DNA of 48,666 bases from a virus: IMG/VR virus record IMGVR_UViG_3300025164_000005, positions 1-48,666 of that record; one strand, written 5' to 3'. Both the position numbers and the translations under genes were made by a program. The notes below the pieces were generated by a model. It was given only the letters and a program-made list of their open reading frames with translations. It ran no database searches and had not been told where the DNA came from. Each line of letters begins with the position of its first letter. Within the stretch, counting starts at the first letter, position 1. Positions 1-48,666 of this stretch are shown here, one piece after another.

Positions 1-99
1 GATGGAAATGTCAATGCTGCTGAATCGACCTGGAATGCTGTACATGATGATATAGTGGGATGGGGAGCTTATCCGACTGAGACAACTTTTGCTGCTACG
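1..99. repeat. Left copy of 99-bp terminal direct repeat
   Basis: Bases 1-99 are identical to 48568-48666. Both copies are read in the same frame of one gene. This is what an assembler leaves when it cuts a circular or circularly permuted molecule, so the window most likely holds a complete genome of 48,567 unique bp. A genuine 99-bp physical terminal repeat is possible but less likely, because the repeat lies inside a coding sequence with no packaging-site-like features. Confidence 0.95.
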
Positions 100-645
100 G
101 TTCAAAATGAATCCAGCGTATTCGGAATAGTTCGTGCATTCATCCCATTTGATTGTACGGCCTTACCTGATGATTGTACCATAACGGCAGCTACTATCAG
201 CCTCTATTCGACTTATCATCAATTCGATGATAATGATGGTGATGATTGGGTAAATATCATCGGGGAAACGACGCAAGCCGACCCGACTACGGTTGCTGAT
301 GTTGATTTCGACCAATGCGGAGCGATAGACAATCCAACTGAAGGGGCAACAAGAATAGACTTGTCCAGCGGGATAACTGATGATGCCTATAATGTGTTTA
401 CTCTTAACGCCACTGGCAGGGGATGGATAAAAAAATCTGGAACAGGAGCAAATGCTTATTCCAGATTTGGTGTCAGGGAGGGACATGATTGCATAGATTC
501 GGCGATTACTGGAACGGATGTCTACAATTTTGTTGTCTTTGCTTCGAGCGAAGCTACTGGAACGGCCACCGACCCGAAGATTGATATCACATATACCCCC
601 GCCGGAGGGCCGGCTTATGTCCCGAAGGTGATCTTAATAAAATGA
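1..645 (+). CDS. Exported DNRLRE-like beta-sandwich protein (3' part; gene starts at 48358)
   Basis: This is the C-terminal part of a gene that starts at 48358 and crosses the circular junction, for about 284 residues in total. Bases 1-645 encode residues 71-284 with no stop. The sequence has features of DNRLRE-type beta-sandwich domains: an R-A-F-I-P-F-D strand, a T-A-A-T-I-S-L-Y-S strand, a W-I-K segment, F-G-V-R-E, and S-S-E-A followed by D-I-T-Y-T at the end. Such domains occur in secreted and cell-surface proteins. The last codons overlap the next gene by ATGA. GTG at 55 is only an internal valine. The likely role is a receptor-binding or surface protein; the domain assignment is by motif only. 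Confidence 0.75.
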   Translation, partial: DGNVNAAESTWNAVHDDIVGWGAYPTETTFAATVQNESSVFGIVRAFIPFDCTALPDDCTITAATISLYSTYHQFDDNDGDDWVNIIGETTQADPTTVADVDFDQCGAIDNPTEGATRIDLSSGITDDAYNVFTLNATGRGWIKKSGTGANAYSRFGVREGHDCIDSAITGTDVYNFVVFASSEATGTATDPKIDITYTPAGGPAYVPKVILIK

Positions 646-2354
646 AAAAACTTTTTACCCTGACCTTGATCTTGATCGTCTGCGCCGGAATTCTTGGCTC
701 AACGGATTATTACGTCAAGAACGGCGGGAGCAACGGAAACACGGGACTATCCGATGCACAAGCCTGGGCTACCCTGACTTATGCTATGAGCCAATTAAAT
801 GGGAACGAGTCAGACAATTTTCTATACCTGAAACGCGGGAGCGTGTGGCGAGAGCAGATGGAGTTTGTCGGAGGATACGGGACATCCGGGCATCCATTTA
901 CAATCGGTGCTTATGATACCGGGGCTTACCCGAAAATCATGGGTTCCGATCAAGTGAGCACCTGGTCCGATCAAGGGGGAAACATCTGGCGAGCTTCGTG
1001 TGCTTCTTATCCAGGAGGGGGGGACAATAATGGCCCGGTACTTTTTATAAATACCAATGGAGACGGAAAAACACATTGGGGAGTTAGGGATACCACGCCC
1101 GACGCTGAGTACGATTGGTACTGGTCATCGAATTATCTTTACTGCTATTCACCGGCGGACCCAGATACTCGCTACGGTTCGGTGGAAGCCGCCAATCGGA
1201 TGGATGGCATACGGACTCGGTGGGATTCCCATTATCTCTACATTCGAGATATCGAAGTGGCCTATACTACCAGGGAAGGTATCTATGGGGAAAGTGGCGT
1301 AGACGGCGGGACGGTTGATGGATGTTATGTCCATCATTCCGGGCCTTATGATGACCAGGCCGGTACGCAATGGGCGGCAGATAATATCTATTGGGAGGGC
1401 AATAACTGGACGGTCAAGAACAATATATGTAGCGATGCCGCCGCCCATAATATACAGCATTATGGTTCCGAGTGCGATTCTACCTGGGATTATATCGAAT
1501 ATAACATCTGCTACAACGGGGGACACGCCCAGGTAGATACTAAACATAATGGTCCGAGCGGAACGATGCAGAATCAGATCATTCGGTATAATATTATCTA
1601 CACCGATGCTGATTATCCCTGGCCGAACAGAACGGACAACGCTGCTATATCCATCCTGAGCGACATGGGTTATTATCTGGACAATACGCAAATCTACGGG
1701 AATATCATCCTCAACTTTTGGAAACATGGAATCTATCTTGATTATTACGTGGATGGATGTACCATCTACAATAATGTAATTTATGGGCGAAACCCGCTCT
1801 GCACCGACACGGCAGATTATCCATCGGCCATCGGCGCATATACCTGGAACGGACCGCAGAGATATATTACTATCAAGAACAATATTATTGCTGGGGATAT
1901 GCATGATTGTGCCGCTGGACTGGTTAGCTGGACGACGGGCGGACTCGGAAAATTCACGGATATTGATTACAACTGCTATTACATGACAAACGCCCCGTAT
2001 ATTATGGTCGATGCCGGAAATTCGGACACAACTTATAGCTCTGCTCAATGGGCAGCCTGGAAGACAGCATCGGGATTTGACGAGAACAGCAAATGGAATA
2101 TAAATCCCCTATTCGTAAATGCGGGTGGGGCAAACGCTGTTGATTATAAAATCACTTCCGGTTCTCCATGCAAAGATATGGGGGTTGATGTCAGCATAAG
2201 TACGGACTTTTGGGGTACAGCTATACCGCAAGGCGTCGCTCCTGATATCGGAGTGCATGAATATGCGGATTCTCCCACCGCCCACGTCATCAAACTTGCA
2301 CCGGGAACCGTCATCCGCCTTGGCGCGGGTACGACGGTGAGGATAAAAAATTAG
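642..2354 (+). CDS. Secreted right-handed beta-helix (pectate-lyase-fold) protein
   Basis: The 570-residue product starts with a Sec-like signal: MKK, a hydrophobic stretch to about residue 19, then S-T-D-Y-Y-V. The mature start, Y-Y-V-K-N-G-G-S-N-G-N-T-G-L-S with A-W-A-T-L, is typical of right-handed parallel beta-helix proteins. The rest is rich in N-N-I-I, I-Y-N-N-V-I-Y and similar coil repeats expected of stacked helix rungs. Phage proteins of this fold are usually tailspikes that bind or cleave surface polysaccharide. The C-terminus (V-I-K-L-A-P-G-T-V-I-R-L) resembles the end of the upstream protein (P-K-V-I-L-I-K), so both may share a terminal anchoring motif. A signal peptide on a virion depolymerase is odd. 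Catalytic residues could not be assigned. Confidence 0.75.
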   Translation: MKKLFTLTLILIVCAGILGSTDYYVKNGGSNGNTGLSDAQAWATLTYAMSQLNGNESDNFLYLKRGSVWREQMEFVGGYGTSGHPFTIGAYDTGAYPKIMGSDQVSTWSDQGGNIWRASCASYPGGGDNNGPVLFINTNGDGKTHWGVRDTTPDAEYDWYWSSNYLYCYSPADPDTRYGSVEAANRMDGIRTRWDSHYLYIRDIEVAYTTREGIYGESGVDGGTVDGCYVHHSGPYDDQAGTQWAADNIYWEGNNWTVKNNICSDAAAHNIQHYGSECDSTWDYIEYNICYNGGHAQVDTKHNGPSGTMQNQIIRYNIIYTDADYPWPNRTDNAAISILSDMGYYLDNTQIYGNIILNFWKHGIYLDYYVDGCTIYNNVIYGRNPLCTDTADYPSAIGAYTWNGPQRYITIKNNIIAGDMHDCAAGLVSWTTGGLGKFTDIDYNCYYMTNAPYIMVDAGNSDTTYSSAQWAAWKTASGFDENSKWNINPLFVNAGGANAVDYKITSGSPCKDMGVDVSISTDFWGTAIPQGVAPDIGVHEYADSPTAHVIKLAPGTVIRLGAGTTVRIKN

Positions 2355-2362
2355 GAGGTATC

Positions 2363-2593
2363 ATGGAGTTTAAGATCACTCTCAAGGACGTCATCGTTTT
2401 TGTCATCGTGGCAGCCATCCTTGCCTATTGCATCGTCCAGATTCAGGCCCTCAAGGCTGAGGTGAAGTACTCGCAGAATTTCACGGCCATCGTGAACCAG
2501 CTGAACGTGAACACCGCCGACATCAAGGCAATCGCCCAGGCGGTTCAGGTGGTGCAGCAGAAGGTTGGGATTGTGGCGGTCCCCCAAAAATAA
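2363..2593 (+). CDS. Small single-TM protein with coiled coil
   Basis: The 76-residue product has a short N-terminal segment, one strong membrane helix (about residues 9-25, V-I-V-F-V-I-V-A-A-I-L-A-Y) and then a coiled-coil-like region rich in A, V and Q. An AGGAGG ribosome site at 2355-2360 directly follows the stop of the preceding gene. The stop overlaps the next start as TAATG. The topology, N-in membrane anchor plus extended helix, matches small i-spanins or tail-associated membrane proteins. It lies between fibre-like and head genes and not in the lysis cassette, so its function is unknown. Confidence 0.65.
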   Translation: MEFKITLKDVIVFVIVAAILAYCIVQIQALKAEVKYSQNFTAIVNQLNVNTADIKAIAQAVQVVQQKVGIVAVPQK

Positions 2594-3435
2594 TGGATAG
2601 AATCGATCTTTCCCGAGTCTACGGCGAGGCAAGCCGCGAAATCAAGGGAGGGCTCCGGGCGATAGACATCCTCAATTTCGACGCCGGGAAGGCCGAAGAA
2701 ATCCGGCGAAGGACACGGCGGCTGACGCTTGCACTCGACCTGGCGGCAAAGGGATGGACGGATACGGCCCTCGTTTCGGCCTATGCACACGGGGTCGCGC
2801 GGGCGCGTGTGGCGCTTAGGATTCTCGGGAAAAAGCCCAGACGACAGTTAATGTCAAAAGCAATAATCCTGCGCGATGAGGCGCTTGAAACCCTCGTTGC
2901 GGCCAACGTTTCAATCCGGCGGACGGTCGACCAGATGCTTGAAGCCGCGCTCGTCGGGGCGCAGACTGCAAGGTCTGCCCGGATTCAGGAATTCAATCGG
3001 CGGGAGATCCTACGCAGGCTTGCCGAGATGGGCGAGGAGGCCGTGGCGACGGAGATTTCGCGGGGTGAGCTCGGGAAGAAGATCCTCGACTATCTTTCCG
3101 GTCGTGTAAACGATGAGGGCCTTATTGAGGTCAAGGGCAAGTTCTGGGATGCCCGGAAGTATGCCAAACTGGTGGCGCGAACGGGGATAAGGAAGTCGCA
3201 GACGGAGGCTACAAAAGACCTTTGCCGGCAGTATGAGAATGACCTGGTGGAAGTCTCCGACCACAACACGGAATGCGAAATCTGCATGGAGATAGAGGGG
3301 AATGTCTATTCCCTTTCCGGGAAAGACCCGGATTATCCGGAGATGCCGATGGAATTTCCTCCTCATCCTCAGTGCCAGCACAATATCACACCGACGAGTC
3401 GTGAAGCGATTGAGGTTGTGTCGAGGCGAAGATGA
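2593..3435 (+). CDS. Mu F / SPP1 gp7-like minor head protein
   Basis: The 280-residue product has a helical N-terminal two-thirds and ends in the signature of Mu F-like minor head proteins. In this signature a D-H-N-T-E-C-E-I-C-M motif is followed by G-N-V-Y-S and then P-P-H-P-Q-C-Q-H near residues 250-272. The paired Cys and the His/Cys pair probably bind metal. Proteins of this family join the capsid near the portal and help head morphogenesis. In most phages the gene lies next to the portal. Here it is some 17 kb away in circular order, after the fibre genes. The start overlaps the upstream stop as TAATG, and the 3' end overlaps the next gene by ATGA. Confidence 0.8.
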   Translation: MDRIDLSRVYGEASREIKGGLRAIDILNFDAGKAEEIRRRTRRLTLALDLAAKGWTDTALVSAYAHGVARARVALRILGKKPRRQLMSKAIILRDEALETLVAANVSIRRTVDQMLEAALVGAQTARSARIQEFNRREILRRLAEMGEEAVATEISRGELGKKILDYLSGRVNDEGLIEVKGKFWDARKYAKLVARTGIRKSQTEATKDLCRQYENDLVEVSDHNTECEICMEIEGNVYSLSGKDPDYPEMPMEFPPHPQCQHNITPTSREAIEVVSRRR

Positions 3436-3776
3436 TAAATGCGTATTGCGTCGATGAGATAACGATCCTAAAGTGGAACAGCGCCGATGAATGGAATGAG
3501 CCGCTGTCTGGAGACACCATCACTGTTAAGGGTTATGTCGAATGGAAGACGCGGCTTGTCCGGGATATTAAGGGTGAAAATGTTACCATCGGAAAACCAT
3601 CAACCATCTCTCCGGTTACAGTTTATCTTCCCAAAAAGATTGATGCCCTGCTTGGCCGTGCCCTTCAGCACGAAGATAGAATTATCATTCCGGGCGAAAG
3701 TTCAGAAAGAACAATTGTGGATATTCACCAACCCAAGGCATTTAGCTTTCCGCATTATGAAGTGGTCCTGGCTTAG
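3432..3776 (+). CDS. Probable head-closure (stopper) protein
   Basis: The 114-residue, beta-rich product overlaps the minor head gene by ATGA and precedes a gp10-like gene. The C-terminal half has the pattern of head-closure proteins: L-Q-H-E-D-R-I-I-I-P-G, then T-I-V-D-I-H-Q-P and a final H-Y-E-V-V-L strand. Such proteins form the ring that plugs the head after packaging and provides the tail docking surface. The assignment rests on size, position and weak motif similarity. Confidence 0.6.
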   Translation: MINAYCVDEITILKWNSADEWNEPLSGDTITVKGYVEWKTRLVRDIKGENVTIGKPSTISPVTVYLPKKIDALLGRALQHEDRIIIPGESSERTIVDIHQPKAFSFPHYEVVLA

Positions 3777-3783
3777 GTGATAC

Positions 3784-4233
3784 ATGGGAATGACATTAGA
3801 TTTTAAGGACTTCGAGAAAGGATTCAAACGGATCGTTGAGGATGCCATCCCGAAGGAGGCCGGGAAGGGTCTGTTCAAGGCCGGGAACCAAGTGCTTTTG
3901 GATGCCGTTCAAAAGCCTCCCCAGGCTCCGAAAGACATCGGCGATCTTTGGGGATCGAAACGAATTGATGAAGCTAAGGTTAAACGGGGAGAAATTACTC
4001 TTGATTGCGGTTTTAACATAAAATACGCGGCGCGTTGGCATGAAATTAGTCCGAGTAATATATCGGAAAAGGATAAATTAGGGCGGGTTATGTCGGGTCA
4101 TTGGCCCATTCATTGGACGAAAAATAAAGGGGCGTCAAATCCTGGCCCGAAGTATCTGGAGAAAAAAATGATGATGTATAAAAACGATTACATGAAAATC
4201 GTGGCCGAGCACATAAAGAATTCGGCGAGATAA
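3784..4233 (+). CDS. HK97 gp10-like head-tail completion protein
   Basis: The 149-residue product starts with a helical F-K-D-F-E-K-G-F segment. It carries the family pattern K-Y-A-A-R-W-H-E near residue 80 and G-P-K-Y-L-E-K-K-M near residue 125. This pattern is typical of HK97 gp10-like proteins, which act at the head-tail interface. An AGGTGA ribosome site lies just upstream. It sits between the head-closure and tail-terminator genes, the usual order in siphoviruses. Confidence 0.75.
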   Translation: MGMTLDFKDFEKGFKRIVEDAIPKEAGKGLFKAGNQVLLDAVQKPPQAPKDIGDLWGSKRIDEAKVKRGEITLDCGFNIKYAARWHEISPSNISEKDKLGRVMSGHWPIHWTKNKGASNPGPKYLEKKMMMYKNDYMKIVAEHIKNSAR

Positions 4234-4234
4234 A

Positions 4235-4663
4235 ATGTTCCCTGAAATCTGCGAACTTATAGAACAGCGGACCGGGTTCACCAAGGATTCCGGCGCGCTC
4301 CAGGTCGGCCATCGCATACAAAGCGCGCCCGAGCGATGTATCCTTGTTGCCGAACCGGGCGGCGGGGAGCCGAACTTCTATTGCCGCGATATGATGAATC
4401 TCGACATTCAAGTTGTGAGCCGCGCCAAGACCTATTTCTCGGCCCGCGAAGATTCCTGGACGGTTTTCCGGGCGCTCCACGGCCAAAGCGGGTTGAACAT
4501 GCCGCGGCTTGAGGGCAGCGGCGAGGATTATCTGGCCATGACGATTGAGGCAATCTCGACTCCGGCCTACATCGGCCAGGATGGAAATGGACGGTATGAG
4601 TTCAGCACAAATTACATATTTCGATGTGAAGAGGGCTCATGCGGAACCGAACCAGGGAGTTAA
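4235..4663 (+). CDS. Probable tail terminator protein
   Basis: The 142-residue product begins one base after the gp10-like stop. Its length, and its place before the major tail protein, match the tail-terminator and minor-capsid families. The pattern D-I-Q-V-V-S-R, then a helix with S-A-R-E-D-S-W, then A-I-S-T-P-A-Y-I-G-Q-D-G-N-G-R-Y-E-F-S-T-N-Y is similar to that seen in these proteins. They cap the tail tube and set the joint to the head. The final codons overlap the 3' end of the opposite-strand HNH gene by four bases. Confidence 0.65.
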   Translation: MFPEICELIEQRTGFTKDSGALQVGHRIQSAPERCILVAEPGGGEPNFYCRDMMNLDIQVVSRAKTYFSAREDSWTVFRALHGQSGLNMPRLEGSGEDYLAMTIEAISTPAYIGQDGNGRYEFSTNYIFRCEEGSCGTEPGS

Positions 4664-5208
4664 AGTTTTCCTCCGCAATGAGGGCAGATTCTACGGGATT
4701 CTCTATAAAGACCATGCTCTCGATTGCTCGAAAACAACATAAGATTTTCCAGACGATTGTCTGTCTTATTTCCATTTATATGATGAACATGTTCCGTCGG
4801 CTTCAATATACGGCCAATCCCTTTTTCCATAACAAGACGATGTTCACGAATATATCCCAAAGAATTCGCACCCGGATGATCAGGGCATTTAACATAAATA
4901 TATCCGTAAGATATTTTTCTTCCTCCTTTCCAACATGGATGTTTTGGCCCGGCATATTTTCCCTTTTTAGCAAGACTCATTTTTCGGATCGTTTCTTCAG
5001 AACATATATGACCAATCGAATGATGAGGAATGCCCGATTCTCTCAATCTTTGATTATAAGCAAGTTGAACCTGACGCAATTTTTCTTTCGTTTCTGGAGT
5101 ATGATGTTTTCCTTTAAAAGCTCCGGGCCATCCCGAAGCATAATATTTCAAACTGGCCCGTTTCATTTTTTTCTTAATCTCTTCAGTTCGTTTATAAGTA
5201 CCTGGCAT
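4660..5208 (-). CDS. HNH homing endonuclease with NUMOD3-like repeats
   Basis: The 182-residue product is the only convincing minus-strand gene. It has short K-x-x-H-T/S-x-E-T-x-x-K-x-x repeats of NUMOD3 type (residues 36-85, for example H-H-T-P-E-T-K-E-K-L and C-S-E-E-T-I-R-K-M). These are followed by an HNH domain with E-H-R-L-V-M-E and H-V-H-H-I-N-G-N-K-T-D-N-R-L-E-N-L (about residues 121-157). A terminal C-x-x-C pair (C-P-H-C-G-G) closes the protein. NUMOD repeats bind DNA and the HNH domain cuts it, so this is probably a free-standing homing endonuclease. It is clearly richer in A+T than the structural genes around it, as expected for an invader. It interrupts the tail operon between terminator and tube genes. 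Confidence 0.85.
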   Translation of the reverse strand: MPGTYKRTEEIKKKMKRASLKYYASGWPGAFKGKHHTPETKEKLRQVQLAYNQRLRESGIPHHSIGHICSEETIRKMSLAKKGKYAGPKHPCWKGGRKISYGYIYVKCPDHPGANSLGYIREHRLVMEKGIGRILKPTEHVHHINGNKTDNRLENLMLFSSNREHGLYRESRRICPHCGGKL

Positions 5209-5230
5209 AGTTATATTTTACCATGCCAGG
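5201..5230. repeat. Inverted repeat over the HNH start codon
   Basis: CCTGGCAT (5201-5208) and ATGCCAGG (5223-5230) are perfect 8-bp arms with a 14-bp centre. The repeat covers the HNH start codon and -10 region, and lies 14 bp before the AGGAGG ribosome site of the tail tube gene. It could be an operator for the HNH promoter, or an RNA hairpin in the plus-strand late transcript. Confidence 0.6.
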
Positions 5231-5243
5231 ACTTCAATTTCAA
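5215..5243 (-). promoter_or_regulatory. Own promoter for the HNH gene (leaderless transcript likely)
   Basis: On the minus strand TTGAAA (5243-5238) and TAAAAT (5220-5215) are separated by exactly 17 bp, a good sigma70-type promoter. The start codon is only 6 bp beyond the -10 element, so transcription would begin at or near the ATG. The mRNA would then be leaderless, which explains the missing ribosome-binding site. Confidence 0.6.
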
Positions 5244-5257
5244 TAGGAGGTTTTATC

Positions 5258-5827
5258 ATGAGTCTGCCCATACATGATATTGGGCCCTGCGAAGTGGTCT
5301 GGGGCTATGGCGAATCAGGCGCCATTGACCTCGGGCCGATGCTCGGCGCAACGGTCTACAAAGGCGAAACCCACGTTCAGGACATTTTCGAGGAACGGTA
5401 CGGCGACGCCCCGGTCGATGCCGTCATGATCGGTACCGTCGCAACGCTGGAGATCAGGATGACGCGCTCGACGCTCGAACAGCTCAACGAAATCCTGAAC
5501 GCCGGCGGAATCGAGGGTGCCCCCCCGCATGAGTACATCAAAATGCGGAATCAGATGTCCTGCGAGATGTACGACCTCGCCAAGTCGGTTGTGATCAAGC
5601 CCATCTGCGGAGACGTGGACGGTGTTCCCCAGACTTCGGACGACCCGGCCGAATGGGTGCAAATCTTCAAATGCTTCCCCGTCGCCGGTTGGGAGCTGAC
5701 CTTCGACAAGTCCACGCAGCGCGTCTTCCCCGTCACGTTCAAGATTTTCGTCTCCCAGGAAAGCGGCCAGGTGGGTGAATTCGGCACGCTCGGCATGCCG
5801 TCCGGTTCGACCGAGTACGGGTTATAA
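5258..5827 (+). CDS. Major tail tube protein
   Basis: The 189-residue product has an AGGAGG ribosome site at 5245-5250. The N-terminal region D-L-G-P-M-L-G-A-T-V-Y-K-G-E-T and the strand V-A-T-L-E-I-R-M-T-R-S-T-L-E-Q-L resemble siphovirus tail tube proteins, in which a ligand-like -G-A-T- strand precedes repeated beta structure. Gene order supports this: tail terminator before it, then two tail-assembly chaperone frames and a tape measure after it. Apart from its Shine-Dalgarno sequence, the 50 bp upstream are taken up by the HNH promoter and inverted repeat. Confidence 0.75.
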   Translation: MSLPIHDIGPCEVVWGYGESGAIDLGPMLGATVYKGETHVQDIFEERYGDAPVDAVMIGTVATLEIRMTRSTLEQLNEILNAGGIEGAPPHEYIKMRNQMSCEMYDLAKSVVIKPICGDVDGVPQTSDDPAEWVQIFKCFPVAGWELTFDKSTQRVFPVTFKIFVSQESGQVGEFGTLGMPSGSTEYGL

Positions 5828-5833
5828 TCAGCC

Positions 5834-6151
5834 ATGCCGAAGCTGAAAATCGACACGGCGACATCGCTCTATGAGCCGATAGAAGTTGAGATCGACGGCC
5901 AGAAATTCACGCTACGGCGCATCACGCGTGAAAAGCTCCGGGAAATAGAGGAGCTCGACAGGGCAATAGGGGAGGGGAATCTTGATGCCGCCTACAAGAG
6001 GCTCGAGGTCTTTTTCGGCCCGAGCGAAGCATTCTCCAAGCTTGACCTTTGCCAGGTCGGGGAGTTGGTCCGGTTTGTCGTCCGCGCCATCCTGAACCCG
6101 GAGACAGCCGAAAAAAACTTGTCGAATCCCGGGGAAGCCAAGCAGCCCTGA
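5834..6151 (+). CDS. Tail-assembly chaperone, unshifted form (G-like)
   Basis: The 105-residue product begins with an acidic/beta segment carrying E-V-E-I-D-G-Q-K-F-T-L-R-R-I-T-R, followed by helices with L-R-E-I-E-E-L. This matches tail-assembly chaperones located between tube and tape measure genes. These proteins bind the tape measure protein and recruit tube subunits, and are absent from the finished virion. It terminates at TGA 6149-6151, inside the loop of the frameshift-stimulating hairpin. Confidence 0.8.
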   Translation: MPKLKIDTATSLYEPIEVEIDGQKFTLRRITREKLREIEELDRAIGEGNLDAAYKRLEVFFGPSEAFSKLDLCQVGELVRFVVRAILNPETAEKNLSNPGEAKQP

Positions 6152-6432
6152 TCGCCAGTGCTTTTCCGGGACTTTTTACGCTTTCGGACATCCTCGCCCT
6201 CGATGTCCGGGATCTGAAGTTCTGGCTGAAGGAGGCAAAACGGCAGATGCTCATTCGCCGAAGTGAGAGATATGATGCTGCGCTTTTGCCCAACATGATC
6301 GAGCGGGATATGAAAAACCGCATTACGAAACTTGAGACGGATATGTATGAGATTGAACATGAAGAGGAAATCGGGCGGATAGAGCGGATGGCAAGGGCGA
6401 AAAGAGAAAAGGCCAAGAAGCGGAGGAAATGA
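5834..6432 (+). CDS. Tail-assembly chaperone, -1 frameshift fusion (GT-like)
   Basis: Ribosomes that slip by -1 at A-AAA-AAC (6112-6118) continue in the other frame from CTT at 6118 to the stop at 6430-6432. They make a fusion of about 199 residues: the first 95 of the short form plus 104 new ones. The extension reads L-V-E-S-R-G-S-Q-A-A-L-I-A-S and ends in a highly basic tail (A-K-K-R-R-K). In lambda and many siphoviruses the T extension contacts the tape measure protein. The downstream frame has no convincing start of its own; a start at 6049 would encode unrelated low-complexity sequence. Confidence 0.85.
6112..6171 (+). promoter_or_regulatory. Programmed -1 ribosomal frameshift site with stem-loop
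   Basis: The slippery heptamer A-AAA-AAC occupies 6112-6118 in the correct phase (codons AAA 6113-6115, AAC 6116-6118). After an 8-nt spacer, 6127-6138 (TCCCGGGGAAGC) pairs with 6160-6171 (GCTTTTCCGGGA). This gives a 12-bp stem with two G-U pairs and a 21-nt loop. All parameters match known -1 frameshift signals, and the shifted frame is the expected T-like chaperone extension. Confidence 0.9.
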
Positions 6433-8915
6433 TGGCTGAGATGGGAGCTTTTGTCGCCGGGTCGATCGTCGGGAAATTACTGCTCGACAAGACCGGATGG
6501 AATTCGTCCGTTCGGGAGGTCGAGAAGGATGAACGGACACTGGGCGGCGTCGCCTCATCGATCGGAAAAAGCTTTGATGTTGCCGGCCGAAAGCTCACCA
6601 TTGTCGGGGGTGCAATCGTCGGCGCATTCGGCGCAATCCTCAAATCTACCGCAGATGCCGGTGATGAAATAGCCAAGCTCTCACAGAAAACTGGCATTTC
6701 GACCGAAATCCTTTCAGGTTATAAACTATCAGCCGAACTTGCCGGTTCTTCAGTCGGAGGATTGGCTCGGGGATTAAAGACTTTGGCCGGCAATATGCTG
6801 GATACCAGCATGGGAACCGGAGAAGCAAAGATAGCCTTTGATGCGCTTGGAATCTCCGTAGCGGATTCCGAAGGAAAGCTCAGGCCATTGGATAATGTAT
6901 TGCTTGATGTGGCGGATAAATTTTCACGGATGGAAGATGGCGTACTAAAAACCGCCCTGGCCGGAAAATTATTCGGAGAAAGACTCGGAACCGAATTAAT
7001 TCCGTTTCTTAATCAGAGCTCTACCGAACTTCAGAAGCAATATAAAGAGGCGGAACGACTCGGGCAAGTCTTTTCAAAAGAGGCCGCAGAAGGATGCGAA
7101 GACTTTAATGACCGGCTCAAAGAACTCCAAGCCGGACTTAGTGGGGTGGCTCGTGAGCTTGCCATGCAGCTTATGCCGATGGCGATGGAATTCATCATCA
7201 AGGCAAAAGCTGTCGTCATCAACGTCCGCGAGTGGGTTGCCGAACACCCAGCGCTCGTGAAATGGCTCACCGAAAGCGGACTCAAGCTGGGATTGCTTCT
7301 AACCGGACTCGGGCTTTTTCTGACCATGCTCCCCCGGTTGATTCTCGGGATTAAATCGTTGACTACGAGTTTCGGCGGCCTGGGCGCGGCCATCATGATT
7401 GCCTATGGCGCCTATAAATTGCTCGAAGAGATCAGGCCCGGCGAGAGGATATCGGAGGAACTGGCGGTCTACGGCAAGCTAACCAAGGCCATCGGATACT
7501 GGTCGGATTTCGAGGATGCGGCGGTCCGGGCCTCGGTCGCGAGAGTTGATGATCTTCGGGCGATTTGGGATAAGTACGGCCAGAATACGCTTGAAACATA
7601 TAAGGCGATAGCCGAGGGAAAGGAAGGCGAGGCGCTAAAAAAATTCCTTGAGGAGCTGACCAGCGGGCATTCAAAAGCGCTGATCGCGGCGAAGGATCAG
7701 AAGGAAGAGCTTGAGAAGTTAAATAGCTTTATTCCGACGCTTACGGAGACAATTAAAACGGAACTTGCTGAAACCGGTGTCGCATTAGGGACTAACTACG
7801 GGAAAATCGATGCCTTGGTGGTGGCTCTTTGGAAATCCTATGTCATTAATTTCCTCCCAATTTCGGAAACGATGATTCCTCAGTTCATTGACCGTAGTCG
7901 GTTGATGGAGAGAACCTGGACCCTGGTTAAAGGCGGCATAGTTGACGCAAATTCGCTCATACAGGGAAGCTTTGCGACCCTGGCGAAGGACATTTGGAAA
8001 ACCAAAGAAGACGTGATTATCTTCGCCAATGAAATCTTACGTGCCATGTTGGGGTTGCGGGGAATTCATGTTCCATTTCTTGAGAGCCTGGCGGCGGACG
8101 CCAAAACGACTACGGAGAAAACGAGCGGCTATTTCGACGGGCTCTACAACGATATCGCCCGCGGATTCGGCGACTTCGTATCCGGTATTAAACTTGGGAA
8201 TGAAGGGCTTGAGTTGGATTTCAAGGCGCTATTCGGAACGATTAAGGATGCCTTCTTTACCATGATAGGGGAGATGGTCGCGGGGGAAGTTCTCAAAAAA
8301 TTCAAGAGCTGGTTCCTGGACATAGGCAAGGCTGCCGTCGATACGATGTCGGGGGCTGCGCAGAATGCAACGAAAGCAGTCACCTCAATTACGCAATCGG
8401 CTTCGGGGGTAGTGAGCGGCCTGTGGACGGGGCTGGGCGCGGCTGTGGGTGCGTTCCTGGCCGGGATTATAACCGGAGGCGGGGGACTCGGAAAGACCGA
8501 GGGAAATTGGATTCACGAGATACGGGATAGAGCATTCGATATCATGCATTCCCTCGATTGGGTTCTTGCCAACGTGGATGAGATAAAGAAATCGACCTGG
8601 GCGCATACGGGCGTTTTCCATTCCATGAATGACCATCTTAAGAAAATTGCCGACTATACCGCCGGCTTAAAAGACATCCAGTTCGGTCAGCATGGGATCA
8701 ATACGGTGGTCAATCGCCCAACCTTATTCATGGCGGGGGAAAGGGGAACCGAAAGAGTCCAGGTCTCGCCCGGGGGAAAACAGTCGACCGAGGGAATGAT
8801 CGAATTCCACCTGGAACTCAATAATTACATAGGCGATGAGAAAATCGAGACAAAAATAATCAAGACCGTAAACCGGGCCATCGGCCTCAAGCGAATAAAG
8901 GCGTATGCAATATGA
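6429..8915 (+). CDS. Tail tape measure protein
   Basis: The 828-residue product is the largest tail protein and follows the chaperones directly, overlapping them by 4 bases. It begins with a TP901-like region (L-D-K-T-G-W-N-S-S-V-R-E-V-E-K and I-G-K-S-F-D-V-A-G-R-K-L). A hydrophobic stretch, G-G-A-I-V-G-A-F-G-A-I, is near residue 60, and central membrane-like segments follow around residues 285-330. The pattern D-E-I-A-K-L-S-Q-K-T-G-I-S is typical of tape measure N-termini. Using the family rule of about 0.15 nm per residue, the tail would be near 120 nm. The ribosome site GGAGGAAATG overlaps the start; ATG at 6432 is an alternative. Confidence 0.9.
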   Translation: MMAEMGAFVAGSIVGKLLLDKTGWNSSVREVEKDERTLGGVASSIGKSFDVAGRKLTIVGGAIVGAFGAILKSTADAGDEIAKLSQKTGISTEILSGYKLSAELAGSSVGGLARGLKTLAGNMLDTSMGTGEAKIAFDALGISVADSEGKLRPLDNVLLDVADKFSRMEDGVLKTALAGKLFGERLGTELIPFLNQSSTELQKQYKEAERLGQVFSKEAAEGCEDFNDRLKELQAGLSGVARELAMQLMPMAMEFIIKAKAVVINVREWVAEHPALVKWLTESGLKLGLLLTGLGLFLTMLPRLILGIKSLTTSFGGLGAAIMIAYGAYKLLEEIRPGERISEELAVYGKLTKAIGYWSDFEDAAVRASVARVDDLRAIWDKYGQNTLETYKAIAEGKEGEALKKFLEELTSGHSKALIAAKDQKEELEKLNSFIPTLTETIKTELAETGVALGTNYGKIDALVVALWKSYVINFLPISETMIPQFIDRSRLMERTWTLVKGGIVDANSLIQGSFATLAKDIWKTKEDVIIFANEILRAMLGLRGIHVPFLESLAADAKTTTEKTSGYFDGLYNDIARGFGDFVSGIKLGNEGLELDFKALFGTIKDAFFTMIGEMVAGEVLKKFKSWFLDIGKAAVDTMSGAAQNATKAVTSITQSASGVVSGLWTGLGAAVGAFLAGIITGGGGLGKTEGNWIHEIRDRAFDIMHSLDWVLANVDEIKKSTWAHTGVFHSMNDHLKKIADYTAGLKDIQFGQHGINTVVNRPTLFMAGERGTERVQVSPGGKQSTEGMIEFHLELNNYIGDEKIETKIIKTVNRAIGLKRIKAYAI

Positions 8916-10018
8916 CCAACACACGGCTAATTTTCTCGAATCTCTGGCGCAAGGGCACCATCCTGGGCGAGTGCTGCGAACACCCGCAATATCCGTCGAC
9001 CGATACTCAGGGAGATACGCCGAGCCAGTTCTGGCGGACGCGCCATGGCACTCTCTCGGGCAACGGGCTTTTTGTCGTGACCGACAGCAACAAATACATA
9101 AATTTCGACGAGGGCGGGGCGGAGTTGACGGGGACGGTGGCCACGGGGGGCTACAACGGGACGACCCTGGCCACGGCGGTTGCGGCGGCCATGAATGCTG
9201 CCCCGGGGAAGGCGCTGACCTATGCCTGCGTCTACAGCGAAACCAACGCGCTGTTTACCATCTCCGCCGGATCGAATTTCACGATCCGATGGAACACGGG
9301 CACCAACAAGGCCGTCGATATTTCCGGCCTCTGCGGGTTCTCGGACGCGGCGGATGACACGGGGGCGTTGACGTATGATGGCGACTACCGCCGAATCCAC
9401 TATCCGCGGGCCTTCATCACAAATGATCTTCTGACTGCCCAGACGGTGAATTGCCTGGTCCTTCTCAATCACAATATTTCCGCCTCAGCAACAATCAAAT
9501 GGCGCGGGGCGGACGATGACGCCTTTACCGTGAATCTTGTGGAAGTGACGATCACTCATAACCCGACAAATCTGTTTTATTTCTTCGGCTCCTCAAGCAC
9601 CAAGCGCTATGTCCAAATTCAGGTTGAGGACCCGACGAATCCGAATTCTTATATCCATATCGGCCCCGTGGTCATGGGTACGTATTGGGAGCTAAGCCGG
9701 TCTGTCGCGCGATCGTATGTAAGGGGGAAGGATGATAGCTCCTGGGTTGAGGAGGGCCATTCGCTTGTCGAATATGGGCAACCCCGTCCCCGGCGAAAAA
9801 TATGGACACTGCCTTACAATGGCCTTCTCGACGTCGATGCTGACGGCATAATTCTGTTTTTTGAGGAGGTTGGGATATCCTACGGTTTTGTCGTCTGTCT
9901 CGATTCTGACTCTCCGAGCAATCAATCATATTTCGTTAAAAATACCGAACTCATACAGCCGGTGTTGGACAATCATGGTAGCTGGTCTTGGAGCCTTAAT
10001 TTGCGGGAGAAATTATAG
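8912..10018 (+). CDS. Tail tip / distal tail-like structural protein
   Basis: The 368-residue product overlaps the tape measure gene by ATGA. Residues 60-135 match a motif common in phage virion proteins: a strand, then G-G-Y-N-G-T-T-L-A-T-A-V, a pair of strands (T-Y-A-C-V-Y-S-E-T-N-A-L-F-T-I-S) and a final G-F-S-D with D-T-G. The C-terminal half is beta-rich. Being immediately downstream of the tape measure, it probably forms the upper ring of the tail tip (distal tail protein position). Confidence 0.65.
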   Translation: MTNTRLIFSNLWRKGTILGECCEHPQYPSTDTQGDTPSQFWRTRHGTLSGNGLFVVTDSNKYINFDEGGAELTGTVATGGYNGTTLATAVAAAMNAAPGKALTYACVYSETNALFTISAGSNFTIRWNTGTNKAVDISGLCGFSDAADDTGALTYDGDYRRIHYPRAFITNDLLTAQTVNCLVLLNHNISASATIKWRGADDDAFTVNLVEVTITHNPTNLFYFFGSSSTKRYVQIQVEDPTNPNSYIHIGPVVMGTYWELSRSVARSYVRGKDDSSWVEEGHSLVEYGQPRPRRKIWTLPYNGLLDVDADGIILFFEEVGISYGFVVCLDSDSPSNQSYFVKNTELIQPVLDNHGSWSWSLNLREKL

Positions 10019-13000
10019 ATGGCGTTAGCCGCCCCGACCGCGCTTACCGCCGCCGCGGTTGATACCGGAAAAATTAATCTTGCCTGGACAAACGGGAGTC
10101 CCTTATACGATGAGGTCCACGTAGAGAGGCGGGTCTCCGGCGGGTCCTGGAATGAAATCGCCAACCTCCCGGGGACGCCCACGAGCTATCAGAGCACCGG
10201 GCTTGTGGACGGAACATCCTATGATTTTCGCGTCCGGGGATATCGGGATACGCCGCCAAATGAAGGATATACCAATTATTCAAATACCGCCTCGGCCACG
10301 ACCTGGCTCGCCAAGCCGACCGGCTGTGATGCGACCTGCGTTGACTCGGACTCGGCGCTCATAGAGTGGGAGGACAACTCCCAGGCCGAGAGCGGATACA
10401 AGATTTACAAGAACGGCATTTACATGGTGACGGTCGGGCCGAATGTCACCGAATACCAGAAGGACGGCCTCACCCCGGGGGCAACTTATACGTTCAAAGT
10501 CAAGGCGTATAATGCCCTCGTTTCAAGCGCCTTCTCGAACGAGGCGACGGTTTACATGACCAACCCCCCTTCCAAGCCGACTGCGCTTACGGCCCAGGCG
10601 GAGAGCTCCTCGACAATCCGGTTGAATTGGCAGGACAACTCCAACAACGAAACGGGATTCAAGATCGAGGAAAGTTCGACCGGCCCGAGTTCGGGATTTT
10701 CTCAAATTGCCACGGTCGGTGCAAACGTCAAAACATATCTTCGCACGGGCCGCTCCTCCAACACCCAGTATTGGTACAAGGTCCGGGCCTATAACGGCGA
10801 CGGCAATTCGCTCTACTCGAACACGGCCAACACGGTGACGTTCGCCGGGATAGCGACACCCTCGAATCTCGTGGCGACGCCATTCTCCGATACGAAGATT
10901 GAACTCACGTTCCAGGACAACTCCGATGAGGAGGACGATCACCGCCTGGAGCGGAAGGAACTGCCGGCGGGTTCCTATGCCGAGGTCGCTACCATCCCCC
11001 CCAATGCGACGTTCTACCGGGACAGCGGGCTGACCAAGGGCCTTTCCTACAGCTATCGCGTGCGCGCCAAGCAGGGCGCGGCCTACTCGGATTATTCCAA
11101 CGAGGCCGAGGCAACGACGATCAGCGAACCGGCGGCTCCGACGGGATTCTCCATCTCAGAGATAGACGCCGATTATATGGTCCTGGCCTGGACGCCGACA
11201 ACGACGGAGACAGGATACAAGATTGAGAAGTCCTTGAACGGGGCGGATTACACCGAAATCTGCGTCATAGGCGCCGGGCTTGCGCGGTTCAAGGTCTTTG
11301 ACCTGACCCCTTCGACGCATTACTGGTTCAAGATTAGGGCCTACAATGCCGCCGGGAACTCCTCCTATACGGCGGCGGATGACGACTATACTCTCGCCCA
11401 ACATGCGGAGACGCTCTTTGAAACGCTCCTGCGCACTCCGATACCGGAACTCATCTATCTCTGCGAAATAAACCCCAAGATGGAAGTGGCTGGGTTTATC
11501 CTTACCGATGCACAGACCTATACCTATGAAGTAACGATCCAGGAGCGCGGCATAGACGTTACGACAGTCCATGAGAACGGCGAAGCCTATGTGGAGAAGT
11601 CATCCATCACAGAGGTAGAAGCGACTGCCTCGACGTTCTATTTCGACTACTGGAATCGGATACTCTATGTGCACAGCTCGACGGGCGATGACCCGGTTGA
11701 CTTTCAAATCCTGGCCGGGTTTTGGCTCTACTTCAGCGACTACAAGACGGCGGCTGATCCGGCTATATATAACGGTAATAATTACTTGGGCCTTCTCAAG
11801 CGCGATGGAATCCCGGACATAACCCATGAGATAAGTCGTTACTTTGAATCGACTTACATGGTCTCATCGGGCCGGGTATCATTCATCAACGGCAAGGTCG
11901 GAGACGAATGGTATTTCGACAGGCGCTACGCACTCTACGTTTGGGAGAACGCCCGGCTCATATTAAAGGCCGGGGGGATTGACTTCAGCTACGCGCAGTT
12001 TGAAACGATCTATACCGGCATCGTCAAGGACCGTGGAATTGACGATAGCAGTTTCGGCCTCGACCTTCGGGATTTGCGGGAGGGCTGCGAACGGAGCCTG
12101 CCGCTCAACTCGTACTCGATTGAGACGTACCCCAACCTCATCGAGAGCGCCCAGAAGGACACCAAGGTTCCGTTCTATTTCGGGACAAAGGCGAATACGG
12201 TCCCCGTCTGCATCGATACTGTTGCCAAAAGATTCAAGCTCCATGACGGGCGGATAAAGAGTGTTACATCGGTCTCGAAGCGGGGCGAAGTGACGCTTAC
12301 GGTGGACACCGATTTCTATATCGACTATCAGAACGGGGTGATAACCCTGGCCCGCGCTTACCCGTGGGAGGACTCGGACTTTCTCCTCGTTGAGTTTACG
12401 GGCGCGGTCAACTCGGCGGATGAAGCGCTGACCAACGGCGCGGATATTTTCAAATATATGTGCAATAATTTCCTTGGGCTCGCAGACTCAGAGCTCAACC
12501 TTGATTGGCTCTATTACACGAAGACGGTGAAAACGACGGCCATCAGCGTTCCGCTCTACCAGGACATAAGCTCGGGCGACGCCATCCGACAGCTCGAGCA
12601 GACAATCCAAGCCTATAGCTTCCAGGACGCCGAGGGCCGGATAGGGATCAGGCCCAAGGCGACGGCGGCATCGGAGTCGGCGCGGTATGTCCGCAATCAT
12701 CACATCTTCTCACACCGGCAGGATAAGCGCTTCGACGACATTTTCCAAAAAGTGACTGTCTATTATGACCAGAATCCGCAGACGGGGAATTATTCATATC
12801 TAAGCGTCGTACTCAACGAGGCAGGATGGAAACACCGGACGGCCAAGGAGCTTCCGCTTTGTACCTTCCTGACTACGGCAAGCGACGCGCAGGCGCTCAT
12901 CAATTCACTGATCGACGACCTGGGCAAGGAAATAATTGAGGATGAAGTTTCCCTCCTGCTCCTGGGCGTTATGCCGGGGGACGTCATCAAATACTCCCGG

Positions 13001-13111
13001 GATCGTTTCTTCAGCGCGGCGGGGGCGGCCTCGGAGCTAGATCTTAGAATTCTGGCCATCACCAAATCGCCGGCGGCGGCAAAGACTCACTTCGTGGCGG
13101 AGATCGTGTAA
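10019..13111 (+). CDS. Tail hub/tip protein with five N-terminal fibronectin type III domains
   Basis: The 1030-residue product begins with five tandem FN3 domains (about residues 2-95, 96-182, 183-275, 276-367, 368-455). Each has a W-strand (I-N-L-A-W-T, A-L-I-E-W-E, I-R-L-N-W-Q and similar) and the Y-x-F/Y-x-V-R/K-A-Y strand. The remaining ~570 residues (L-I-Y-L-C-E-I-N-P onward) look like a siphovirus hub. They contain a D-I-T-H-E-I-S-R region, a long beta-rich middle and a C-terminal domain with P-G-D-V-I-K-Y-S-R-D-R. FN3 domains in phage tails often bind carbohydrate weakly; here they would project from the tail tip. It starts directly after the upstream stop and ends overlapping the next ATG by one base. 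Confidence 0.75.
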   Translation: MALAAPTALTAAAVDTGKINLAWTNGSPLYDEVHVERRVSGGSWNEIANLPGTPTSYQSTGLVDGTSYDFRVRGYRDTPPNEGYTNYSNTASATTWLAKPTGCDATCVDSDSALIEWEDNSQAESGYKIYKNGIYMVTVGPNVTEYQKDGLTPGATYTFKVKAYNALVSSAFSNEATVYMTNPPSKPTALTAQAESSSTIRLNWQDNSNNETGFKIEESSTGPSSGFSQIATVGANVKTYLRTGRSSNTQYWYKVRAYNGDGNSLYSNTANTVTFAGIATPSNLVATPFSDTKIELTFQDNSDEEDDHRLERKELPAGSYAEVATIPPNATFYRDSGLTKGLSYSYRVRAKQGAAYSDYSNEAEATTISEPAAPTGFSISEIDADYMVLAWTPTTTETGYKIEKSLNGADYTEICVIGAGLARFKVFDLTPSTHYWFKIRAYNAAGNSSYTAADDDYTLAQHAETLFETLLRTPIPELIYLCEINPKMEVAGFILTDAQTYTYEVTIQERGIDVTTVHENGEAYVEKSSITEVEATASTFYFDYWNRILYVHSSTGDDPVDFQILAGFWLYFSDYKTAADPAIYNGNNYLGLLKRDGIPDITHEISRYFESTYMVSSGRVSFINGKVGDEWYFDRRYALYVWENARLILKAGGIDFSYAQFETIYTGIVKDRGIDDSSFGLDLRDLREGCERSLPLNSYSIETYPNLIESAQKDTKVPFYFGTKANTVPVCIDTVAKRFKLHDGRIKSVTSVSKRGEVTLTVDTDFYIDYQNGVITLARAYPWEDSDFLLVEFTGAVNSADEALTNGADIFKYMCNNFLGLADSELNLDWLYYTKTVKTTAISVPLYQDISSGDAIRQLEQTIQAYSFQDAEGRIGIRPKATAASESARYVRNHHIFSHRQDKRFDDIFQKVTVYYDQNPQTGNYSYLSVVLNEAGWKHRTAKELPLCTFLTTASDAQALINSLIDDLGKEIIEDEVSLLLLGVMPGDVIKYSRDRFFSAAGAASELDLRILAITKSPAAAKTHFVAEIV

Positions 13112-13644
13112 TGGCTGATGAAGCGGCAAAGCAAACGGCGCTCGACAATCACCTGAAGGAAGACTGGCGGACGGTCCACGACATCTGGCCGAACGTAGCA
13201 CCCGGGATTGCCAAGTCGGGGACGATGCGGGTTGCGTCCGATGTTGCGAACAGCACGCAGACGATGGCCAATGTGACCGGCCTGACCTTCAACGCACTGG
13301 CCGGCAAGACTTACAAATTCAGGTTTGTCCTTGAAGCATCCTCAACGGCGGCTGCCTGCGGACTCTGGTATCAGTTCACCGGACCGGCAAGCCCCACCAA
13401 GTTCAGGTTCAGGATAGAGTTTTTCGCCATCGGACCGACGTTGACCCATGAGGAGGTTTCCGGTTTTTCAACCCCGACCTCCAATCCCTCACAGCTCACC
13501 GCCAATAAATTCACGATCATTGAGGGCATGCTCATAAACGGGGTGAACGCCGGGGCAGTGCAGATGCAGTTCAGATGCGAGGCAGCGGCGGAAACGGTGA
13601 CGATAGGGGCCGGGTCAAACGGGGAATGGAGGTTATTGAATTAA
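13111..13644 (+). CDS. Virion beta-sandwich protein (tail tip-associated)
   Basis: The 177-residue product starts with a short helical segment (D-N-H-L-K-E-D-W) and continues as a beta-sandwich. The pattern is one I recognise from several phage structural proteins: V-T-G-L-T-F-N-A-L-A-G-K-T-Y-K-F-R-F, then F-T-G-P-A and a terminal V-T-I-G-A-G-S-N-G-E-W-R. It overlaps the hub gene by one base. It is probably a tail-tip or short-fibre subunit; the receptor role is inferred only from position. Confidence 0.55.
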   Translation: MADEAAKQTALDNHLKEDWRTVHDIWPNVAPGIAKSGTMRVASDVANSTQTMANVTGLTFNALAGKTYKFRFVLEASSTAAACGLWYQFTGPASPTKFRFRIEFFAIGPTLTHEEVSGFSTPTSNPSQLTANKFTIIEGMLINGVNAGAVQMQFRCEAAAETVTIGAGSNGEWRLLN

Positions 13645-13645
13645 C

Positions 13646-14797
13646 ATGAAAGATAAAATATTGCTCCTTCAAAGTCCATTGGCAGATTTTTCCACTTCAC
13701 CCTGGGGGGTCCTAAAGGTCGTTGACGGGATTGTCATTCTCGATAAGGTCAAAGCCTTCAATAGAAGTAGGCGTTTTTTAAATGCCGGCGCTAACTGCTT
13801 CCGCGTCCTGCGCCATGCTCCTTGGGCCATTGAGAAAGAGTTTGATTGGGAAGATCCGGAATATTTTCCCATTCTGAAAGAATATCTTGCTACCCTACAC
13901 AATCCATGTCAGGAGCCATCCGCAGGACAAGGTGCAAGGATAGTTGTCGAGCTTTTCGATAATTGTTCCGAAAAATGGATGTATGAGCCTGTGAATTATG
14001 ATAAGGCCAGGAGGCTTTGCCGTGCTTTCTTCGCTCAACTTGGTGATCTGGATTACGTAGACTTTGGGTCGGGGAATGAACTGAACAAGGATGAATCTAC
14101 GGCCTTGTTCAAAAATGTCATCATCCCGGAATTTGACAAGGTTGGAAAAATCCCCTTCTCCTATGGCCCATCGTACTCATTCAATGCCGGGCCTGACCTC
14201 ATCGTGGATCATAAACAGGAAGCCTCAAAGAAGTGGGGAGACGATACGTCCTTCGCCATCTACAAGCAGGTACATGGAATCCGAGATGAGAATAGCGAAA
14301 ACCTGATTCAAGCCGTTGAATGGTGGGCTAGGCATCGTATGTGCACCTTCTTTTCTGTCGATGGGATAAGGAATGGGGCAAGCCTATGCGACTTCTACCA
14401 AGATCAAGTCCGCCCAGCTTCGTTCCAGTTTATGGGCGCGGTCAAGTATGTCCTGAATTATGTCAGTGCAGGCCTACATCCCAAGTTCACATTAAGTACG
14501 GGCCAACCCAAGTTTGCCTTTGAGTTTATTAGTAAGGTCTGGAATAACGATGCTTGCGGTGCTTTACCTATCATGGCAGTAAGCGAGCTATACAAGGCCA
14601 AGTTCGGTATTTGGCCGGAGAATTACGGGAAGTACCCGGATGATTGGGTTGAGCTTATCCCGCCAGCGCCGCCGGAACCGCCTCCCCCCGGTCCGCCACC
14701 GCCGCCTGATCCGGAAAAGCAACCTTGGTGGAATTGGTGGGTCGGAAAGAATTCGATTATAGCAAAGTTATTTCGTTGGCTGTTGGGAAAGAATTAA
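13646..14797 (+). CDS. Glycoside-hydrolase-like protein with proline linker and Trp-rich tail
   Basis: The 383-residue product has features of a TIM-barrel hydrolase. These include G-A-N-C-F-R-V-L-R-H near residue 50, a strand I-V-V-E-L-F-D-N near 102, and D-F-G-S-G-N-E-L-N near 143, where the Glu after Asn could be an acid/base residue. A proline-rich linker (about residues 338-360) leads to a 23-residue tail with W-W-N-W-W-V-G-K and L-F-R-W-L-L-G-K. That tail would form a cationic, Trp-rich amphipathic helix. Its position after the tail genes suggests a virion-associated or lysis-related enzyme. No signal peptide is seen. Substrate and activity are unknown. Confidence 0.5.
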   Translation: MKDKILLLQSPLADFSTSPWGVLKVVDGIVILDKVKAFNRSRRFLNAGANCFRVLRHAPWAIEKEFDWEDPEYFPILKEYLATLHNPCQEPSAGQGARIVVELFDNCSEKWMYEPVNYDKARRLCRAFFAQLGDLDYVDFGSGNELNKDESTALFKNVIIPEFDKVGKIPFSYGPSYSFNAGPDLIVDHKQEASKKWGDDTSFAIYKQVHGIRDENSENLIQAVEWWARHRMCTFFSVDGIRNGASLCDFYQDQVRPASFQFMGAVKYVLNYVSAGLHPKFTLSTGQPKFAFEFISKVWNNDACGALPIMAVSELYKAKFGIWPENYGKYPDDWVELIPPAPPEPPPPGPPPPPDPEKQPWWNWWVGKNSIIAKLFRWLLGKN

Positions 14798-14810
14798 AAG
14801 GAGGCCATCA

Positions 14811-15008
14811 ATGAGCAAGCCGAGTGAAGTAAGCGGCGACTGGCTATTGAATACCGCCGGGAAAATCCCCGGGCGCTGGTGGCTAAGGGAAAGGGTGCAT
14901 TTTCTTTGTGGCATCCTCGACGAACTTGGTATCAAGCATCCGACATGGGATGAATACTGGGAAGGGAGGAAAAAACATGAATCCAATTATGCTACTTCTT
15001 CTTCTTAA
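14811..15008 (+). CDS. Small protein of unknown function
   Basis: The 65-residue product has an AAAGGAGG ribosome site in a junction sequence that recurs in the accessory island (see 24645, 25217, 25425, 25937). It contains R-W-W-L-R-E-R-V-H-F and a D-E-Y-W-E-G motif, but no domain I recognise. Its 3' end overlaps the next micro-gene by 32 bases in another frame. Confidence 0.5.
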   Translation: MSKPSEVSGDWLLNTAGKIPGRWWLRERVHFLCGILDELGIKHPTWDEYWEGRKKHESNYATSSS

Positions 15009-15084
15009 TGCCTCGATATGTTCGATGCAACCGAGGCCAAAGCAAAAACGATGGTGGCAGTTTTGGAAAAGGAGACTCGAATGA
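14977..15084 (+). CDS. 35-residue membrane-targeting microprotein with Trp/Arg tail
   Basis: This is a short reading frame with a good ribosome site (GGGAGG, 14964-14969). It encodes M-N-P-I-M-L-L-L-L-L, a Cys at residue 15, then a P-R-P-K-Q-K-R segment and W-W-Q-F-W-K-R-R. The hydrophobic N-terminus could insert into the membrane and leave a cationic Trp-rich tail. That tail resembles the end of the upstream hydrolase-like protein (W-W-N-W-W). The stop overlaps the next start (ATGA at 15081), which supports translation coupling. A lysis-related role is possible but unproven. Confidence 0.5.
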   Translation: MNPIMLLLLLNASICSMQPRPKQKRWWQFWKRRLE

Positions 15085-15173
15085 TTCTTGGATTTATTAC
15101 CGGAGCCATCATCGCCATCATTGCCGGGATTTTTCTCATCCGCTATTTAATCCGCAAATATTTCAAGGGATGA
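15081..15173 (+). CDS. 30-residue single-TM microprotein
   Basis: It starts in an ATGA overlap with the preceding micro-gene. The product is essentially one membrane helix (I-L-G-F-I-T-G-A-I-I-A-I-I-A-G-I-F-L-I) followed by a basic tail (R-Y-L-I-R-K-Y-F-K-G). The composition is not random, since helix, small residues and positive tail are all present. It could be a pinholin-like or accessory lysis peptide; no family is recognised. Confidence 0.5.
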   Translation: MILGFITGAIIAIIAGIFLIRYLIRKYFKG

Positions 15174-15241
15174 TCCAGGCCAATGGATGCGTTACTGGGG
15201 AGGTTATCGGAACCTATCTCAGCGTCCGGGCGGGAAGATAG
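15170..15241 (+). CDS. Possible 23-residue microprotein
   Basis: An ATG overlaps the preceding stop and opens 23 codons ending in TAG at 15239-15241. The only ribosome site is a weak AAGGGA. Coding is supported only by continuation of the overlapping pattern. Confidence 0.2.
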   Translation: MIQANGCVTGEVIGTYLSVRAGR

Positions 15242-15403
15242 TTCTCGGAATCAAGCCCCGAGGCCCCTAGGTGGCCTGTTTTGGCCCAAATGAGGCCATT
15301 TTAGATGGAGATCGCTTAGGGGACTAGGCTGAAATCGGCCCTCTCGGGGAAACAAATTTCACGAAAACGCTTCCTGGGGCCTGAAAATAAATGCAAAAAA
15401 AGC
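15242..15403. promoter_or_regulatory. Structured intergenic region rich in GGCC hairpins
   Basis: No gene is seen here. It holds two adjacent hairpins with the same geometry: AGGCC/GGCCT (15261-15265 with 15273-15277) and TGGCC/GGCCA (15282-15286 with 15294-15298), each with a 7-nt loop. Alternative long-range pairings compete with these: CCCCGAG 15256-15262 with CTCGGGG 15343-15349, and AGGCCCC 15261-15267 with GGGGCCT 15376-15382. The second hairpin is followed by ATTTTA, a weak termination signal. The region marks the boundary between the late block and the early block, so it probably helps to end late transcription. Confidence 0.45.
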
Positions 15404-15429
15404 TTGACTTTTCTGAAAATCGGTATAAA
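15404..15429 (+). promoter_or_regulatory. Putative early promoter
   Basis: TTGACT (15404-15409) is followed by TATAAA (15424-15429). The spacing is 14 bp, shorter than ideal; using TAAATT (15426-15431) gives 16 bp. The surrounding A+T-rich stretch and the position at the start of the early gene block support a promoter for the operon starting at 15464. Confidence 0.5.
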
Positions 15430-15463
15430 TTAGTAAGCAGAATGAAGCGCTCGGGAAAGCATC

Positions 15464-15580
15464 ATGACCAAATCAAATGAGCAAATGATCCTTAGCCTCG
15501 GCCTATTGCCGCAAGGTAATAACCAAAGCTTTCCCGAGCTGGCCGAGGCGGGATCTCCCATATTGGCGGAATATGATTAG
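15464..15580 (+). CDS. 38-residue microprotein
   Basis: This is the first frame after the early promoter, about 35 nt from the -10 element. It encodes M-T-K-S-N-E-Q-M-I-L-S-L-G-L-L-P-Q and an acidic end, and overlaps the next start by ATGATTAG. The ribosome site is poor (GGGAAAG). It may be a leader peptide or a small early protein; no family is recognised. Confidence 0.35.
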   Translation: MTKSNEQMILSLGLLPQGNNQSFPELAEAGSPILAEYD

Positions 15581-15818
15581 CCTCCACCGCTCCTATTGTC
15601 CGCGCTGCGGTTATGAACAGCTCTTCAGACGCGGTCATTGCCTGACTTGCAATACTCAGGCCGGCGATATCGGACTTGAAATCCATATGAAAGTAAGGAG
15701 GTGCCATCGAGGTACATCCAAGATGAATCTTTCAGGCGCTGGAAACGAGGGGGGCGGCAACGCCCTCCTCAACCTTTCAGCGGGGCAAGGGGAATTGTTT
15801 GAAACGGGGGAGAAATGA
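15573..15818 (+). CDS. Small zinc-ribbon protein with clamp-motif-like tail
   Basis: The 81-residue product has a treble-clef-like zinc ribbon, C-P-R-C-G-Y then G-H-C-L-T-C (residues 9-26). The middle is rich in Gly and Asn. The C-terminus contains G-Q-G-E-L-F, close to the pentapeptide that binds bacterial beta-clamps (Q-L-S/D-L-F). It starts inside the end of the preceding micro-gene and overlaps the next gene by ATGA. Confidence 0.5.
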   Translation: MISLHRSYCPRCGYEQLFRRGHCLTCNTQAGDIGLEIHMKVRRCHRGTSKMNLSGAGNEGGGNALLNLSAGQGELFETGEK

Positions 15819-16054
15819 AAATTATCAACGTACAAAGATTCTGTGAGGTTTATGGTGAGATTCAAGACCTGATCGATGCTGGATATTCCCTGACATTTTC
15901 TAACAGCGAAACACGTTTGCAGGGAAAATACAGCGGAGAGCTGGCCAAAAAATATCTTGAATTAGCTCAACTCCGAATCGATCCGAACACGGGTTATGTC
16001 GAAGGCCTAATGATGCTCGGCGATTTATCCATTATTTTGACCATGACTGAGTGA
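15815..16054 (+). CDS. Small early protein of unknown function
   Basis: The 79-residue product, preceded by GGGGGAGAA, is a mixed alpha/beta protein. It has V-Y-G-E-I-Q-D-L-I-D-A-G-Y-S-L-T-F and a hydrophobic C-terminus. It forms a translationally coupled series with its neighbours. No domain is recognised. Confidence 0.55.
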   Translation: MKIINVQRFCEVYGEIQDLIDAGYSLTFSNSETRLQGKYSGELAKKYLELAQLRIDPNTGYVEGLMMLGDLSIILTMTE

Positions 16055-16061
16055 GGATAGC

Positions 16062-16343
16062 ATGAGCACCATTAGATTTCCATTCAAGGGTTTGTTTGGG
16101 AAAGTCGCTGCGGCCTTCAGGCACAAAAATAGAAGGCCCACCGAATCCCATGCTTTCCCGGCCAAGCCGGCGGGTCCAGTTATTTCCTTGCCGGAGAAAA
16201 GGGGCGGCCTGGCACGCTGGCTTTTCGTCAAGGATAACCCCCGGAATCTCAGCCCGGGTGGAAAAGAACTCATGCTCCAATTAGCTGAGGAAAAGCGGGA
16301 GCGGAGAAGGGCACGCAATCGGAGATTGGCGGGGATAGCATGA
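16062..16343 (+). CDS. Basic small early protein
   Basis: The 93-residue product is strongly basic, with K-G-L-F-G-K-V-A-A-A-F-R-H-K-N-R-R near the start and a helical E-E-K-R-E-R-R-R-A-R-N-R-R near the end. A nucleic-acid-binding role is possible from charge alone. A GAGGAT ribosome site precedes it, and it overlaps the next gene by ATGA. Confidence 0.5.
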   Translation: MSTIRFPFKGLFGKVAAAFRHKNRRPTESHAFPAKPAGPVISLPEKRGGLARWLFVKDNPRNLSPGGKELMLQLAEEKRERRRARNRRLAGIA

Positions 16344-16612
16344 GCAAAACAGAAGCGTCCCCGTCTTCGGGGGAAGCGCGGGGACTGAAACACGAGAGCC
16401 TGCTGATTGCGGCGGCGCCGGCGCTATTGGAAGCCTGTATCCGCACGGAAAGATATCTTCAGGGAATTCGGAGCGGACGGCAATTTGAAGAAGGGGACCT
16501 GGTAGATATTATCAAGGCCGCCATCCGCAAGGCGACGGCGGACCTGGACCGGCCAGGCCAGGATGCGATCACGTTCGATTCGCAGGCCAAGGCGGGGGAG
16601 AGGTTCCAATGA
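16340..16612 (+). CDS. Small helical early protein
   Basis: The 90-residue product contains L-L-I-A-A-A-P-A-L-L-E-A-C, a pattern found in many small phage and prophage proteins of unknown function. A second helix, V-D-I-I-K-A-A-I-R-K-A-T-A-D-L, follows. It overlaps its neighbours on both sides by ATGA. Confidence 0.55.
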   Translation: MSKTEASPSSGEARGLKHESLLIAAAPALLEACIRTERYLQGIRSGRQFEEGDLVDIIKAAIRKATADLDRPGQDAITFDSQAKAGERFQ

Positions 16613-17775
16613 TCGAGAAATTGAACAGCGACCATTTCCTCATCCAGGAAATCACTGAGAGTTATCTGAATGATTTCAAAATCCGGTCCGGCCAACGAGA
16701 TCATCAAAAACGCGGCAATTTCTACATAAGTGATGTCGGGGCTTGTGATCGAGCCACGTTTTACAACTTCACCTGCCCGGAGAAAAAGCGGCCCATCACG
16801 GCCAAGACGCTCATGATGTTCAGCGCCGGCAATCTCCTCCATGATGACCTCCAGGACAGGGCCCGGCGGAGGGGGATGCTTGAGGCGGGACGCGATATCG
16901 AAATGGGCGTTGAAGATTGGGCACACAAAGCAACGGGCCGCCTCGACTTCATCGCAGCCGTCTATCGCTTCATCGAGACGGAGAAGGGGATAGCCGTTGT
17001 CGAGATAAAGACCAAGAATCCCTACAACTTCGGCGGAGAGGAGCCAACCCAGGACGAAATCGATCAACTCCTCTGGTACATCGATCGGCTCAAGGAAAGC
17101 TCGGCCAAGAGCATCCGGCAGTCCGAAGTCCTCAACTACGGATTCATACTCTATGCCGATCGGGCGATGATAGCCGACCCCCTGCCTCTCTGCGGCTGGC
17201 GCGTGGACTACGACGCTGAGCGCGTGGCGGTTATCAAGGCGCGGTTCACGGCGCTCGACAAAGCCATCCTGGCCGGTGAGTGCCCCATACGGCCCTTCGA
17301 GCGGGACTCGATCAAGTGCACCTATTGCAGATATGCGGACTCGATCTGCTGGGAGGGCATACCCAGGCCGGAAGCGCCGGTTTTCGTTGCCGATGAGACG
17401 GTTGAGAAACCAGAACAAGAGCTCGTCGAGAGCGCGGCGGCCCGGTACATCGAGCTCAAGGTGGAGGAAAAGAAAGTCGAGGATGAAGTCGACCGGCTTC
17501 GCGCCGTGCTTATGCGGTACTTCAAGGCGACGGGACTTGAGCAGATAAGCGCTAATGGCCAGACGATCATCCACGGGACCATGAAAAGATCGATCCTCGA
17601 TGAGGATTATCTGCTGGAGCAAGTCGGTGACAAATGGCTGCTCATTGCGAAACCCGACCTCAAAAAAATACAGGCGGCCATCAAGGACGGGATGATCGAC
17701 GCAGGCGTTCTGGAGCAAGCCAAGATTACGACCTTCGTAGATGTTTTGAGAATCAAAGGAGGCAAAGATGATTAA
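16609..17775 (+). CDS. Cas4/RecB-like PD-(D/E)XK nuclease with Fe-S cysteines
   Basis: The 388-residue product has the core of PD-(D/E)XK nucleases: T-G-R-L-D-F-I (motif Asp) and V-V-E-I-K-T-K (E-x-K), about residues 107-130. One cysteine in G-A-C-D-R (residue 46) and C-T-Y-C-R-Y-A-D-S-I-C further on match the four-Cys iron-sulphur arrangement of Cas4 and AddB-like nucleases. A helical C-terminal extension follows. Phage Cas4-like nucleases process DNA ends for recombination or replication. It lies just before the RDF-like protein, overlapping by 8 bp. There is no CRISPR array in the window, so an adaptation role is unlikely. Confidence 0.8.
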   Translation: MIEKLNSDHFLIQEITESYLNDFKIRSGQRDHQKRGNFYISDVGACDRATFYNFTCPEKKRPITAKTLMMFSAGNLLHDDLQDRARRRGMLEAGRDIEMGVEDWAHKATGRLDFIAAVYRFIETEKGIAVVEIKTKNPYNFGGEEPTQDEIDQLLWYIDRLKESSAKSIRQSEVLNYGFILYADRAMIADPLPLCGWRVDYDAERVAVIKARFTALDKAILAGECPIRPFERDSIKCTYCRYADSICWEGIPRPEAPVFVADETVEKPEQELVESAAARYIELKVEEKKVEDEVDRLRAVLMRYFKATGLEQISANGQTIIHGTMKRSILDEDYLLEQVGDKWLLIAKPDLKKIQAAIKDGMIDAGVLEQAKITTFVDVLRIKGGKDD

Positions 17776-18802
17776 GGGAATTTCAGAAGCCAGGCGTATG
17801 CCGCGACTTGGGAAAATCCATCTCGGCGTGAAGAAGGCCGTAAAGAAGGACGGGACGCCCTGCGCGCCCTACCCTACTGAGGTTGAGTATTTCGTCTGTC
17901 CCCCGGAGGTTCAGGCAGTCTTCGGAGAGAAGCCAACAGAGTTGAAGATCATGATTCCCGTCGAAGAATCTGAGCGCTTTTTTCCCCAATACTACAAGCG
18001 TTATACGACAAACCTGCTTCAGTGCAAGGGGGATGGAGAAAAAGCCTTTTGCTGGGCTGACGAAGGGGGCCTCAAGGAAATTCCCTGTCCCTGCGATTAT
18101 CTCAAGTCGGGGGACTGTAAGCAGATAGGGATTTTCTGCTTTCTCATGCCGGACGTCCAAGGATTCGGAATTTACCAAATCACGACAAGCTCCAAAAATT
18201 CCATCATCGATCTGAATTCCGGCCTTGATATGATACGCGCCATCGCCGGACGTGTGCGCATGATCCCCTTGATTCTCAAGCGGCAAAAGATGGAAATACA
18301 GCGCATCGAGGCGGAAGGGGGAAAGCCCAAGAAATCCACGCACTACACAATGAAGATCGACCTGGACGAAAAGATGACTCTACGTCAACTCCAGCAATCT
18401 GCGCAAGTCAAACCGGAGATGATTTTGCTGCCTCCCCCGGACGAGGACAAGGACGACCTCTTCTATCCCCCGAACGGCTTCAAGCCCGAAGACGAGACCG
18501 AAGAGGCGAAGCCGGCGCTGGAAGCAAAACCGAAGGATGTGGCCAAAGCGAAAGAAGACGAGGAGAAAAAGAAGGCCAAGGAAAAGGAGGCCTTCGAGAA
18601 GGCGGAGCTCGTGAAGGCGGGCCACGACCTCGAAGCGCTGCTCAAGGGCTATCAGGATCTCGGCGGAAAAATCATGAAGGAACAGGCTGAGCGGATTACC
18701 GAGCTCAAGACAAAGGCCGAGATCGATAAGGCCATCGAGTTCTTCAAGCTCAAGAAGCAGGCCATCGAGAAGCAGGCCGGAGACGGCGAGATCCCGTTCT
18801 AA
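17768..18802 (+). CDS. Gp3/RDF-like phage protein with SSB-like C-terminal tip
   Basis: The 344-residue product starts M-I-K-G-I-S-E-A-R-R-M-P-R-L-G-K-I-H-L-G and has a Cys-rich middle (C-K-G-D-G-E-K-A-F-C-W, C-P-C-D-Y-L, G-D-C-K). This resembles the phage family annotated as recombination-directionality-factor-like or metal-binding (Gp3-like). A charged low-complexity linker rich in K, E and A (about 225-285) leads to a helical region. The protein then ends G-D-G-E-I-P-F, strikingly like the D-D-I-P-F tip of bacterial SSB. An ssDNA-binding or recombination role beside the nuclease is plausible. A GGAGG ribosome site lies at 17758-17762. Confidence 0.6.
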   Translation: MIKGISEARRMPRLGKIHLGVKKAVKKDGTPCAPYPTEVEYFVCPPEVQAVFGEKPTELKIMIPVEESERFFPQYYKRYTTNLLQCKGDGEKAFCWADEGGLKEIPCPCDYLKSGDCKQIGIFCFLMPDVQGFGIYQITTSSKNSIIDLNSGLDMIRAIAGRVRMIPLILKRQKMEIQRIEAEGGKPKKSTHYTMKIDLDEKMTLRQLQQSAQVKPEMILLPPPDEDKDDLFYPPNGFKPEDETEEAKPALEAKPKDVAKAKEDEEKKKAKEKEAFEKAELVKAGHDLEALLKGYQDLGGKIMKEQAERITELKTKAEIDKAIEFFKLKKQAIEKQAGDGEIPF

Positions 18803-18812
18803 GGAGGAGATA

Positions 18813-19481
18813 ATGGCAAACGAAATTGTCAACAGCAATTTGGTAGTCATCGAGACCGCCCTGTCCTTTCCGGAGAAGGCACGCACCCTGGTGATCACAA
18901 ACGATGCGACATTCCGGGCGGCGAATGACCTTCAGGCCGCGGATAAGCAGATGCAGAAGTTAGTCCACGAAGCCTTTGATCCGACCGTGGACGCCACGAA
19001 CAAAGCCCACGACATGGCGCTGGCCCAACGTGCCCGCTATCTTAATCCCTTGCTCGAAGCAGAGAAAATTATCAAGCCGAAACTCGGGGCATGGCTGGCC
19101 GAACAGGCCCGAATTCGCCAGGAGGCCTTAGACAAGGCCCGGCGGGAGGCTGCCGAGGCTGAGCGCAAGCGGCTGGCCGCAATGCAGGCGGCGATCGACG
19201 CCGAGAACGCGGGGAAGACCGTAGAAGCCGAGAAGCATTTCGAAGAGGCCGTCGCCATCGAGACGCCGAAGACTATCATCCCTGATCCCATCAAGGCCCA
19301 AGGCACATTCCTTCGCAAGGAGACCAAGTGGCGGGTCGTTGACCTCGGCGCCGTCCCCCGAGAATTCCTGGCGCTTGACCGCGCCCGCGTAGAGCAGATC
19401 TTCCGGATTCAGCGGGAGAAGATGGCCATCCCGGGAATTGAGACGTACTTCGATGAAACAGTCGTCAGCCGAACATCCTAA
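18813..19481 (+). CDS. Coiled-coil phage protein of unknown function
   Basis: The 222-residue product has an AAGGAGGAG ribosome site. The N-terminal half is a long helix rich in A, E, K and R (about residues 40-145), probably a coiled coil. The C-terminal end, T-K-W-R-V-V-D-L-G-A-V-P-R-E-F-L-A-L-D then I-P-G-I-E-T-Y-F-D-E, is conserved in many siphovirus proteins found beside recombination genes. A role in recombination or ssDNA handling is inferred from context only. Confidence 0.6.
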   Translation: MANEIVNSNLVVIETALSFPEKARTLVITNDATFRAANDLQAADKQMQKLVHEAFDPTVDATNKAHDMALAQRARYLNPLLEAEKIIKPKLGAWLAEQARIRQEALDKARREAAEAERKRLAAMQAAIDAENAGKTVEAEKHFEEAVAIETPKTIIPDPIKAQGTFLRKETKWRVVDLGAVPREFLALDRARVEQIFRIQREKMAIPGIETYFDETVVSRTS

Positions 19482-19653
19482 CCGCGACCTTATGATTTTC
19501 TGTGGAAAGTGTGGCGGCCTATTCGTTTGGCACTCGGCCATAGACGCGCAGTGGATGAAGTGCCTGGGCTGCGGGGATCTCCACGACCTGGCCGATCCGG
19601 GAACGCGGGTCGGGGAGATTGCGGCTCGGGGAAGACGGGAGCGGAGAGTTTGA
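19453..19653 (+). CDS. Small zinc-ribbon protein
   Basis: A 4-Cys ribbon, C-G-K-C-G-G and C-L-G-C-G-D, spans about residues 17-40. A basic tail, R-G-R-R-E-R-R-V, follows. The start is uncertain: ATG 19453 overlaps the previous gene by 29 bp, and ATG 19492 is an alternative without a visible ribosome site. It is the last gene before a transcription terminator. Confidence 0.55.
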   Translation: MKQSSAEHPNRDLMIFCGKCGGLFVWHSAIDAQWMKCLGCGDLHDLADPGTRVGEIAARGRRERRV

Positions 19654-19658
19654 ACATG

Positions 19659-19729
19659 CGGGGCCGGGCCGGTCTTTTCTTTGGGTATTCCCCCCACCCT
19701 CCTTTCAACGAGCCTGGCCCCGTTTTTTT
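19659..19729 (+). terminator. Rho-independent terminator
   Basis: CGGGGCCGGGC (19659-19669) pairs with GCCTGGCCCCG (19712-19722) in an 11-bp GC-rich stem with one G-U pair. Seven T residues follow at once. The 42-nt loop is longer than usual. It closes the early operon and isolates the downstream promoter. Confidence 0.75.
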
Positions 19730-19741
19730 ATTAAATCATCC

Positions 19742-19770
19742 TTGACAACGCAGGAGTGATGGGGTAAATT
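19742..19770 (+). promoter_or_regulatory. Strong promoter for the replication initiator
   Basis: The consensus -35 TTGACA (19742-19747) and TAAATT (19765-19770) are separated by exactly 17 bp. Transcription would start near 19777, just before the structured leader and about 118 nt before the initiator start codon. Confidence 0.8.
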
Positions 19771-19778
19771 CATGGCAT

Positions 19779-19869
19779 GCGGACCAGACAATGCGAGACG
19801 AAATAAAACCCTTAGCCCCCTCCTGTCTGCGCAAGCAGATATCCAAAGCACTGGTCCGCTGGAGGGGGC
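19779..19869 (+). ncRNA. Structured 5' leader, predicted H-type pseudoknot
   Basis: Two perfect 9-bp helices interlock. GCGGACCAG (19779-19787) pairs with CTGGTCCGC (19851-19859). GCCCCCTCC (19815-19823), inside that loop, pairs with GGAGGGGGC (19861-19869) outside it. The downstream arms are one base apart, so the helices could stack. A further hairpin, TGTCTGC-GCAA-GCAGATA (19824-19841), with a GNRA tetraloop, sits between them. The element starts at the predicted 5' end of the mRNA and ends 25 nt before the initiator ATG, so it could control initiator synthesis. No known riboswitch class is recognised. The two helices could instead be alternatives. Confidence 0.7.
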
Positions 19870-19894
19870 GGGGTCTTCATATCGGGAGAAATTG

Positions 19895-20590
19895 ATGGGA
19901 TTTACGAAACTGGATGAGGGGATTCTACAATCATCTATCATGGCTGAAGACTCCGATACATTCAAAATTTGGATTGCCCTAATGGCTTCATGTGAGGCGG
20001 ATGGAATCGCCAGAATTTCACCTGCTTATTTAGCTAATGTTTGTCACATACCAATTGAAATTGTCACGCGAGCTTTTGATAAATTTTTAGGACCCGACCC
20101 GCAATCACGGAACAGCAAGAGAGAAGGGCGTCGAATCGAGAGGGTTAAACATGGATGGAAGTTATTGAATTATCAACACTATAGAAGATTTCTTTACTCT
20201 GATAGTCCCGATGCTATTCGTCAAAGAAGGCACAGAGAAAAAATCTGTGACAAGCGTGACGTGTCACAAAAAGGCGTGACATCTCTGCTTCTGCCTCATA
20301 TTTCTTTTATATTCTCTTCTCTTAAATGGGAAGGAATAACAGAAGATGATCTAATCAGATGGAAGGAAGCATATCCGGTCTGTGACATCAAGATAGAACT
20401 CGCCCGGATGAGAGAATGGATAATCTCGAACAGACAGAAGGGAAAGAAGTCGAATTGGCGGCGGTTCATCACAAACTGGCTTTCGCGGGTGCAGGACAGA
20501 GGGGGAACAAAAGACGGAACCCCGAAGCGGACAGATGAGGAATGGAAAGAATTCAGCGAGTTGATCAAAAAGAAAGAGACGCTGAAATGA
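19895..20590 (+). CDS. Phage replication initiator (O/DnaD-like)
   Basis: The 231-residue product has the N-terminal winged-helix pattern of phage replisome organisers. It runs K-L-D-E-G-I-L-Q-S-S-I, W-I-A-L-M-A-S-C-E-A-D-G-I-A-R-I-S, L-A-N-V-C-H-I, then S-R-N-S-K-R-E-G-R-R-I and W-K-L-L-N-Y-Q-H-Y-R. The start at 19895 was chosen because homology begins there and GGGAG lies 7 nt upstream. The open frame back to 19772 falls in the structured leader. The gene is A+T-richer than its neighbours, suggesting separate ancestry. It probably binds the origin candidate within its own coding sequence and loads helicase together with the next gene. Confidence 0.75.
   Translation: MGFTKLDEGILQSSIMAEDSDTFKIWIALMASCEADGIARISPAYLANVCHIPIEIVTRAFDKFLGPDPQSRNSKREGRRIERVKHGWKLLNYQHYRRFLYSDSPDAIRQRRHREKICDKRDVSQKGVTSLLLPHISFIFSSLKWEGITEDDLIRWKEAYPVCDIKIELARMREWIISNRQKGKKSNWRRFITNWLSRVQDRGGTKDGTPKRTDEEWKEFSELIKKKETLK
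20247..20335. other. Candidate replication origin (iterons plus A+T-rich tract)
   Basis: Four GTGAC/GTCAC boxes fall within 34 bp (20247-20251, 20256-20260, 20263-20267, 20276-20280), two of them as GCGTGAC with 20-bp spacing. Another pair at 20043-20047 and 20063-20067 is also 20 bp apart, and one more lies at 20382-20386. The cluster is followed by a pyrimidine- and A+T-rich tract (about 20281-20335). Iterons followed by an A+T-rich unwinding region inside the initiator gene is the lambda ori/O layout. Confidence 0.5.
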
Positions 20591-21318
20591 GAGAGATGGT
20601 ATTCAAGGAACAGATCGGAAGGATGGAGGCGTTGTTTCGGCGGAAACTCGAGGCCGGAGTTCTGGCCGAGTATTGGCGGGCCCTGCATTATGTGGAAGAC
20701 GAGGTGTTTGAGAAGGCCGTGGACTTCGTTGCGTCTTCCTTCAAGCCGTTTCCCTCGGAACCATTCCCTTCGGTGGCCACGATTGAGTCAGCCGTTATAG
20801 ACATGAAAGAAGAAGGTATGGATGAGGTGTACGAGCCGGAAAGGGAAGGCGCACCGCCGGATTATTCGGCCCTTGACTTCTGCCAGAAATGCGGAAATTT
20901 AGGGTTATTTTTGGACGAGTTAGTCGCCCGATTTTGCTCTTGCGAGAAGGGCCGGTTGAAGAAGGCTTCTTGGAATGTCGAACCGGCATACTCAAACTGG
21001 GAGAAGAAGAAGCGAGATGAAAAGATCCAGATGAACCTCGCGAGATTGCCGCAGAGCGCGGGTCCGGTCCGCGGGCTTCAGGAAAAAAACGCCCTGGGTT
21101 TCTGGGAGGCAAACGCGGTCGAGCATGAGGCGTGGTGCGCAGACAAGCGAAAGCAGATCGAGGAAATTAAGCGACGGCGAGAGGAGCTTGAGGAAAAACG
21201 ACGGGAGGAGAAGAAGATCCTTGTGCCCGGGTCGTTGAAGCGGATACTCGAAGAAACGATGGCCCAGGTGTCGGAGAGGATGCCGGAGACGGAGGAGGAC
21301 GGAGATGTTCCTTTCTAA
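20587..21318 (+). CDS. Helicase-loader-like protein with zinc ribbon and SSB-like tip
   Basis: The 243-residue product (start chosen at the ATGA overlap with the initiator) has an N-terminal helical region. Its pattern E-Y-W-R-A-L-H-Y-V-E-D-E-V-F-E-K-A-V and F-P-S-V-A-T-I resembles phage helicase loaders of the G40P-loader type. A zinc-ribbon-like C-Q-K-C-G-N and C-S-C-E-K-G lies near residues 99-123. A charged helical segment (E-E-I-K-R-R-R-E-E-L-E-E-K-R-R-E-E) and a final E-E-D-G-D-V-P-F tip similar to SSB follow. Pairing with the initiator supports a replication role; the exact family is uncertain. Confidence 0.6.
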   Translation: MREMVFKEQIGRMEALFRRKLEAGVLAEYWRALHYVEDEVFEKAVDFVASSFKPFPSEPFPSVATIESAVIDMKEEGMDEVYEPEREGAPPDYSALDFCQKCGNLGLFLDELVARFCSCEKGRLKKASWNVEPAYSNWEKKKRDEKIQMNLARLPQSAGPVRGLQEKNALGFWEANAVEHEAWCADKRKQIEEIKRRREELEEKRREEKKILVPGSLKRILEETMAQVSERMPETEEDGDVPF

Positions 21319-21358
21319 GACGTACAAAGATTTTAAATACGAGGCGAGGCTTTAGGCC

Positions 21359-21763
21359 ATGAACAAAGTATTGTTTTCTTCTCTGTCCTCCCATTGGAAT
21401 ACCCCAGGCTTTCTCTATTATCAATTAAAGGCAGAATTTCATTTCAATGACGATCCCTGTCCCTCGGGCGGTCTTTTTGGATTAGATAGGCCGTGGGGAA
21501 CATCGACATATTGCAACCCGCCTTATGGCCGCGCTGTCGGCGAATGGATCGAAAAAGGAATCATTGAATACAAGCAAGGTAAGACAGTTATTTTCCTGCT
21601 TCCGGTAAGGACAGATACAAAGTGGTTTCATGATCTTATTTTGCCTAATGCCCCAGAAATCCGATTTATCCGGGGACGATTAAAATTCACAAGACCGGAT
21701 GGCACATTTGGATGCGCTCCATTCCCGAGCATGATAGTTATTTTTAATGGGCGGAAAACATGA
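21359..21763 (+). CDS. Phage DNA N6-adenine methyltransferase (Dam type)
   Basis: The 134-residue product has the catalytic C-N-P-P-Y-G-R motif (about residues 53-58). It also has the short-form pattern W-N-T-P near the N-terminus, F-L-L-P-V-R-T-D-T-K-W-F and F-I-R-G-R-L-K-F, typical of the phage Dam family. It probably methylates adenine in phage DNA, protecting against host restriction or marking replicated DNA. It overlaps the next gene by ATGA. Confidence 0.85.
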   Translation: MNKVLFSSLSSHWNTPGFLYYQLKAEFHFNDDPCPSGGLFGLDRPWGTSTYCNPPYGRAVGEWIEKGIIEYKQGKTVIFLLPVRTDTKWFHDLILPNAPEIRFIRGRLKFTRPDGTFGCAPFPSMIVIFNGRKT

Positions 21764-22005
21764 ACCCCGTCTGTGAATGCCATGGTGAGGGTATGTACCT
21801 TAAGGACAATACCGCCGTTTTCTGCGAATGTCCCGAGGGCCGCCGGCGCAAGTCGGCGTGGATATTGGCCGGCGAGATTGTGCAAGAGGAGGCCAGGAAG
21901 GATCGGGCGAAACGGTTGCGACGCAGGGCAAAGCCGGTCCACGATTATAAGGCAGAGGCGGGAGGAGAGCGGGAACCGGGGGAGGACGAAATTGTCCCTT
22001 TCTGA
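21760..22005 (+). CDS. Small Cys-rich protein with SSB-like tip
   Basis: The 81-residue product has a C-E-C-H-G-E-G and C-E-C-P-E-G-R ribbon (residues 5-28), a basic helix (K-D-R-A-K-R-L-R-R-R-A-K) and a C-terminus G-E-D-E-I-V-P-F. The zinc ribbon resembles that of the loader-like protein at 20587. The acidic tip ending in I-V-P-F is the third of its kind in this genome. Confidence 0.6.
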   Translation: MNPVCECHGEGMYLKDNTAVFCECPEGRRRKSAWILAGEIVQEEARKDRAKRLRRRAKPVHDYKAEAGGEREPGEDEIVPF

Positions 22006-22312
22006 TTTCATCCTCTCCATCCTCCGCGCCCACCACCGGGGCCGGGCCAACGCGATCACGCGGGAGGACTTATTGAATTATTTGCATAGCCTTGGCTATG
22101 GCCTTTCTGATCGAGACTTAAGAGAGATTTACGCCGAGCTTCCCATAGTCTCCTCATCACGGGGTTTGTTCTGGCCGGAGAGCCGGGCCGAGCTTGAGGA
22201 GTACCGTTTGTATCTCAAAGCTAAGGCTATCCCATTATTCGAGCGCTGGCAACGTGTCGCCCAGGCCCATCCCGAATTGATTGACGCGCAACAGGGGGAG
22301 TTATTCCCATGA
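21992..22312 (+). CDS. Winged-helix-like protein with C-terminal clamp-motif
   Basis: A TTG start at 21992 is preceded by GGGGGAGG at a good distance, giving about 106 residues. The product begins S-L-S-D-F-I-L-S-I-L-R-A-H, continues with A-I-T-R-E-D-L-L-N-Y-L and L-S-D-R-D-L-R-E-I-Y (helix-turn-helix-like), and ends Q-Q-G-E-L-F-P. The last residues fit a beta-clamp-binding pentapeptide. It overlaps the previous gene by 14 bp. Confidence 0.55.
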   Translation: MSLSDFILSILRAHHRGRANAITREDLLNYLHSLGYGLSDRDLREIYAELPIVSSSRGLFWPESRAELEEYRLYLKAKAIPLFERWQRVAQAHPELIDAQQGELFP

Positions 22313-22360
22313 CCAAGCGGATCGAGATAGAGAATTTTGGGAGGAATTAAAGGAGAGACA

Positions 22361-22690
22361 ATGAACGCTAAAACACTCAAGGCACTCAAGGGCAGTATCC
22401 GCAAATGGGAAGACATTATTGCGGGAACAGGAGTGGATCAGGGGGTATATAATTGTGCCCTTTGTTCCCTGTTTTATTGGGCGAAAAAGCATTGTGTTTT
22501 TTGTCCTGTGTTCATTGAAACGGGGAAACAATATTGTTATGAAAGCCCCTATGCCGATTGGGTGGCACATCAACGCGACTGGCATCATGTTCCAATAAAT
22601 AAATACCACATCATATGCCTTGCTTGTCACCGCTTGGCCAAGGCCGAACTCGCCTTTCTAAAATCTCTACTGCCGAAGGAGAAACCATGA
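22361..22690 (+). CDS. Conserved Cys-rich phage protein
   Basis: The 109-residue product has an AAGGAGAG ribosome site. It carries the pattern K-W-E-D-I-I-A-G-T-G-V-D-Q-G, then N-C-A-L-C and C-V-F-C-P-V-F-I-E-T-G and a later C-x-x-C. I recognise this pattern from many phage proteins of unknown function, where paired Cys probably bind zinc. The next gene starts in an ATGA overlap. Confidence 0.65.
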   Translation: MNAKTLKALKGSIRKWEDIIAGTGVDQGVYNCALCSLFYWAKKHCVFCPVFIETGKQYCYESPYADWVAHQRDWHHVPINKYHIICLACHRLAKAELAFLKSLLPKEKP

Positions 22691-22842
22691 CCCTCTCCGC
22701 CTGCTGCCGCGCCGAGATCAAGGCGTATGTCCCGCGCGCCTCGTTCTATAGCCTTAGCCCCCGCGATCCGGTTCCGTACTGCGTTTCATGCGGGGCGATA
22801 GAGCCGGAGGAAATAGAGGAGGAGGAAGATGACGAAATTTGA
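22687..22842 (+). CDS. 51-residue zinc-ribbon protein
   Basis: Starting in an ATGA overlap, the product has a C-C near residue 6 and C-V-S-C-G later, followed by a very acidic end (E-P-E-E-I-E-E-E-E-D-D-E). It is probably a small zinc-binding protein; its function is unknown. Confidence 0.55.
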   Translation: MTLSACCRAEIKAYVPRASFYSLSPRDPVPYCVSCGAIEPEEIEEEEDDEI

Positions 22843-23284
22843 GCGTATCTCTTGGATCATTTGGCCGCTGGCCGCATCGTGGTTGGCATTCGCCATGATT
22901 GTAACTTCAATAGAAACGCGGGCACGGCAGAAAGCTTACTGGGCAGAGGAACAAAGAAAATTCTTGGAAAATCCGCCGATGGTAGACTTTGTTTGGAAAG
23001 TCCCCGAAGAACCACCGAAAGAAGGGGATGTGATCATGGTGGATTGGGCACATCTATCAGATCATCCCCTGGAAGCAGGCAAGACATATATCATCCTCGA
23101 TCCATCAAAGGTAGATGAAGATTGGGAGATTGTCGTCGGTCAAAGCGCACATGAATTCGTTGTTTTCCGTGAAAAAGGCGAAGTGATTTGCACTATCGGG
23201 GTTATTGATGGGGCATTAATCCTGGACGGCAAAGAGTCTAAGGCTGTCGAATTTATCAAAAAGTATTTTGAATTGCGGAAGTAG
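22829..23284 (+). CDS. Membrane-anchored protein of unknown function
   Basis: The 151-residue product has one N-terminal membrane helix (I-I-W-P-L-A-A-S-W-L-A-F-A-M-I-V, about residues 10-26). A beta-rich soluble domain follows (V-I-M-V-D-W-A-H, T-Y-I-I-L-D, I-C-T-I-G-V-I-D-G-A-L). The domain would face the periplasm if anchored N-in. No family is recognised. Confidence 0.55.
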   Translation: MTKFERISWIIWPLAASWLAFAMIVTSIETRARQKAYWAEEQRKFLENPPMVDFVWKVPEEPPKEGDVIMVDWAHLSDHPLEAGKTYIILDPSKVDEDWEIVVGQSAHEFVVFREKGEVICTIGVIDGALILDGKESKAVEFIKKYFELRK

Positions 23285-23285
23285 G

Positions 23286-23465
23286 ATGACCAAACCTAAT
23301 CGCTTCTTATCCGTCCTTGCCTGGGCCATCCTCGTATTGGCCGCGCTGTTCATCGTCGTCATTTCCCTGGACGAGCGGTGCTCCCGCCATGAGGCAACCT
23401 GGACGGACGGCGGCGGGAGGCATGCGACGGAAATGACGAGCGGGAAGGTGAGTGACGATGATTGA
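23286..23465 (+). CDS. Small single-TM protein
   Basis: The 59-residue product (ATG 23286) has a strong membrane helix (V-L-A-W-A-I-L-V-L-A-A-L-F-I-V-V-I) and a hydrophilic tail. It overlaps the radical SAM gene by 8 bp. No domain is recognised. Confidence 0.5.
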   Translation: MTKPNRFLSVLAWAILVLAALFIVVISLDERCSRHEATWTDGGGRHATEMTSGKVSDDD

Positions 23466-24435
23466 GGAAACAGAGGAAATATTTTGGGACCGTCTTGCTA
23501 GACGAGCCGAAGAAACTAAGCGTGCTTTAAGCATTGGGGGAATTCCGCAAGTTGTGCGATTAGTAGCTCACGTCACGTCGCTTTGTAATATGACTTGTCG
23601 ATATTGTTCGAACAGGAAGAAGAATTCTCAGATAATGACGCAGGAATTATTTAGGAGCCTAATTCAAAGGGCTGGCCCACAAGGAGTAGTCCACATTACC
23701 GGGGGTGAACCTTCGCTGGTTCCTTGGTTGGAAAAGGAAATACAAGGACAAAAAGGCAATACTCGTTTTGCCTGGAATTCTAATCTATTGATTATGCCTC
23801 AAGACAAAACCCTTGAATCGCTTTTCCGGGTTAAAACCTCCTTGGATGATTGCCATGCCGATAGATGGAACGAATTAACGGGAGGCGACCATTTTGATAG
23901 AGTCGTAGAAAATATAAAAAGATGTTGCCAGGCATTAAGCCATGTTTCGGTTTCTTTCTGCGCTACGCATCAGAACGCTTTTAGGTTTGATAATTTCATC
24001 CGTTTTTGCCAAACAGAGTTCCCTGGATTGTTTTCCATATCGGCATCTTTTTATAAGGGAAAAAACAAATCCCTAATCCTCACCAGGGATGATGTAGACC
24101 AGCTTTTCTTTTATGCCAATGAACTCGACCCCGTTTCCCAGCAAATTTTCAAGACTACCCATTATAGGGGTGGGAATAATTTTCCGCATAACATTGAAAT
24201 TCCCTGCTATTTATCAATGACCGAACGCTTGTATGACGAATGGGGGGATGAATACTATTGTTCTCATTTGTTTCGTGACAAAGTTGCTCCTCCGGGCAAT
24301 CCGGGCAAAGATTCCCATTGTGTTACCGGCTGTAACTATCGGTTTGTAAAATACAATCAAGAGATACACGAATATTTAAGCAAAGGACGCCATGTTGAAG
24401 AAATGCTGTCGGAGAAAGTGTCGGAGGAGGATTGA
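23458..24435 (+). CDS. Radical SAM enzyme with C-terminal cysteine set
   Basis: The 325-residue product has the radical SAM cluster motif C-N-M-T-C-R-Y-C (C43, C47, C50; C-x3-C-x2-C) after a T-S-L strand, and the SAM-binding I-T-G-G-E-P-S (residues 80-86). Four further Cys near the C-terminus (C250, C268, C288, C292) could hold an auxiliary Fe-S cluster as in SPASM/Twitch enzymes. Start ATG 23458 is preferred because AAGGTGAG lies six bases upstream. The gene is visibly A+T-richer than its neighbours, suggesting transfer. Its substrate is unknown. A peptide-modifying role is suggested only by the next gene, which encodes a short Cys-rich product. It is not QueE-like, which has a different Cys spacing. 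Confidence 0.85.
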   Translation: MIEETEEIFWDRLARRAEETKRALSIGGIPQVVRLVAHVTSLCNMTCRYCSNRKKNSQIMTQELFRSLIQRAGPQGVVHITGGEPSLVPWLEKEIQGQKGNTRFAWNSNLLIMPQDKTLESLFRVKTSLDDCHADRWNELTGGDHFDRVVENIKRCCQALSHVSVSFCATHQNAFRFDNFIRFCQTEFPGLFSISASFYKGKNKSLILTRDDVDQLFFYANELDPVSQQIFKTTHYRGGNNFPHNIEIPCYLSMTERLYDEWGDEYYCSHLFRDKVAPPGNPGKDSHCVTGCNYRFVKYNQEIHEYLSKGRHVEEMLSEKVSEED

Positions 24436-24436
24436 G

Positions 24437-24628
24437 ATGTGGTGCTGTAAATGCCAGAAAGAGTTGTCTGAATGTACGTGCGCCGACTTACAAGAAAGGC
24501 TTAGATCGGCTGCGTCGGCATTAGGGGGCAATTTTGTCTATCGCTACTGCCGGAAGTGCGGCAAGCATTATGCCAAATGCGACTGTCCTGATCCGATTTG
24601 GGCGATCAAGAAAGATGCCGATGGCTGA
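24437..24628 (+). CDS. Cys-rich small protein with duplicated C-x2-C-x6-C-x-C motif
   Basis: The 63-residue product follows the radical SAM gene by one base, with GGAGGAGG as ribosome site. It contains two copies of the same cysteine spacing, C3-x2-C6-x6-C13-x-C15 and C38-x2-C41-x6-C48-x-C50, separated by a helix. The identical spacing suggests internal duplication. Each half could bind zinc, or the protein could be a substrate for the radical SAM enzyme. Confidence 0.65.
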   Translation: MWCCKCQKELSECTCADLQERLRSAASALGGNFVYRYCRKCGKHYAKCDCPDPIWAIKKDADG

Positions 24629-24644
24629 AGAAAGGAGGCCGTCG

Positions 24645-24818
24645 ATGAGCAAGCCTGAATTTTGGTGGTGCTACAAATGGAAATTGAATGGTGAATTACT
24701 TGCGGAAACAGCCACCTATAGCAAGAGGAGATTGCTGGATAATTTGACAATGAAAGATGCAAAACCAGTCCGCATCCGCATCGAGGAAGTGCCGGAGAAG
24801 GAAGGAGGACGCCGATGA
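24645..24818 (+). CDS. 57-residue protein of unknown function
   Basis: It begins M-S-K-P-E-F-W-W-C-Y-K-W-K-L-N-G-E-L and has an AAAGGAGG site in the recurring junction sequence. It looks like a small beta/alpha domain with many aromatic residues. The start at 24645 is favoured by the ribosome site. Confidence 0.5.
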   Translation: MSKPEFWWCYKWKLNGELLAETATYSKRRLLDNLTMKDAKPVRIRIEEVPEKEGGRR

Positions 24819-25057
24819 AGGCCATAAAGTTTGAACAGGCAAACAAACTTTTCACAAAATCAAAAGATATGACGGATTCAGAATGTACTTCCCTTTCTGT
24901 TTTCTCTGATAACATTCATCTGATTTCCTGTTGGGAACCATCATTCAAGGAAAGGTTCGCCATTCTATTGGGGCAGAAGGTTTGGCTCTGGGTACATGGC
25001 CAAACACAACCGCCTGTTGCTTTGGAAATAGAGTCGCCGTTTAGGAAAGGAGGCTGA
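24815..25057 (+). CDS. 80-residue protein of unknown function
   Basis: It overlaps the upstream gene by ATGA. The product includes F-K-E-R-F-A-I-L-L-G-Q-K-V-W-L-W-V-H-G, a pattern often seen in small phage proteins near the C-terminus, where the rest varies. No function is known. Confidence 0.5.
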   Translation: MKAIKFEQANKLFTKSKDMTDSECTSLSVFSDNIHLISCWEPSFKERFAILLGQKVWLWVHGQTQPPVALEIESPFRKGG

Positions 25058-25059
25058 CG

Positions 25060-25224
25060 ATGAATGAAACAGAGAGAATGACTCGCCGTACAGCAATAGC
25101 AAAAGAATGGCATAGCTTACACCCTGAAGGGGTCACCGCGATGAACCTTGCGGACTTCAAGGCATTTATGAAGCGCCGGGAGAAAGAAGTAAAGCGTCGG
25201 AAAAAGGAGGCCGCCGATGAATGA
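25060..25224 (+). CDS. 54-residue basic protein
   Basis: The product starts M-N-E-T-E-R-M-T-R-R-T-A and is strongly basic and helical towards its end (F-M-K-R-R-E-K-E-V-K-R-R-K-K-E-A-A-D-E). The sequence preceding its ATG (AAAGGAGGCTGACG) is a variant of the local junction cassette. It overlaps the next gene by 8 bp. Confidence 0.5.
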   Translation: MNETERMTRRTAIAKEWHSLHPEGVTAMNLADFKAFMKRREKEVKRRKKEAADE

Positions 25225-25432
25225 GCCGAGAACAATACTAGAAATTTTGCATCTGATAAAACATCACGCCCCTTTATGCGGGGAAGAAATAGACGCCATC
25301 CGCCGCCTCATCGAGTTTATGGATGAACTGCAATTAACTTGTGGAATAAAGAACCTCAGCCATGACCAAATGAAGGCAATAATTCTCAATATCCGCGACT
25401 TCAATTCGGGCAAGGAGGGCGCCGATGAGTGA
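25217..25432 (+). CDS. Small helical protein, paralogue of 25425 and 25937 products
   Basis: The 71-residue product contains A-I-R-R-L-I-E-F-M-D-E-L and I-R-D-F-N-S-G-K-E-G-A-D-E. Both motifs recur in the next gene (A-I-R-R-L-V-E-D-M-G-E, I-R-D-F-D-F). The underlying DNA is also similar: 25295-25315 matches 25542-25562 and 26075-26095 with one mismatch each. These look like tandemly duplicated, diverged small genes. Confidence 0.55.
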   Translation: MNEPRTILEILHLIKHHAPLCGEEIDAIRRLIEFMDELQLTCGIKNLSHDQMKAIILNIRDFNSGKEGADE

Positions 25433-25703
25433 GCCGACAAAAGAGGAAATCCTAGACACTGTCCACGAGGCTTTCGACCGCATGATGAAGCGCGATAGGG
25501 ATAATTATTTGTGGGGAGAAGAGTTGCATCGTGTAGAACAAGCCATCCGCCGCCTCGTCGAGGATATGGGGGAGTGGCAAGAAGCGGCAAAAAATATTCC
25601 ATTAGAAGGCAAGGACTTGGTGAGTCTGGTTAATTCTATTGGATTATCCTTGAAACTTATCAGCAAAATCCGCGACTTCGACTTCAGGAAGAAGGGAGAA
25701 TGA
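25425..25703 (+). CDS. Small helical protein, paralogue of the preceding gene
   Basis: The 92-residue product starts M-S-E-P-T-K-E-E and shares A-I-R-R-L-V-E and I-R-D-F with its neighbour. It overlaps the upstream gene by 8 bp in the same ATGAGTGA arrangement. It is all-helical by pattern; the function is unknown. Confidence 0.55.
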   Translation: MSEPTKEEILDTVHEAFDRMMKRDRDNYLWGEELHRVEQAIRRLVEDMGEWQEAAKNIPLEGKDLVSLVNSIGLSLKLISKIRDFDFRKKGE

Positions 25704-25789
25704 TTTTATTATTACGTCCCGGCTGGCTTGTTTGGCTCGACGCCATGTTTCCTTGGATTCATATCCGCAGGGGAAGGAGGGTTGAATGA
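25700..25789 (+). CDS. 29-residue hydrophobic microprotein
   Basis: Starting in an ATGA overlap with GAAGGGAG upstream, it encodes M-I-L-L-L-R-P-G-W-L-V-W-L-D-A-M-F-P-W followed by R-R-G-R-R. The hydrophobic Trp-rich body and basic end recall the 14977 and 15081 micro-genes. No family is recognised. Confidence 0.4.
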   Translation: MILLLRPGWLVWLDAMFPWIHIRRGRRVE

Positions 25790-25944
25790 CGAGTTGTCGT
25801 ACTTGTGGATACACGCTCAAAGAGGCCTTGTTTTTCGCCCTCCTCAAAGACTTGGGCTGCCGCGGGCCTGACCCGACATTTTGCCCAGCCACTAAAGATC
25901 ATCAACATAAATGGGAACAAATAAAGGACGCCGCCGATGAGTAA
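25786..25944 (+). CDS. 52-residue Cys-containing protein
   Basis: It begins M-T-S-C-R-T-C-G-Y and has a second Cys pair (G-C-R-G-P-D-P-T-F-C), giving a possible zinc site. GGAAGGAGG lies 9-17 nt upstream, and the gene overlaps its neighbours on both sides. The end, K-D-A-A-D-E, repeats the tail of the 25060 product (K-E-A-A-D-E) because both tails are encoded by the junction cassette. Confidence 0.5.
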   Translation: MTSCRTCGYTLKEALFFALLKDLGCRGPDPTFCPATKDHQHKWEQIKDAADE

Positions 25945-26209
25945 GCCGAATACGCTAAAAGAATGGCTACGAGAGTGGATTGGCCAATGCGTACCCGATG
26001 CAGACAATGAGCCCTGTGAAACCTGCGTAAAAACAAATCCGGAAAAAAGCCATCGGTGCGCCGAAGCCGAGGATACCATCCGCCGCCTCATCGAGAATGG
26101 GCCGGAAGTGACAAGGGGATTCGTGGTCAACTCAGCGCGTGCGATGGGGGCCGCGCCTGATGCCCTGGCGATGGTCCTGGAAGAGGCCGGGGTGGAGGTT
26201 GAGGAATGA
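25937..26209 (+). CDS. Small protein with IRRLIE motif
   Basis: The 90-residue product starts M-S-K-P-N-T-L-K-E-W-L. It has C-E-T-C-V and H-R-C near residues 27-41 and T-I-R-R-L-I-E-N near residue 47, the motif shared with the 25217 and 25425 products. The overlap into the next gene is ATGA. Confidence 0.55.
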   Translation: MSKPNTLKEWLREWIGQCVPDADNEPCETCVKTNPEKSHRCAEAEDTIRRLIENGPEVTRGFVVNSARAMGAAPDALAMVLEEAGVEVEE

Positions 26210-26514
26210 GCAATAAGAACCGTCAGCGCGGCAAGTCCCTGGAGCGCTTCATCGCCCGCGACCTCGGCGGTCGGCGCGTCGGGATACTTGGACAGGAAGA
26301 CGTTATTCTGCATCGGGGGATATCTTGTGAGTGCAAGGAAAGAGAAAAATTGCCCATGTTCATTCACAATTGCATGGCCCAGGCTGAACGAAACGCGAAA
26401 GGGGACACGGCGATCGTTATCCTACACGAGCTCGGTAAGGAGCATGGTGGAGATATCGTCATGTGCAGATACAAAGATTTTAAAGCTATTTTGGAGAAGG
26501 AGGGAAAGACATGA
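26206..26514 (+). CDS. Hjc-like Holliday junction resolvase (PD-(D/E)XK)
   Basis: The 102-residue product has the layout of small archaeal/phage resolvase-type nucleases. G-K-S-L-E-R-F-I-A-R-D-L carries the catalytic Glu at 13. Asp in G-Q-E-D (32) and E-C-K (E42-x-K44) complete the site. The C-terminal part, T-A-I-V-I-L-H-E, is the next core strand. It would cleave branched DNA formed during replication or packaging. The ATG overlaps the preceding stop. Confidence 0.7.
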   Translation: MSNKNRQRGKSLERFIARDLGGRRVGILGQEDVILHRGISCECKEREKLPMFIHNCMAQAERNAKGDTAIVILHELGKEHGGDIVMCRYKDFKAILEKEGKT

Positions 26515-26852
26515 TTTACCTGATCGGCTTCGGCCTGGTCTTCGTCGGCTTCTTCCTCGGCGTCCTCATTGCCGCCCTGTGCTGCGCGGCGGGAAAGAGA
26601 GGCAAAAAGGGGGAAAAAATTAGCCCTGAGCTTTCGGCAGCGCTCATCCATGCAACAGCCCAAGCTATTATCCGAGCCTTGCAGCACGAATATATCCCGA
26701 CAAAAAAGGGTATTAGTATGTCGATGGTGATAGAGGGGGTCATCGAGAAATTATTCGAGACTCTCGGAATTCCAGTATGTCCCCCGGATCTGGATGGCAA
26801 ATGGAAATGCGCCCGCGACGCCTACCAAGGCAAGGCGGAGCATGAAATCTGA
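26511..26852 (+). CDS. Membrane-anchored protein of unknown function
   Basis: The 113-residue product has one long N-terminal membrane helix (L-I-G-F-G-L-V-F-V-G-F-F-L-G-V-L-I-A-A-L). A basic stretch and a helical soluble domain with two Cys near the end (I-P-V-C-P-P, K-C-A-R) follow. It precedes the holin-like gene, so a lysis role is possible. Confidence 0.5.
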   Translation: MIYLIGFGLVFVGFFLGVLIAALCCAAGKRGKKGEKISPELSAALIHATAQAIIRALQHEYIPTKKGISMSMVIEGVIEKLFETLGIPVCPPDLDGKWKCARDAYQGKAEHEI

Positions 26853-26866
26853 AGGAGGTGACGTTC

Positions 26867-27202
26867 ATGAAACGTCTATTTTTATTCTTGGCGGTCTTCT
26901 GTTTTTTCTCGTTGGGCTTGGCGCTCGCAGCCGACCCCACCGAGATTGATCCCGCCGTCGTTGACTCGATCCTGGCCGGGGGGCTCCTGGGATTCGGCGT
27001 CATTGCCGTGACCCAGATCCTCAAGACGGCCCTCAAGGTCAACGGCGCGGTGGTCTATGGTATCAGCCTATTAGTTTCAGCGACGGCTACCATTGTATTC
27101 CTGTTTACGGGAGGCGGCGGATTTACGATCCTCAAATTTGTGGGGTATACCGTCGCGGTCTTCGCGGTTTCTAACGGCTGGTACAAATTCAAGACTGCCT
27201 GA
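26867..27202 (+). CDS. Holin-like membrane protein with signal peptide
   Basis: The 111-residue product has a textbook signal sequence (M-K-R-L, hydrophobic core, A-L-A-A-D-P). Two or three membrane helices follow: G-G-L-L-G-F-G-V-I-A-V, V-V-Y-G-I-S-L-L-V-S-A-T-A-T-I-V-F and V-G-Y-T-V-A-V-F-A-V. The ribosome site AAGGAGGTGA at 26852-26861 is a full anti-16S match, implying high expression. ATG 26867 is chosen over GTG 26858, which falls in that site. Size, topology and closeness to the endolysin support a holin. Confidence 0.55.
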   Translation: MKRLFLFLAVFCFFSLGLALAADPTEIDPAVVDSILAGGLLGFGVIAVTQILKTALKVNGAVVYGISLLVSATATIVFLFTGGGGFTILKFVGYTVAVFAVSNGWYKFKTA

Positions 27203-27228
27203 CCATGAGCATGGGAGGGGGGCAGTAA

Positions 27229-27268
27229 GGAGAGGCTGTCCCTCTCCCGCAAGGAGAGGAAGGAGAGG
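27229..27268 (+). promoter_or_regulatory. Repeated GGAGAGG with competing CCTCTCC
   Basis: GGAGAGG occurs at 27229-27235, 27253-27259 and 27262-27268. A single CCTCTCC at 27241-27247 can pair with the first copy (5-nt loop) or with the later ones. Because GGAGAGG is also a ribosome-binding sequence, alternative pairing could hide or expose the start region of the following regulator gene. Confidence 0.4.
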
Positions 27269-27721
27269 ATCGTTAACAAACTTCGCTGGTTTAGGGAGCG
27301 GGCCGGCCTGAGCCAAAGAAGATTGAGCAAACATTGCGGCTTAAGTCCATGCGGGATTTTCAAAATAGAACACGGGATATGTTTTCCCCATGACAGAACG
27401 CAGAAGAAAATCGCCGCCTTTTTCCATGTTGAACCTGGGGTTATTTTCGATGAATCGAGGCCGCCGAGAAAACAACGTCCGCCTTGTGATCCTCTCTCCC
27501 CGCCGTTGTCTACCATCGAAGGAGGCCAGTTAACGATTCATTGTCGATGGTGTCATGATCCGATTAGGGGCCTGATGTGGGACCCGGAGAAGTTTGAATT
27601 GATAATCAAGACAATGCCCCGTCCAGCCAAGGTCCATAACAACGGATTTTTTTATCATGAGGATTGTCTGAAAGAAAAACTGCGCTCACAAAAAGCTTTT
27701 CCCCGACTTCCCGAAAAATAA
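27269..27721 (+). CDS. XRE-family regulator with C-terminal Cys/His zinc motif
   Basis: The frame encodes a helix-turn-helix of Cro/CI type: V-N-K-L-R-W-F-R-E-R-A-G-L-S-Q-R-R-L-S-K, G-I-F-K-I-E-H-G and I-A-A-F-F-H-V. A C-terminal region with H-C-R-W-C-H and H-E-D-C follows, a likely zinc site. The start is a puzzle. The helix-turn-helix begins upstream of any ATG, GTG or TTG in frame. The only candidates are ATC 27269 (9 nt after GGAGAGG), CTG 27236, or TTG 27323, which would remove the first helices. 27269 is used provisionally. It lies between holin-like and endolysin genes and may control late or lysis transcription. Confidence 0.55.
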   Translation: MVNKLRWFRERAGLSQRRLSKHCGLSPCGIFKIEHGICFPHDRTQKKIAAFFHVEPGVIFDESRPPRKQRPPCDPLSPPLSTIEGGQLTIHCRWCHDPIRGLMWDPEKFELIIKTMPRPAKVHNNGFFYHEDCLKEKLRSQKAFPRLPEK

Positions 27722-27798
27722 TTCCCCCCATAAATGTATGCTTTTCCCCTTCTCTAAATTTGACATTACCAGTTTAAATCTGCTTTTCATGCCTTAGC
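27722..27798. promoter_or_regulatory. A+T-rich gap upstream of endolysin
   Basis: This 77-bp gap has a consensus -35 (TTGACA, 27760-27765). No good -10 lies at 16-18 bp, where the sequence reads CTTTTC. It may hold a weak or activator-dependent promoter for the endolysin gene, which lacks a visible ribosome site. Confidence 0.3.
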
Positions 27799-28245
27799 AT
27801 GGGCGATGTTCTAAAATCTGTCTACCTCCGCAACAAGGCGGTGGAATACCTCCAGCGATTTATCGGCCTGCCATACCTATGGGGAGGCGATGATCCGATG
27901 AGTGGCTTTGACTGTTCCGGCCTCATCGTCGAGATTCTCCAGGCCGTCGGGATTCTGCCCCACGGCTCAGATTTCACCGCTGATGCGCTCTACGAAAAAT
28001 TCCAAACTAAAGCGATTGACCGCGGCTATGCGGCTTGCCTTGTCTTCTGGTACTCCGGAGACAAGGTCATCCACGTCGAGATGATGGTCGATGATTTTAA
28101 TACCGTCGGGGCCTCCGGAGGCGGGTCCACCACAACCGATTTGGCAGCGGCAATTGACCGCAACGCCTTCATAAAGATGAGGCCCCTATCCTATCGTGGG
28201 CCGAATTACCTGATTGTCGATGCCTTCAAGGCGGAAGAGATATGA
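27799..28245 (+). CDS. NlpC/P60-family endolysin
   Basis: The 148-residue product has the catalytic Cys in G-F-D-C-S-G-L-I (C39) after L-P-Y-L-W-G-G, and the His in K-V-I-H-V-E-M (H92). These are the signature elements of NlpC/P60 cysteine peptidases, which cut peptidoglycan stem peptides. There is no signal sequence, so release would need the holin. Start ATG 27799 lacks a clear ribosome site, yet the conserved domain starts soon after it. The end overlaps the next gene by ATGA. Confidence 0.85.
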   Translation: MGDVLKSVYLRNKAVEYLQRFIGLPYLWGGDDPMSGFDCSGLIVEILQAVGILPHGSDFTADALYEKFQTKAIDRGYAACLVFWYSGDKVIHVEMMVDDFNTVGASGGGSTTTDLAAAIDRNAFIKMRPLSYRGPNYLIVDAFKAEEI

Positions 28246-28412
28246 CCGACCTTCTCGCCATCATCAAACTGCTCGACGAGATTATCAAGATGGAGAAGAA
28301 GGTCGAAACGCTCATCGCTTCCGAAGGCGACAAAAAACGGAGGAAGAAACTTGAGAAAGCTTTCAAGAGTCGTGACCGGGCTGGTGTTGCTGACGTGCTT
28401 TTTGACATTTAG
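28242..28412 (+). CDS. 56-residue helical protein overlapping the lipoprotein gene
   Basis: Starting in an ATGA overlap, the product is a charged amphipathic helix (L-L-A-I-I-K-L-L-D-E-I-I-K-M-E-K-K-V-E-T-L-I) with a basic end. It overlaps the next gene by 62 bp in another frame, as Rz and Rz1 genes do. It lacks the membrane helix expected of an i-spanin, so the spanin assignment is not secure. Confidence 0.5.
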   Translation: MTDLLAIIKLLDEIIKMEKKVETLIASEGDKKRRKKLEKAFKSRDRAGVADVLFDI

Positions 28413-28614
28413 TCTCAGCCTTGCGTCCTGCGCGTCCTATACGCCGAATTTATGGACGGGCTATGACATCTTAAATCCGAGCGAGGAAGTGAAGAAAAAC
28501 CCACTCGCCTTCGATGTCGATGGTAACGCCATCGTAAATCAGGCGTTTCTCACCTGGGTATATGAACTCAAGGAGGAGGTCAAGAAATTGCGCAAAGAGC
28601 TGAAGAAGAAATGA
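28351..28614 (+). CDS. Lipoprotein, possible o-spanin
   Basis: A TTG start with GGAGGA upstream gives 87 residues. The N-terminus is a lipoprotein signal: R-K-L-S-R, a hydrophobic core, and L-A-S-C-A-S (lipobox L-A-S-C). A short linker and a C-terminal coiled coil (L-K-E-E-V-K-K-L-R-K-E-L-K-K-K) follow. Outer-membrane lipoproteins with a coiled coil in lysis cassettes are usually o-spanins; this also implies a diderm host. The inner-membrane partner is not obvious nearby. Confidence 0.6.
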   Translation: MRKLSRVVTGLVLLTCFLTFSLSLASCASYTPNLWTGYDILNPSEEVKKNPLAFDVDGNAIVNQAFLTWVYELKEEVKKLRKELKKK

Positions 28615-29060
28615 CCGAAGAAAAAAAACCGCTTGTCTGCCCCAAGTGCGGGGCGGATAAAGTTCACCGCCAAGGAAAGCAGCGGGGCCGGCAGATGATC
28701 CAATGCACGGTCTGCCATAAGTATTCGACGCTCGGGAATGGGGCTGTGACCCAGGAAGTTACACCGGTAACCTCAACCGCCGGATTCATCAATCTTTCCC
28801 AAGTCATCGAGAAATACGATGTCGCCTCCGCCATCCGGCGGGAGCTTGCAGCCCTGCCTAAAGGCCGGTTGATACTTGAGGCTGAGCTCTGCCAGAAGAC
28901 GGCTGGTACGGACCGCAATCGGTTCCGGCGCACGCTCGATAATAACGCCGACGGATTCCGGGCCTTTCGCATTCTCCTCAAGCTCGATGAAGGCGAGAAG
29001 AAGTGGTACTGGGGAAGTGTTCTGGATATTGGCGAGGCTCTCAAAATAAGGGATACCTGA
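28611..29060 (+). CDS. Zinc-ribbon DNA-binding-like phage protein
   Basis: The 149-residue product starts with a transposase-type zinc ribbon, C-P-K-C-G-A-D-K-V-H-R-Q-G-K-Q-R-G-R-Q-M-I-Q-C-T-V-C-H-K-Y-S (residues 10-38), split by a basic loop. A helical domain follows, with I-R-R-E-L-A-A-L-P-K-G-R-L and T-D-R-N-R-F-R-R-T-L-D-N-N, suggestive of helix-turn-helix. It sits directly before a metallophosphoesterase, and the two may act together on DNA. Confidence 0.6.
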   Translation: MTEEKKPLVCPKCGADKVHRQGKQRGRQMIQCTVCHKYSTLGNGAVTQEVTPVTSTAGFINLSQVIEKYDVASAIRRELAALPKGRLILEAELCQKTAGTDRNRFRRTLDNNADGFRAFRILLKLDEGEKKWYWGSVLDIGEALKIRDT

Positions 29061-29061
29061 A

Positions 29062-30123
29062 ATGCCCAAAAAAGAGATAAGCATTTCCGAAGTCAGGGAA
29101 GCTCTCCGTCCACCCGAACGACTTCTCGCCCTTCAGGCCGAACGCGATCAAATCGCTTCTGCCTACAAGGAATACAAAAAAGAGCATGGCCAACTCGATC
29201 AACTCATGGCTGAAGTTTTGGCCGCTATTCCCGCAATCAAACCGCAGGCTCCAGTATATAAACCGCCCAAGACAACGCGCGTTGACCGCGATGTTGCCGT
29301 TGTCCTCCATGTTACCGATGCTCATCATGGGGCGATTCAGACCCGAGACGAAATCGAAGGTTTCGGGGTTTTCTCTCCCGAGCTATCCCGACTTCGCCAA
29401 TTCGGATTTGTCCAAGACATCATGGATTGGACGGAACTTCATCGCACCGTCTATTCGATTCCGGAGGCGCGATTCCTGGTCACGGGAGATTTGATCTCTG
29501 GAGATATTCAAGACTTCCGTGTGACAAATGCTTTCCCCGCCCCGCAGCAAGCGGTTGAGGCCGGAGAGATTCTCGCGCAGCAAGTGTCTACAATGGCTCC
29601 GCATTTTGAGCGCGTCATTGTCGATATCGTCACGCTTGATAACCATGGGCGAATGACGAAGAAACCCCAATCGAAAGAGGGGGGGATCAATAACTGGATG
29701 TATGTAGTGGCGAATATTTCCAGGATGCTTTTGTCGGCGCACAAAAACGTGGCTGTCAATATTTGGGCGCAGCCCCAGAAGGTCGTTAACGTCAACGGAA
29801 GAAATTATCTCCTTTGTCATGGCCATGAAGTTTCCGGGTGGATGGGCTTCCCATTCTATGGCATTGAGCGAAAGGTTGCACGCGAGGCCATGAAGCGAAT
29901 GAATGCCCCGGATTTCACAAAATTCCATAAAGTGATTCTCGGTCATTGGCATTCGCCCATGACGACGCAATATTTTTGGGTCGGAGGAAGCGTCAGCGGA
30001 ACCGATGCTCATGACCACCAAGAGGGACGCCAAGCCACGCCTCAGCAGGTAAGCTGGATGGTTCATCCCCAACACGGTGAGTTTGATCGGACGGAATGGC
30101 AACTTACGAAGTGGGATAAATAA
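29062..30123 (+). CDS. Calcineurin-like metallophosphoesterase
   Basis: The 353-residue product has the metal-binding motifs of the family in order: D-A-H (D86, H88), G-D (in V-T-G-D-L-I-S-G-D), D-N-H-G-R (variant of G-N-H-E), C-H-G-H and G-H-W-H-S. The first 75 residues are helical. Phage members of this type are often called exonuclease- or SbcD-like. Hydrolysis of phosphodiester bonds is expected; the substrate is unknown. It precedes the packaging genes. Confidence 0.75.
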   Translation: MPKKEISISEVREALRPPERLLALQAERDQIASAYKEYKKEHGQLDQLMAEVLAAIPAIKPQAPVYKPPKTTRVDRDVAVVLHVTDAHHGAIQTRDEIEGFGVFSPELSRLRQFGFVQDIMDWTELHRTVYSIPEARFLVTGDLISGDIQDFRVTNAFPAPQQAVEAGEILAQQVSTMAPHFERVIVDIVTLDNHGRMTKKPQSKEGGINNWMYVVANISRMLLSAHKNVAVNIWAQPQKVVNVNGRNYLLCHGHEVSGWMGFPFYGIERKVAREAMKRMNAPDFTKFHKVILGHWHSPMTTQYFWVGGSVSGTDAHDHQEGRQATPQQVSWMVHPQHGEFDRTEWQLTKWDK

Positions 30124-30137
30124 TAGGAGCGGGGACA

Positions 30138-30455
30138 ATGACAATGCTTATCCAGGCGGCGACAGAAGCGGTAAAGAGCACATCGAATCTCGCGTTAGAC
30201 GGCGTTGCGATCATGGCCTTGATCACAGCGGGGACGTTGGCGGCCAGGGAATATTTCAAGTCTCATCGGGGCCGGGGACGGGCGAACGGGAACAGCAACG
30301 GTAAGGGGCCGAAACCGGGGACGGCGCCGGAATGTCAGGCCCATCGAGATAAGCTGATCGAGTTGGACACAAAACAGGAAGGGACGAAGGAACTTCTAAC
30401 GGAAGTCAGGGGGGACGTGAAAAAGCTATTGAGACTGTTACCTCCGGGAGAATAG
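30138..30455 (+). CDS. Single-TM protein with coiled-coil tail
   Basis: The 105-residue product has a membrane helix (I-M-A-L-I-T-A-G-T-L-A-A-R, about residues 24-38). A Gly/Asn/Lys-rich linker and a C-terminal helix (K-E-L-L-T-E-V-R-G-D-V-K-K-L-L-R-L-L) follow. The layout resembles XhlA-type holin-associated proteins, but the position before TerS does not decide it. ATG 30144 is an alternative start. Confidence 0.5.
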   Translation: MTMLIQAATEAVKSTSNLALDGVAIMALITAGTLAAREYFKSHRGRGRANGNSNGKGPKPGTAPECQAHRDKLIELDTKQEGTKELLTEVRGDVKKLLRLLPPGE

Positions 30456-30668
30456 ATGGGAAACAAGAGCCTGCGAATCGCCCTCAAGAACGACCGTGTG
30501 GAGCGGGTTGAGGAATTGTCGCTCAGAATCGGCAAGGCGGTCAATGACAACATCATTCGGCTCGGGAAGGAGATCACCGAAGCGAACGAGGCGCTTGAGG
30601 TTATCTATGGGCAGACGCCGGAGGGGATGTGGAAGAGGTTCAAGAAGTGGGTCGGGGGGAAGAAGTGA
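30456..30668 (+). CDS. Small coiled-coil protein
   Basis: The 70-residue product starts directly after the preceding stop. It is helical, with S-L-R-I-G-K-A-V-N-D-N-I-I-R-L-G-K-E-I-T and a basic end W-K-R-F-K-K-W-V-G-G-K-K. The function is unknown. Confidence 0.5.
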   Translation: MGNKSLRIALKNDRVERVEELSLRIGKAVNDNIIRLGKEITEANEALEVIYGQTPEGMWKRFKKWVGGKK

Positions 30669-30838
30669 AGGTCATGTTCAAGGCGCAGATAAAACAGCTT
30701 ACCTCCCGAATCCTGGCGACTGGAGACAAGGGCGGGAAGCTGGTCATCGAGTTTAATCTGCCCAACGATAAGCTCATCGGCGATTTGGCAAAGTTGGTTA
30801 AGGCTGATGAAGAGATCACGGTGACGGTGGAAGGATGA
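30665..30838 (+). CDS. Small beta-rich protein
   Basis: A GTG at 30665 overlaps the previous stop and gives 57 residues; ATG 30674 would give 54. The product alternates strands and a helix (I-L-A-T-G-D-K-G-G-K-L-V-I-E-F-N-L-P, L-I-G-D-L-A-K-L, I-T-V-T-V-E-G). It overlaps TerS by ATGA. No family is recognised. Confidence 0.5.
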   Translation: MKVMFKAQIKQLTSRILATGDKGGKLVIEFNLPNDKLIGDLAKLVKADEEITVTVEG

Positions 30839-31176
30839 AAAAACACAATCGGCGTGTGAATACTGCGGGCTTACGGCCATTTCAGAAGGGGCCTGATCCG
30901 CGCCGGAACCCCACTGGAGGAGTCTGCAAGGAACGGGCCGCCTGGGAACAGGTATTCCGCAATGCTCTGGCAAAGAAGGCAGATCCTGATAAATTGGCTC
31001 AAGTGCTCGTTGATGCAGCCATGTCAAAACGTCCGTGGGCAATCGAGATTGTCCTCGACCGGCTTATGGGCAAACCGAATCAGCCCATCTCTGGCCAGGT
31101 CAACGGCAAGCAATCGCTGACCATCAGAGTGGTTCAAGTGAAGGACGAAAACGGGAATGGAAATACTGGTAAGTAA
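30835..31176 (+). CDS. terS: Terminase small subunit-like protein
   Basis: The 113-residue product starts with a basic segment including R-P-F-Q-K-G-P-D-P-R-R-N-P-T-G-G. It continues with helices (A-W-E-Q-V-F-R-N-A-L, W-A-I-E-I-V-L-D-R-L-M-G-K-P-N-Q-P). This N-terminal basic motif and the D-R-x-x-G-K-P-x-Q end are known from small phage proteins immediately before terminase large subunits. The role is DNA recognition for packaging. It overlaps TerL by 20 bp. Confidence 0.65.
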   Translation: MKKHNRRVNTAGLRPFQKGPDPRRNPTGGVCKERAAWEQVFRNALAKKADPDKLAQVLVDAAMSKRPWAIEIVLDRLMGKPNQPISGQVNGKQSLTIRVVQVKDENGNGNTGK

Positions 31177-32368
31177 CCACTTCTTTCCCCTCCTTGACCG
31201 CAAGGAACGGTATCTCATTCTGTGTGGCGGGGCGGGATCGGGGAAGTCTGAATTTGCCGGACGTAAAATATTCTACAGGTGCATGACCGAGGGCGGCCAT
31301 CGGTTCCTGGTGCTTCGCAAAATACGCAAGACGGTAGAGGAGTCCTGCGTTGAACTCATCCGTTGCATCTTGGCCAATAACAATGTCGTCCACAACTACA
31401 ACAAATCCGAGCGCGTCATCACTTTTATTAACCCCGCCGGGAAAACAAACGAGATTCTTTTTGACGGCCTGGATGATCCCGAGAAGATCAAGTCCATCAA
31501 AGGCATCACCTCCATCTGGATGGAGGAGCTGACGGAGTTCACCCGCCAAGACTTTATACAAGTTGACCTGAGGCTACGCGAGGAGACGGGGCTTTATCAG
31601 CAGATCATGGCGTCGTTTAATCCCGATGAGGCGCTCGGGCCGTGGATCAAGGCCGACTTTTTTGACCAGCAGCACGCCGATAGCTTCGTCCATGTTTCGA
31701 CGGTTGAGCATAACCCCATCAAGGAGATGAGAGATAAATACGTTCAGATTCTGGACCGCCTAAATGATGCTACTGCCCGTAAAATCTACCGCCTTGGCCT
31801 CTGGGCGCTCCCGACTGGGCGCATCTTCAACTGGGACGTGCAGCCGCTGCCCGATATCCGTTTCGATGAAATTATCTACGGCGGTGACTTTGGATACTCG
31901 GTTGACCCAGCAGCCTTCATCAAAATCTATCGCAAAGCCAACGAGTTCTGGATTGAGGAAATAATCTATGAGAAGGGCCTAACCAATCAGGCGCTTGCGG
32001 CCAAGATAAAAGCTGGTTTGGGATTTACCGGCGATGTTTCCTATTGGGATTCTGCCGAGCCCAAGTCCATCCAAGAGCTCTATGAGGCCGGGATCAATGC
32101 CCAGGCTGCGCTCAAAGGGCCGGACTCAGTGCGCACGGGCATAGATTATCTCAAAGCGGTCAAGGTTCACGTTGTCCAGGGATCGCTCAATATCATCTCT
32201 GAGCAGGGATCATATCGTTGGAAGAAAGACAAGCTGGACAATGATCTGCCTGAGCCGGTAGCTTTTAAGAATCACGCGATGGATGCGGTTCGGTATGGAA
32301 TTTATACACATTGTAAACAGGCCGGCGCCGCCTTCCGCGTCATCTCCCACAATGTCTCGCCGGATTGA
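31157..32368 (+). CDS. terL: Terminase large subunit
   Basis: The 403-residue product has Walker A G-G-A-G-S-G-K-S (24-31), Walker B S-I-W-M-E-E (119-124) and a C-terminal nuclease domain with D-F-G-Y-S-V-D-P, Y-W-D-S-A-E-P and N-H-A-M-D-A-V-R-Y-G. It pumps DNA into the prohead and cuts it. The pattern is closest to PBSX/SPP1-type terminases, many of which package by headful. That would agree with circular permutation. Confidence 0.95.
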   Translation: MEILVSNHFFPLLDRKERYLILCGGAGSGKSEFAGRKIFYRCMTEGGHRFLVLRKIRKTVEESCVELIRCILANNNVVHNYNKSERVITFINPAGKTNEILFDGLDDPEKIKSIKGITSIWMEELTEFTRQDFIQVDLRLREETGLYQQIMASFNPDEALGPWIKADFFDQQHADSFVHVSTVEHNPIKEMRDKYVQILDRLNDATARKIYRLGLWALPTGRIFNWDVQPLPDIRFDEIIYGGDFGYSVDPAAFIKIYRKANEFWIEEIIYEKGLTNQALAAKIKAGLGFTGDVSYWDSAEPKSIQELYEAGINAQAALKGPDSVRTGIDYLKAVKVHVVQGSLNIISEQGSYRWKKDKLDNDLPEPVAFKNHAMDAVRYGIYTHCKQAGAAFRVISHNVSPD

Positions 32369-32376
32369 GATATGAG

Positions 32377-33783
32377 ATGAGTATATTCAGCAAACGAGCC
32401 GAGATTCAGGAACTGAGAAAGCAGACTGGGCTCCTCACTGAGCAGGTCAAGAACTATAAAGAAGTCCAGGAACTTCTCGTCAAGGACATTCTCACGCTCC
32501 AAGAAGTGACGACGGCGTACAAGGGGAATGATTATCCCGAATATCAGACAGCGGTCCAGGCCATTGCCGACAAGTACAACAACAAGGCGGACTGGGGCTG
32601 TACGCAGACAGGGACGATCATTGACCTGCGCGCAGCCTTCATCCTGGGCGAGGGCATCCAGATCGTCCATACGACGAAGACCCGGGCCGAGGCCGAGCGG
32701 GAGCTTCAATGGGCCGCTGACTTCCTCGAATACAACGACCTCGATGGCGCGATGGCCCAGGAGATAGCCAAGGAAGCAGAGATCGAAGGTAAATGCGCGA
32801 TCCGGCTTTTCTATGACGAGGAGCCTTTCGTAACAGTACGAGGGGAGACCTGGCCGGGCATGGTCTCGGCACGGTTCCTGTCCTGGCTGTCGAAAAAGTA
32901 TACGGTCGATGCCGATTCCAATGACTACTTTTGGTACAAGAAACTCCACTGGGATGCCACGGCCACCGTTCAGGCCGGCTCGGTCGATGAGGCTGAATTC
33001 GTCTACAAGAAATTCGGGGGCCGGATAAGCGAGCCGAACGAGGCACAGCCCAAGGTCATGAAGTGTCTGACTATCGTGGATCGTCTCGACAAGGCGCTGC
33101 GCGATCTACGGGAAATTGATCACCTATTCGCATCGCCGACGCCGGACTTTGAATGTGACGAAAAAAACCAGGTAGACCAAATCCTGAAATACATAGAAGA
33201 TACGAACTGGAAGATCGGCAAAGCAATTGTTCATACTGGCCGGTTCAGCCTTAAGGGACCGGAGGGAACCGGCGTCGAGAACCTCATCCGCGAGATCGAG
33301 CTCTGCGTCAAGATGATCTCGGGAACGACCGGGATTCCGATTCATTTCCTGGGCCTCCTGGACCTGCTCAAGAACCGGGCAACCGGCGACAATACACGGG
33401 AGCTTGTAATGGCCGCCACGACCCGGGAGCGGCACACCTGGCTCGGCGTGTTCAACGAGATGATCAACAAGGCAATGGCGCTTTTCAATGCGAAGGTAAA
33501 CGCCCAGATGTCCAAGGAGAAACAACTCGATCCAACGAGGGTTAGGGCCAATATCCCGCTCATTACCCAGGAGCATTTCGACCGCCTGGAGAAAGTCTAC
33601 ATCCCGGCGGCGCTTGGCGGGATTGTATCGAAGGAATTCGTTGCCTCCCAGATTCCGGGCGTTGACATGGAGGCGGAAGCCGAGAGGAAAAAGCAGCGTG
33701 ATGTCGAGGAGGCCGCCAGGGCGAAGGAAGAAATGGCCATACTCAAGGCGCAGGCGACTGAGGCGGAGGAAGATGAGGAATGA
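32377..33783 (+). CDS. Portal protein (SPP1 gp6-like)
   Basis: The product of about 468 residues directly follows TerL. It has an N-terminal helical region, central sequences V-Q-A-I-A-D-K-Y-N-N-K-A-D-W-G and A-R-F-L-S-W, then S-G-T-T-G-I-P-I-H-F-L-G and G-D-N-T-R-E-L, and a helical, acidic C-terminus. These fit SPP1-type portals. TTG 32365 in frame overlaps the TerL stop as an alternative start; ATG 32377 was preferred. It forms the dodecameric ring for DNA passage. Confidence 0.85.
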   Translation: MSIFSKRAEIQELRKQTGLLTEQVKNYKEVQELLVKDILTLQEVTTAYKGNDYPEYQTAVQAIADKYNNKADWGCTQTGTIIDLRAAFILGEGIQIVHTTKTRAEAERELQWAADFLEYNDLDGAMAQEIAKEAEIEGKCAIRLFYDEEPFVTVRGETWPGMVSARFLSWLSKKYTVDADSNDYFWYKKLHWDATATVQAGSVDEAEFVYKKFGGRISEPNEAQPKVMKCLTIVDRLDKALRDLREIDHLFASPTPDFECDEKNQVDQILKYIEDTNWKIGKAIVHTGRFSLKGPEGTGVENLIREIELCVKMISGTTGIPIHFLGLLDLLKNRATGDNTRELVMAATTRERHTWLGVFNEMINKAMALFNAKVNAQMSKEKQLDPTRVRANIPLITQEHFDRLEKVYIPAALGGIVSKEFVASQIPGVDMEAEAERKKQRDVEEAARAKEEMAILKAQATEAEEDEE

Positions 33784-33938
33784 TCAGCACGGCGGCCCCG
33801 CTCAGCTTGACGCGAAAGACCTGCCCCAAATGCGGGCGCGGGGTGATGCGGGTCAGGCGGGCCTGTTGTGCGGAGCGGCGGCGGGGCATCAAGGCATATC
33901 TGAAATGTTTAAGATGCGGGCATAGGGAAACGACATGA
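33780..33938 (+). CDS. 52-residue zinc-ribbon protein
   Basis: Starting in an ATGA overlap with the portal gene, it encodes C-P-K-C-G-R, then C-C and C-L-R-C-G-H with a strongly basic middle (R-V-R-R-A, E-R-R-R-G). It is a likely zinc ribbon binding nucleic acid. The end overlaps the next gene by ATGA. Confidence 0.6.
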   Translation: MISTAAPLSLTRKTCPKCGRGVMRVRRACCAERRRGIKAYLKCLRCGHRETT

Positions 33939-34177
33939 AATGGGTTGTGGCGATTGTTGCCGTCGAGGCCGCGGTGGAGATCCTGGTTCATTCGCCCCTT
34001 TTTGCCCGGTTGCGCCGGCTCGGCGGGCCGTTCGATTGTGGCTGGTGCCTGAGCGTTTGGGTCGCTGCCGCGGCTTTCGGGCTGATGATCCTGGGCCTTT
34101 GGTGGATGATGGTTCCGCTTGCCATCGCCAGGATGAGCACTGTCTTTCATGAAATGTACGGAAGATTGAGGGGCTAA
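33935..34177 (+). CDS. DUF1360-like membrane protein
   Basis: The 80-residue product has a first hydrophobic stretch, the pattern G-G-P-F-D-C-G-W-C-L-S-V-W typical of DUF1360 proteins, and a second hydrophobic helix (A-A-A-A-F-G-L-M-I-L-G-L-W). It is a small inner-membrane protein. Its place among head genes is unexplained. Confidence 0.6.
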   Translation: MKWVVAIVAVEAAVEILVHSPLFARLRRLGGPFDCGWCLSVWVAAAAFGLMILGLWWMMVPLAIARMSTVFHEMYGRLRG

Positions 34178-34179
34178 AA

Positions 34180-34383
34180 ATGCCTTATACCGAAATCAAA
34201 GAGGAAATGGTGGACGGCAAGAAAAAGTGGTGCTTCCGTAATAAGGAAACCAAACAGAGAATATGCGCCGACACGCGGGAGAAGGCTATTGCGGCAATGC
34301 GGGCCAGGTACGCCCATGCCCAGGAGATGAAATATTTGGACCCATTTTTTAATCCCATGATCAAAATCGACAAGGAGGACTGA
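34180..34383 (+). CDS. Small basic protein of unknown function
   Basis: The 67-residue product contains M-V-D-G-K-K-K-W-C-F-R-N-K-E-T-K-Q-R-I-C-A-D and a helix A-I-A-A-M-R-A-R-Y-A-H. It precedes and abuts the next head-region gene (shared base at 34383). No family is recognised. Confidence 0.5.
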   Translation: MPYTEIKEEMVDGKKKWCFRNKETKQRICADTREKAIAAMRARYAHAQEMKYLDPFFNPMIKIDKED

Positions 34384-34787
34384 TGCTTATATCGACGAAC
34401 AAGGTTCAACCGAAGGTAAATCACCGGTTTGACAAACACCTTGAGGAAGAGAAAGACGAGAAAGGCGAACCGACGGGCAACATAATCTCGTCGATCCCGA
34501 AAGACGTCTTCACGACTTCCCAGGAAAGAGTCAAGAACAGGCCGACCCGGACCCTACCCCACAACTTCCCCGGCGTGCACATCGTCCAGCAAAAACGCCC
34601 TGGCCTCGTTTTCATGAAGTCTTCCGACTTGGAGGACATGCGACGGAAGGCCGAGAACGAAAAGCGGAAGGCGCTCATGGCGAAGAAGGCCGCGTCCAAA
34701 CCACGGGCGGAGGTTCCGGCGTTTTCAAGCGCCCCTTTTGAGGAGACCAAGAAACCGGCGAAACGCGGGAGGCCGAAGAAGAAATGA
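34383..34787 (+). CDS. Basic protein with AT-hook-like C-terminus
   Basis: The 134-residue product is hydrophilic. Its C-terminal half is helical and Ala/Lys-rich, and it ends K-R-G-R-P-K-K-K, similar to an AT-hook. It may bind DNA or head components. Its place just before the protease-scaffold gene suggests a head-assembly link, but the function is unknown. Confidence 0.55.
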   Translation: MLISTNKVQPKVNHRFDKHLEEEKDEKGEPTGNIISSIPKDVFTTSQERVKNRPTRTLPHNFPGVHIVQQKRPGLVFMKSSDLEDMRRKAENEKRKALMAKKAASKPRAEVPAFSSAPFEETKKPAKRGRPKKK

Positions 34788-35968
34788 GAATCAGGGCTCA
34801 ACTTCGCGCAATGGCTTCCTCCGAAATCCTGCGGATGATCCCCGCCGATAAGCTCGCCGAGATCAAAAGGGAAGATTCGACCCCCATGTTCAAGGCCTTT
34901 ATCGTCGGCCATGAAGGCGAGGCGAAGGGCAATCTCATCGGCATCGGCAATGTGGTCAAGCGCTGGTTCCGGGGGACGATTGAAAAGCTCTTCAACAAAA
35001 TCGGGATTGGCCTTCAGCTGTTTCAAGGACACGCCGAGACCAATGACCATGAGGGCCGGGAGTCGATCGGTTATGTCGTGGCCAAGAAGCTCCAGGAAGG
35101 GTGGCGGGGTCTGGAGGCCGTTGCCGTGTGCTATATCAGGCCGAGGTTTAGAAGCGCCCCACTCGACGTTGCTTCGATCGAGGCGGACGTCGACATGAAG
35201 TATGAGCCGGGCGCCAATCTTCTGGTGACGGACGTACATGGCGTGACGGGAATTGCCCTGGGGAATTCGGGCATAGAAACGCCGGGCTTTCCCGGCGCGA
35301 CGCTGCTCGGTCAGCTCCAGGCGTTCGCAAAATACCATATAAAGGAGAATCGATTGGATAAACCCACCGCGGAGGAGATCAAGCAGTTGATCCGCGAGGC
35401 CGGGCTCCAACCTTCCGAGATTTTTGGGATCGGAGAGATTGCGGCTGACCCTGCCATCAAGGAGCAAATGCGGGAGAAAAACGTGAGCCCCGAAGTCTAC
35501 TACGAGATGCGGGAGACGAAACGGCGGCTCGCAGAGACCGAGAAGCGATTGGCCGATACCGGCAAGGAAAAGTCCGCCCTGGAGGTCCAGCTCAAGGCTA
35601 AGGATGAAGCCATCAAGACCTCAACGATCGAGGCGGCCAAGACAAGAATCCCGTCGCTTTTCGAGAAAGCGAAGACCGAGCGAAAGCTTGAGGAAAAGCA
35701 ATCTAAGTTTATCGCTGGACGGCTCACTCGATTCATGCCCCAAAAGCCGGAGGAGGTAGAGAAGGAATTCAATACCTACCTTGATGGCGAGGTCGAGGAT
35801 TTTAAGCGGATCGCCAAGGACGTGTTCGGGGTTGAGGAGAACCCGGCTGATGACAAGGCGCGGAACGGCGGGACGGGGCCGGACCCAAAGACCAAGGATA
35901 CTACGATCAACAAGTATCTCGACCCGGCGCAAAACCCCATGATTCGCACGAGCGACGGTGGGGCCTGA
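34784..35968 (+). CDS. Head maturation protease fused to scaffold
   Basis: The 394-residue product has an N-terminal domain with G-H-A-E-T-N-D-H-E-G-R-E-S-I-G-Y-V-V, V-A-S-I-E-A-D-V-D-M and V-T-G-I-A-L-G-N-S, consistent with phage prohead proteases (candidate His, Ser and acidic residues). From about residue 195 it becomes a helical, charged scaffold-like domain (Y-Y-E-M-R-E-T-K-R-R-L-A-E-T-E-K-R-L). It ends in an acidic region. Fused protease-scaffold proteins guide capsid assembly and are then degraded. Gene order before decoration and major capsid genes supports this. The catalytic triad is inferred. Confidence 0.7.
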   Translation: MRIRAQLRAMASSEILRMIPADKLAEIKREDSTPMFKAFIVGHEGEAKGNLIGIGNVVKRWFRGTIEKLFNKIGIGLQLFQGHAETNDHEGRESIGYVVAKKLQEGWRGLEAVAVCYIRPRFRSAPLDVASIEADVDMKYEPGANLLVTDVHGVTGIALGNSGIETPGFPGATLLGQLQAFAKYHIKENRLDKPTAEEIKQLIREAGLQPSEIFGIGEIAADPAIKEQMREKNVSPEVYYEMRETKRRLAETEKRLADTGKEKSALEVQLKAKDEAIKTSTIEAAKTRIPSLFEKAKTERKLEEKQSKFIAGRLTRFMPQKPEEVEKEFNTYLDGEVEDFKRIAKDVFGVEENPADDKARNGGTGPDPKTKDTTINKYLDPAQNPMIRTSDGGA

Positions 35969-36023
35969 GCGGAGAGCCGTAAAAGCGAAAACAGGAACAG
36001 AAATTTAAGAGGAGAGAAAACAC

Positions 36024-36437
36024 ATGCCCGATGCACTAAGAACCGCCACGCCGATGGGCGATTGGCGAAGTCTCAAGTTCACCGTGGCCGAAACCGACGG
36101 GGTATTGGGGATCAAGGATGCACGCCTTGCGGGCGAGTCCTACCTTTACCTCGTTGAGGACACGGTGGGTGCGGCGCTGGAGTCGGCGGACTATGGGGAT
36201 GAGGCTGTCTTGATCTACCATGCCGAAAAGATCATGGTTCCCAAGATGATCGAATCCTCGGACATCTTCCTGCCCGGTGACCGCGTTTACTGGGACCCGG
36301 TAACGCGCTTGGTCACGCCGACCTTCGATTCAGGCTATTACTGGATCGGCATCGCAACGGAACCGGCCGCGGCCTTGGAAAGTCACGTTGAAATCGACCT
36401 CAAGGGCGATCACGCCGAGGTTGAGGCCGTCCTGTAA
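36024..36437 (+). CDS. Head decoration protein (DUF2190-like)
   Basis: The 137-residue product is beta-rich. It has D-T-V-G-A-A-L, a strand with A-V-L-I-Y-H-A-E-K-I-M-V, G-D-R-V-Y-W-D-P and I-G-I-A-T-E-P-A-A. It matches the capsid-cementing proteins usually located directly before the major capsid gene. An AGGAGAG ribosome site precedes it. Confidence 0.7.
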   Translation: MPDALRTATPMGDWRSLKFTVAETDGVLGIKDARLAGESYLYLVEDTVGAALESADYGDEAVLIYHAEKIMVPKMIESSDIFLPGDRVYWDPVTRLVTPTFDSGYYWIGIATEPAAALESHVEIDLKGDHAEVEAVL

Positions 36438-36448
36438 CGGAGAAAAAG

Positions 36449-37570
36449 ATGAAAAGCAGAATTTTTAACCTCAACTGGGAAAAGTTCGACCACAAGGACC
36501 CGGAACAGCGGCGGCAGCTCGCGGGGGCGCTTCAATATTTCTGCGCCCTGCCCAACAGGTTCATGGACTCCCGACTCGCCAAAGTCACCGAGTTCGTCAA
36601 AGAGCACAAGCAGATCCAGGAGTTTACACTGGCCTCCGACGGCTGGGTGAACGAGAAGGCGATCGACATCATCGAAAAGTTCCATCTCATGACGAACTAC
36701 GACAACGGTTACGAGCAGATTTTCGACATCCGGGACTTCAGCGGCACCAAGGCCAGCGGGTTCGACATGGCGGCCGTCGTAAGCGGCCTGACCTTCCAGG
36801 AAGTCAAGGAAGGCGAGAAGCTCAAGGTCTATCAGATGAGAGGGGCCAAGGAGCGCGTGGGCTTCTGCTACTATGGGGGCGCCCTGGGTTGGCACCGGCG
36901 GCTATTCGAGGACGGCGACTGGTGGACGCTTGAGGACAATGCGATCGAGTTCCGGAATAAGGCCTACAGCAACCGGGCAGCCACGTACTATGGGCTACTC
37001 GAGGCCGCGGCTGACGTTAAGGGCTGTTGCGCCCAAATTCCGTCCGACTGTGACGACTGCGATGCCGATGCCCGGAGTATTGCCGCATCGATCAACTATG
37101 GGGCCACAAACATTCTGGAGAATGCCGCAGCGCGGGGCCTGAGCGTCGATGTCGCCAATACCCAATTCATCGTTCTGGCGCCGCTCCAGCTTCGGGGGCG
37201 CGTGCGGTATGCGCTCGGCCAGAGGATGCAGGCCTTCACCGACAGCGAAAAGCTCATCGACTACAATTTCCGCCAGATCACATCCATGATGCTCGCCAAC
37301 CATGCCCGGATCTTGGTCATCCTGCCCGGGCGGACGCTCAAAATCGGCTACCGGATGGATCTCGCGCTTTTCGACGATTTCGACATCCTGAGTTACACCG
37401 ACACCGTCGCCGGCTGGATGAGGCACGGCGGGTGTATCGGGGATATCGACCAGATCAACTGCATCGAGCTGACCGAGGAAAGCGGCTCATGTCCCGCGGG
37501 AAGCTTCAATCCCCTAGTTTCCTGCGGTGAGGTCAGTATCACCGACGAAATGGAGGATATCCGGGGATAG
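36449..37570 (+). CDS. Major capsid protein
   Basis: The 373-residue product follows the scaffold and decoration genes in the standard order. It resembles the Mu T-like branch of HK97-fold capsid proteins: W-V-N-E-K-A-I-D-I-I-E near residue 65, F-E-D-G-D-W-W-T-L-E-D-N-A-I-E-F, and the C-terminal I-L-V-I-L-P-G-R. A Cys-rich insertion, G-C-C-A-Q-I-P-S-D-C-D-D-C-D (about residues 192-205), is unusual and might bind metal or form disulphides. No start ambiguity is apparent. Confidence 0.8.
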   Translation: MKSRIFNLNWEKFDHKDPEQRRQLAGALQYFCALPNRFMDSRLAKVTEFVKEHKQIQEFTLASDGWVNEKAIDIIEKFHLMTNYDNGYEQIFDIRDFSGTKASGFDMAAVVSGLTFQEVKEGEKLKVYQMRGAKERVGFCYYGGALGWHRRLFEDGDWWTLEDNAIEFRNKAYSNRAATYYGLLEAAADVKGCCAQIPSDCDDCDADARSIAASINYGATNILENAAARGLSVDVANTQFIVLAPLQLRGRVRYALGQRMQAFTDSEKLIDYNFRQITSMMLANHARILVILPGRTLKIGYRMDLALFDDFDILSYTDTVAGWMRHGGCIGDIDQINCIELTEESGSCPAGSFNPLVSCGEVSITDEMEDIRG

Positions 37571-37585
37571 GAAAATTATACGGTA

Positions 37586-37617
37586 GGGGTCGGATCGCCC
37601 AAGGGCGGTTCGGCCCC
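37586..37617 (+). promoter_or_regulatory. Large hairpin after the major capsid gene
   Basis: GGGGTCGGATCGCCC (37586-37600) pairs with GGGCGGTTCGGCCCC (37603-37617). Apart from a tight apical turn, this is a nearly continuous 15-bp stem with three G-U pairs. No T-run follows, so it is not a standard terminator. It may be an mRNA-stabilising hairpin or attenuator separating capsid expression from the glycan island. Confidence 0.65.
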
Positions 37618-37637
37618 AGGCCGATTTAAGACGAAAC

Positions 37638-38465
37638 ATGCTGACAACGCAAAGTCCGGAAGCTCAACGGTTTTTAAGGGAGCGAGATGCCATGATGGCC
37701 GAAAACATTCAGCGCGTGCGCTTGAAGATAAGCCCCCACCGGCCGGCCCATGAAGTGTTGAAGGACGGGGAATGGGCAGGGCAACGATGCTTCATTATCG
37801 GCGGCGGCCCGTCGCTCTTGGGTTTCGACTTCGAGCGCTTGCGCGGGCGCGGGCGTATCATCGCTATCAACAAAGCGTATCTGGACGTGCCGTTTGCCGA
37901 CATCCTGTTTTTCATGGATGGGAGTACGACCACATTCTACGGCCTGGTACAAAACGGGCGACTCGCGCCCGGCTGTCTTGAGAAGTGGAATGAATTCAAA
38001 GGCTATAAGGTTTTCCTTAACATTCTGGGCCGGAAACTCGATGACGTTTATTCAATCCGCGGTGCCGGCCGCGTAGGGCTATCGAACTCACTTCGGAAGG
38101 GAATTTATCATGGGAATAATTCGGGCGTTGGGGCAATAGGATTGGCCGTCTGCCTCGGCGCCAATCCGATATACCTCCTGGGGATTGATTGCAAATTCTC
38201 GGGAGGCCGATCGCATTATCACGGGGGATACCCGGGGAAGATGCCGGAGAGCGTGTTCAAATCTTTTACGCGGGATTTCGAGCGGATGAACCGATTCATC
38301 AGGCGGACACAATTCAAGGTAATAAATTTGAATCCGGAATCCGGACTTCGATGTTTTCCGTTCTCAACAATAAAAGAGGTATTGGGTGATGGCAAGATAC
38401 ACGAAGCTAAAATCCAGCCAGTGGGTCAGGCCGAGGCGCAGGGGCTACAAAATGATGTGTTGTGA
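37638..38465 (+). CDS. DUF115-like (glycosyl/sialyltransferase-related) protein
   Basis: The 275-residue product has R-C-F-I-I-G-G-G-P-S-L-L-G-F-D near residue 50, I-I-A-I-N-K-A-Y-L and F-F-M-D-G-S-T-T, as in the DUF115 family related to sialyltransferases and motility-accessory transferases. Further motifs are I-Y-L-L-G-I-D-C-K-F and Y-H-G-G-Y-P-G. It opens the glycan island. The C-terminal 25 residues overlap the next gene by 77 bp. Confidence 0.65.
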   Translation: MLTTQSPEAQRFLRERDAMMAENIQRVRLKISPHRPAHEVLKDGEWAGQRCFIIGGGPSLLGFDFERLRGRGRIIAINKAYLDVPFADILFFMDGSTTTFYGLVQNGRLAPGCLEKWNEFKGYKVFLNILGRKLDDVYSIRGAGRVGLSNSLRKGIYHGNNSGVGAIGLAVCLGANPIYLLGIDCKFSGGRSHYHGGYPGKMPESVFKSFTRDFERMNRFIRRTQFKVINLNPESGLRCFPFSTIKEVLGDGKIHEAKIQPVGQAEAQGLQNDVL

Positions 38466-38589
38466 TTGCGGCTTGGTTCATCGGCTTGAATTCCGATTGG
38501 TCAAAGAAGGGCGACGAAGAAATTGGATCGAATTCCGGGCCGAGCGTGATAACCGTGCGACTGGTCAGGCGAGGAGATGGATGAAATGA
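38389..38589 (+). CDS. Small Cys-containing phage protein
   Basis: The 66-residue product starts M-A-R-Y-T-K-L-K-S-S-Q-W and contains M-M-C-C-D-C-G-L-V-H-R-L-E-F-R-L. I recognise this short signature from many uncharacterised phage proteins. AGAGG upstream favours ATG 38389. It overlaps both neighbours. Confidence 0.6.
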   Translation: MARYTKLKSSQWVRPRRRGYKMMCCDCGLVHRLEFRLVKEGRRRNWIEFRAERDNRATGQARRWMK

Positions 38590-39356
38590 TAACCGCGATC
38601 ACTCCGACCGGCGACCGTCCCCTGGCCTTTGCACTGTGTCAAAGATGGATGGAAAGACAAACGGTTTGGCCTACGCAATGGCTCGTAATCGATGATGGGA
38701 AGACCCCATTGAAAATCGATTTATCATTCTCTTTCATTAAGTACATCAGGCGCGAACCCTTGCCCTCCGATCCGAAGCATACGCTTTGTCAAAATCTTTC
38801 GGCTGCACTGCCGTTCATTACGGGGGATAAGATCATCATCATCGAGGATGACGAATATTATGCTCCTGAATATTTAGCGGGGATGGCTGCTCGACTTGCT
38901 TATCATGAGGTGGTCGGAATTAAAAACAGCAAATATTATCATCTTCCATCCGGCGGGCATTGTACTCATTCAAATGGCAGCCATGCTTCCTTAGCCCAGA
39001 CGGCATTCAGATCGGCATCCCTTCCGGCGTTTAAGCGGTGCTTGGACATGAGGAGTCAGCAATTTCTTGATATTCGGTTGTGGCAAAGAACATACCGAAC
39101 CCTTCGCGGGTTTCTTTTCATCGATGAGCCGCCGCTCTATTTGGGCATCAAAGGATTGCCGGGCCGTCCGGGAATCGGAATTGGACATGATGAGAAACAA
39201 TATCGCGAATTTGATACACCCGCTCGGGATAGGCTCAAAAGCTGGGTGCCCGGCGACTATCAAGTCTATCTGGACATTTTGAGCGGCAAACTTAGTGAGC
39301 AGAATTCTCGATCCTATTTCATGGGAGAACAGAATGGGCTTCATCCCGAAGTTTAA
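38586..39356 (+). CDS. GT-A glycosyltransferase
   Basis: The 256-residue product (ATG in an ATGA overlap, with GAGGAG upstream) has the family-2-like start I-T-A-I-T-P-T-G-D-R-P. It also has L-V-I-D-D-G-K and the metal-binding I-I-I-E-D-D-E-Y-Y near residue 98. It probably transfers a sugar from a nucleotide donor. The surrounding genes suggest modification of a virion or host glycan. Confidence 0.7.
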   Translation: MITAITPTGDRPLAFALCQRWMERQTVWPTQWLVIDDGKTPLKIDLSFSFIKYIRREPLPSDPKHTLCQNLSAALPFITGDKIIIIEDDEYYAPEYLAGMAARLAYHEVVGIKNSKYYHLPSGGHCTHSNGSHASLAQTAFRSASLPAFKRCLDMRSQQFLDIRLWQRTYRTLRGFLFIDEPPLYLGIKGLPGRPGIGIGHDEKQYREFDTPARDRLKSWVPGDYQVYLDILSGKLSEQNSRSYFMGEQNGLHPEV

Positions 39357-39924
39357 CGAGTTGATGCACAGTGTAGATGCGGAGCGAAGGACGCTCGGCC
39401 AGTGTCGTCCGGAATGGCAGCAGTTCATGGAATATGCGGCGGGATATTTCAAGAATCGGGGGTTGGAGCATCCGGTTGTCGTTGAGATCGGGATTTGCGC
39501 CGACGCCCAGAAGCGGTTTTATAGGGAGATCATGGGGGCTGAGCATATCGGGATAGACGTAGATCGGCGAACGAACCCGAATATTTTGGGCGATTCGCTT
39601 AAGGTCGAGACGATAGAGAAATTGAAGGAACGACTTGATGGGAGGGCAATCGATCTTCTCTTTCTCGACGGAAACCATACCTATGATTACGTGAAATTCG
39701 AGTACGAGAATTACGGCCCGATGACACAACACCTTATCGCTTTCCATGACCTGGTTTGTATGGAGGAGGGCATCGGCGTTGAGGTTCATCGGTTGTGGCA
39801 GGAAATCTGCGCGGCCGAAAAGGCCCATTGCCTGCTCACATTCTATCGTCACAATGACAGCAAAACCGTTTGGCCGGGCCATGAAATGGGAATTGGGGTT
39901 ATTGTCAAGGGGAGCGAGGGATGA
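39334..39924 (+). CDS. Class I SAM-dependent methyltransferase
   Basis: The 196-residue product has V-V-V-E-I-G-I-C-A-D-A-Q (SAM-binding loop), I-G-I-D-V-D, L-L-F-L-D-G-N-H-T-Y-D-Y and A-F-H-D-L-V. This is the pattern of methyltransf_24-type small-molecule and sugar methyltransferases. GGGAGAAC upstream selects ATG 39334, inside the end of the preceding gene. A role in sugar methylation is inferred from its position between glycosyltransferases. Confidence 0.7.
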   Translation: MGFIPKFNELMHSVDAERRTLGQCRPEWQQFMEYAAGYFKNRGLEHPVVVEIGICADAQKRFYREIMGAEHIGIDVDRRTNPNILGDSLKVETIEKLKERLDGRAIDLLFLDGNHTYDYVKFEYENYGPMTQHLIAFHDLVCMEEGIGVEVHRLWQEICAAEKAHCLLTFYRHNDSKTVWPGHEMGIGVIVKGSEG

Positions 39925-40649
39925 AAGTCTGCATTGTCAGTGCCTGGCATAACGAGGAACGATTGGCGCCGTTTTTCCTCAGCCATTATGCTTGGGCGGA
40001 CTCCATCATACTTCTCATCGGAAGCGATACAACGGATGCCTCGGGCGCGGTTGCAACCCGGTTTTCGAATGTCGAAATCCGGCCGATGGAATTCCCGGAC
40101 GGGCTGCTCGATGATGAGTTCAAGATCGAGGTTTTCAATCGCCTGGTTCCGGGCCTCCCCTTCGATTGGGCTTTCGCGCTCGACGCCGATGAGCTCATTT
40201 TTCCGCCCAACGGCGAGGATTCACGTGCATTCCTTGAACGCCAGAACGGGGCAACGGTTATAAACGCGGGGATGTACCAAGTTTATCGGAACCGGGCGGA
40301 AGGCCGGCTTGACCCGGCCCTGCCAGCCGTCCCGCAGCGACGTCATGGGTCGTATTGGTGGCATCATCTTAAACCGTGCATCGTTCGGCCCAATGCGGGG
40401 ATAGCGTGGGAGGTTGGGCATCATCATTTACGCAAAAACGGAACAATTAGGGTTGCCCGAGAAACATTCATCGGTGCGCATTGGGCTTTTGCCGATGAGG
40501 GAATTGCCATAGAACGCTATATCCAGGGGCGCAGCCAAAGGATGAGTCCGGAGAACCGCAAAAAACGACATGGCTTTCACACTCATCGCACGGCGGAATC
40601 CATCCTGGCGGAATGCGCCAGCCATCTTGATGATCCACAGGTATTTTAA
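39921..40649 (+). CDS. GT-A glycosyltransferase with D-A-D-E motif
   Basis: The 242-residue product starts M-K-V-C-I-V-S-A-W-H-N-E-E-R and has L-L-I-G-S-D-T-T-D and F-A-L-D-A-D-E-L-I-F. It continues with H-H-L-K-P-C-I-V-R and G-H-H-H-L-R, typical of the phage glycosyltransferases that read D-x-D-E. It overlaps its neighbours on both sides. Confidence 0.7.
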   Translation: MKVCIVSAWHNEERLAPFFLSHYAWADSIILLIGSDTTDASGAVATRFSNVEIRPMEFPDGLLDDEFKIEVFNRLVPGLPFDWAFALDADELIFPPNGEDSRAFLERQNGATVINAGMYQVYRNRAEGRLDPALPAVPQRRHGSYWWHHLKPCIVRPNAGIAWEVGHHHLRKNGTIRVARETFIGAHWAFADEGIAIERYIQGRSQRMSPENRKKRHGFHTHRTAESILAECASHLDDPQVF

Positions 40650-40966
40650 TGGTAATTGAGGGCAAATACATGCGCGGTTGCGGAAGGGCGCACTTCTCCT
40701 CATCGGCCCATGAACCGTATTTCGGGTGCCCCATGATGGGGACTTTTAACGTAAGGACGAAAATTACCATCGGCGAGTTCGCGCCGACAATCGAGAGCGA
40801 AGGGCGCAGGTATTGGCGGCTGAGAATAAACGGTGAATACGAGGCCTGGGCGTTTCGTTGGGATGGGAGCAAAATGCCCGGAACGACCTGGGAGCTTGTG
40901 AGCGAGGAACCGCTTCCGAATAAATTAAGACACGGATCGATGAAAATTGAAGTGTTGGAAATATGA
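40649..40966 (+). CDS. Small protein with RibK-like G-T-x-N-V motif
   Basis: The 105-residue product has G-C-G-R-A-H-F and P-M-M-G-T-F-N-V-R-T-K-I, reminiscent of the P-G-T-L-N-V loop of CTP-dependent riboflavin kinases (DUF120). The resemblance is short and may reflect only a shared barrel. Its place in the glycan island suggests a nucleotide- or sugar-related role. Confidence 0.5.
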   Translation: MVIEGKYMRGCGRAHFSSSAHEPYFGCPMMGTFNVRTKITIGEFAPTIESEGRRYWRLRINGEYEAWAFRWDGSKMPGTTWELVSEEPLPNKLRHGSMKIEVLEI

Positions 40967-42546
40967 GAAGATTTCCCAAGATCCTATTTCGCGTCCCGTG
41001 GTGGTGGGATGATTTTATTGAAAAATTGACTGCCGGTGAGGTTTATTCCAAGGGCGAAAAAGGCGATTCAGGCGATCCCGGGGCGCCCGGATTACAAGGC
41101 GAACAGGGATTTCAGGGATTGGATGGTTCTCCCGGGCCGCAAGGCCCGGTTGGATCACAGGGCTTACAGGGAAATCAAGGAAGCGCCGGTGTTCAAGGCA
41201 TAAATGGCGATCCGGGAGTTCAGGGCGACCAGGGTCCCCAGGGAAATATTGGGAATCAAGGTCCACAGGGCGTGCAGGGTGACCCATCTTCAATTCAGGG
41301 TCCCCAAGGATTTCAGGGCGGCATCGGGTTCCAGGGCCCCCAGGGGGAGGCTTCAACCATTCCCGGGCCGCAAGGATCACAGGGCAATGTCGGTAGTCAG
41401 GGCTTTCAAGGCGTGGACGGACCAACCGGCTCACAGGGGTCGCAGGGCGCAACGGGAAGCCAGGGTGTACAAGGATTTCAAGGATTAAAGGGTGACAAGG
41501 GCGATACGGGGAATGCTGGTCCGCAAGGATTTCAGGGAGAAGTCGGCTCTATAGGCCTACAGGGTACCCAAGGCGAAATCGGCTCTATAGGTCCGCAAGG
41601 TAATACGGGCGTACAGGGAACACAAGGATTTCAGGGAACCCAGGGAACTCAAGGCATAATTGGTGAAACCGGGACCCAGGGCGCAACGGGATCACAGGGA
41701 TCACAGGGGGCACCCTCTACCGTCCAGGGACCCCAAGGAACGCAAGGGACTGTTGGCGCACAGGGTTTTCAAGGCGAGCCATCAACGATCCAGGGTCCCC
41801 AGGGTGCTGTGGGATCTCCGGGATCACAGGGCGATCAGGGATTCCAAGGTACTCAAGGAAACCAAGGAAACGTAGGCGGAACGGGTCCTCAAGGCAACCA
41901 AGGCAATCAGGGTTTCCAGGGAGAAGCATCGACCGTCCAAGGACCGCAAGGGTTCCAGGGTAACCAGGGCAACCAGGGGAATCAAGGAACCCAGGGGGTC
42001 CAGGGCGCGCCTTCCACGGTCCAAGGGCCACAGGGCGATTCCGGTTCTCAAGGAAACCAAGGTTATCAAGGCACGCAGGGGACCCAAGGTGTTCAGGGCG
42101 CGCAAGGGGTTCAATCCGCCTGGGCCATTCAGGGTGCACAGATGCAGTTGACCGCCCAGGCCTTCGCCAACATCACCGGGTGCACCACCGGAGTTCTCGC
42201 AACGAGCGCAACCTATGAAGTAGAGGCCGTTGTCGGTCAGCAATGTACGGGTACCCAAGGACTCCAATGGGCAATTCAATGCAGCGTTGCCGGTGCTACG
42301 CTTGAGGCGCAGGTGCATGGTCCCCAAACAACTACTGCCTATAAAGGTTATCGGCTTAGCGCTCAAGGCGTTCAGAGTACGGCAATCGGCAATATCTCCG
42401 GGGACAATGTCCTCCTGATTAAAGGCATTATGATAACACCGGGAAGCGGTTCTCCGACCATCGGACTTCAGGCCAAAGGAGTACAGGCTACCGTGACCCC
42501 GTATATCAGGGCCAATTCTTATCTGAAGGTGACAAGAATCGCATGA
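40963..42546 (+). CDS. Collagen-like fibre protein
   Basis: The 527-residue product has an N-terminal hydrophobic/Trp segment (V-P-W-W-W-D-D-F), a Gly-X-Y tract from about residue 31 to 384 and a C-terminal globular domain (about 385-527). Most Y positions are Gln (G-x-Q-G-x-Q), and proline is scarce, so the triple helix must rely on other side chains. The tract is interrupted six times by S-[ST]-[IV]-[QP] (about residues 109, 131, 252, 274, 323, 351). The head domain, A-W-A-I-Q, T-C-T-T-G-V-L-A-T-S-A-T-Y-E-V-E-A-V-V and N-S-Y-L-K-V-T-R-I, is common at the end of phage fibres. It is probably a trimeric fibre, head- or tail-attached. Confidence 0.8.
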   Translation: MRRFPKILFRVPWWWDDFIEKLTAGEVYSKGEKGDSGDPGAPGLQGEQGFQGLDGSPGPQGPVGSQGLQGNQGSAGVQGINGDPGVQGDQGPQGNIGNQGPQGVQGDPSSIQGPQGFQGGIGFQGPQGEASTIPGPQGSQGNVGSQGFQGVDGPTGSQGSQGATGSQGVQGFQGLKGDKGDTGNAGPQGFQGEVGSIGLQGTQGEIGSIGPQGNTGVQGTQGFQGTQGTQGIIGETGTQGATGSQGSQGAPSTVQGPQGTQGTVGAQGFQGEPSTIQGPQGAVGSPGSQGDQGFQGTQGNQGNVGGTGPQGNQGNQGFQGEASTVQGPQGFQGNQGNQGNQGTQGVQGAPSTVQGPQGDSGSQGNQGYQGTQGTQGVQGAQGVQSAWAIQGAQMQLTAQAFANITGCTTGVLATSATYEVEAVVGQQCTGTQGLQWAIQCSVAGATLEAQVHGPQTTTAYKGYRLSAQGVQSTAIGNISGDNVLLIKGIMITPGSGSPTIGLQAKGVQATVTPYIRANSYLKVTRIA

Positions 42547-43754
42547 TCAGCATTTTTACGCCCACGCATGATTCCCGGTTTTTACCGGAAATCTATGAAA
42601 GCCTCAAGGAGCAGACCGTCAAAGACTGGGAGTGGGTAGTGCTTTATAACAACGGCGGCGAGCCGGTGGAATTCAAGGATTCGAGAGTAAAGCCTCACAT
42701 CGCCTTCAAGGCTCCGGAATGGGTCGGACCCCTAAAAGCGATGGCTTGCGAAAAAGCGACCGGAGACATCCTGCTGGAATTGGACCACGATGATTTGCTT
42801 TTGCCGACGGCCCTGGAGGAGGTCGAAAGGGCGTTTAGAAATAAGGAGGTCGGTTTCGTCTATTCAAACTCAATCCATGCCACGGGGGATTTGGAGAAAA
42901 CGCCGAGATATGATGAACGATTTGGATGGAAATACCGGGAGATTGAATACAAGGGCCGATTGCTCGATGAATACATTTCTTTCGACCCGACGCCGAATGC
43001 GGTGAGTAAAATTTGGTTTGCCCCGGACCATCTCAAGGCCTGGCGGCGGGAAGTTTATGAAAAAGTCGGCGGTCACGATAAAGCGATGCGGATTCTCGAC
43101 GACGCCGATCTGATGTGTCGGACATATCTTGAAACGAAATTCCATCACATCGATAAGCCACTCTATATCTACAGAATCCACGGACAAAATACATGGCTGA
43201 AACATAACGAGGAAATCCAGAACAACGTCTATAGGCTTTACGATAAATACATCGATGGCCTTGCCGAGAAATGGGCCGACGACAGCAAGCTTTTGAAGAT
43301 CGAACTCGGCGGCAGGATGTTTGCGCGGAAGGGGTTCAAAACTGTCGATATTAAGAATGCGGACATTACGACTGATCTTAATAAGCCGTGGCCGTTCGAT
43401 GATTCATCGGTCGGCGTTATTCGGGCGCTTGATATTTTTGAGCATCTTAAAGACCCGCTTTTTACAATGCAAGAACTCTATCGCGTGCTGGTTCCCGGCG
43501 GATACGCTTTCATCCACGTGCCATCAACCGACGGGCGCGGGGCCTTCGCCGATCCTACGCATGTCTCATTCTGGAATGAAAGAAGTTTCCAATATTACAC
43601 CGATCAAAAAGTGGCTCAATTTATAGATAGCCCGGTAAGGTTTCAGGCCACCCGACTTTTCACAACCGAAATGAACGGCGATCGAGTTTGCTGGACCATC
43701 GCCCATCTCATTAAGCTCGCCGGCCAGCGGGTCCCTGGGGAGGTTTTGATATGA
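42543..43754 (+). CDS. Fusion of GT2 glycosyltransferase and methyltransferase-like domain
   Basis: The 403-residue product has an N-terminal GT2 domain: I-F-T-P-T-H-D-S-R-F near the start, L-L-E-L-D-H-D-D around residue 80, and Y-R-I-H-G-Q-N-T-W near 215. From about residue 250 a class I methyltransferase-like domain follows, with D-I-K-N-A-D-I, D-I-F-E-H-L, E-L-Y-R-V-L-V-P-G-G and P-T-H-V-S-F-W-N. The normal G-x-G-x-G loop is not obvious. It may add and then methylate a sugar. It overlaps the collagen gene by ATGA, which suggests coupled expression with its likely target. Confidence 0.7.
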   Translation: MISIFTPTHDSRFLPEIYESLKEQTVKDWEWVVLYNNGGEPVEFKDSRVKPHIAFKAPEWVGPLKAMACEKATGDILLELDHDDLLLPTALEEVERAFRNKEVGFVYSNSIHATGDLEKTPRYDERFGWKYREIEYKGRLLDEYISFDPTPNAVSKIWFAPDHLKAWRREVYEKVGGHDKAMRILDDADLMCRTYLETKFHHIDKPLYIYRIHGQNTWLKHNEEIQNNVYRLYDKYIDGLAEKWADDSKLLKIELGGRMFARKGFKTVDIKNADITTDLNKPWPFDDSSVGVIRALDIFEHLKDPLFTMQELYRVLVPGGYAFIHVPSTDGRGAFADPTHVSFWNERSFQYYTDQKVAQFIDSPVRFQATRLFTTEMNGDRVCWTIAHLIKLAGQRVPGEVLI

Positions 43755-43767
43755 ACAGGAGACGCCG

Positions 43768-44244
43768 ATGTCGTTAGGATGGTTTGACGACCTGGAAGAA
43801 GCGGAAACCTATTTTGAGGAGGAACGGCTGGAGACCGAGGCCTGGGACAATCTCGCCGAAGAATCCGGCAATCTCCAGAAATCGAAGGTCCTGAAGATGG
43901 CGTATAACCGACTCTATTTTGACCCCCGATGGGAATTTCCGACCTATGCCGATGCTACTCCGGCAGAGCTCATCGTCCTCAAGAAAATGAATGGCGAGAT
44001 GGCCTATTATCTGGCGCTTCACCTGGCCGATGAGGACAGGCGCAAGGGAATCCAGGCCCAGGGCGTCATCGAGGCCGGGGTGGTCAAAGAGAAATACGCC
44101 GAGGGAATGCTGATGGCGGTTCCTGTTCCGCCACCCGTCATAGCCTTGGCCGAATATTTTGTTCCCGAAAAGCCCTCCTTCGGCGCCATCGATCTGGCGC
44201 GAGATGAGGAGGAGTCGGTCAAAACAAAGGTGCATAAATTTTGA
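43768..44244 (+). CDS. Head-tail connector/adaptor-like protein
   Basis: The 158-residue product is helical. Its pattern Y-F-E-E-E-R-L-E-T-E-A-W-D-N-L, L-K-M-A-Y-N-R-L-Y-F-D and A-T-P-A-E-L-I-V-L-K, then E-M-A-Y-Y-L-A-L-H-L and R-K-G-I-Q-A-Q-G-V-I-E-A-G, matches phage adaptor proteins of the gp6/gp15 type. It uses an AGGAGACGCCG ribosome site. It is separated from the capsid gene by the glycan island and from head-closure genes by the fibre genes. Confidence 0.6.
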   Translation: MSLGWFDDLEEAETYFEEERLETEAWDNLAEESGNLQKSKVLKMAYNRLYFDPRWEFPTYADATPAELIVLKKMNGEMAYYLALHLADEDRRKGIQAQGVIEAGVVKEKYAEGMLMAVPVPPPVIALAEYFVPEKPSFGAIDLARDEEESVKTKVHKF

Positions 44245-44254
44245 GGAGGATAAG

Positions 44255-44710
44255 ATGAAAAAACTGATCCTTATCGCAATCCTGGCCCTGGCGTTCGTCG
44301 CCATGCCGGTATCGTCATCCTGGGAGAGAAGGACGGTTTTCCTGGGGGCGGCCATAGCCGTGGATGATGACGATAGCGCCGAAAACGGGACGGAGTTTAC
44401 CTGTGCCCCGGTTCGTATCGCGCAGATCAACCGACCCGGAGCCTTAACAATCTGGTTTGACCCGGATACGCCGGCCAATGTCGATATCGAATTCGAGTTC
44501 GCCGTCTCCCATGACGGGGGAGCTTCGTTTTCGACCGATGACACGGTTTACGAAATTGCCGTACCGACAGACACGCGGGCGGTCGGCGGGACGGTTCAAG
44601 TAACATGGCCGCTTCCGTTTAATGGAGTAAGCCATGTCCGGCTTGAGCGCGTCGTCGTGAACAATGGCGCCGGGGATTGCACAAACATAAATGCGGCGAT
44701 TTCATTCTGA
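44255..44710 (+). CDS. Small exported protein (signal peptide plus beta-domain)
   Basis: The 151-residue product (ATG 44255 after GAGGAGG) starts with a Sec-like signal, M-K-K-L-I-L-I-A-I-L-A-L-A-F-V-A-M, and V-S-S-S. The remainder is an Ig-like beta-sandwich by pattern (D-I-E-F-E-F-A-V-S-H-D-G-G-A-S-F), with two Cys that could form a disulphide. It is the first of four consecutive genes with export signals. Confidence 0.6.
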   Translation: MKKLILIAILALAFVAMPVSSSWERRTVFLGAAIAVDDDDSAENGTEFTCAPVRIAQINRPGALTIWFDPDTPANVDIEFEFAVSHDGGASFSTDDTVYEIAVPTDTRAVGGTVQVTWPLPFNGVSHVRLERVVVNNGAGDCTNINAAISF

Positions 44711-44720
44711 GGAGAGAGCC

Positions 44721-47700
44721 ATGAGAAAGAAACTCAAAATCTTCTCCGTTCTGCTCCTGGGCCTGTTTATCTTCGCCTCGGCGCAGTCGACAAAGCCGGT
44801 CCTTTTCAAGCTCAGGGATATCCGCGATGTCAGTAAAACGGCGGCCACAAACGGCCAGGCGCTCATCTATGTAAGCGCAACCCGGCTCTGGACCCCGGCC
44901 ACTATCGCCGGGACGGGCGACATGCTGGCCTCGATCTTCGATACTGATTCGGACGGGTTTATCGACGCCAACAATGGCGGGACGGATATCAATAGTTCCG
45001 GCCTGACGGGCCTGGCCCTGATCACGGCGGGTACATGGAGCGCCACGGTTACGCCTTCCGTAACCTCGATAACGGCAAGTGGCGCGGTCAAGGGCGGCTC
45101 TCTCATTCTTGAGGGCGGAACTTACGATACAACGTTTGTAGCCGGAACGCCCTCTGCCGCCAAAACTTATACCTGGCCCCTAACCGACGGCACAAACGGC
45201 TATGCCCTGACGACAAATGGGACGGGAACCCTCTCCTGGTCGAGCGCCGGGTCCGGCGACATGCTGAAAGCGACCTACGATGTGGCGGCCAACAATAGGA
45301 TCGATACGGCGGCCGGGGGCACAAATATCGATACTTCGGCCTCAAGCGGCGTCTTGCGCGTCGTTGCCGGAACATGGTCGGCGATCACAGGAACGACAAA
45401 CTTTGCCGCTTACTGGTCCGACGCCAATACCGTCACCGGGGAGCAATATCTTGCTGTTTCGAGGGGTGGGACGGGAATCTCGACTTCTGGATTGACAGGA
45501 GTACCTTCTCTCTCCGCCGGAGTGTGGTCTGTCTCCGCGACTCTGGCCGATTCCCTGGTCGCGGACAATATTACGCTGACGAACATCACGCAAATCTCAA
45601 CCCGCTCCCACACAAGTTTGACCGACATCGGGACGAACGCACATTCCGTAATTGACACACACCTCGGTAGCACATCCAACCCCCACAGCGTAACCAAAAC
45701 GCAGGTCGGGCTCGGAAGCGTCGAAAATACGGCTCTCAGTACATGGGTTGGGACGACTAATGTTACGACTCTTGGTACGATTGCAACGGGGATCTGGACT
45801 GGAACTGCCATATCAAACGCCAAGGGCGGAACCGGGCAGGATTCATCCGCCTGGACGGGCCTTGCCGGGGTCACGGCGGGTACTTGGGCTGCGACTGTTA
45901 CTCCCTCCATAACTTCTGTCACGGCAAGCGGGGCCGTAAAGGGCGCGACGCTCGTTCTGGAAGGCGGGACCTATGACACGACTCTCCAGGCCGGGACTCC
46001 GAGCGCGGCTAAAACCTATACCCTGCCCCTAACAGATGGAAGTAGCGGCCAAGCGTTGACTACCAATGGGTCCGCCGTCCTCTCCTGGACAACAGTCGCC
46101 GGAGGCGGGGATATGCTTGCGGCGACGTATGACGCGGACGTGGATAACGATATCAATCCCTCAGCCGGGGGTACGGGGATCAATACTTCCGCCTCTACCG
46201 GGACGCCCCAGGTTGCTTCGGGAACGTGGAGCGTTCTCGGGACTTCAATCGCGGATACCGCTGCCAATACTTTCACGGTTACGAGGGGGACGACTGATCT
46301 AATTGTCTCTGCGGATTCGACGATCAATCAGAACCTCGCAACTTCCGCGTCTCCATCATTCACCGGCTTGACCGTCGGCAGCTCAACGGGTATCGCCAAG
46401 GTCACATCCGGTGTTCTTGGAGCCTCAACTTCGACGATCACGGATGGGACCAATACTTATACAATAACAAACGGGACAAGTTCCCTGGCCGTCTCGGGCG
46501 GATCGGCGCTGACCATAAACCAGAGTGTTTCGACAAGTTCTTCTCCGTCCTTTGTCGGGGCTACCATCTCGGGCGCTACGGCAACGCTTACTCATAGCGG
46601 GGCGACGAGCCTAACCATAGCCTCTACTTCCGGCACGGTGGGAATCGAAGGCACGGTTTTTAACAGCACAGCCATTACCACTGGCGTCTGGCAGGGGACC
46701 GTTGTCGGGCCGACTTACGGCGGAGCAGGGGCCAACACGGTCGCTATGACCGGCTATCCCTATATGACCCTGGGGGTCGTGGCCCAGGATACAACACTTA
46801 CTCATACGACAAACGGGGTGACGATCACGGGCGCGGGCGCGGATTCTGTTTCGATCACCCACGACGGGACAAATGCGACGATTTCGACAACGGACGGCGA
46901 GATTATTATAGACTCATCTGAAGCGGCTGCCGTGGCACAACTTGGCTGGAGTGATGACGATACGAACTATGTGAATGTCAAGGCCCAGGAGATGGCCGCT
47001 GATTGGACGCTGACCTGGCCTGCGGCGGATGGTTCAGTCGGCTCGATTGTCGTTGACTCGGATGGCGCGGGGACCCTGGCCTTTCTTGGCACGACCGTCG
47101 CTGACACGGCCGCGAACACATTTACCGTCACCAAAGGGACAACCGATCTCATCGTCTCAACCGATGTTACGCTTAACCAAAATCTCTCCAGCTCGAGCTC
47201 GCCCACATTTGCAACCCTAATCCTCGAAGGCGGGACGTATGATACGACACTTTCCGCGGGCACGCCCGCTGCGGCCTGGACCGCTACGTTCCCCACGACC
47301 GCCGGGTCGAACGGTCAGGTCCTGACAACGAATGGAACGGGCACCCTTTCTTGGACTTCCGCTGGCGCGGGAGATATGACGAAAGCGGTCTATGACACCG
47401 GAAGCGACAACATCATTGACGTTGAAAACGGCGGTACCGGATTGGCAAGCTATGCCGTAGGCGATCTGATTTACGCAAGCGGAGCCACCACGCTATCGAA
47501 ACTCGCGGACGTGGCTGCTGGTTCAGTGCTTCTCTCGGGTGGAGTCGGTGTCGCCCCTGCGTGGGGGGCCGATCTTCCGACAGCCCTAACTATAGGTAGT
47601 GCTTATATTTACAGGGCCGCTGGTACGGACGTTGCAGCCACGGACGGGGGGACGGGGCTTTCTGTCTATGCCGTGGGTGATCTGCTTTACGCCTCGACTA

Positions 47701-48338
47701 CCACGACGATCGGAAAACTCGCTGACGTTGCGACCGGCTCCTATCTGGCCTCGGGTGGGGTAAGCACGGCCCCGGCTTGGGCGGCCCTTACTTCGATTAC
47801 AAGCGTGGGGACATTGACCGTCGGTAATGCCGACGCAATCGTCTCCGCGTCTTCAACGACTGTTGCCGGAAAGGTGGAGATCGCCATAGCTTCAGAAGTG
47901 AATACCGGGACGGACGCGACAAGGGCAGTCAGCCCCGATAGTTTGGCCGGGTCTGTTTTCGGAACGAAGACGATGATCCTCAAGGTCATGGCTGAGGCTA
48001 CGGTTGTGACTTCCGGGGATGGGAAAATGTACGTTACTATCCCGGTAGAGTTAAACGGGATGAATCTCGTCTCAATCGGCGCTCATGTCTATACCGCTGA
48101 TACCGCTCAAAATATGGACATCGATCTTTACAATTTTACTGACAGTCAGGATATGCTTTCGACGGCCATGAGGATTGAGGCGAATGAAAAGGATACGACC
48201 ACCTCAGCGCAACCGGGTACGATCAACGCGACCTATGATGATGTTGCGACGGGGGATGTAATTCGGATTGATGTAACAACCTTCACGGGGACGGTCGGGG
48301 CGGGACTCGAAATTCGCCTTGGATTCCAACTTCCCTGA
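44721..48338 (+). CDS. Large repetitive fibre-like protein with signal peptide
   Basis: The 1205-residue product (ATG 44721, GGAGAG upstream) starts with a clear signal, R-K-K-L-K, hydrophobic core, A-S-A-Q-S. It is built from repeats rich in Gly, Ser, Thr. One is L-E-G-G-T-Y-D-T-T-x-x-A-G-T-P in three copies. Others are T-A-A-N-T-F-T-V-T-[RK]-G-T-T-D-L-I-V-S in two copies and G-G-T-G blocks with V-G-D-L-[IL]-Y-A-S in two. Such modules occur in long phage tail fibres and in adhesin-like proteins. A C-terminal beta-domain (M-L-S-T-A-M-R-I-E-A-N-E) ends in L-E-I-R-L-G-F-Q-L-P. Confidence 0.75.
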   Translation: MRKKLKIFSVLLLGLFIFASAQSTKPVLFKLRDIRDVSKTAATNGQALIYVSATRLWTPATIAGTGDMLASIFDTDSDGFIDANNGGTDINSSGLTGLALITAGTWSATVTPSVTSITASGAVKGGSLILEGGTYDTTFVAGTPSAAKTYTWPLTDGTNGYALTTNGTGTLSWSSAGSGDMLKATYDVAANNRIDTAAGGTNIDTSASSGVLRVVAGTWSAITGTTNFAAYWSDANTVTGEQYLAVSRGGTGISTSGLTGVPSLSAGVWSVSATLADSLVADNITLTNITQISTRSHTSLTDIGTNAHSVIDTHLGSTSNPHSVTKTQVGLGSVENTALSTWVGTTNVTTLGTIATGIWTGTAISNAKGGTGQDSSAWTGLAGVTAGTWAATVTPSITSVTASGAVKGATLVLEGGTYDTTLQAGTPSAAKTYTLPLTDGSSGQALTTNGSAVLSWTTVAGGGDMLAATYDADVDNDINPSAGGTGINTSASTGTPQVASGTWSVLGTSIADTAANTFTVTRGTTDLIVSADSTINQNLATSASPSFTGLTVGSSTGIAKVTSGVLGASTSTITDGTNTYTITNGTSSLAVSGGSALTINQSVSTSSSPSFVGATISGATATLTHSGATSLTIASTSGTVGIEGTVFNSTAITTGVWQGTVVGPTYGGAGANTVAMTGYPYMTLGVVAQDTTLTHTTNGVTITGAGADSVSITHDGTNATISTTDGEIIIDSSEAAAVAQLGWSDDDTNYVNVKAQEMAADWTLTWPAADGSVGSIVVDSDGAGTLAFLGTTVADTAANTFTVTKGTTDLIVSTDVTLNQNLSSSSSPTFATLILEGGTYDTTLSAGTPAAAWTATFPTTAGSNGQVLTTNGTGTLSWTSAGAGDMTKAVYDTGSDNIIDVENGGTGLASYAVGDLIYASGATTLSKLADVAAGSVLLSGGVGVAPAWGADLPTALTIGSAYIYRAAGTDVAATDGGTGLSVYAVGDLLYASTTTTIGKLADVATGSYLASGGVSTAPAWAALTSITSVGTLTVGNADAIVSASSTTVAGKVEIAIASEVNTGTDATRAVSPDSLAGSVFGTKTMILKVMAEATVVTSGDGKMYVTIPVELNGMNLVSIGAHVYTADTAQNMDIDLYNFTDSQDMLSTAMRIEANEKDTTTSAQPGTINATYDDVATGDVIRIDVTTFTGTVGAGLEIRLGFQLP
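45051..47390 (+). repeat. Diverged coding repeats in the fibre gene
   Basis: A module of about 200 bp encoding L-E-G-G-T-Y-D-T-T through L-S-W-[ST] recurs with its L-E-G-G part near 45104, 45954 and 47220. The first two copies share about 50 bp of additional upstream similarity (S-V-T-A-S-G-A-V-K-G-type). These internal repeats allow recombination that changes fibre length or specificity. Confidence 0.7.
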
Positions 48339-48357
48339 TGATTAAGGAGATGAGCCG

Positions 48358-48666
48358 ATGAGGAATAAAAGAGGGTCTTTAATTCTATTTTTTCTTGTTT
48401 TGATTTTCGGCTTTCTTTATACCATATCTCAACCGCCTGCCGGAATTGGAGCACCGCTTAATGAAAGAAGTTTCATCCGGGATAATGGGGACGGTTCATT
48501 CACATTGACGGTTTATTCCCCGCTTTCCGGTGATCCGGATTCGGCTAGTTATTTTTCGGGGGCTGGTGATGGAAATGTCAATGCTGCTGAATCGACCTGG
48601 AATGCTGTACATGATGATATAGTGGGATGGGGAGCTTATCCGACTGAGACAACTTTTGCTGCTACG
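48358..48666 (+). CDS. Exported DNRLRE-like beta-sandwich protein (5' part; continues at 1)
   Basis: The start ATG 48358 follows AAGGAGATGAGCCG. The N-terminus is M-R-N-K-R-G-S-L-I-L-F-F-L-V-L-I-F-G-F-L-Y, a signal peptide or anchor, followed by a linker P-P-A-G-I-G-A-P-L-N-E. Residues 1-70 are encoded before the repeat. The rest matches the beginning of the window and ends at 645. It is preceded by the large fibre-like gene and followed by the beta-helix gene. Confidence 0.75.
   Translation, partial: MRNKRGSLILFFLVLIFGFLYTISQPPAGIGAPLNERSFIRDNGDGSFTLTVYSPLSGDPDSASYFSGAGDGNVNAAESTWNAVHDDIVGWGAYPTETTFAAT
48568..48666. repeat. Right copy of 99-bp terminal direct repeat
   Basis: Exact repeat of bases 1-99. 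Joining the two copies restores one uninterrupted reading frame of 284 codons, from 48358 through to the stop at 643-645, which supports circular closure. Confidence 0.95.

Follow-up and report, generated by a model that had tools for sequence, protein, structure and literature searches.

Few RNA elements that govern the onset of lytic growth in temperate phages are known, and most of these are antisense or antitermination systems. In phage T4, a pseudoknot is present in the mRNA leader at a replication gene, gene 32, and the put RNA of phage HK022 consists of two simple stem-loops. In the IncI-alpha plasmid ColIb-P9, translation of repZ needs the formation of a pseudoknot (PMC8383071), whereas the replication operon leader of satellite phage P4 is subject to premature termination (PMC4825925) and the mRNA leaders of the rep initiators of pIP501 and pT181 to attenuation (PMC4981023). 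A related order of elements is found in type III toxin-antitoxin and AbiF units, where a promoter, a structured RNA, a terminator and a gene follow one another, with read-through into the gene (PMC12373285).

Here, we describe a pseudoknotted leader RNA in an uncultured phage, using as "the window" the whole 48,666-nt stretch of DNA that was analysed (IMG/VR record IMGVR_UViG_3300025164_000005). Like the ColIb-P9 repZ leader, it places a pseudoknot 5' of a replication initiator and ties it to a leader reading frame, which in ColIb-P9 is repY; unlike in ColIb-P9, the knot lies at the 5' terminus and is found before a non-replication operon as well. It resembles P4 in occupying the leader of an operon for phage replication, and pIP501 and pT181 in occupying that of an mRNA for a replication initiator. 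However, ColIb-P9, P4 and pIP501 are all antisense-controlled: ColIb-P9 has the antisense RNA Inc, P4 relies on an antisense RNA and the complementary sites seqA and seqC, and the long pIP501 leader (about 300 nt) has a counter-transcribed antisense RNA and no 5'-end knot of this kind. In our locus, a scan for minus-strand sigma-70-like promoters over 18500–22500, which covered this promoter type, found none near the leader and a sole one at 20714; no partner of the seqA/seqC kind was seen for the two leaders of the window, and the arms of these two copies of the RNA are unrelated.

The T4 gene 32 leader differs in both topology and position. Type III toxin-antitoxin and AbiF units share the order promoter, structured RNA, terminator, gene, but this assignment was rejected because the downstream genes here encode replication initiators or zinc-ribbon proteins, a repeat array is lacking and Rfam gives no AbiF match. 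We also rejected an HDV-like ribozyme, which is a nested double pseudoknot in which a P4 helix and a catalytic C precede P2's 3' strand: only 1 nt separates A' from B' in our element, and no such Rfam match appears up to E = 10. In Rfam 15, no match in the window, whether to ColIb-P9 and T4 elements or to any other, reaches the gathering threshold, and the leader, its second copy and their relatives give only sub-threshold, unrelated matches. Comparison of the leader DNA with cultured phages and plasmids returned nothing relevant, the exact A'-B' pattern retrieved only an identical fragment from IMG/VR, and the open-access literature yielded no description of this element.

A 5'-terminal pseudoknot precedes the replication initiator

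The leader is bordered by a promoter and the initiator gene, and the region comprises the following features:

19659–19722, + strand: upstream GC hairpin, the C-rich loop of which (CTTTGGGTATTCCCCCCACCCTCCTTTC) is conserved, followed by a T run; a separate element, conserved in six phages
19742–19770, + strand: sigma-70-like promoter, TTGACA-17-TAAATT, matching 10 of 12 positions of the E. coli consensus, by which the promoters were judged
19779–19787, + strand: arm A, GCGGACCAG, perfect complement of 19851–19859, at the predicted 5' end of the transcript
19791–19895, + strand: leader ORF, MRDEIKPLAPSCLRKQISKALVRWRGRGLHIGRN and a stop; its TGA (19893–19895) overlaps the initiator ATG as TGATG
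19815–19823, + strand: arm B (C in the family consensus), GCCCCCTCC, perfect complement of 19861–19869
19824–19841, + strand: hairpin D, TGTCTGC-GCAA-GCAGATA, with a GNRA loop, immediately 3' of arm B
19851–19859, + strand: arm A', CTGGTCCGC, within the loop of the B hairpin and 1 nt 5' of B'
19861–19869, + strand: arm B' (C'), GGAGGGGGC, then GGGGTCTTCATAT; the U-run is only weak here
19895–20590, + strand: protein of the replication initiator or replisome organiser type with a winged-helix N-terminal domain, named from PHROG matches of its relatives

The order A-B-A'-B' at 19779–19869 and its two perfect 9-bp helices are read directly from the sequence. The original prediction proved accurate for the arm pairs, the GNRA hairpin between B and A', the gap of 25 nt between the 3' end of the element and the initiator ATG (19895), and the place of the promoter; the transcription start at about 19777 is predicted from the promoter alone. 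An A-B-A'-B' arrangement with 9 + 9 bp occurs once in the real window and is found at all in 3 of 100 dinucleotide-shuffled windows, while 20,000 local shuffles of 19777–19880 give none. When folded to minimum energy with nested pairs alone (z = −2.66), the sequence retains B:B' and hairpin D, and A' stays mostly in a loop, as a pseudoknot would require, and the isolated helices have energies of about −17 (A) and −20 (B) kcal/mol. That the element is a genuine 5'-end RNA pseudoknot and its fold real is, in our judgement, close to certain. A long in-frame ORF from ATG 19772 was considered as an N-terminal extension of the initiator and rejected, as it starts 5' of the predicted transcription start and is absent in relatives.

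A second copy heads another early operon

A layout scan revealed a second copy of the RNA in the same window (15449–15549), heading another early operon; the original prediction had missed this copy, as well as the leader ORF at 19791–19895. Its features are:

15404–15431, + strand: promoter, TTGACT-16-TAAATT, again judged by the E. coli consensus
15449–15460 and 15528–15539, + strand: arms A and A', GCTCGGGAAAGC and GCTTTCCCGAGC (layout scan)
15464–15580, + strand: leader ORF of 38 codons, whose stop overlaps the start of the next gene
15495–15503 and 15541–15549, + strand: arms C and C', GCCTCGGCC and GGCCGAGGC (layout scan)
15504–15521, + strand: hairpin D, TATTGCC-GCAA-GGTAATA, with a GCAA loop (layout scan)
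15573–15818, + strand: small zinc-ribbon gene after the second copy, head of an early (exonuclease, Gp3-like) operon

All helices differ in sequence between the two window copies and each is still complementary; A pairs with A' within each leader, and the arms of one copy are unrelated to those of the other. Common to both are the one-base T joint and the loop letters CCTTAG, GCAA, CCAAAG and GGGRTCTYCCAT. The two copies are homologous, as the covariance model described below indicates. A pattern of differing helices with a shared joint and shared loops is expected if one common factor recognizes both RNAs, as in a protein-binding autoregulatory site or regulon element, where a phage or host protein would read the knot and the conserved loops and act on both early operons at once, much like the T4 gene 32 system. 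We consider this explanation unlikely: no candidate binder was identified, and the 15 further copies described below have few loop letters in common.

The second copy also bears on the proposal that the leader controls replication, which needs revision as worded: the RNA is not replication-specific, since the same genome carries it before a further early operon, the copy there has orthologues in two related phages, and still other copies precede other early genes. A riboswitch, a copy-control element and a protein-binding site, all named in the original prediction, are at most possible roles.

Compensatory changes in related phages

The zinc-ribbon gene is preceded by the same RNA in two related phages (L009, at 823, and L221), with nearly identical promoters. 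In a plain, structure-free MAFFT alignment of these two sequences and the second window copy, RNAalifold predicted a ten-pair A:A' helix with all 30 of 30 cells paired, in which five of the ten pairs have changed on both sides. When the 3' arm was slid, pairing fell to 23–54% and compensations to 0. A covariance model built from the same three sequences (R1), with the 19779 element left out, detected the 19779 element with a score of 35.6 bits and E = 8.9e-7 in a search of 705 kb; the best unrelated match after it had E = 1.8.

With all four sequences aligned by this model, built without the 19779 copy, and the pseudoknot written out, 95.1% of the cells are paired, and 16 of 26 pairs have changed on both sides and still pair (A, 7/10; C, 5/9; D, 4/7); this alignment was fitted to A and D, so its counts lean towards structure, whereas the three-row alignment is unfitted. 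None of 500 shuffles reaches the four-sequence result, and slid registers pair at 39–51%. These compensating mutations in related phages indicate that the fold is real. Homologous leaders devoid of compensatory changes were to refute the original prediction; the leaders analysed here do carry such changes, which bears out its claim of a structured leader RNA.

A wider family defined by architecture

Searching viral contigs with the initiator N-terminus, we read 93 distinct upstream regions and recognized the same layout in 13 of the contigs (L015, L016, L018, L020, L024, L026, L028, L029, L052, L083, L087, L093 and L117), namely a promoter, arm A near +1 and A' abutting the 3' strand of hairpin C. 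Whole-contig scans located two more copies in the L024 phage (L211, L209), before a zinc-ribbon-like ORF and an HTH-like ORF. The 15 further copies in 13 other phages, nearly all of them directly before replication initiators, belong to a total of 19 copies in 16 phage contigs. The whole-contig scan gave 24 matches in 727 kb versus 4 in shuffled sequence, and the best shuffle scored 67.8 versus 74–95 for clear members. Two upstream regions (L194 and L074) were rejected as false positives, as position, promoter and joint do not fit.

Among these relatives, A mostly starts 111–127 nt 5' of the gene, with 145 and 172 as extremes. Its start usually coincides with the predicted start of transcription, and promoter spacing is similar in most. 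The gap between A' and C' is 0–1 nt in most relatives, and, given A and A', a helix abutting in this way would rarely arise by chance (Fisher p = 1.6e-10). In some relatives, A:A' extends to 12–15 bp with a linker of 1–7 nt, which may make full A:A' and full C:C' mutually exclusive. Sequence similarity links L024 to L026; apart from these two and the group of four, the members share only the layout, and for them convergent evolution is possible. We conclude that the leaders represent a new family of 5'-terminal pseudoknot RNAs heading early operons in uncultured phages.

Pairing on the + strand includes 20 G.U pairs versus 4 A.C mismatches, an excess expected of an RNA, in a count biased by seeds that allowed G.U. 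This one-strand excess, the promoter placed at arm A, the knot topology and the second copy away from replication genes all speak against a DNA-level feature such as an operator, cruciform or origin that acts without any RNA; inverted repeats near a replication gene would be compatible with one, but the chance of this explanation is next to negligible.

In the nearest relatives (L002, L007, L009, L010 and L021), the leader is absent before the initiator and only the GC hairpin is kept. This pattern pointed at first to an insertion confined to one lineage, a view that the broader search with the initiator overturned. The initiator's only match in the genome collection is to a Candidatus Aminicenantes genome without the RNA, and no such leader was seen, where readable, before prophage-like initiators in Aminicenantes and the same phylum. 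Model R1 gave one weak match in 396 genomes of the Aminicenantes phylum, a false positive located within a hydrolase gene. As a separate observation, the L024 phage carries two small zinc-ribbon-like genes (L211, about 1380 and 12847) that are 85% identical, and the pseudoknot RNA precedes only one of them.

The initiator and its neighbourhood

Relatives of the initiator match the PHROG replication initiation O-like and DnaD-like families, and its C-terminal part is similar to a phage replisome organizer. A winged-helix-like fold is predicted for the protein, for which matches in the PDB are no more than weak, and the initiator N-termini of L093 and L087 have no match among cultured phages. 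Helicase- or primase-like ORFs, named by eye from sequence, often come next in related phages. The initiator at 19895–20590 shares its C-terminal part with L002 and differs in the N-terminal domain, the reverse being true for L007 and L010, a pattern that indicates domain swapping next to the leader. In initiators such as those of L047, L082, L034 and L042, the linker contains Ser-Ala repeats (SASASA) encoded by tandem TCTGCT-like DNA, which may represent intragenic iterons of an origin like those of lambda O. The early region of the phage also encodes a radical SAM protein (window 23452–24435).

Upstream of the promoter, the element that had been taken for a terminator consists of a GC stem, a long and conserved loop rich in C, and a T run. 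In the window (19659–19722) as in L002, L007, L009, L010 and L021, this loop contains CCCTCCTTTC, nine letters identical to the anti-Shine-Dalgarno end of 16S rRNA. The hairpin lies directly 5' of the initiator in relatives without the pseudoknot, and could be a mask for the initiator ribosome site (AAAGGA in L002 and L007) or a terminator. In L009 (about 5220–5900; this contig is also L014), an HNH homing endonuclease-like ORF lies between the conserved GC hairpin and the initiator; this slot thus accepts insertions.

Terminator-like ends and leader reading frames

About 14 of the 19 copies have a U-run directly after the last stem, resembling an intrinsic terminator, whereas a good U-run is absent in both window copies and L083. 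In most copies, the start codon follows only about 16–30 nt beyond this end, which leaves no room for another promoter (except in L087), so that the gene must be reached by reading through the U-run.

A promoter and a terminator-like end in most copies, and the separation of the unit from the next gene in L087 and L209, would suit a trans-acting small RNA of about 110 nt, extending from promoter to U-run and serving superinfection immunity or antisense control in the way of the P4 CI RNA. Such a function seems decidedly unlikely, given the position fixed 16–30 nt 5' of a start codon in most copies, the leader ORFs coupled to the next gene, and the unrelated arms of the two window copies, which could not act on each other. 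Highly unlikely, too, is processive antitermination of the HK022 put type, in which RNA at the 5' end would make RNA polymerase ignore later terminators. Two structurally alike, promoter-proximal copies heading two early operons of one genome, both without a strong U-run, would agree with it; most relatives, however, have a terminator-like U-run, which is unexpected for an antitermination element, and a knot differs in architecture from two simple stem-loops.

Eight copies contain a leader ORF (both window copies, L009, L221, L015, L016, L020 and L083), with its ATG 13–24 nt from the start of A and its stop at −3 to +20 relative to the start of the next gene. Compared with shuffles, eight of nine frames are open (p about 1e-3), which is only modestly unlikely by itself; the clustering of stops near the next start adds to this value. 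No obvious conservation is seen among the encoded peptides. Not every copy combines a U-run with a leader ORF, so a single mechanism for all of them is an assumption. Both features would go unexplained if the knot were a passive 5' cap that only shields early mRNA from 5'-end-dependent decay, for which a plain 5' hairpin would suffice; even with arm A starting, in most copies, on or close to the first base predicted to be transcribed, we view this role as very improbable.

Proposed mechanism

The most likely function, held with about even confidence, would be control of early operons in cis, by attenuation or by gating of translation. This proposal builds on what is visible in the sequence: the covarying pseudoknot, the promoter-like sequence by arm A, the U-runs or coupled leader ORFs, and the positions at operon heads. 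From these we infer transcription, folding in vivo, termination, coupling and any ligand or protein.

In the attenuator or gate model, arm A, at the 5' end of the predicted transcript, pairs with A' inside the loop of the second hairpin (C, or C + B), a pairing that the sequence itself shows, and A' abuts the 3' strand of that hairpin, an arrangement that allows both helices to stack. This hairpin and the U-run before the gene would, in most relatives, end transcription, and the gene would be reached by read-through. The A:A' pairing may compete with, or stabilise, the hairpin before the gene, which ribosomes on the leader ORF would open. In the window subtype, marked by a weak U-run and by the leader ORF, a ribosome translating this ORF would have to hold arm A unpaired and work its way through the knot. 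The dose of the initiator and of other early proteins would then depend on whether the knot forms or melts, in response to ribosome loading or to the binding of a protein or ligand.

Significance

A strongly covarying structured leader is present in two copies in one phage and, as judged by architecture, in 15 further phage contigs, and it sits at genes that determine if the DNA of the phage is replicated. It constitutes a defined RNA family that can be tested with reporters. More tentatively, and with rather less than even confidence, it may represent a new class of phage RNA switch, in which several copies per phage would place different early operons under one shared signal by means of a 5'-end knot combined with a terminator or a ribosome-coupled leader ORF. 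The family also shows that structured RNAs in phage early regions escape sequence libraries, since their helices change almost completely from one relative to the next.
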